Below, one piece after another: positions 1 to 25,782 of a stretch of DNA of 25,782 nt. Every line of letters begins with the position of its first letter. Positions within the stretch are counted from its first letter, which is position 1. The notes under the pieces are model-generated. The model made no database searches. It saw only the letters and a program-made list of their open reading frames with translations, and was not told the DNA's origin. A program made the translations under genes and the position numbers. This DNA comes from a virus, in the IMG/VR virus record IMGVR_UViG_3300025083_004076, positions 1 through 25,782 of that record. The stretch is one strand, 5' to 3'.

Positions 1-982
1 TTAAACCCAAATTGAGATAATGACCGAACTTAGCAACATTATTTGTTCTATCAAATCTAAGACCTGCGTATCTATAGTTTCCATCTGTGGCTCCAGCACC
101 CGCAATAGAATAAGCGTCTCCAGCAGGAGTCCAAGCTTGAACCGTCCCGACTACTTGAAGTTTAGTGTTGGGACTACTTGTTCCTATACCAACGTCACCA
201 TCTGACGTTAATCGCACTGCCTCAGAACTGTTTGGGCTAAGTTTTATAGGTTGTGTGGATAGTGTTTTAATATCTAATGAATAGCTACCCATCACACTAT
301 TGTAACCAAGAGATGTGCTTTGAGATTCACTTAATGAATAAGCACTTATGATTTTTGTTGTTCCTACATTATCATTAGATATGACCGATAATTTTTCGCT
401 TGGATCAGTTACTCCTATACCAACGTTGCCACCACCAAAGTGAGAATTGCCATTACTAGCTATAACAACTTTCTGTTGAGCTGAATTATCCCACAGGCTT
501 AATTTATTGTTGACTGAAGTCTGAGCGAGCCTTACATCTCCAGCTGCGGAATTTAAATAAAGAATATTATAGCTACCACCTTTAGGATGAATAAACGCTC
601 CAAAAGTATTAGTTGAAATATCTAACTGTGAGGATGTATCTCCTTTAAGGTTAAACACTCCACTACCAGAGATGTTTGCAACGCTAATATCTCGCGTTGA
701 TGTATTACCTTGAGCTAATACTTCGTCGAGAGTTTGATCGTCAGTCTCTGTCGAGAGAGGAGTATATCCTAAAGCGTCTACTATGGTAGCTGTTGTAATG
801 TTAGGCTGGTCCAGACTCGCATATTGACTTGCAGTTAGGTGATAATATTCACCTTGTTGACCACCTTGTATCCCATCTAAAGAGTTGTGAGTTGGGTTAT
901 TAACATCTAAATTAATCCCGGTGGCTGTAGCGACTGTTAAGTCCACATTTGGAGTTTCGGTTACTGTAACATTTATGCTCAT
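1..982 (-). CDS. Phage tail fibre-like protein (3' end beyond the window)
   Basis: I translated this frame by hand: 327 codons run open from an ATG at 982 to the left edge, so the C-terminus is missing. The N-terminal part carries GEYYHLTASQYASL (about residues 44-57), a motif common in phage tail fibres. The segment LDEVLAQGNTSTRDI (about 85-99) is another tail-fibre signature. The motif VGIG..(S/D)P..KL.V occurs twice (about 187-200 and 264-277); it is typical of beta-helical or triple-stranded fibre shafts, often found upstream of chaperone or adhesin tips. The start overlaps the stop of the upstream gene as ATGA. The likely role is host receptor recognition at the virion tail. The receptor-binding tip is not visible here. 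Confidence 0.85.
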   Translation of the reverse strand, partial: MSINVTVTETPNVDLTVATATGINLDVNNPTHNSLDGIQGGQQGEYYHLTASQYASLDQPNITTATIVDALGYTPLSTETDDQTLDEVLAQGNTSTRDISVANISGSGVFNLKGDTSSQLDISTNTFGAFIHPKGGSYNILYLNSAAGDVRLAQTSVNNKLSLWDNSAQQKVVIASNGNSHFGGGNVGIGVTDPSEKLSVISNDNVGTTKIISAYSLSESQSTSLGYNSVMGSYSLDIKTLSTQPIKLSPNSSEAVRLTSDGDVGIGTSSPNTKLQVVGTVQAWTPAGDAYSIAGAGATDGNYRYAGLRFDRTNNVAKFGHYLNLGL

Positions 983-1326
983 GGAAGAGGGGTGGCAGTT
1001 CCGTTAATAGTCGCTGCCCCATATAACAACCTATCAACACAACCATCTGATTTAATTAAAAATATATCGTAGGAGCTATAAGTCGCTTCCATAGCCTGAG
1101 TATCAGAACTATTTAAAGACATTTCAGCCCCACCATTTGGAGCATCTGTCTCTGTATAAGTGAATGTAGCCTGAACATGCTGGTCATAATCTCTATATAC
1201 CACTCCAGTCAAATAAATAGTATTACTTTGTAGGTCATAAGGGTCTCCTGAATCATCCTTCAAAGTTAAAGGGATATTAAGGCAAGCTCCCTGCTCAATA
1301 ACAATGTCATATTTTGTCCCAGCCAT
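979..1326 (-). CDS. Small beta-rich phage structural protein (hypothetical)
   Basis: This is a 115-aa protein without signal peptide or membrane segment. It opens with YDIVIEQGACLNIPLTLKDD, a pattern I recognise from small virion or tail-associated proteins of marine and other phages (YDIVxEQG followed by a beta-rich domain). Its 3' end overlaps the tail fibre start as ATGA, so the two are probably co-translated. The position directly upstream of the fibre suggests a connector or fibre-associated role, but this is inference. No Shine-Dalgarno sequence precedes the ATG. Confidence 0.65.
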   Translation of the reverse strand: MAGTKYDIVIEQGACLNIPLTLKDDSGDPYDLQSNTIYLTGVVYRDYDQHVQATFTYTETDAPNGGAEMSLNSSDTQAMEATYSSYDIFLIKSDGCVDRLLYGAATINGTATPLP

Positions 1327-1348
1327 TATTTTAAATTACACTAATTTA

Positions 1349-1663
1349 CTATTTCTTTAAGAATTTATCAGGATTCTTTTCGAACTTCTTCGCTAATGCA
1401 ATCAGTCCATTTGTAATCTCTGGAGCAACTACTCCAACTATACCATAAGAAATTGCCTTAATGAAATCACTTATAGGCGCATCATGCAACACAAACCACA
1501 AAATGCCTGACAATATAGCAGCAGCCAAAACATTCCTAAAAAAGCATTTTAAGGAAACTTTCCCCTTAAAAGTGAGCATCCGTACAATCATACCCGCTGC
1601 CCCAATAACAGGGATAATCCAACCTCCGTCCAAAAACTCCCTTATTATAACTTTAAAATCCAT
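1349..1663 (-). CDS. Holin-like membrane protein
   Basis: The product is 104 aa from the ATG at 1663; six more codons are available from a TTG at 1681, but the ATG is the more natural start. There are two clear hydrophobic segments (about residues 12-31 and 44-60), a weaker third (about 66-81), and a lysine-rich tail ending in KFLKK. A small multi-span protein with a charged C-terminus next to spanin-like and tail genes fits a phage holin; the pattern resembles the LydA-like group. Holins form the inner-membrane lesion that starts lysis. No endolysin gene is visible in this window. An unrelated small membrane protein cannot be excluded. Confidence 0.6.
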   Translation of the reverse strand: MDFKVIIREFLDGGWIIPVIGAAGMIVRMLTFKGKVSLKCFFRNVLAAAILSGILWFVLHDAPISDFIKAISYGIVGVVAPEITNGLIALAKKFEKNPDKFLKK

Positions 1664-1682
1664 GTAAGGTATATTACACAAA

Positions 1683-1711
1683 ATTTGATTTAAGTGTAAC
1701 TAAAATCAAAT
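1683..1711. promoter_or_regulatory. 29-bp near-perfect dyad between divergent genes
   Basis: The arms atttgattt (1683-1691) and aaatcaaat (1703-1711) are perfect reverse complements. Inside them a second pair, agt and act (1693-1695 and 1699-1701), continues the symmetry around a gta centre with one mismatch between the pairs. The dyad fills most of the gap between the minus-strand holin-like gene and the plus-strand gene, and its right arm overlaps that gene's ATG at 1710. This is the expected form of an operator controlling divergent transcription. It could also fold in RNA over the plus-strand start codon. Confidence 0.55.
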
Positions 1712-2438
1712 GGAGGAAAGAGATAAAAATCTTGAAGAAGCTATAGATTTCACTTTGAAATACTGTAATCCAGATGATAGCGATATAATCTCCGATCTTG
1801 ACAGGCATGCGCGAGAGACCGCTTGGGCGCTACTAGAAAAAATTAATAATTTAGAGAGTCAAGAATGTGTTTGTGAGGAGTGTGCATCTAAGATCATAGA
1901 AGAGGAAGTTGAATCTGTCCCTGAAGAGCAGGAAGAAACCAAAGAGGTTGAAGATGAATCTAACGTACAAAAACTGCTAGAGATAAATAAAAATAATAAA
2001 CAACTGACAAAAAAATCAAAAAACGTTACAGTAGGGGTTGGAGTTATAGCTGCTACAACTCAAAAAATGGCAGCGATGGGAACTGCTGGAATAATGACAA
2101 TTGCAAGCGGAACCTACTTCCAAGCCAAAACAGCAAAAACGGAAGGCATAGAGATAGCTGTTGTTACAGAACAAGAATATGGAGCGTTCTCCAAACTTAA
2201 TAGGTTTACCGAGTCAGTCTTAGGCATTTCAACCTTCGAAGGTATTAGAGAGTATGCTAAAAAAGGATATGGTGACATTAAAGGCTCTAACCCATCTTCT
2301 GAGAAGAGCGAAGAAAAGGAGGAACTCTCTGAAGAGGAGAAAATAAAGAGAGATAAGGAATTACTTAAAGCAAGGGAGGATCTTAAAATTAATTCAGATG
2401 AACCTCCTACTAATCCCCCAAAACTATCTGATTATTAA
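1710..2438 (+). CDS. Hypothetical acidic protein with central hydrophobic segment
   Basis: I do not recognise this 242-aa protein. The first third is acidic and includes a cysteine cluster (C53, C55, C58) followed by a run of glutamates (about residues 62-83). A hydrophobic, Gly/Ala/Met-rich stretch lies at about 105-137 and could insert in or lie on a membrane. The C-terminus is again strongly charged (about 195-230) with a proline-rich end. It is the first gene of a three-gene plus-strand island against an otherwise minus-strand genome. The ATG has no upstream Shine-Dalgarno and overlaps the dyad at 1683-1711. It may be a membrane-associated accessory protein, but no function can be assigned. 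Confidence 0.6.
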   Translation: MEERDKNLEEAIDFTLKYCNPDDSDIISDLDRHARETAWALLEKINNLESQECVCEECASKIIEEEVESVPEEQEETKEVEDESNVQKLLEINKNNKQLTKKSKNVTVGVGVIAATTQKMAAMGTAGIMTIASGTYFQAKTAKTEGIEIAVVTEQEYGAFSKLNRFTESVLGISTFEGIREYAKKGYGDIKGSNPSSEKSEEKEELSEEEKIKRDKELLKAREDLKINSDEPPTNPPKLSDY

Positions 2439-2440
2439 TC

Positions 2441-2635
2441 ATGGAAGAAATATTCGACAAAATTTTAGCACCCTATATGTCCTCGATGCCTGAATTTGTA
2501 ATCGCGGTAATGGGCCTAGTTGGAACACTTGCGTTTTTAGCGCCAGAAGATAGTAGGTTAAGTAGATTACTTAGCAAATTTAGTGGGTTGCTATCAAAAT
2601 TTAAAAACTATTTACTTAAAAAACTTAAAAAATGA
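2441..2635 (+). CDS. Small single-span membrane protein (holin-like or accessory)
   Basis: This 64-aa protein has one hydrophobic segment (about residues 18-35) followed by a basic, amphipathic C-terminus ending in KNYLLKKLKK. It starts 2 nt after the preceding stop and its TGA overlaps the ATG of the PEP-CTERM gene as ATGA, so it belongs to the same plus-strand unit. Size and charge layout fit small phage membrane proteins such as holins or antiholins. A second holin-like gene lies on the opposite strand nearby (1349-1663). An exclusion or export-related function is equally possible. Confidence 0.5.
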   Translation: MEEIFDKILAPYMSSMPEFVIAVMGLVGTLAFLAPEDSRLSRLLSKFSGLLSKFKNYLLKKLKK

Positions 2636-3366
2636 AAAAATTAATACCCCTGCTATTGCCAATATTTGTTATATCTTGTTTTTGTAAAGCAGCTATCGTT
2701 ACCTTTACAGGTGGGACGGCAAATTTAGAATCAGGTGGCACTATAATCACAACTACGACTTCTAAAAATTATGGAGTCATTAGCTATCAAGAGCAGTCTG
2801 TTATTCTTGAATATGTTTCGCCTACCGAAGATTGGAGTTTTCAAACTGTAGGTGATTATTATGATGTGGGGAATGACGTTATTCACGGTCATTGGAATGC
2901 AATCTCTACTATAGAAATTTCTCTTCAAAATAACACTCCTTTTGATTTACAGTATTTTCAAATAACTTCAAATACTTCTGTTGGTGGGCAACCAGCTACA
3001 AATGAAGAGAATATTGGAATTCAAGGTTACTTAAATGGCTCTCCCGCTACAGAGACATATGGTTTACCTAGCGTAGATTGGGGCGCAGGAAGCACTAGAG
3101 ATGTTTTCCTACCCAGCTCTTTTAATAATGTCGATAAAGTTGTTATCTTTGATAGAGGTATATCAGGCGCTCATACTGGAAATTCAGATTGTCCTGATTG
3201 TGGTAATTCAGGTTTTTGTTTTGGAATGGACAATTTTGTGTTTGATGAAGCTGTCCCTAATTCTCTTGTTCAAGGTAATGGGACTACATTACCAGTAGTC
3301 CCAGAAGCTAATTCTTTACTATTTTTAACTGTAGCTTTACTACCTCTATTCAGAAGGAAGCGCTAA
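2632..3366 (+). CDS. Secreted PEP-CTERM protein
   Basis: The 244-aa protein has an N-terminal signal peptide (MKKLIPLLLPIFVIS, with plausible cleavage after A20). It ends with VPE at 223-225, a hydrophobic helix at about 227-240 and a basic tail RRKR. This tripartite end is the PEP-CTERM sorting signal, processed by exosortase in Gram-negative bacteria such as Verrucomicrobiota. The middle is beta-rich and ends in FCFGMDNFVFDE, typical of PEP-CTERM extracellular domains, with cysteines C187, C190 and C196. VISC at 13-16 also fits a lipobox, but the downstream Ala cleavage site suits this family better. The gene ends at TAA 3364-3366, directly abutting the stop of the opposing gene. It is probably captured from a host. 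Confidence 0.75.
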   Translation: MKKLIPLLLPIFVISCFCKAAIVTFTGGTANLESGGTIITTTTSKNYGVISYQEQSVILEYVSPTEDWSFQTVGDYYDVGNDVIHGHWNAISTIEISLQNNTPFDLQYFQITSNTSVGGQPATNEENIGIQGYLNGSPATETYGLPSVDWGAGSTRDVFLPSSFNNVDKVVIFDRGISGAHTGNSDCPDCGNSGFCFGMDNFVFDEAVPNSLVQGNGTTLPVVPEANSLLFLTVALLPLFRRKR

Positions 3367-3618
3367 TTATTGATTGTAAACTTCGCGCTCTAACTTCCTA
3401 TAACGAGCGTCTGAATGCCAAACTTCGTCAGTCTGGGGAGTGTAAACTCCTTCCTCAGTCTGAATCGGCTGACCCGCCTTCAGATTCAAGGAAGACGGCT
3501 GATATATGTTTAAACTGCTTGTTTTCGGTGAGGAGCTGCCCCCGCAAGAAGTCAGCGCGATCACTGGACTCATTGTCGCCAATATCCCGTAGCTTTTCAA
3601 TTTCTTCGATAAGTTCAT
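3367..3618 (-). CDS. Candidate outer-membrane spanin lipoprotein (Rz1-like)
   Basis: The 83-aa product has a basic N-terminus, a hydrophobic stretch and the lipobox LTSC (cysteine 25), followed by GGSSSP and a short periplasmic region ending in DEVWHSDARYRKLEREVYNQ. This is the layout of a small outer-membrane lipoprotein. It is read in a different frame on the same strand as the 89-aa ORF at 3455-3724 and overlaps it by 164 nt, the arrangement of nested Rz/Rz1 spanin pairs that fuse the membranes at lysis. The position next to the holin-like gene agrees. The call is structural and rests on no remembered close homologue. Confidence 0.5.
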   Translation of the reverse strand: MNLSKKLKSYGILATMSPVIALTSCGGSSSPKTSSLNIYQPSSLNLKAGQPIQTEEGVYTPQTDEVWHSDARYRKLEREVYNQ

Positions 3619-3724
3619 GTTTTCTTTTGTTATGTTTCTCTGTAATTTCAGAGAATGCGAGTTTATTTCTCAACTTGAGGTATAACTCCACGCTTTTCAA
3701 TACAGATTTAATTAGAGATACCAT
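3455..3724 (-). CDS. Candidate inner spanin partner or lysis-associated coiled-coil protein
   Basis: This 89-aa protein starts with an amphipathic, moderately hydrophobic segment (VSLIKSVLKSVELYLKLRNK) followed by a charged, probably coiled-coil region (about residues 25-70). An Rz-type inner spanin would have an N-terminal membrane anchor and a periplasmic coiled coil. The coiled coil is plausible here but the anchor is weak. Support comes mainly from the overlapping lipoprotein gene in another frame. It starts 7 nt after the epimerase stop, and a TATAATA-like stretch precedes the ATG. Confidence 0.4.
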   Translation of the reverse strand: MVSLIKSVLKSVELYLKLRNKLAFSEITEKHNKRKHELIEEIEKLRDIGDNESSDRADFLRGQLLTENKQFKHISAVFLESEGGSADSD

Positions 3725-3731
3725 TACTTTA

Positions 3732-4532
3732 TTATATACACTCTAAGACTTGTTTCCAATCCATTTCTCCAATCACAGATATCAGCTTTGTAATGTCTGC
3801 TTGGGTAAATTTTTGATACTTGCCCTTAAGTTTTGTGGGCATCGCTATCTGCTTGACTTTCGCACCAGAATTTTCTGCCATTTTGTCAGCAATATCTTTA
3901 AAAGAAACAGAGTTACCAGTCCCAACATTAAAAACCCCACTATTATCGTGATGAAGCATCCTATAATGAACCTCACAAACATCTTCCACATGCACGAAGT
4001 CTCTACTAGCTTTTCCCCTAAATACTTTGATCTCGCCATTTTCTTGAATTTGTTTGATGAATTTGGTTATTGGACTCGCTTGATCCCCTTTATGCTCTTC
4101 ATGTGGGCCATAGACATTAAAGTAGCGAAATCCTTGGTAGGGATGGTCTTCGTTTAAAAGCCAGTTGTCAAACATATATTTGCTATAAGCATAAGGATTT
4201 AGTGGGACGCAGAACTGATCCTCTTCAAAAGTCTCTGCTGCACCATAAACAGAAGCACTACTAGAATATTGGAATTTAATATCCATATTAGCACACAATT
4301 GATAAAGTGTGCCAGAGAATATAAAATTCTCATTTAATATCTTTTTTAAATCAGTCTCCGTGGTGCTTGAATTAGCTCCAAGATGGATAACCGCATCAAT
4401 ACCATTCAAAGGAGGTAAGTTAGCCCCAAACTTAATGTCGTAAGGAACGACCTCTAATCCTCTTTTCTCAAGATAAGGACAGAGATTTTTGCCAATAAAA
4501 CCTTCGCTACCAGTAACTAATACCCTTTTCAC
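3732..4532 (-). CDS. hldD: ADP-L-glycero-D-manno-heptose 6-epimerase (HldD family)
   Basis: This is an extended SDR epimerase of 266 aa, shorter than the roughly 310 aa of the cellular enzyme. The NAD(P)-binding motif GSEGFIG lies at 8-14, SSSASVYG at about 90-97 and the catalytic YxxxK at Y114/K118. The family-specific blocks GFRYFNVYGPHEEHKGD and KLKGKYQKFTQADITKL match HldD closely. The enzyme inverts C6 of ADP-D-glycero-D-manno-heptose, giving the heptose donor for LPS inner core. Translation starts at GTG (4532). The gene is separated from the main glycan cassette and sits near the lysis genes. In the phage it may alter host LPS or supply heptose; substrate use is inferred from family. 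Confidence 0.88.
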   Translation of the reverse strand: MKRVLVTGSEGFIGKNLCPYLEKRGLEVVPYDIKFGANLPPLNGIDAVIHLGANSSTTETDLKKILNENFIFSGTLYQLCANMDIKFQYSSSASVYGAAETFEEDQFCVPLNPYAYSKYMFDNWLLNEDHPYQGFRYFNVYGPHEEHKGDQASPITKFIKQIQENGEIKVFRGKASRDFVHVEDVCEVHYRMLHHDNSGVFNVGTGNSVSFKDIADKMAENSGAKVKQIAMPTKLKGKYQKFTQADITKLISVIGEMDWKQVLECI

Positions 4533-4544
4533 AAAGGTATTATA

Positions 4545-5516
4545 TTAGAGTTCGCCTTCGTCCTCTACAATTTCTTTTACTGATTCTAAGAATGGATAGC
4601 CATTCAATAAATCTTGATGCTCTGCGAAAGACTCGTCATCCCAACACCACTGAGAAAACTGTTCGTCCTCATCCCAAGCGATGACCTCTTCTGAAGCCAT
4701 TGAACTAACAGGTTTTTTAGACCAAAATTTACAACTCCAGTAACGAGGAGTAGTTTTATCTTTAGCTGTATCGCACTTGTGTCGAGCACGGAAATTACGG
4801 CGACGATCTGGGTCATCACGCTTAATCTCCATGTTAGGGTCACCAAATTTAACCATGATGACGTTGCCAGTTTTGGGGTTCTTTACATAAACGCCAAACT
4901 TCTTTTTGCCACCTTTTAAGCGGAAAGGCTTATTTAAAGTTTTTTTTTCTGCTTCTGTATACTCAAGATCTTCAATGTCTTGATCGGATTGCCCTGAAGC
5001 ATCAACCTTTTGAAGGTCAAGACGAGCGCAAGCAAAATCAAGCTCGTCAAAATCAACAAAGGCGTTGCTTGGGTCTTCCAAATAATAATCCTCAGATCCT
5101 TTGGCAACATCTTGATCTGCTGCGCGGTAAGACTTCTTGACTTTACCTCCACGCACCATCTTTAGGAACATATTAACCCTAGCCATCGCCCACTGACCTC
5201 TAGTCTTACCGGGCCTATGGCTAGAGCTGAATGCACCCGCACCTCGACGGTATATTTTTTTAAGTTGTGTAAGAGAAACTTTTTTAGAATACTTCTCGTT
5301 ATGCTCCTTAACTTTATTCTTAAGGGACGTTATAATCTTCTCTGAAAAAGTAATTTTTTTTCCATCTTTACCCGCACTACCCTTTTTGTTCTTGCTAGAA
5401 CCTTTTTTACGCTCACTAGGCTTTGCTGGAGTTTGTGCTCCACCTTTAGGCCCAGATCGCTTGGCAGCTTGAGACTCAAGAAATTCCTTAGCTTCTTTAG
5501 AGAAATCGTATTCCAT
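4545..5516 (-). CDS. Conserved two-module phage protein of unknown function
   Basis: The product is 323 aa from the ATG at 5516 (a TTG lies just upstream). The first 55 residues are rich in Lys, Ser and Gly. A first module (about 80-120) contains YRRGAGAFSSSHRPG and WAMARVNMFL. A second module (about 206-265) contains FGDPNMEIKRDD, RRNFRARHKCD and YWSCKFW. Both blocks are familiar to me from conserved proteins of large marine and T4-like phages, sometimes linked to head proteins, but no function is established that I can name. The C-terminus is acidic and Trp-rich. It stands between the heptose epimerase and small hypothetical genes. Confidence 0.7.
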   Translation of the reverse strand: MEYDFSKEAKEFLESQAAKRSGPKGGAQTPAKPSERKKGSSKNKKGSAGKDGKKITFSEKIITSLKNKVKEHNEKYSKKVSLTQLKKIYRRGAGAFSSSHRPGKTRGQWAMARVNMFLKMVRGGKVKKSYRAADQDVAKGSEDYYLEDPSNAFVDFDELDFACARLDLQKVDASGQSDQDIEDLEYTEAEKKTLNKPFRLKGGKKKFGVYVKNPKTGNVIMVKFGDPNMEIKRDDPDRRRNFRARHKCDTAKDKTTPRYWSCKFWSKKPVSSMASEEVIAWDEDEQFSQWCWDDESFAEHQDLLNGYPFLESVKEIVEDEGEL

Positions 5517-5531
5517 CAAAGGATGTTACAC

Positions 5532-5714
5532 TTATTTTTTAAAAACTTCGTTATAACTTTGAAGTTTTTCTTCATCAGTCATCTTACTAAGCTTTTGGTC
5601 AACTTCTTGGTTTACCAAGGTAGAAACAATTTCAATCAGCTCGGCAAAAGTTAAATTACTTGTAATATGATTTACGAAGGCTTCACGAAGCTCTTGTTCT
5701 TGCTCTGGAGACAT
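5532..5714 (-). CDS. Small acidic hypothetical phage protein
   Basis: This 60-aa, probably all-helical protein starts MSPEQEQELREAF, with no signal peptide or membrane segment. The ATG shares one base with the stop of the upstream repeat protein (TAATG), which supports it as a real, translationally coupled gene. Short acidic helical proteins of this kind are common in phages; the function is unknown. Confidence 0.6.
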   Translation of the reverse strand: MSPEQEQELREAFVNHITSNLTFAELIEIVSTLVNQEVDQKLSKMTDEEKLQSYNEVFKK

Positions 5715-6109
5715 TATTTCTGTAGCGCTTTACTTTTATAAATCCGTAGATCAGGTTGATTATCCTTCTCTTTGAATTTATTCTTGAAAATAACGATTTC
5801 CGTCTTTTCATCTTTTACCGATAGGCTTCCAGAATAAAAAGGTTTATCGTCACCTTTACGCCACAAAGCCCCGATTTCACGTTCTGACCAGTCATCATTA
5901 GTCTGGGTAGAATCTTGAGGTCTACTCAGATAGATCCGAAGATCAGGTTGGGCATCTTTCTCCTTAAACTTATTCTGAAAAATTACAATTTCAGTCGTAG
6001 AACCAGAAACGGTAAAGTTACCAGAATAAAATGGCTTTTCGCCACCTTTACGCCAAAGAGCACCAACTTCTCGGTCGCTCCATTCACTATTTTTTTTATT
6101 TTCTTCCAT
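5714..6109 (-). CDS. Tandem-duplicated DUF736-like domain protein
   Basis: The 131-aa protein consists of two copies of a 51-residue unit, residues 10-60 and 74-124, each starting WS.RE(I/V)GALWRKG and ending with NKFKEKD.QPDLRIY. I count 38 of 51 positions identical between the copies. The unit resembles single-domain proteins of phages and plasmids with the pattern GALW..., YxSG..., FxNK, PDxRIY, close to the DUF736 type. Between the copies is a polar linker rich in Asp, Ser and Thr. The role is unknown; a small beta-barrel binding protein is likely. The start lies inside the end of the upstream 53-aa gene (14-nt overlap). Confidence 0.65.
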   Translation of the reverse strand: MEENKKNSEWSDREVGALWRKGGEKPFYSGNFTVSGSTTEIVIFQNKFKEKDAQPDLRIYLSRPQDSTQTNDDWSEREIGALWRKGDDKPFYSGSLSVKDEKTEIVIFKNKFKEKDNQPDLRIYKSKALQK

Positions 6110-6257
6110 GAGCCTTTAAGTAATCTTTGATTAAATGTTTTTTGTCGTGAGGGAGTTCAGTATACCGCTTTTTAACACGCTTGTAAACTCTTTTCATGAC
6201 GGGGTTTGCTTGAAAGGAAATCAAGCTTCTCAAATATCTTGAAGTAGACCCACTCAT
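6096..6257 (-). CDS. Small basic phage protein (53 aa)
   Basis: A hand translation from the ATG at 6257 gives 53 codons before TAA at 6098-6096. The protein is basic, with VMKRVYKRVKKRYTELPHDK in the middle and KDYLKAHGRK at the end, a pattern I recognise in short conserved phage proteins. The ATG shares one base with the stop of the upstream gene (TAATG), and the 3' end overlaps the next gene by 14 nt. Both facts support a real coupled gene. The function is unknown. Confidence 0.65.
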   Translation of the reverse strand: MSGSTSRYLRSLISFQANPVMKRVYKRVKKRYTELPHDKKHLIKDYLKAHGRK

Positions 6258-6466
6258 TACCGACTAAATGAAACCTTGTCAAGGCTGGTTTTAGCGAAAC
6301 GACGAATTAAGCCATTATTTCGGTCAAACACCTGAATATAGTTACCAGTTTCTCCACGGAACTGAGCATTCAAAGTTTCTCCTTGAGTGGTTTGAAGGCC
6401 GAAGAAGCGACCACGGGTTCCACGAATAAGACTTAAGGCAGTTTTCTGCTTTCGATTTAATTTCAT
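6257..6466 (-). CDS. Small basic phage protein (69 aa)
   Basis: The protein is 69 aa, starting with a basic helix (MKLNRKQKTALSLIRGTRGR). A beta-rich region follows with GETLNAQFRGETGNYIQVFD and a closing RRFAKTSLDKVSF. It looks like a small SH3-like or nucleic-acid-associated fold. It is coupled by TAATG to the downstream 53-aa gene. I know no function for it. Confidence 0.6.
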   Translation of the reverse strand: MKLNRKQKTALSLIRGTRGRFFGLQTTQGETLNAQFRGETGNYIQVFDRNNGLIRRFAKTSLDKVSFSR

Positions 6467-6528
6467 AACACGTTATTCTAAGTGGAATTAGGGCTTTGTC
6501 AACTAAAAAGTCAAACAATTCGTCGTGG

Positions 6529-6681
6529 TCAATCGGCTTCGACGCAAAAAATAGGTTCAGCATCTGCTTCAACATCAAAAGGGGCATCCACAGATTCGCA
6601 ATGAAAAACTTTTGTATATCCGTCCCCCTCCATATTGCCCCCACAGTTAGGGCAACAGAAAAACATTTGTTCTCCGTTCAT
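6529..6681 (-). CDS. Small cysteine-rich putative zinc protein (50 aa)
   Basis: Hand translation from the ATG at 6681 to TGA at 6531-6529 gives 50 aa with CCPNCGG (C9, C10, C13), H27-C28 and C46, followed by an acidic end. The CPxCG knuckle with a second Cys/His pair suggests zinc binding. The ATG overlaps the stop of the Clp-like gene as ATGA, so it is the last gene of the replication operon. The 62 nt to the next gene (6467-6528) hold nothing I can identify. Confidence 0.65.
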   Translation of the reverse strand: MNGEQMFFCCPNCGGNMEGDGYTKVFHCESVDAPFDVEADAEPIFCVEAD

Positions 6682-8960
6682 ACTTTAATTTTATTCAGAT
6701 TTATTTCTGAGCAGTTTTCCGTAATTTTTTCGCAAATAAACTTGTTAATATGAGTTTCAAATCGTTCTTCAAAATCAACTAGATTTTTACAGGAGTGAGC
6801 AAACTTCTTCAAAAAGCTCAAGGTGAACACAACCTCTATTTTGTTTAATTGCAGATCATCATTGATTTTTTGCAGTTTATTGTAAAGTATTCTAAAAATA
6901 TCCTTCTTTTTAACCTTCTCCAATAATACATTGCAGTCAACCAAAGATAATAATTCTTTAAAAATAGACGAGGTTGGAGACTCTTTATCGCAATTGAATC
7001 CCATTGATGAAGTATTCTCTACTCCGCTAGTCACAAAAATTTTGACGTTAGAAAAATCAGCTATGTCTCCATTGGACATTTGTAACTTCCCGTCCTTTAG
7101 TATTTGAGCGAATAGACTCTTAACAGACAGGTGTAGCTTATGAAAATCGTCAATAATAATGACGCTATTAGGATAGATGTTAATCTTCTCACATAAAGAA
7201 GTGTTATTCATGACCTCTGGCAAGATTTTAAACTTAGCAAACTCATCTGAGAAATGAACTCCACTGTAATTCAAGACATTCACTCCGCTTTTTTCCAGAG
7301 AGTCCTTTAAAGTGGAGCAGAAAAAACTTTTGCCTGTAGACTCTTCACCAGTAATGCAATAAATGCTCGGAACTGAACTTTTTTTATGTATCCCGTAGCT
7401 TGAAAGTGATATTGATTCGATGAGAGAATCAATAATTTTATTATTCCCCACAAACTTTCCTTTTAAGCTGTGAGATAGGTCTGATAGAATATTTGGCTTC
7501 CGTAAGGGGTTTTCCTTCTTAGAGAAAAACTCCTTCAAGTGTTTTACTGTAACATCTGGTAATGATTCTTCTTTTTCGCTTGCCCAAGAAGATAATTGAT
7601 CAGTAACGAAAGAAAGAACAGAGTCTGCGTCATTAAGGTCGATATCTTTTTCTTTTATATTTTCTTTAATTCCTTTAAGAGAGGAGTCTTGACCCCAATG
7701 AGAAACTTTTGCTTGTGCTCCACAATGATCAATCACATCAATCGCTTTGTCTGGATAAAACTTATTTGGTAAGTATTTCTCACAAAAATTAATAACATTG
7801 TTTATGAAGTTTTCTGTATAACGAACGCAATGAAATTCTTCGTAATATGAGGCAATAACAGGCAATATCTCCTGCATCTGGAACTTGGAAGGTTCCTTAA
7901 TGATAACTCTTTCAAAGCGACGATCTAAGGCAGTGTCTTTTTTAATGGTATTTGTATACTCATTAATTGTGGTTGCCCCAATACAGCTTATAGTACCTCT
8001 TGCTAATTCTGGCTTTAGTATATTCGAAGCTTCCAAAGAGTTTTCTGTTGTCCCTCCTGCTCCCACCAAAGTGTGTATTTCGTCTATAAAGAGAATGATA
8101 TTCTCGTACTTTTTAACCTCATCTACAAATTTCTCTAACCTCTCTTCGAACTGTCCCCTATATTGAGTCCCAGCAACCATGCTAGACAAACTCAAAGAGT
8201 AAATAACCTTGTTTGCAATAAGCTCTGGGGCTTCTCCATTAACAATCTTAGAAGCTAAACCCTCAATCAAAGAGGTTTTGCCTGTCCCTGCTGGCCCTAC
8301 TAAAATTGCATTGGGCTTTTTCTTTCTACAGAGGATCGTGGCTATCTCTGATATTTTATCATCAAAGTCTACAACCTTGTCAAACTCGTCACGAGAAGCT
8401 TTTAAGTTTAAGTTTTCCGCGAATTCATCTAGGATCTTATTTTCGTCAAACATACCAATCCAGTTTCCCATAGGTAGATGGGGATCATCGCTTTCGAAAT
8501 CAAATTCTATTTTTGGCTCTTCCTCATCTTTCAAGAAAAGAGAAATATCAGAAATTAGATCATTACGATCATCTACGTTAAAAACTTCTGCTAAAGCCCT
8601 TGGAGTGTAATCATCGCTCAACATACATAAAAGCATTGACTCCGTGCTTATGTAATCTAACCCAAAAAGCTCTTTCTGGATAAACTCGCAATGATCGATA
8701 AGCTGAGATAGTTTGCTTGAATACTGTCTAGAAACCTCTTTATTTGGCTTTTTGTTTTTAATAACATTTTTCGCAGCTATATTAAGCGCTTTAATGCTAT
8801 CGTATCTTCCTAAAATAGTTTCACATGACAAGCTTATGTCATCCATAAAGCAGGAAAAGAAAATGTCTAAATCAACTTTGTTCCTCTGAAGGTGTTCAGT
8901 TAAGTCTTGGGAACTTTTTAATATAGAGGTGAGTTGAGGAGTGAAGGGTAAGTCATTCAT
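6678..8960 (-). CDS. ClpA/ClpC-like AAA+ protein unfoldase
   Basis: The 760-aa protein has a divergent Clp N-terminal region (about 1-150, with YISTESMLLCML resembling the Clp repeat) and two AAA+ modules. D1 is complete: Walker A GPAGTGKT (222-229), pore loop QYRGQFEERL (about 266-275), Walker B ILFIDEIH (289-296), sensor GATT and Arg finger LDRRFER. D2 has Walker A GEESTGKS (538-545) but Walker B ends IIIDDFH (Asp for Glu), the PEFRNR-type Arg finger is absent, and the GAR sensor-2 motif is lost. At 653-655 the tripeptide MGF lies where ClpA/ClpC carry the ClpP-docking [ILM]-G-[FL] loop. It may feed substrates to host ClpP or remodel replication complexes. It is coupled to the polymerase gene by ATGA. 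Confidence 0.85.
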   Translation of the reverse strand: MNDLPFTPQLTSILKSSQDLTEHLQRNKVDLDIFFSCFMDDISLSCETILGRYDSIKALNIAAKNVIKNKKPNKEVSRQYSSKLSQLIDHCEFIQKELFGLDYISTESMLLCMLSDDYTPRALAEVFNVDDRNDLISDISLFLKDEEEPKIEFDFESDDPHLPMGNWIGMFDENKILDEFAENLNLKASRDEFDKVVDFDDKISEIATILCRKKKPNAILVGPAGTGKTSLIEGLASKIVNGEAPELIANKVIYSLSLSSMVAGTQYRGQFEERLEKFVDEVKKYENIILFIDEIHTLVGAGGTTENSLEASNILKPELARGTISCIGATTINEYTNTIKKDTALDRRFERVIIKEPSKFQMQEILPVIASYYEEFHCVRYTENFINNVINFCEKYLPNKFYPDKAIDVIDHCGAQAKVSHWGQDSSLKGIKENIKEKDIDLNDADSVLSFVTDQLSSWASEKEESLPDVTVKHLKEFFSKKENPLRKPNILSDLSHSLKGKFVGNNKIIDSLIESISLSSYGIHKKSSVPSIYCITGEESTGKSFFCSTLKDSLEKSGVNVLNYSGVHFSDEFAKFKILPEVMNNTSLCEKINIYPNSVIIIDDFHKLHLSVKSLFAQILKDGKLQMSNGDIADFSNVKIFVTSGVENTSSMGFNCDKESPTSSIFKELLSLVDCNVLLEKVKKKDIFRILYNKLQKINDDLQLNKIEVVFTLSFLKKFAHSCKNLVDFEERFETHINKFICEKITENCSEINLNKIKV

Positions 8961-11518
8961 TTCTTCTTGAGATCCATTAGTTTCATCATGATTTTAGTAT
9001 CTACAACCCTTGCTGAGTCCACAAAATTACTACCACGACCTTTGCTTGCATTCAAGATCAAAATGCAATCTTTTGAAACTTTATATTGATCAAGGAAGTC
9101 GGAAAGAGTCTCAGACCTTGAATTATCCATCATTAGAAAGCTAGCTGAAGCAGTATTGTCTGAACCCTCAATAAGCATATACTTATTCCCGTTTTGAGAT
9201 ATTCTTGTAAAGAAATCTTTAACTTGACAAACGGTTTTGAACTTAGAGTTCTCTGGAATCTCATTCAATTCTTTTAGGCAGCTCATTGAGCCAAACTCGT
9301 CTTCAAAGCAGTCCTTCAAATCAAAAGAATAACTGTAGCCTAATAAACTATTTTCATACCACCAGTTGGAGAACTTACGGTATGGTTTATTCTTGTCAAA
9401 AATTTCTTTATAATTCTTAAACTTCTTTTTAAACGTCTCAAACCTAGACTCCTTCATTATTGGGCGACCGTCATCGGCAATGGCCTTGGCTTCAATGACT
9501 TTAGATATTGCATGTAAAATATCGTCACCAAACCTGTCTTTAAAAAGAATAAAATTCCTCTTCTCTCTATCGGTCAAGATATTGAATGCTTGAGCCTCTA
9601 GAACCAAACGACTCCTTTTGTCTGTAGCCTCTCCCATAGCTCCAGCTTGGATTAGGGCCACTAAGACAGAAATGTTAATGCCACAACTTTTCGCAGCGGA
9701 GAAAACATCATACTTGCTAGAAAACCCATCGGAACCTTTGAAATATATAAGGCTCTCAATCGACTTCGCTGAAATGCCTTTAATGCTGTTTAGACCATAT
9801 CTGATATTGTCCCCTTCAATAGAAAAATTCATTTCTGATTTAAACAAGTTAGGGGGAAGTAGTTTGATGCCGAAATGATCTAATTCTTGGTGGACAGAAG
9901 CGACAACGGCCAAGGGATCTGGATCAAACTCAGAAGACTCAAGGACAGACAAAAAGAACTCCCTAGGATACTTATACTTTAGATAAACCGTCTTAGCTGC
10001 TAACTCAGCATAAGCAAAACTGTGAGACTTGTTGAAAGAATAATCTGCTGAAGCCTGAAGAGCGCTCCAATAAAAGTCACTAATCTGGGCATCTAATCCC
10101 AAATCTTCTGCTGCTTGATAAATCCTATCTTTCCACTTAGGCATCTCATCAGTCTTCTTTTTACCGACAATGCGACGAAGAGTTTCTGCCTCTTCTAAAG
10201 TCAAACCAAAAACCTTGTTAGCAATCTGCATCAACTGCTCTTGATACAAGATAACGTTTTTAGACCACGACAGAATTTCATCTAGCTCTTGATGAAGGTC
10301 GCTTGATTGAGGAGCTTGCTTTTGTCGAATATATTCATCAACAAATTGCAAAGCCCCCGGTCTAGCAAGGGCTACAACATCAGAAAGTTCATTTAAATTA
10401 TCTGGTTTAACATCTTGGCAAACCCTAAAGTTTGTATTAGCAGAAATCTGAAATAAGCCTTCTGGATGGTTATAATCCTGAAGCTTCTCGTATATGAACC
10501 CATCATTGGGGTCAACATCATCTATATTGATTCCAATTTTATCACAAGTCCTGTGAGCAATGGTTAGAGTTCTAAGACCAAGGATATCGAACTTGACCAT
10601 AAGGTCAGCGACATCGTGCATATTGTAACCTGTTATAAGGTCTCCATCTTTAGTTTTTTGTAGAGGGACAACATCTCCTATTGATTGGGAGCAAATGGCA
10701 ATGCCAGATGGATGGACTCCCGTGTTTTTTATTAAATTTTCTATCTTCTTCGCGTTGATAAAAGTCCTGTTGTGTTTCTTCGCCCAATGATCAAACTTCT
10801 CATTCTCTTCTCTCGCGTTCTCCAAAGAAGACACTTTGCCATGAAGCTTTGGAATCATATCGCTAACCGCATTGGCTTGATCCTCCTTAGCTTCATCAAA
10901 ATACTTGGTTGCCTCCCTAATGCAAAGTTTAGAGCTAAAAGTGTTGAAGGTTAGAATCTTTGCCGTCCTGCCCTCATGTTTTTCTTCAATATATTGAATA
11001 ACTTTTTGCCTTTGCTCATAACTAATGTCTGAATCAACATCAGGGAGAAGGCTACCAACAAGGAACTCTTTGTCCCTCTTATCGTAAACTTTTTTAGCAC
11101 GACTCTTAGAAACAAAACGCTCAAAGAATAAGTTGTGAGGGATGGGATCAATATTGGTTACCCCAAGTAAATACAAAACTAAAGAACCAGCAGCGGAGCC
11201 GCGACCCGCTCCAGTAGGAATATTGTTTTCGTGACAGAAGTTTAGAACATCCCAGTTCAACAAAATATAATCTGTGAATCCAAGCTCTTCAAAAGTTTCT
11301 AGCTCTTGTTTGGCGCGATCAAAATATTCTTTTTTGTTCTCATATTTAGTAATCCCCTTATCCCGTAAGCCTTTACGGGTAAGCTCATACATAATCTCTT
11401 TGGTTGAGCTTTCTTTATCAAGACCAATGCTGCTCAAAACAGCTTCGCTAACCGAAGTTTTTGGCAGCTCCACACCAAGTGGCTCACAATCATCGTAAAC
11501 AGAAAAGTCTTCAAACAT
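8957..11518 (-). CDS. dnaE: DNA polymerase III alpha (C-family) polymerase core, lacking PHP
   Basis: The product is 853 aa from the ATG at 11518, which shares a base with the exonuclease stop (TGATG); a GTG lies one codon upstream. The palm has GAGRGSAAGS (about 103-112) and the catalytic acids in PDVDSD (D160, D162) and KFDILGLRTL (D311). GVHPSGIAI and the fingers motif DYSFNKSHSFAYA follow. The C-terminal part carries helix-hairpin-helix-like and OB-like regions (about 770-850). The normal N-terminal PHP domain (about 270 residues) is missing and is encoded two genes upstream. The protein replicates phage DNA, probably in complex with the neighbouring exonuclease and PHP-like proteins. Confidence 0.93.
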   Translation of the reverse strand: MFEDFSVYDDCEPLGVELPKTSVSEAVLSSIGLDKESSTKEIMYELTRKGLRDKGITKYENKKEYFDRAKQELETFEELGFTDYILLNWDVLNFCHENNIPTGAGRGSAAGSLVLYLLGVTNIDPIPHNLFFERFVSKSRAKKVYDKRDKEFLVGSLLPDVDSDISYEQRQKVIQYIEEKHEGRTAKILTFNTFSSKLCIREATKYFDEAKEDQANAVSDMIPKLHGKVSSLENAREENEKFDHWAKKHNRTFINAKKIENLIKNTGVHPSGIAICSQSIGDVVPLQKTKDGDLITGYNMHDVADLMVKFDILGLRTLTIAHRTCDKIGINIDDVDPNDGFIYEKLQDYNHPEGLFQISANTNFRVCQDVKPDNLNELSDVVALARPGALQFVDEYIRQKQAPQSSDLHQELDEILSWSKNVILYQEQLMQIANKVFGLTLEEAETLRRIVGKKKTDEMPKWKDRIYQAAEDLGLDAQISDFYWSALQASADYSFNKSHSFAYAELAAKTVYLKYKYPREFFLSVLESSEFDPDPLAVVASVHQELDHFGIKLLPPNLFKSEMNFSIEGDNIRYGLNSIKGISAKSIESLIYFKGSDGFSSKYDVFSAAKSCGINISVLVALIQAGAMGEATDKRSRLVLEAQAFNILTDREKRNFILFKDRFGDDILHAISKVIEAKAIADDGRPIMKESRFETFKKKFKNYKEIFDKNKPYRKFSNWWYENSLLGYSYSFDLKDCFEDEFGSMSCLKELNEIPENSKFKTVCQVKDFFTRISQNGNKYMLIEGSDNTASASFLMMDNSRSETLSDFLDQYKVSKDCILILNASKGRGSNFVDSARVVDTKIMMKLMDLKKK

Positions 11519-12132
11519 CACAAATTCATTTCTTTTTTAAGTGCAGAAAAAACCTTAAAGCACATCTTATTATCATACAAAGCATCATGCAATTTCTCTT
11601 CTTCAAATTCTATGCCAAAGAATTTAAGCAACTGGTTTTGAGAGACTCTTGCCTTGAGGGATCGGTCATGGATTATTTTATACTGCCAACTCAATAAATC
11701 TTTCTTTGGCTTATCCAAATCCTCTCTATAAGCCTTACCAAAAGCTCTAGTGTCATAAATTCTATTAAGATAAGAATAATCAGGAGTTTCTCCCAATAAC
11801 CTTTGCATCCCAGCTACCATGTAGACATCGAATCCTAGAAGGTTCTGGCCAACAATTTTATATTCTGGATTAAATAAATCAGCTTTAAAGTCAGCCCAGA
11901 CTTTCTTCAAAGGCTCTTTTCTTTCGTTATACTTATCCCAAGTAAAACCAGTAAGACGCTCTACTAATTTATTTATTTGTAGATCCTTGTGACTAATATA
12001 CCTATCATTCTCCTTAATGACCTTGTTACCTTGACAGATCAACCATGAAACCTGCCAAGTGCGAGAAGAATGTAGGTTAAGACCTTCAGTTTCCGTATCG
12101 AAAACTAAGTATTTTTGATTATGTGGTAGCAT
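11518..12132 (-). CDS. 3'-5' proofreading exonuclease (DnaQ-like, DEDDh)
   Basis: This 204-aa DEDDh exonuclease has ExoI FDTETEGL (D12, E14), ExoII GQNLLGFD (D102) and ExoIII LHDALYD (H182, D187). All five catalytic residues are visible. It overlaps the PHP-like gene by 14 nt and shares one base with the polymerase ATG, so it is translated between the two halves of the replicase. This recalls PolC, where an exonuclease domain is embedded in the PHP region, but here the parts are separate polypeptides. The expected role is proofreading of the adjacent polymerase. Confidence 0.9.
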   Translation of the reverse strand: MLPHNQKYLVFDTETEGLNLHSSRTWQVSWLICQGNKVIKENDRYISHKDLQINKLVERLTGFTWDKYNERKEPLKKVWADFKADLFNPEYKIVGQNLLGFDVYMVAGMQRLLGETPDYSYLNRIYDTRAFGKAYREDLDKPKKDLLSWQYKIIHDRSLKARVSQNQLLKFFGIEFEEEKLHDALYDNKMCFKVFSALKKEMNL

Positions 12133-12820
12133 CTTTATAGGACTCCCAGCAGAACTCGTCTGAGCAGAAGTGATTTATGTTTGGGTTTTGGAAAGTTGGA
12201 GATTTGCCTCCAGATCTATTACAAGTCGCTTTATACATTTGTAAAGCTGCAAATTCATCTTTATTGTGGTGGAGAATTGTCTTTACTGCTTGCGTCTTCA
12301 CTCCAAGATCATCAATAACAGATTTAATTTGAAAATCAAAGGGGTGGTTATTATCTTCAATGAAGTAAACTGGGTCTAAGTGTTCAATATCTATATGGGA
12401 TAGCCCAAAATTAAATAAATTATTAAAAACGTATGAGTCATAAAAAGGGACGCATACTTTAAGATTATTAAAATCTTCTTTTTTGTATTCGGATAGAATT
12501 AAAGATTTGCAGTCATTCAAGGACGCGCTTGAATACATCTTCTTTAAATCGTTTATGCCCTGATTATTTTTTGCAAAGAGAACTAATTTGCTAGACTTTT
12601 CGTTTTCATCAACTCCGTTATTGACAACGGGAATCCTAAGACCAAATACTAAATCAATATTTTCCTCTTGAAAAAGATTGTTGAATATTCTAAAGCCATA
12701 AAAGCTATCTTCAACTAAGACAACGCGATCCAAAGAGTTAAGCTTCGCAATGTCCAATATTTTCTCTGCGGTCAGAATAGATTTACCTATACTAAACTGG
12801 CTCTTAAAGAGAGGTATCAT
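12119..12820 (-). CDS. Stand-alone PHP-like N-terminal domain of DNA polymerase III alpha
   Basis: The 233-aa protein aligns by pattern to the start of C-family polymerases. FKSQFSIGKSIL stands where HxHxxYSLLDG occurs, VVLVEDSFYG where ALTDHxNxxG occurs, and IDLVFGLRI where IKPIxGxE occurs. Later blocks include VCVPFYDSYVFNNL. The usual metal-binding His residues (HxH and TDH) are replaced by Leu4/Lys6 and Asp38, so metal-dependent activity is probably lost. The exonuclease and polymerase follow without a gap. The domain likely folds with the polymerase core as a structural subunit. The assignment is by motif order and context. Confidence 0.72.
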   Translation of the reverse strand: MIPLFKSQFSIGKSILTAEKILDIAKLNSLDRVVLVEDSFYGFRIFNNLFQEENIDLVFGLRIPVVNNGVDENEKSSKLVLFAKNNQGINDLKKMYSSASLNDCKSLILSEYKKEDFNNLKVCVPFYDSYVFNNLFNFGLSHIDIEHLDPVYFIEDNNHPFDFQIKSVIDDLGVKTQAVKTILHHNKDEFAALQMYKATCNRSGGKSPTFQNPNINHFCSDEFCWESYKDATT

Positions 12821-12829
12821 GCAGGAATC

Positions 12830-13876
12830 CTAAAGGAGGTCGCTTGGGCTGTCAAACGAAAAAGATGGGCAACCTGAATATTTTTTCTTCTCAATATGTG
12901 TTCCTACTCCTTCGTCAAGCATAACTTGTAAATCTTCTTTATTGTAAGATGACTTGATGAACTTGTCCTTTTCTCCAAGCAAATGGTAGTAATCGAACGG
13001 GAACTTGAATGGGCAGTGCCACATCAAATCTCCATTCTTTTTTAATTGGCCTACATGAGTAGCTCTACCGCAAACAATTTTACCAGCAAAACCATCTTCC
13101 TTTGCTGGATAACCTTTATCCCAAGCAAGGCCACTGACCGCAGTCTTTTCACTGAAATTGTTTATAACCTGCTGTACATCCGTCAAAAAATATTCAAAAC
13201 CTTCTAGGTCTAATTCATCTAACGGCTCCATCGCCATAAGCCCCTCCCCATTCAAATCAAACTTTAAGAATAAGAACTCCATACGCCTCTTGAGGTATTC
13301 TGGATACAAGTATTTAACCGCAAGACAATACATGTAATCCTGCATGTTATCCGTATATTCCTTACCTTCAAAAACGTTTTTTGAGGTTTTAAAGTCTCTG
13401 ATTATAGCTGTTTTTTTTCTTTTAAAAAGAAATAGCTTGTCGATAAACCCTAGTATTCGATAATTCTTATCTCCTTCGTTTACAGATATGTCAAAATCTT
13501 TCTCAGAAATAGCTTCTGTCGGTTTTCCGTCTGTGTCTCCAAAAAAATCAAAATTAAGACCCTCAACTGTCATCTTGTTGATTAGATCCATATTTTCAAA
13601 ATCGTCTATCTCATACTTTTTGGCGTAAGCTTCCACCATCCTTTTGATCGGAAGACTAGCGTTTATATCTTGAGCTTTAATAATAGCTCTATAATGCTTT
13701 CGATGACGAGGATTACCTAAGTTCTCGAAAACAGCATGGCAGATTGTCCCACGCAAAGATCCATGATTAGATTTATCTGGTAGACGCAAATGATACTTAG
13801 CCCAATATTGCCAAGTACAAGTTTGCATTGTTTTAATCCGCGAGGCTGAGAGAGGCTTGTTTTCAGATTTCTCCAT
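12830..13876 (-). CDS. RecB/AddB-like PD-(D/E)XK nuclease with possible Fe-S cluster
   Basis: The 348-aa nuclease starts at the ATG at 13876; an upstream GTG at 13939 would give a 77-nt overlap, far larger than typical here. RecB-family motifs are in order: LSASRIKTMQTC, GTICHAVFE (H47), GFIDKL (D146), DFKTSK (D161, K163) and QDYMY (Q179, Y183). Cysteines C20, C269, C288 and C336 give one N-terminal and three C-terminal residues, the layout of AddB/Cas4-type 4Fe-4S nucleases, although the C-terminal spacing is wider than usual. It sits between primase and replicase genes, so a role in DNA end processing or recombination is likely. Cluster binding is unproven. Confidence 0.8.
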   Translation of the reverse strand: MEKSENKPLSASRIKTMQTCTWQYWAKYHLRLPDKSNHGSLRGTICHAVFENLGNPRHRKHYRAIIKAQDINASLPIKRMVEAYAKKYEIDDFENMDLINKMTVEGLNFDFFGDTDGKPTEAISEKDFDISVNEGDKNYRILGFIDKLFLFKRKKTAIIRDFKTSKNVFEGKEYTDNMQDYMYCLAVKYLYPEYLKRRMEFLFLKFDLNGEGLMAMEPLDELDLEGFEYFLTDVQQVINNFSEKTAVSGLAWDKGYPAKEDGFAGKIVCGRATHVGQLKKNGDLMWHCPFKFPFDYYHLLGEKDKFIKSSYNKEDLQVMLDEGVGTHIEKKKYSGCPSFSFDSPSDLL

Positions 13877-14912
13877 AATGGAAGTCGTATTTTTTTTCGA
13901 ACTTCCGTAAATTAGAAGTAAATGTTTTATTGACCCCACGTTTATTCATCTCTTTAGCGAAATCAATAACGTTAGCCATTGTTTCATTATGCTTAATTGA
14001 CGCACAATATTCAACATATTTATTTATTTGGCCTTTATCCATGTCTCCGAAATCATTTTCTGGAGGTGGAGAAAAAAATATTTTATCAAAATCAATTTGA
14101 TCGCAGAGCTTGAATATGGACTTAATTGAACCTTCAAATCCCCTATTGGAACCTGAATTAAAATCATTATTAAAAGCAATAAAAATTTTATCTAAGGGCA
14201 AGCCATGCAGCTTAGATATGAACTTAGGTGAAATGTTAAGACCGAAGGAGACAAGGACATTTTTGATTCCAGAATCGAATAATGAGATGCAATCTCCAAT
14301 AGACTCTACAATATACACACTACGACTTTCTTCAATAGCAGTCCTAACGTCATCAATCGTATAATATGGATAGAACCAATCAGAACACCTCCCATTGTGC
14401 AACCATTTGGGTCTAGGGTCATCCGTTACCTTTCGGCCTGAAAAGCCATGTATCCTCCCGTCAGGGCGGCAAATGGGGAATATGACTCGCTGATACATTT
14501 TTCCAGACATCGCTAAACCGCACTTAAACTTCTTCAAAGTGTCTTCTGATATCCCCCTATTCAAATAAAAGTCATAATGAGGTAGCAAGCGATTCAAGCA
14601 AGAGTCTGGATATGTTTTTTCTTCATTCAAAAGGTTTTTTTGAGCAGAACGTTCATATATGTTTACACTATTACTCTTTAAGTAAGAGCTTAAAACACTT
14701 TTGTCATTAGTATTTAAAGTTTTCTGGAGTAAGGCTTCAAAGGGAAGAAACATAGAGTCTTCCACATAATCTTTCCAGACCCCTGTATCTTTGTAAATCT
14801 GTAGTGCTGTAGAATTATCACCAGACCTGTATACGGCACTGGTTCTCCAATAAGAGCCATGATCTTTTAGGCGATAACCAAGGTCTTCTAAAACAGATTT
14901 ATAATCGGTCAT
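13863..14912 (-). CDS. DnaG-like TOPRIM primase
   Basis: The 349-aa protein has the RNA polymerase basic region (RVIFPICRPDGRIHGFSGRK, about 142-161) and a TOPRIM fold with IVESIGDCISLFDSG (E203) and the second motif IAFNND (245-250). The usual DxD of TOPRIM reads NND, a variant I have seen in phage primases. The N-terminus (WRTSAVYRSGDNSTALQIY, GVWKDYV) corresponds to the zinc-finger region but lacks the CHC2 cysteines. It is coupled to the helicase by ATGA and overlaps the nuclease start by 14 nt. It makes RNA primers for lagging-strand synthesis, presumably with the adjacent DnaB-like helicase. Confidence 0.85.
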   Translation of the reverse strand: MTDYKSVLEDLGYRLKDHGSYWRTSAVYRSGDNSTALQIYKDTGVWKDYVEDSMFLPFEALLQKTLNTNDKSVLSSYLKSNSVNIYERSAQKNLLNEEKTYPDSCLNRLLPHYDFYLNRGISEDTLKKFKCGLAMSGKMYQRVIFPICRPDGRIHGFSGRKVTDDPRPKWLHNGRCSDWFYPYYTIDDVRTAIEESRSVYIVESIGDCISLFDSGIKNVLVSFGLNISPKFISKLHGLPLDKIFIAFNNDFNSGSNRGFEGSIKSIFKLCDQIDFDKIFFSPPPENDFGDMDKGQINKYVEYCASIKHNETMANVIDFAKEMNKRGVNKTFTSNLRKFEKKYDFHYGEI

Positions 14913-16456
14913 TGTGAAAGAGTAATTGGGATGTCATCACTTTCGCTGCTAGACTCCAAATTAACATCAACATTATTAACAGAATTAACAATATCCTGAA
15001 GGTCTCCTCGCTCTTCGATTCTGAAGTTTTGAATATTCAAGTTTATGAAGTTCTTCCTGTTAGAGCCATCTGGCATTTCTATAGGATTAATATCACGAAG
15101 AGGGTTTTTACCTAGGTGGCGAGCTTTAAGATTCACTAACTTATGGGTTCCAAATCTATCTCCATCTTCATGGATTTCATCTGCCACCTTCCTCCTCAAC
15201 AAAAACAAATGAGAACAGAATTGAGTAATCCCATCAGAAAGAGAAACCACGCTTTCATCATCGACTATCGAATCTGGTCCCCTGTTACCTGTAATCCCAA
15301 GCCTGTTTGCTTGAACAGAAGTCATCATTGAAACGCAAGGCTTGCCATCAAAACACAAATCCCTATGAATTGTTTGTTTAAACAAATGAACCATTGAGGC
15401 AACTTGTTGCCAACCATCGTTTTTCCCAAGGTTATTGAAGTCCGTCTTGATGTAATCAAAGCTGAAAATCATTCTATTTCCTCTGCCAACTTTAGAATAG
15501 TAATACCTTTTCAGATAAGAGCACATTTCTTCAGCAGACATGCCAGCAACATTCACATAATAAAACTGCATATTGCCAGACTTTATCTTCTTCCAAGTGT
15601 TACGCACCCTAGCCACGACCTCTTCGACAGACAAATTTTTGTAACTAGAAGTCCTCCACTTTCCACTTTGCAAGAGATAAACGGGTATACCGCTCATTGC
15701 AGAACATTGACGGAAAGTAAGCTCTTCTTCACTCATCTCACCATTATCAAAGTGTAAGACGGGAATATTATATTTGGCTCCAGTTCTTGTAGTATAATCC
15801 ATGCAGAACTGAGTCTTTCCTACGCCAGAACGAGCGACAATAACAGAGATGTTGCCCTCTAGAAGTAGAGATCCGTAGATCTCGTTTATTCTTTCATGTG
15901 GCCCCATTAACCCAGACTCTTCAACAGGATTATTTCCTCTATCCTCAACCAAGTCTTCCATCATGTCAAAAAGATTTATTGGCCCCTCATCAGTAAACTC
16001 AAACTCTTTGATATTTTTGTTATAAATCTCGTCAGCTTTGTCTATAATTTCTGAATATTTTACATCAGGATCGACTTTTTTGACGTAAGAAGCCACATCC
16101 CTTGCGGAGAGGTAAATCTCTCTACGAGCAGAAAACTTTTTCAACTCCTTTACTGAAGAAATGAAGATATCTTCTGTTATCTTATGGTAAACAAGAGAGC
16201 GGATATATTCTGGTAGGTCGATGCTATCTGGAAAGCTTACCTTTAGTTGCTCCAATCTTGGAATGAGAATAGTATCATCAATTGACTCTGCATTATTTAA
16301 TGCATTTCGAATCAATTTAAAAATAGAAAGATGAACTTGAGAATCATCACTGAAGAAATCTTTCTCATTGAGAAATACTGAAACTTCAGCCCACTTGTGA
16401 GGGTGCTGGAGAAGACCTTTTAATACAGTCTTCTCTAGATCCATGCTTGATATCAT
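14909..16456 (-). CDS. DnaB-like replicative helicase
   Basis: The 515-aa protein has a DnaB-type helical N-domain (about 1-110) and a RecA-like motor with Walker A ARSGVGKT (208-215), FDNGEMS with the conserved Glu (E240), Walker B MIFSFDYIKTD (329-339) and MMTSVQANR. The family order and size fit a hexameric 5'-3' helicase. It is larger than usual because of a central segment (about 260-325) and a polar, Asp/Asn/Ser-rich tail. The ATG overlaps the upstream stop as ATGA, and the stop overlaps the primase ATG. It unwinds the fork and partners the primase. Confidence 0.92.
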   Translation of the reverse strand: MISSMDLEKTVLKGLLQHPHKWAEVSVFLNEKDFFSDDSQVHLSIFKLIRNALNNAESIDDTILIPRLEQLKVSFPDSIDLPEYIRSLVYHKITEDIFISSVKELKKFSARREIYLSARDVASYVKKVDPDVKYSEIIDKADEIYNKNIKEFEFTDEGPINLFDMMEDLVEDRGNNPVEESGLMGPHERINEIYGSLLLEGNISVIVARSGVGKTQFCMDYTTRTGAKYNIPVLHFDNGEMSEEELTFRQCSAMSGIPVYLLQSGKWRTSSYKNLSVEEVVARVRNTWKKIKSGNMQFYYVNVAGMSAEEMCSYLKRYYYSKVGRGNRMIFSFDYIKTDFNNLGKNDGWQQVASMVHLFKQTIHRDLCFDGKPCVSMMTSVQANRLGITGNRGPDSIVDDESVVSLSDGITQFCSHLFLLRRKVADEIHEDGDRFGTHKLVNLKARHLGKNPLRDINPIEMPDGSNRKNFINLNIQNFRIEERGDLQDIVNSVNNVDVNLESSSESDDIPITLSQ

Positions 16457-16674
16457 CGGCTACCCCCCTCTTCCAAAGAAATTTCTACTAGCTTACTCAA
16501 AGCCATGTCAACGCAAGTGTTGTCTGTCTTAGTTGCAAAAGTGGGTTGGCCCATATCATTAATATAATATAAGAAAAATCCTTTGTTCCCACCACCTACA
16601 GAACCCGTGCAATCAAAAAGCTTTGTTAAAATGCTATGAGGTAAAGTGGTGTCTGTTTTGTCAAAATTATTCAT
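16453..16674 (-). CDS. Small hypothetical phage protein
   Basis: The 73-aa protein contains CTGSVGGGNKGFFLYYIND and a hydrophilic C-terminus. It has no signal, membrane segment or metal motif. Both ends overlap neighbours as ATGA (endonuclease upstream, helicase downstream), which supports translation. I recognise only a general phage small-protein pattern; the function is unknown. Confidence 0.6.
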   Translation of the reverse strand: MNNFDKTDTTLPHSILTKLFDCTGSVGGGNKGFFLYYINDMGQPTFATKTDNTCVDMALSKLVEISLEEGGSR

Positions 16675-17078
16675 ACAATATCTAGTCTTTTTAGAAGCTC
16701 CTCGTCAATGGTATCCCTTTCCAATATTCTTACAAGCTTAATTTGGTTGATTTCACAAAAATACTCCTTTTTCTCATCTCTCTGCAATTGAGAAAGGAAA
16801 TTTTGCCTAGAGTTTGAGTGGAAGAACTTGTTGTATTTGTAATGTTGATTGCCATCTACCTCTACTGCAAGTTTTTTATTTGCGTTGTAAAAGTCTAATG
16901 TCATTCGTGTCCCAAGAACGGGAAGCTCCTCGAAAACAATATCAGAAACCCAATTTGGGTATAAGAGATCTTTAACTTTTTTTTGGAGCTTACTCCGACA
17001 CTTTTTGTCCCAATCAATTAAATACTTTGTAGAATTCTTTAGCTTTTGTTCTCGACCAGTTGTCGTTAAAAAGATCAT
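16671..17078 (-). CDS. Small PD-(D/E)XK / DUF559-like endonuclease
   Basis: The 135-aa protein is basic at the N-terminus. Its core is TRMTLDFYNANKKLAVEVDG followed by NQHYKYNKFFH, with an acidic pair at D62 and E73, D75 and H79. This resembles DUF559/Vsr-like restriction-endonuclease folds (ExDGxxH). The segment FFHSNSRQNFLSQLQRDEKK is characteristic of a phage-type subgroup. It is coupled on both sides by 4-nt overlaps, downstream of RecA, so a recombination or branched-DNA processing role is plausible. Substrate specificity is unknown. Confidence 0.7.
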   Translation of the reverse strand: MIFLTTTGREQKLKNSTKYLIDWDKKCRSKLQKKVKDLLYPNWVSDIVFEELPVLGTRMTLDFYNANKKLAVEVDGNQHYKYNKFFHSNSRQNFLSQLQRDEKKEYFCEINQIKLVRILERDTIDEELLKRLDIV

Positions 17079-18202
17079 GCAAAAACGTTTTCAGCAATAA
17101 ATAAGTGCATTGCCTTTGTAACCTCTTCATTATTCTCTAAAAGATCATACAAAGCTTTCATACCTTGATACTTCTCCTGAAGTTCAATGCCTCTATCGTC
17201 AAGATATTTGATTAACTCCTCATCAAACTTAAACCAAGAAGCTGACTTTTCAATGAAGTTCCACATTAGAAGAAGTTCGATAATCTCACGCTCAATCCAA
17301 ATAGATTTTCCGTCAGATCGACCATGCTTAATTGGATAGCGAATACGCATACCCGTGCTTTCATTAGTGGACTTTTGGATATGAACCTTGGCGTAATGTC
17401 CAATGATTGGATTCTCTGGGCTTGGCCTTGCTTTTTGGTCTTGCAAGATTAAATCAGACTGATTTCTCCTTTCAAAGTTAATAATCCAGTCTGGATAGTG
17501 AAGTGCTGCATTGCCACCGCTAGAATTGGTTTGGTTATTTGGGTCACTAGCTGCATACTGACTCGTTTTAATAGTTGACCGAACCTGAGAGATCATAATA
17601 CACATATGACCAAATTTACCCATCCCAAGACTAACTCGCTTTAAGAAGTCTGAAGTGAGAGATGCACCCGCTGCAACTTTCGCTGCATCACTAGTGGTCT
17701 TCTCTAGATCAGATTTAGGAAGCAAGCCATCCATGCTGTCGATGACAATGCAAAATCTTTCTTTATCTGGATTATTCCTTAGCAACTCTCTAAGGCCATC
17801 AAAAACTGTATCATAAATGTGGCACTCCCAAACAAGGCAAGTCCCTAACTCCCAATCTTCTGGGTCAGTAACAAACTTTAATCCAGATCGCTTTTGAATA
17901 TCTTCTGATAAGCGACCTTCTGCTTTAATATAAAGCCCTTTGGTTTTCTCTACTGTCTCCAGCATGTTCTTCATAACATGTAGAGCTTCGTTTGTTTTGC
18001 CCCCTTCGTTGCAACCAATAAAACGCTGTAAACCAGCGCCAAGACCACCACCAATAAACTGGTCTAAAATTAAAGAGCCAGTTGAAACTATATAAGGCTT
18101 CGCAGTCTCTTCGTAATTGTAATGGAAATCTTTATTACTCTTAAAAAACTTCGACATAAATTGCGAAGTGCCAATTTTTTCTTTTGCGTTTTTCTTACTC
18201 AT
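17075..18202 (-). CDS. recA: RecA/UvsX-like recombinase
   Basis: The 375-aa protein has STGSLILDQFIGGGL (about 40-54), Walker A GCNEGGKT (63-70), a DAEHALD-like segment KAEGRLSED, Walker B CIVIDS (151-156), MISQVR (about 203-208) and the family signature SSGGNAALHYPDWI (about 227-240). The Walker A spacing is normal but its interior is unlike the bacterial GPESSGKT. The length is close to RecA and UvsX. It catalyses strand exchange on phage DNA. It stands between a zinc-ribbon protein (8-nt overlap) and an endonuclease (ATGA), at the head of the replication operon. Confidence 0.9.
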   Translation of the reverse strand: MSKKNAKEKIGTSQFMSKFFKSNKDFHYNYEETAKPYIVSTGSLILDQFIGGGLGAGLQRFIGCNEGGKTNEALHVMKNMLETVEKTKGLYIKAEGRLSEDIQKRSGLKFVTDPEDWELGTCLVWECHIYDTVFDGLRELLRNNPDKERFCIVIDSMDGLLPKSDLEKTTSDAAKVAAGASLTSDFLKRVSLGMGKFGHMCIMISQVRSTIKTSQYAASDPNNQTNSSGGNAALHYPDWIINFERRNQSDLILQDQKARPSPENPIIGHYAKVHIQKSTNESTGMRIRYPIKHGRSDGKSIWIEREIIELLLMWNFIEKSASWFKFDEELIKYLDDRGIELQEKYQGMKALYDLLENNEEVTKAMHLFIAENVFA

Positions 18203-18641
18203 CTAAAAAATCTCTCAGGGTTTTTCTTTTTTCGATCAATATATCTTCTCCTACTTTTAACTTATGGTCAACCATTTTTTCGGAGTTTTTAGGCTTATAG
18301 TGAAATTCCCTGTGTTTCTTATCTAGATAAGACAAGCCATCTTGAGTTAAGAAGTACTTAATTGAATTGTCCAACTTAAATGGAGGCTTGACCTTCAACA
18401 AAAAGTCAGCGTCATTCTCAAAGCGTTTGAAGACCTTCGTGGCTGTGATCATATCCAGCTTATAATTTATTGAAGGCTGATTATTCAGCATCTTCTTTAT
18501 AAACTGCTGCCTCTCTTTGAAATAAGTAGGCTTTTTGGGTGTTTTTTTTTGATTTTTAAATAAAAACCCACACTCGCACTCTAACGAACGACTAGAACAC
18601 AAAGCAGAACACTTTGGACATTCCTTTTTACCCCTTGGCAT
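18195..18641 (-). CDS. Zinc-ribbon phage protein of unknown function
   Basis: The 148-aa protein starts MPRGKKECPKCSALCSSRSL, then ECECGF. Cysteines C8, C11, C22 and C24 form a treble-clef or ribbon pattern, with extra C15. The remainder is basic and probably helical (about 35-110). Proteins with RGKKxCPxC...CxCG at the N-terminus are common in large phages and often linked to DNA metabolism or transcription. It is the first gene of the replication operon, overlapping RecA by 8 nt. A DNA-binding or regulatory role is inferred. Confidence 0.65.
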   Translation of the reverse strand: MPRGKKECPKCSALCSSRSLECECGFLFKNQKKTPKKPTYFKERQQFIKKMLNNQPSINYKLDMITATKVFKRFENDADFLLKVKPPFKLDNSIKYFLTQDGLSYLDKKHREFHYKPKNSEKMVDHKLKVGEDILIEKRKTLRDFLDE

Positions 18642-18650
18642 AAGGTTATC

Positions 18651-19679
18651 CTAATATGCACTCATATCGTTTGCAACCATTTTTCTTACCAAGCCTAAAA
18701 AATCTGTTTTTGGAGACCAGCCAAGCTCTCTTCTGGCTAAGTCAGAATCTCCTAAAAGCAAGTCTACTTCAGCGGGGCGATAAAAAGCTGGGCTAATCTG
18801 GACTAAGATCTTGTCTTCATGGTAATACTTCTCGTTAACACTATAGCCATCCCATCGACATTGATCTTTAGCAAATCCTGCAAAATTGAAAGCCTCCTCA
18901 ACAAATTCTCTAATCGAGTGTGTTTCGTCTGAAGACAAGACATATTCTTTTGGATGCTCTTGGTTGAGCATCAACCAAACACCTTCAACAAAATCTTCAG
19001 CATCGCTCCAATCTCGCTTGGCATCTACATTACCTAACTCAAGAGGCATAAAATCTCCACTAGGGTATTCTTTTTGAATACGAGATACATTTTTGGTAAT
19101 CTTACGAGTTACAAACTCTTCTCCGCGACGAGTTCCTTCATGGTTGAATAACCATCCTTGAATAGCAAACAAATGATAGGAATCTCTCCATACTTTTACC
19201 ATGTGCCTCGCACTAGCCTTAGAAACACCATAAGGGCTTCTTGGTCGCAACGGATGAAGTTCTGACTGTGGAGAATGTAAAACGTCTCCAAACTCCTCTG
19301 AGGAGCCAGCGTTGTAATAACGGCATTTAGGACAATGTTTGCGAATTGCCTCAAGCTGATACATTACAGCCATAGCGTTTGTGTTCATGTGGTTCGCTGG
19401 TTGGGTCCAACTAACCCCCACAAAAGAATTAGCCGCAAAATTAATAAAATAATCTGGCTTCTCTTTAGAGATAACCTCTTCTGTATTTACAGAATCAGTA
19501 ACGTCTAAGTCAATGAGTTTAAAGCGTGGATTATCTACCAGATGAGCAATATTGCCATGATTTTTTACACTTAAACGTCGAACTCCAGCAATAATAGTGT
19601 GTTCAGTATTCTTCAAAAGGTAGTCTGCCATAAAACTACCATCTTGTCCTGTGACTCCTGTGATAATTACTTTTTTCAT
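18651..19679 (-). CDS. gmd: GDP-mannose 4,6-dehydratase
   Basis: The 342-aa SDR has the NADP-binding block TGVTGQDGSFMADYL (G8, G11, G14), FAANSFVGVSW, GSSEEFG (about 125-131), the catalytic YxxxK at Y150/K154 and NHEGTRRGEEFVTRKIT. The last block is diagnostic for Gmd, where it normally reads NHESPRRGETFVTRKIT. It converts GDP-D-mannose to GDP-4-keto-6-deoxymannose, the branch point for GDP-fucose, rhamnose and perosamine. One hand-counted 60-nt line here is about 50% GC, well above the rest of the sugar genes, which suggests a separate origin. Confidence 0.93.
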   Translation of the reverse strand: MKKVIITGVTGQDGSFMADYLLKNTEHTIIAGVRRLSVKNHGNIAHLVDNPRFKLIDLDVTDSVNTEEVISKEKPDYFINFAANSFVGVSWTQPANHMNTNAMAVMYQLEAIRKHCPKCRYYNAGSSEEFGDVLHSPQSELHPLRPRSPYGVSKASARHMVKVWRDSYHLFAIQGWLFNHEGTRRGEEFVTRKITKNVSRIQKEYPSGDFMPLELGNVDAKRDWSDAEDFVEGVWLMLNQEHPKEYVLSSDETHSIREFVEEAFNFAGFAKDQCRWDGYSVNEKYYHEDKILVQISPAFYRPAEVDLLLGDSDLARRELGWSPKTDFLGLVRKMVANDMSAY

Positions 19680-19712
19680 TATATTTCTGCTGTAATATTG
19701 TATAACACTTCA

Positions 19713-20798
19713 TTAATACTCGTTAACTATTTCTACAATGTGATTCATTTCAATTTTAGTCAGCCACCAACCAACTGGTATATTAACCAAACGAGAATCA
19801 AACTCATTTAATTTCTCCAATGATCTATCTTCACCTCCAAAAACAGAATATTTATCATTTCGAACATGAACTCTATCGCAAGAAATACCTTTTGATAACA
19901 AAAACTTAATAAATTTTTTTCTATCATCAACCAATAAAGAATAAATCCAACTTGAACTCCATGTATTGCTTGGATTCCTCATCTTTGTTACCTTTGGATT
20001 TTTTATGGAAACATCGTAGAAAGATTTGTTAGAGATGTGACTGTCTATGATAAAATCAATATGCTCTAGATTATTCAATCCAATAGAAGCATTGATGTTA
20101 TTCATATGGTATTTGTAGCCAGATTCTGGAATATCTTGATCCCACCTACTAAGGCCATTGAATTTTCTATCTAATCCAAACCACCTAATTTTTCTAGCCC
20201 TAATAACATCCTCTTCGGATTTACAAGCTAAAGCTCCTCCATCTCCACAAGTAAGATGTTTAATTGCTTGAAAAGAAAAGCAAACAAAGTCAGAATGATT
20301 GCCTATCTTAACTCCATTATATTCTGAACCTAATGCATGAGCGGCATCTTCGATAACTTTTAAATTAAATTCTTTTGCTATAGAATGAATTTGATCTAAA
20401 TCAACTGGTTGGCCAGCCCAATGAACGACAACAATCGCTTTTGTTTTATCTGTGACCTTAGACCTAACGCTTTTAGGACAAATATTACCAGTTGTGATAT
20501 CAACATCTGCAAAAACCAACTTAGCACCCATATTGAAGAATGGCTCATTTGTAGCCATACAAGTCATTGCTGTTGTAATAACTTCGTCACCAGATTGAAT
20601 ATCAGATAATACTCCAGCTAAATGAAGAGCTGATGTGCCACTGTTAGTTAGGGATACATTTTCATTACCAATATAATCAGAGAAGGCTTTTTCGAATTTA
20701 TCTGAATATTCTCCTTCTGTCAAACATCCTTGAGAAAAAATATTATTCAGATCAAAAACACATTTATCTGACATGAATGGTTTGAAAAGTGGAATCAT
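19713..20798 (-). CDS. DegT/DnrJ/EryC1-type sugar aminotransferase
   Basis: The 361-aa PLP enzyme has a start MIPLFKPFMSDK, TNSGTSALHLAG (about 51-62), VVHWAGQPVDLDQI, EDAAHALGSEYNG and FSFQAIKHLTCGDGG with the Schiff-base Lys at K180. The active Lys is present, so it is an aminotransferase and not a ColD-type dehydrase. It likely aminates a 4-keto-6-deoxy sugar nucleotide, either from the adjacent dehydratase at 20803 or from Gmd (a perosamine-type product). It follows the dehydratase by 4 nt. The exact sugar and nucleotide cannot be read from sequence. Confidence 0.88.
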   Translation of the reverse strand: MIPLFKPFMSDKCVFDLNNIFSQGCLTEGEYSDKFEKAFSDYIGNENVSLTNSGTSALHLAGVLSDIQSGDEVITTAMTCMATNEPFFNMGAKLVFADVDITTGNICPKSVRSKVTDKTKAIVVVHWAGQPVDLDQIHSIAKEFNLKVIEDAAHALGSEYNGVKIGNHSDFVCFSFQAIKHLTCGDGGALACKSEEDVIRARKIRWFGLDRKFNGLSRWDQDIPESGYKYHMNNINASIGLNNLEHIDFIIDSHISNKSFYDVSIKNPKVTKMRNPSNTWSSSWIYSLLVDDRKKFIKFLLSKGISCDRVHVRNDKYSVFGGEDRSLEKLNEFDSRLVNIPVGWWLTKIEMNHIVEIVNEY

Positions 20799-20802
20799 AA
20801 AA

Positions 20803-21819
20803 TCATTCTACTAACCAATGAGGATTTTTTAAAGTCCAATTTACTGTTTTCTCAAGACTTCTCCTGAAATCAACAGGAACAGACCAACCCAAGTTTTCCA
20901 ATTTATCTCCATTTAATGCATACCTTAAATCATGCCCCGGCCTTTTAGAATGATAATCTGTCATTTCATAATCAGCTTTTTTACCCATGATATCAGAAAT
21001 GATTTCAACCACTTCTAAATTAGAAAGTTCCTCACAACCTGCAATGTTGTAACGACCCTTTGAAGAATCGTGGTTGTCCAACAATTCAGTTGTATTCTGC
21101 AATACATAAATGAAGGCATCAGCTACATTTCTAGCATGGATATAAAATCTACTTCCAGCCTTTGTTTTGTCTGGGTAAGAATGGATGTAAATTTTTTCAT
21201 CATTAAGGATTGATTTAATTACTTTTGGAATAAATTTTTCTGCATGTTGTCTTTCACCAATAATATTCATCGTATTGGTTATGACAATAGGGAGTCCATA
21301 AGTATTACAGTATGATTCGCAAAGCGTTTCTCCAGTAGCTTTAGAAGCGGAATAGGGATTACCACAATTGAATCTATCCCCTTCTTTATAGGAGAAGCCC
21401 TCTTCAGCATTACCAAAAACTTCGTCTGTAGAAAAATACATAAACTTTTCTAAATTAGTGCATTTTTGTCTTGCGAATTCAAGAAGGTTCAAAGTTGAGT
21501 CCACATTATTTTTTACAAAATTAACTGGATCAACAATTGAGTTTTCAACATGAGATTCTGCCGCAATATGTAAAATATAATTAACGTCAGATATTTCTTT
21601 TTCCATGCCTTTCGAAATCTCAGAGCAAAGATCAAAAGAAAACATTTTAAAGCGTGGATTTGAGAGGATATTTGTTTCTTGCACTCTTGATAAACCAAAA
21701 GAAGAATAACTTAATTTATCAATACAATAAACATCCCAGTCAGTATTCCTAAATATGTGATCAATCACATGATGACCAACAAATCCACAACCTCCAGTAA
21801 CTAAAGCTTTCTTTTTCAT
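20803..21819 (-). CDS. NDP-sugar 4,6-dehydratase (RmlB-like)
   Basis: The 338-aa SDR has TGGCGFVGHH (G9-G15), AAESHVENSI, the active-site triad STDEVFG (T131, D132, E133), YSASKATGE (Y156, K160), GERQHAEKFIPKVI, SRFYIHARNVADA and RPGHDLRYALNG. The DE pair after Thr defines dehydratases such as dTDP-glucose 4,6-dehydratase. The substrate is probably dTDP-glucose, but UDP- or GDP-sugars are possible. It overlaps the acetyltransferase by ATGA and precedes the aminotransferase, giving the classical order for making a 4-amino-4,6-dideoxy sugar. Confidence 0.87.
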   Translation of the reverse strand: MKKKALVTGGCGFVGHHVIDHIFRNTDWDVYCIDKLSYSSFGLSRVQETNILSNPRFKMFSFDLCSEISKGMEKEISDVNYILHIAAESHVENSIVDPVNFVKNNVDSTLNLLEFARQKCTNLEKFMYFSTDEVFGNAEEGFSYKEGDRFNCGNPYSASKATGETLCESYCNTYGLPIVITNTMNIIGERQHAEKFIPKVIKSILNDEKIYIHSYPDKTKAGSRFYIHARNVADAFIYVLQNTTELLDNHDSSKGRYNIAGCEELSNLEVVEIISDIMGKKADYEMTDYHSKRPGHDLRYALNGDKLENLGWSVPVDFRRSLEKTVNWTLKNPHWLVE

Positions 21820-22298
21820 TTTACCAATTTCATTTTTACAGATTCAAACCCATTAAGAGTAACATCTTCTATCTGAATAAAACCTAATTTTACATAAAGA
21901 GTATACGCTCTGGTGTTTTTTTTATCAACATATAAGAAATATTCATCTTTTTTAACAACAGAAAAGAATTTCTCATAAGCTGGAACAGCAATTTTTCTGC
22001 CTTGGAATTTTTCCTCTATATCAAGGCCAATAAAAAAATTATCGCCCTCATAGCTTGTTCTAAAATACCCAATTTTTTGAGAATCTAACTCTAAAATATA
22101 ATAAATTGAATCAGTTACTTCAAACCAAGATTTACATTCATCAAGAGTATATTGAGTTTTATCATGGAGATACTCACAACAAGAATTCCTCACCTTATTA
22201 AAATAAGGCAAGTCTTCTGACTCCATAACTCTTAAGTTTAATCTATCAAAATATTCTTGAATAGATTTCTGCTCTCCTTGTTTTTTCACTATTGTCAA
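21816..22298 (-). CDS. GNAT-family N-acetyltransferase
   Basis: The 160-aa frame begins at a TTG (22298); the first ATG is at 22226, giving about 136 aa. The core shows a GNAT pattern: LNLRVMESEDLPYFNKVRN, YYILELDSQKIGYFR, FFIGLDIEEKFQGRKIAVPA (acetyl-CoA loop region) and a C-terminal NTRAYTLYVKLGF (acetyl-CoA end motif). It resembles WecD/PseH-type enzymes that N-acetylate amino sugars. The ATG would lose the first beta strand, so the start is uncertain. It is coupled to the dehydratase by ATGA and overlaps the upstream gene by 53 nt if the TTG is used. Confidence 0.8.
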   Translation of the reverse strand: MTIVKKQGEQKSIQEYFDRLNLRVMESEDLPYFNKVRNSCCEYLHDKTQYTLDECKSWFEVTDSIYYILELDSQKIGYFRTSYEGDNFFIGLDIEEKFQGRKIAVPAYEKFFSVVKKDEYFLYVDKKNTRAYTLYVKLGFIQIEDVTLNGFESVKMKLVK

Positions 22299-22935
22299 AA
22301 AGTTTATTTATCTCATGAAATCCAAAGCTTTCTCCAAAACCAACATTTCCTGTAGCTAAGTGATGTTCCAAGGAAAATTTTTCACAAACATTTAGCGGAG
22401 CATAATTAATACCCATGCCTTCAAGTAAAAATCTTAAATACAAGCTAACCGTAACGTCTTCTGGAAAATTTTTTAAACTCTTATTATTAGAAACAAGCTT
22501 TGATACTAACTTAGTGAAATTCTTAGATCTTAAAGAAAACCCACCATTACCATTGACTAAAAATCCAGAGTTATGCATTGGAGCACCAATGAAGTCGTAA
22601 TTTAAAAAATCTTTATCCCACTTATCTGGATTTTCAATAAAGCCATCATGATGAAAATTAATCATAAAATCAGTTTCAAATAACTGATTATAATTGATCA
22701 AAACAAAAACAGAAAAATCTTCGTATTGTATTTCTGGTATCTTTACAATTTCAAAATCTTGTGGATCAACTGAAGGATCTTCGAAAGTATATATCACCTT
22801 TCTGCCAAAATTTATTTTTTTGGAAGAATGTTGCCCTATCTTAATTATCGAGTCTACATCTGTATATCTTGAATCAGATCTATTGCCGACAATAGAGAGA
22901 TAGGTTACATTTGAGAGATCAATTTTCGGCTCCAT
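22246..22935 (-). CDS. DUF5672-like glycosyltransferase
   Basis: The 229-aa protein has the DUF5672 hallmark order: FHHDGFIENPDKWDKDFLNY (about 94-113), YDFIGAP, then GNGGFSLRSKNF (about 129-140) and FPEDVTVSLYLR. The DG and GNGG motifs resemble the metal and donor site of GT-A-like enzymes. It would transfer a sugar in the cytoplasm onto an undefined acceptor. It overlaps the GT90-like gene by 17 nt. The family was called by pattern, without search. Confidence 0.75.
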   Translation of the reverse strand: MEPKIDLSNVTYLSIVGNRSDSRYTDVDSIIKIGQHSSKKINFGRKVIYTFEDPSVDPQDFEIVKIPEIQYEDFSVFVLINYNQLFETDFMINFHHDGFIENPDKWDKDFLNYDFIGAPMHNSGFLVNGNGGFSLRSKNFTKLVSKLVSNNKSLKNFPEDVTVSLYLRFLLEGMGINYAPLNVCEKFSLEHHLATGNVGFGESFGFHEINKLFDNSEKTRRAEIYSRIF

Positions 22936-23866
22936 TATACAATTGGTTATATTTTTCTAAAAGCCAAGAAAAGAAAGTCACATGGGTGGAGTCATCATTT
23001 AAGATTGATGAAAATTGTTTTTGCTTTTCTAATATTTTTTTATCGCGCTCACTATCATTGCTCTTAAAGAATTCTAAAAGGGAATCTACATCAAAGTTTG
23101 GAACAATATTATGGTCGTCTAAAAATTTAGAATACCACAAGTGAGATATTTTTTTAGAACCAAAGTGAATTTTCAGAAGAATTGAGTTCAATCCCATAGC
23201 CCATAAGTTCCTATCCCAAGCAACTGTGTGACCATATATATCAGCTATATATTTAAACGCAGATTGATCTTCCATTGATAAAAAATCACCACTAATGTCA
23301 TCAAAATTAAAACCAAAATGGTCCAAACTAGATTTACAATAATTATCAAACTTAGAAATTTTTAAATCAAAGCCCTCTTCTGAAGAAAATTTATCACAGA
23401 TATTAATCCTTTCATTATGAGATGCAATAGGGTAAGACCCAGTATCTGCACCTCTAAAGACTACAGCATGTTTCTTCTCAGAAAAATCTATTGTATCAAT
23501 CGGCTTATAATTTCTATAAGCAATACAGTAATGGGGATCTGGAACTAAAATATGATTTGAACCAGAGTATTTAGAAAATGTGAATACAGGAAAGTCACTA
23601 AAAACTTCATGGTCAGAAAGGTTTAAAATTAATTTAAAATGAAAGTTCTTCCCAGATATACAGTCTTTTAAGATGCCAACAAAACCATTTAGTCTAACTG
23701 TGTGATTAGAATCTTCTGACTTTATCAAATAAATCGTATCGCCTTTTACTTCAATCAAAACGCAATTATTCGGCAAAGCAAAATCACTGAATTTGCTGAG
23801 TAAAAATGGATCAGAGTTGGATAGCGAAAAGTCTAGAGATTCTTTAATTAAGTCAGACGAATTCAT
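22919..23866 (-). CDS. GT90 (CAP10)-like glycosyltransferase
   Basis: The 315-aa protein contains AVVFRGADTGSYP (about 134-146), FKYIADIYGHTVAWDRNLWA (about 204-223), SILLKIHFGSKKISHLWY and HNIVPNFDVDSLLEFF. This order (FRG, KYIxDxxG, W.R, LK, W, H..VP..) is typical of GT90/CAP10 proteins that transfer xylose or glucose in other organisms. The N-terminal 120 residues are less conserved. It lies between two other glycosyltransferases. It would act in the cytoplasm or on the membrane face to modify a glycan or protein; donor and acceptor are unknown. Confidence 0.75.
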   Translation of the reverse strand: MNSSDLIKESLDFSLSNSDPFLLSKFSDFALPNNCVLIEVKGDTIYLIKSEDSNHTVRLNGFVGILKDCISGKNFHFKLILNLSDHEVFSDFPVFTFSKYSGSNHILVPDPHYCIAYRNYKPIDTIDFSEKKHAVVFRGADTGSYPIASHNERINICDKFSSEEGFDLKISKFDNYCKSSLDHFGFNFDDISGDFLSMEDQSAFKYIADIYGHTVAWDRNLWAMGLNSILLKIHFGSKKISHLWYSKFLDDHNIVPNFDVDSLLEFFKSNDSERDKKILEKQKQFSSILNDDSTHVTFFSWLLEKYNQLYNGAEN

Positions 23867-23867
23867 T

Positions 23868-24707
23868 TTAAACTAAAACCAAATTTGAAAAATTAAAATC
23901 TTGAGAGAAGTCCTCTAGGCCAAGTTTGTAATAACGATATGCATCATTAATATATTTTTCTGAGTTGATGCAGTTTTTTGTAAATGCATCTAAATCATCA
24001 GAGCATATAAAATCAATAACATCATCTACATTGTTTACATCAATATCTTTTGAAAGAAGATGTCGCCTAAAGTTCATCCTTATCCCATGTCTCTTCTTGA
24101 TTAACTCTGGATTATCTTCACAACCCAATTGAACATGAATACTTCCTTTTGTCAGATAGTATCTTAATGCTTGTTTAACAAAATCAAATTCTCCACGTTT
24201 TTCCGATCTCAAATTAGTTCTAATTGGAGTGGAATCAAAAACTTCATTACCATGTAGTTCAATGGCTCTATTGCAACCAACAAGCATTTCATGAATAGAA
24301 TTTTTCCAATACATCCATTCGTTCAACTTAAAAGCCATAAACTTACCTTCATAGTATAAGCCATCTACACCATTATTTTCGAAGATTTCTTTGTGAGATG
24401 ACCAATTCTGCATAAACTCCAGAGATAGTCTCTCCTCTGAGTCTATATTAAAAAACCAATCTCCTTCTCTAATTACATTGCTGAATAAATAATGGTTCCT
24501 TGGGAAGTCATATCTACCCAACCAATCTGTATAGATTATTTTACCATCTCCCTTCACAGACTCCAAGTAATCTGCACCTTCATCTTTTGGGTAATGGAAT
24601 GTCCAAACTAATCCATCAAAATAATCTTTAATTGGATCAATTAATTCTTTTAAATTTTGCTCATTACCTTCATTGGTAATTCCACATAACCAAACTTTAT
24701 TTTTCAT
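23868..24707 (-). CDS. GT2-like glycosyltransferase
   Basis: The 279-aa protein has a GT-A-like start (MKNKVWLCGITNEGNE), a donor-binding acidic motif NVIREGDWFFNIDSEERLS (about 77-95, DSE in place of DxD) and an Arg-rich helix LRSEKRGEFDFVKQALRYYL. The pattern resembles single-domain GT2 enzymes with lDxDE sites. It has no membrane segment. Its ATG is 8 T residues after the AAGGAG in the hairpin at 24716-24746, one of very few genes here with a Shine-Dalgarno. It opens the glycan cassette. Confidence 0.7.
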   Translation of the reverse strand: MKNKVWLCGITNEGNEQNLKELIDPIKDYFDGLVWTFHYPKDEGADYLESVKGDGKIIYTDWLGRYDFPRNHYLFSNVIREGDWFFNIDSEERLSLEFMQNWSSHKEIFENNGVDGLYYEGKFMAFKLNEWMYWKNSIHEMLVGCNRAIELHGNEVFDSTPIRTNLRSEKRGEFDFVKQALRYYLTKGSIHVQLGCEDNPELIKKRHGIRMNFRRHLLSKDIDVNNVDDVIDFICSDDLDAFTKNCINSEKYINDAYRYYKLGLEDFSQDFNFSNLVLV

Positions 24708-24746
24708 AAAAAAAACTCCTTCTAGGTAAGCACGACCTAGAAGGAG
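24708..24746 (-). terminator. Intrinsic terminator with embedded AAGGAG
   Basis: On the minus strand a perfect 12-bp stem (arms 24735-24746 and 24716-24727, loop of 7 nt) is followed by eight T residues (24715-24708), then ATG at 24707. This is a classical Rho-independent terminator for the small heat-shock gene. The 3' arm contains AAGGAG, placed 8 nt before the glycosyltransferase ATG, so stem formation would also hide the ribosome site of read-through message. Confidence 0.85.
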
Positions 24747-24768
24747 CGATATAAGTCACTTCAAAGTT

Positions 24769-25218
24769 TTACTTAACTTTGATCATTATATCTTTTTTCT
24801 CCTCTTTCTCAAGAGGTATTTTGATTCTCAATAGGCCATTTTTATATTCTGCCTCAATGGAATCCTTATCAACGTTCTGGTGCAAGGTAAAGTGCTTCTT
24901 GACAGATCGTCGAGATATTTTTCTATGGTAGAATTCAGCCATTTCAATCCTTTCATCTTCTTCGTCCCGTTCCTCTGGGCAAACCCAAGCTTCAACTTTT
25001 AAAGTTTGGCCAGATACAGAGACACAAATGGAATCTTTATCAAACCCAACTAAGGCAAACTCAAGAATAAAATTGTCATCCTTGTCTTTGTAAGCATCGT
25101 AAGGCTCTGAGCCTGAATACAATGGAGCATTAGCTTGATTAGCTAACGACTGCATACGCTTAAAGATATCTCCCTCGAAAACCAAGGGAGCCAACATTTT
25201 GTTTATCATCATTGTCAT
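24769..25218 (-). CDS. Small heat-shock protein (Hsp20 / alpha-crystallin)
   Basis: The 149-aa protein has a variable N-terminus (about 1-40) and an alpha-crystallin domain: DNFILEFALVGFDKDSICVS (about 48-67), GQTLKVEA, then EFYHRKISRRSVKKHF and EYKNGLLRIKIPLEKE (the A/G-x-L core near the domain end). The tail DIMIKVK holds an IxV-like anchor. Such ATP-independent chaperones occur in many large phages, where they may protect virion or replication proteins. A terminator follows 23 nt after the stop. A second hairpin (24761-24782, 8-bp stem) spans the stop codon. Confidence 0.9.
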   Translation of the reverse strand: MTMMINKMLAPLVFEGDIFKRMQSLANQANAPLYSGSEPYDAYKDKDDNFILEFALVGFDKDSICVSVSGQTLKVEAWVCPEERDEEDERIEMAEFYHRKISRRSVKKHFTLHQNVDKDSIEAEYKNGLLRIKIPLEKEEKKDIMIKVK

Positions 25219-25297
25219 ACTACTATTTTAGTTAGTTTTTGTTTTTCTAGCCCCATTTTGGGTGCTGGAAATTCTCAGACAATAGAGATATACTAAA

Positions 25298-25399
25298 TCA
25301 ATCCTCTTCAAATTGAGCTTCGTCGATGCGATCTAGTATAAATGCTATTGTTTCGTCGAGTTCTACCTCGTCTGTAAAATTAATTTCCGGCTCAGTCAT
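25298..25399 (-). CDS. Tiny acidic ORF (33 aa)
   Basis: Hand translation from ATG at 25399 to TGA at 25300-25298 gives 33 aa with many Glu/Asp residues (MTEPEINFTDEVELDE at the start, ending FEED). It fills most of the gap between ribonucleotide reductase and Hsp20. The composition looks coding, but it is short and no homologue is known to me. The 10-nt palindrome tgtatataca (25406-25415) just upstream could be a regulatory site. Confidence 0.4.
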   Translation of the reverse strand: MTEPEINFTDEVELDETIAFILDRIDEAQFEED

Positions 25400-25437
25400 A
25401 GTGCATGTATATACACAATCCAGAACCTTGGGGAAAT

Positions 25438-25782
25438 TTACCCCTCACAAGATTTACATTCCATCATAGACCTTGCTAATTCTTGGCTGGGGTTTGCGCT
25501 TCTCTGGTAATAAAATCCTTTAATGCCATTCTGCCATCCATAAATCAAAAGCTGGTTCACTTCTTTAGCAGGAGCTTTGGGAGCAACCATGATATTCAAA
25601 GATTGCCCTTGATCAATATACTTTTGCCTTTGAGCCGCTTGAATAACAATTTCTTTCTGGCTGATTTCTCCAAAAGTTTTAAATACTTCTTTTTCCTCGT
25701 CAGATAAAAAAGATAAATGCTGAACTGAGCCTCCTTTCCCTAAGATACCCATCCAAACATCATCATTATCTTTCCCCTTCTC
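25438..25782 (-). CDS. nrdA: Ribonucleotide reductase large subunit, C-terminal part (5' end beyond the window)
   Basis: The frame is open to the right edge, so the first part is missing; 114 codons and the stop are visible. GGSVQHLSFLSDEEKEVFKT, RQKYIDQGQSLNIMVAP, YGWQNGIKGFYYQRS and the C-terminal MECKSCEG are typical of phage class I-type ribonucleotide reductase large subunits. The CKSC pair is the redox shuttle that re-reduces the active site. The enzyme makes dNDPs for phage DNA synthesis. The class (I versus II) cannot be settled from this end. Confidence 0.88.
   Translation of the reverse strand, partial: EKGKDNDDVWMGILGKGGSVQHLSFLSDEEKEVFKTFGEISQKEIVIQAAQRQKYIDQGQSLNIMVAPKAPAKEVNQLLIYGWQNGIKGFYYQRSANPSQELARSMMECKSCEG

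Follow-up and report, generated by a model that had tools for sequence, protein, structure and literature searches.

A candidate cassette for an acetylated amino-deoxy sugar, with three predicted glycosyltransferases, in an uncultured marine bacteriophage

A marine bacteriophage of an uncultured lineage carries a six-gene cassette that combines the full predicted enzyme set for a rare acetylated amino-sugar with three predicted sugar-attaching enzymes. We read it, at about even confidence, as a phage-encoded glycosylation cassette by which an acetamido-dideoxyhexose would be made and then built onto what is probably a virion protein. This kind of cassette is known in other viruses; in this case, enzymes for attaching and for acetylating the sugar are neighbors or are fused to one another.

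Cassette layout and sugar-making enzymes

The source is a 25.8 kb IMG/VR fragment of a phage genome (25,782 nucleotides; this whole analyzed stretch is called the window). A related contig of 83 kb encodes tape-measure and minor tail proteins. A T4-like identity was considered for the close phage group and was not supported, as Gp23 was not found. The six open reading frames (ORFs) of the cassette given in a preliminary description were all confirmed, with the outer pair ending exactly at positions 19713 and 24707 and the families far above chance, so the cassette is real. The minus-strand order is GT2-like, GT90-like, DUF5672, GNAT, 4,6-dehydratase and C4-aminotransferase, followed by a GDP-mannose 4,6-dehydratase (GMD). 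The preliminary description put the transferases after the sugar enzymes, but transcription reaches the three transferases first; it also omitted the GMD gene, which begins ~34 bp downstream of the aminotransferase gene in the same operon. A hairpin with a 13-bp stem and a U-run (24715–24747, minus strand; dG −20.8 kcal/mol) ends at the first ATG of the cassette and holds an AAGGAG ribosome-binding site within its 3' arm. In the related loci L004, L005 and L006, a hairpin with a different stem has the same placement.

The RmlB-like NDP-glucose 4,6-dehydratase (338 aa, 20803–21819, minus strand; GDP_Man_Dehyd 4.5e-47, RmlB profile TIGR01181 2.7e-73) has kept the catalytic motifs TDE (STDEVFG) and YxxxK (YSASK) in alignment with the solved dehydratases 2hun and 8du1. 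Its score against the TIGR01181 equivalog (dTDP-glucose 4,6-dehydratase) was 246.9 bits, below the cut-off of 365.1 bits, and its nucleotide was therefore not assigned. A single-protein scan of genome contigs gave no match to this protein; most of the related phage loci have an RmlB-type SDR next to the aminotransferase. Whether the DegT-family sugar C4-aminotransferase (361 aa, 19713–20798, minus strand; PF01041 [DegT_DnrJ_EryC1] 7e-83) belongs with sugar or non-sugar enzymes was judged by ranking against solved structures in place of a tree. The sugar 4-aminotransferases AtmS13 (6e-71) and CalS13 (2e-61) came first, perosamine synthases (2e-39) stood well under AtmS13, and AHBA synthase (6e-26) was far down, so that by structure ranking the protein does not group with non-sugar enzymes. 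Its PLP-lysine stretch (fsfqaiKhltcgdgg) aligned with that of AtmS13 and CalS13.

The GNAT N-acetyltransferase is a 160-aa open frame (21816–22298, minus strand; Acetyltransf_3 1.3e-6) whose only upstream start is a TTG; it overlaps the DUF5672 gene, and its true start is uncertain. It scored 18.4 bits against the PseH equivalog (cut-off 93.1), and the GNATs of relatives scored 27 to 40 bits. The protein is too generic to be assigned alone. Of the 17 GNAT genes present across 33 distinct phage loci that encode this aminotransferase, 16 lay at most three genes from it, on either side (chance ~28% per case; P ~1.5e-8 assuming independent loci). Its proposed role as a sugar acetyltransferase is supported by this linkage and by a gene fusion in the relative L007, and not by its own homology. 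Decay of the window GNAT, suggested by its acetyl-CoA loop (QGRKIA), was considered and rejected; relatives show RGKKLA at that site, and the LYxKLGF motif is intact.

In the proposed pathway, the RmlB-like enzyme would convert an NDP-glucose, probably dTDP-glucose, to an NDP-4-keto-6-deoxy sugar, the DegT enzyme would aminate this at C4, and the GNAT would acetylate the C4 amine. The predicted product is an NDP-4-acetamido-4,6-dideoxyhexose of the Qui4NAc (viosamine) or Fuc4NAc type, which differ in having an equatorial or an axial C4 amine, and the pairing of enzymes with substrates is likewise a prediction from sequence. The three-step route had been proposed in the preliminary description and is well supported by the motifs, the AtmS13/CalS13 ranking and the gene linkage. 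None of the dehydratase, the aminotransferase and the GNAT reached an equivalog cut-off, so the product is assigned to a class, with neither nucleotide nor stereochemistry specified. Against the proposed pathway stands the suggestion that the substrate of AtmS13 itself is a keto-pentose, which it would aminate at C4 (PMC10951976).

The GMD gene (342 aa, 18651–19679, minus strand; PF16363 2e-101, 2z1m GDP-mannose dehydratase 1.4e-76; 313 bits against a gmd equivalog cut-off of 415) raises the alternative that GMD supplies GDP-4-keto-6-deoxymannose, from which the aminotransferase and GNAT would make GDP-N-acetylperosamine. The short distance between the two genes, the fact that no clear GDP-fucose synthase was found in the window group, and an alphaproteobacterial locus (L047) in which GMD adjoins such an aminotransferase all speak for this route. 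However, the constant neighbor of the aminotransferase is the RmlB-like gene, whereas one to eight genes part GMD from the aminotransferase in L004–L007, the close relative L040 has GMD without the aminotransferase, and many loci have no GMD near the aminotransferase. Together with the lower rank of the perosamine synthases, these observations make the GDP-perosamine route unlikely, and the adjacent GMD may instead feed a separate or additional sugar.

Glycosyltransferases and the DUF5672-GNAT junction

Three enzymes of the cassette probably attach sugars. The first gene encodes a GT2-like glycosyltransferase (279 aa, 23868–24707, minus strand) that matched the SunS S-glycosyltransferase (NCBIfam 1.4e-4; E 4e-9 over profile positions 8–184 in a two-sequence profile with the L005 homologue), although it missed the SunS equivalog (20.9 of 350 bits). 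The GT90-like protein (315 aa, 22919–23866, minus strand) was aligned by hhalign to bacterial PF05686 proteins with a probability of 97.6% (E 4e-12, 165 columns), as against 0.1–0.3% for unrelated profiles. The GT90 call rests on this profile comparison, as there was no Pfam match and the AlphaFold model (pLDDT 32) was too poor for a fold search. The only PDB match was POGLUT1 (E 0.098), the one relative was in L007 (30%), and single-protein scans gave no match in viral contigs or among phages.

The DUF5672 protein (229 aa, 22246–22935, minus strand; PF18922 5.9e-14) exceeded the PF18922 gathering score (52.5 bits vs 24.4) and had no match in a single-protein scan of viral contigs. Its structure model was of middling confidence (pLDDT 65.7, pTM 0.71). 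The best Foldseek match was the PBCV-1 capsid glycosyltransferase (E 1.5e-3), a comparison with BoGT6a gave Z 8.3 (VIA), and the leading matches were GT-A or nucleotidyltransferase-like; the model thus points to a probable GT-A-like glycosyltransferase. Among the family calls made at the outset, DUF5672 was upheld by Pfam, whereas GT2 and GT90 have no Pfam match and stand on SunS and hhalign, respectively.

In the relative L007, DUF5672 and GNAT form a single ORF with the acetyltransferase at the C-terminus; the window has them in two frames, which meet at the residue where the L007 parts are joined. This joining makes the DUF5672 protein the leading candidate for the enzyme that would transfer the acetylated sugar. 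No second copy of the window junction turned up when one was scanned for, so the junction may be an assembly error. A stricter proposal is that transferase and acetyltransferase are coupled, as one polypeptide in L007 and through a +1 frameshift at TTTTGA in the window, so that only the acetylated sugar is transferred to the virion; we consider this very improbable.

Target of the sugar

In the reading that we prefer, the soluble DUF5672, GT90-like and GT2-like transferases would assemble a short glycan in the cytoplasm of the infected cell, with a virion protein of the phage as its likeliest carrier. In 34 phage loci, none of the 518 proteins encoded near the aminotransferase had at least four hydrophobic segments, against 5 of 86 in bacterial loci. 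No flippase, polymerase, exporter or lipid-carrier transferase was found near the module in the window or in the 34 phage loci, all of which are fragments. The lack of multi-pass membrane proteins near the module argues against an autonomous O-antigen pathway and favors soluble glycosylation. The cassette lies beside DNA replication genes and not virion genes, which counts against a virion target.

The preliminary description had named virion proteins, DNA and host LPS as targets; virion protein is probably the best of the three. The same sugar could instead be fed to host O-antigen or LPS enzymes, remodeling the host surface and, for example, excluding other phages. We give this a lesser though real chance: the absence of multi-pass proteins disfavors an autonomous LPS pathway, and some such proteins do occur in bacterial loci with this aminotransferase, but host export machinery might take over the sugar that the phage makes, a point against the virion reading. 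The window also encodes an ADP-heptose 6-epimerase-like SDR (HldD-like; 3732–4532, minus strand, away from the cassette; TIGR02197 1.2e-70, below cut-off), relatives encode a PseF-like (pseudaminic acid) cytidylyltransferase, a polysaccharide deacetylase and a GDP-fucose synthase, and the whole module is swapped in the close relative L040 in the manner of a serotype locus. Attachment to phage DNA, at a base that has been hydroxylated, is scarcely probable. The 83 kb related contig does have a PhyH-type 2OG dioxygenase and a dNMP kinase, but the thymidylate-synthase/hydroxymethylase family, which the search covered, was found in 0 of 10 records (fragments) while the positive control was detected, and the transferases look like protein and glycan transferases.

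If the virion reading is true, a bacteriophage has a Mimivirus-type acetamido-dideoxy-hexose decoration, carried by an uncultured lineage as a module that can be exchanged, phage coat glycosylation becomes testable by mass spectrometry, and DUF5672 gains a concrete function as a glycosyltransferase partnered with a sugar acetyltransferase.

Comparison with known systems

Mimivirus R141 (4,6-dehydratase), L136 (aminotransferase) and L142 (acetyltransferase-glycosyltransferase) cover the same three steps, with glycosyltransferases clustered (PMC10117803, PMC4691112). L142 is a viosamine acetyltransferase joined to a putative glycosyltransferase domain (PMC10117803). The joined form is split in some strains (PMC10117803, PMC4691112). 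However, Mimivirus is a eukaryotic giant virus, its acetyltransferase is N-terminal whereas that of L007 is C-terminal, and its fibril glycan has been demonstrated, whereas the glycan here is inferred from genes. The viosamine island of Pseudomonas syringae (vioA, vioB, vioT) likewise keeps aminotransferase, acyltransferase and transferase together; it glycosylates flagellin, and transfer requires the acylated sugar (PMC3927599). Unlike the phage cassette, it is chromosomal in a bacterium and has additional methyl and acyl genes. The cultured Flavobacterium phage vB_FspM_immuto carries an aminotransferase with 37% identity amid annotated glycosyltransferases, but differs in gene order and phage group and has no annotated RmlB-like gene adjoining the aminotransferase. 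AtmS13 and CalS13 align with the window aminotransferase over the full length and share the PLP-lysine region and the C-terminal vnipvgwwlt segment, although they belong to actinobacterial antibiotic pathways and not to a phage.

Cassette layout and sugar pathway

The window is a complete IMG/VR virus record of 25,782 bases, probably a genome fragment. Its minus strand encodes a DNA polymerase, a DnaB-like helicase, a primase, an exonuclease and a UvsX-like protein, and Hsp20 and the end of ribonucleotide reductase are also present. UvsX had four distant matches alone (23–25% identity) when 50,697 phage records were searched; therefore, the lineage has no close relative among those records. 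A large ORF at 6678-8960 looks like an ATP-dependent protease, with similarity to Clp ATPases, and its phage-record relatives are all less than 60% identical.

The sugar cassette described previously was confirmed at 19713-24707 as a nearly gapless run of six minus-strand ORFs belonging to the named families, transcribed in the order GT2-like, GT90-like, DUF5672, GNAT, RmlB-like dehydratase and DegT aminotransferase. Family support was strong for the dehydratase, aminotransferase, DUF5672 and the neighboring GDP-mannose 4,6-dehydratase (GMD), adequate for GNAT, and indirect for the GT2-like and GT90-like proteins. Hsp20 flanks the cassette on one side, and the gene pair GMD-p148, which precedes UvsX, on the other; GMD (18651-19679), omitted from the preliminary description, begins about 34 bp past the aminotransferase end. 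On the minus strand, 24715-24747 holds a strong hairpin and, after it, a U-run that stops right where the first cassette gene has its start codon; the 3' arm of the hairpin includes the ribosome-binding site. This placement is common to three relatives with differing stem sequences (L004, ~4500-4535; L005, ~3365-3400; L006, ~5770-5809). The hairpin could be a terminator and/or a structure hiding the ribosome-binding site, as described for T4 late genes.

Alignment with solved enzymes indicated that the dehydratase retains the 4,6-dehydratase catalytic elements STDE and YSASK. The aminotransferase aligned over its full length, including the PLP-lysine stretch, to AtmS13 and CalS13; matches to QdtB, perosamine synthase, WecE and PseC homologues were weaker, and that to AHBA synthase, a non-sugar enzyme, was weaker still. 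In this ranking, the aminotransferase is closer to sugar enzymes than to a non-sugar one, so the refuting outcome named in the preliminary description, grouping with non-sugar enzymes, is not seen for it. Together with the gene context of the GNAT (below), these results support the proposed three-step pathway to an NDP-4-acetamido-4,6-dideoxy sugar. None of the enzymes reached an NCBIfam equivalog cut-off, so the nucleotide may be dTDP or UDP and the configuration gluco or galacto.

Acetyltransferase and glycosyltransferases

Profile matches of the GNAT were all weak (spermidine acetyltransferase, RimI and PseH), and its sequence would identify it as a GNAT and nothing narrower; the argument that it acts on a sugar is drawn from gene context. 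A GNAT of this family was found in 17 of 33 distinct phage loci having the aminotransferase, within three genes of it in 16 of the 17 (expected 28% each; P ~1.5e-8, which is optimistic because the loci are only partly independent). The order is GNAT-RmlB-aminotransferase in L004-L007 and L016, and in L008 with one gene interposed, and RmlB-aminotransferase-GNAT in L018, L026, L031 and L032.

The GT2-like protein matched the peptide glycosyltransferase SunS (4e-9, two-sequence profile). For the GT90-like protein, a Pfam search gave no match and the sole PDB match was POGLUT1 (E 0.098); hhalign against 14 bacterial PF05686-matching proteins gave 97.6% probability (E 4e-12), with five unrelated control profiles at 0.1–0.3%. 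The predicted DUF5672 model (pLDDT 65.7, pTM 0.71) had as top matches PBCV-1 capsid glycosyltransferase in Foldseek (E 1.5e-3) and BoGT6a in VIA-align (Z 8.3, rmsd 3.6 over 170 residues). The model thus resembles GT-A enzymes; at this middling Z, the matches suggest a shared fold but not a function.

In the related locus L007, DUF5672 and GNAT form a single ORF, to which the window proteins aligned by BLAST at residues 2-226 and 226-360, respectively; in L004-L006 they are separate genes. The two window frames meet at one residue (22246-22298), offset by one base at TTTTGA, where L007 is continuous, and the window GNAT has no ATG start upstream of its conserved part. The pattern is what one would see after a split by a single-base change, with a +1 frameshift, or from misassembly; a search for a second copy of the junction found none. 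In Mimivirus L142, too, the viosamine acetyltransferase is fused with a putative glycosyltransferase domain, although some strains have two genes in its place (PMC10117803). The pairing of DUF5672 with the aminotransferase also occurs in bacteria: an Omnitrophota locus (L042, ~6000) has a DUF5672 homologue at a distance of two genes from an aminotransferase 57% identical to that of the window.

An exchangeable glycan island

L040 is a close relative of the window (GT2-like 81%, GMD 82%, Hsp20 83% and UvsX 78% identity) that lacks the RmlB/aminotransferase/GNAT module; its sugar genes are different ones, and its DUF5672 homologue is 33% identical. L005-L007 have seven or eight extra genes between the aminotransferase and GMD, including a PseF-like cytidylyltransferase and a polysaccharide deacetylase. 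This swap and these insertions indicate that the stretch from ribonucleotide reductase to UvsX is an exchangeable glycan island. GMD could supply the substrate for the aminotransferase and GNAT in a GDP-perosamine route; however, it is part of the island's constant edge, outside the aminosugar module, which argues against that route. An ADP-heptose 6-epimerase-like SDR (window 3732-4532) and, in L007 (5248-7238), a CTP_transf_like family nucleotidyltransferase with a PfkB kinase suggest a heptose branch in these phages.

Candidate targets and known systems

A self-sufficient O-antigen or capsule pathway would require a flippase and a polymerase, or an exporter. Proteins with at least four hydrophobic segments were absent from the window cassette and from the 518 proteins encoded no more than eight genes away from the aminotransferase in the 34 phage loci; in nine bacterial loci encoding a related aminotransferase, 5 of 86 proteins were of this type, spread over four of the loci. 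Soluble glycosylation fits these data better; the viosamine island of P. syringae, where flagellin is the target and transfer requires the acylated sugar, is an example of it (PMC3927599). Against attachment of the sugar to phage DNA, no hydroxymethylase of the thymidylate-synthase family was found in ten records; in favor of DNA, an 83 kb relative (L051, 10597-11229; L054, 93-659) has a PhyH-type 2OG dioxygenase and a deoxynucleotide monophosphate kinase, a possible base modification. All records are possibly fragments, so absences weigh little. The targets offered initially (virion proteins, DNA and host LPS) are thus narrowed with none proven, the self-sufficient O-antigen/capsule route being without multi-pass membrane proteins near the module and DNA without the hydroxymethylase in the records examined; we infer a virion protein as the probable target.

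Overall, the observation was confirmed, with the pathway supported and the target narrowed without proof. Viral clusters for acetamido-dideoxy sugars are already known from Mimivirus, and related aminotransferases lie among glycosyltransferases in cultured phages, the Flavobacterium phage immuto being one example. The less usual features here are the joining of transferase to acetyltransferase and the module exchange.
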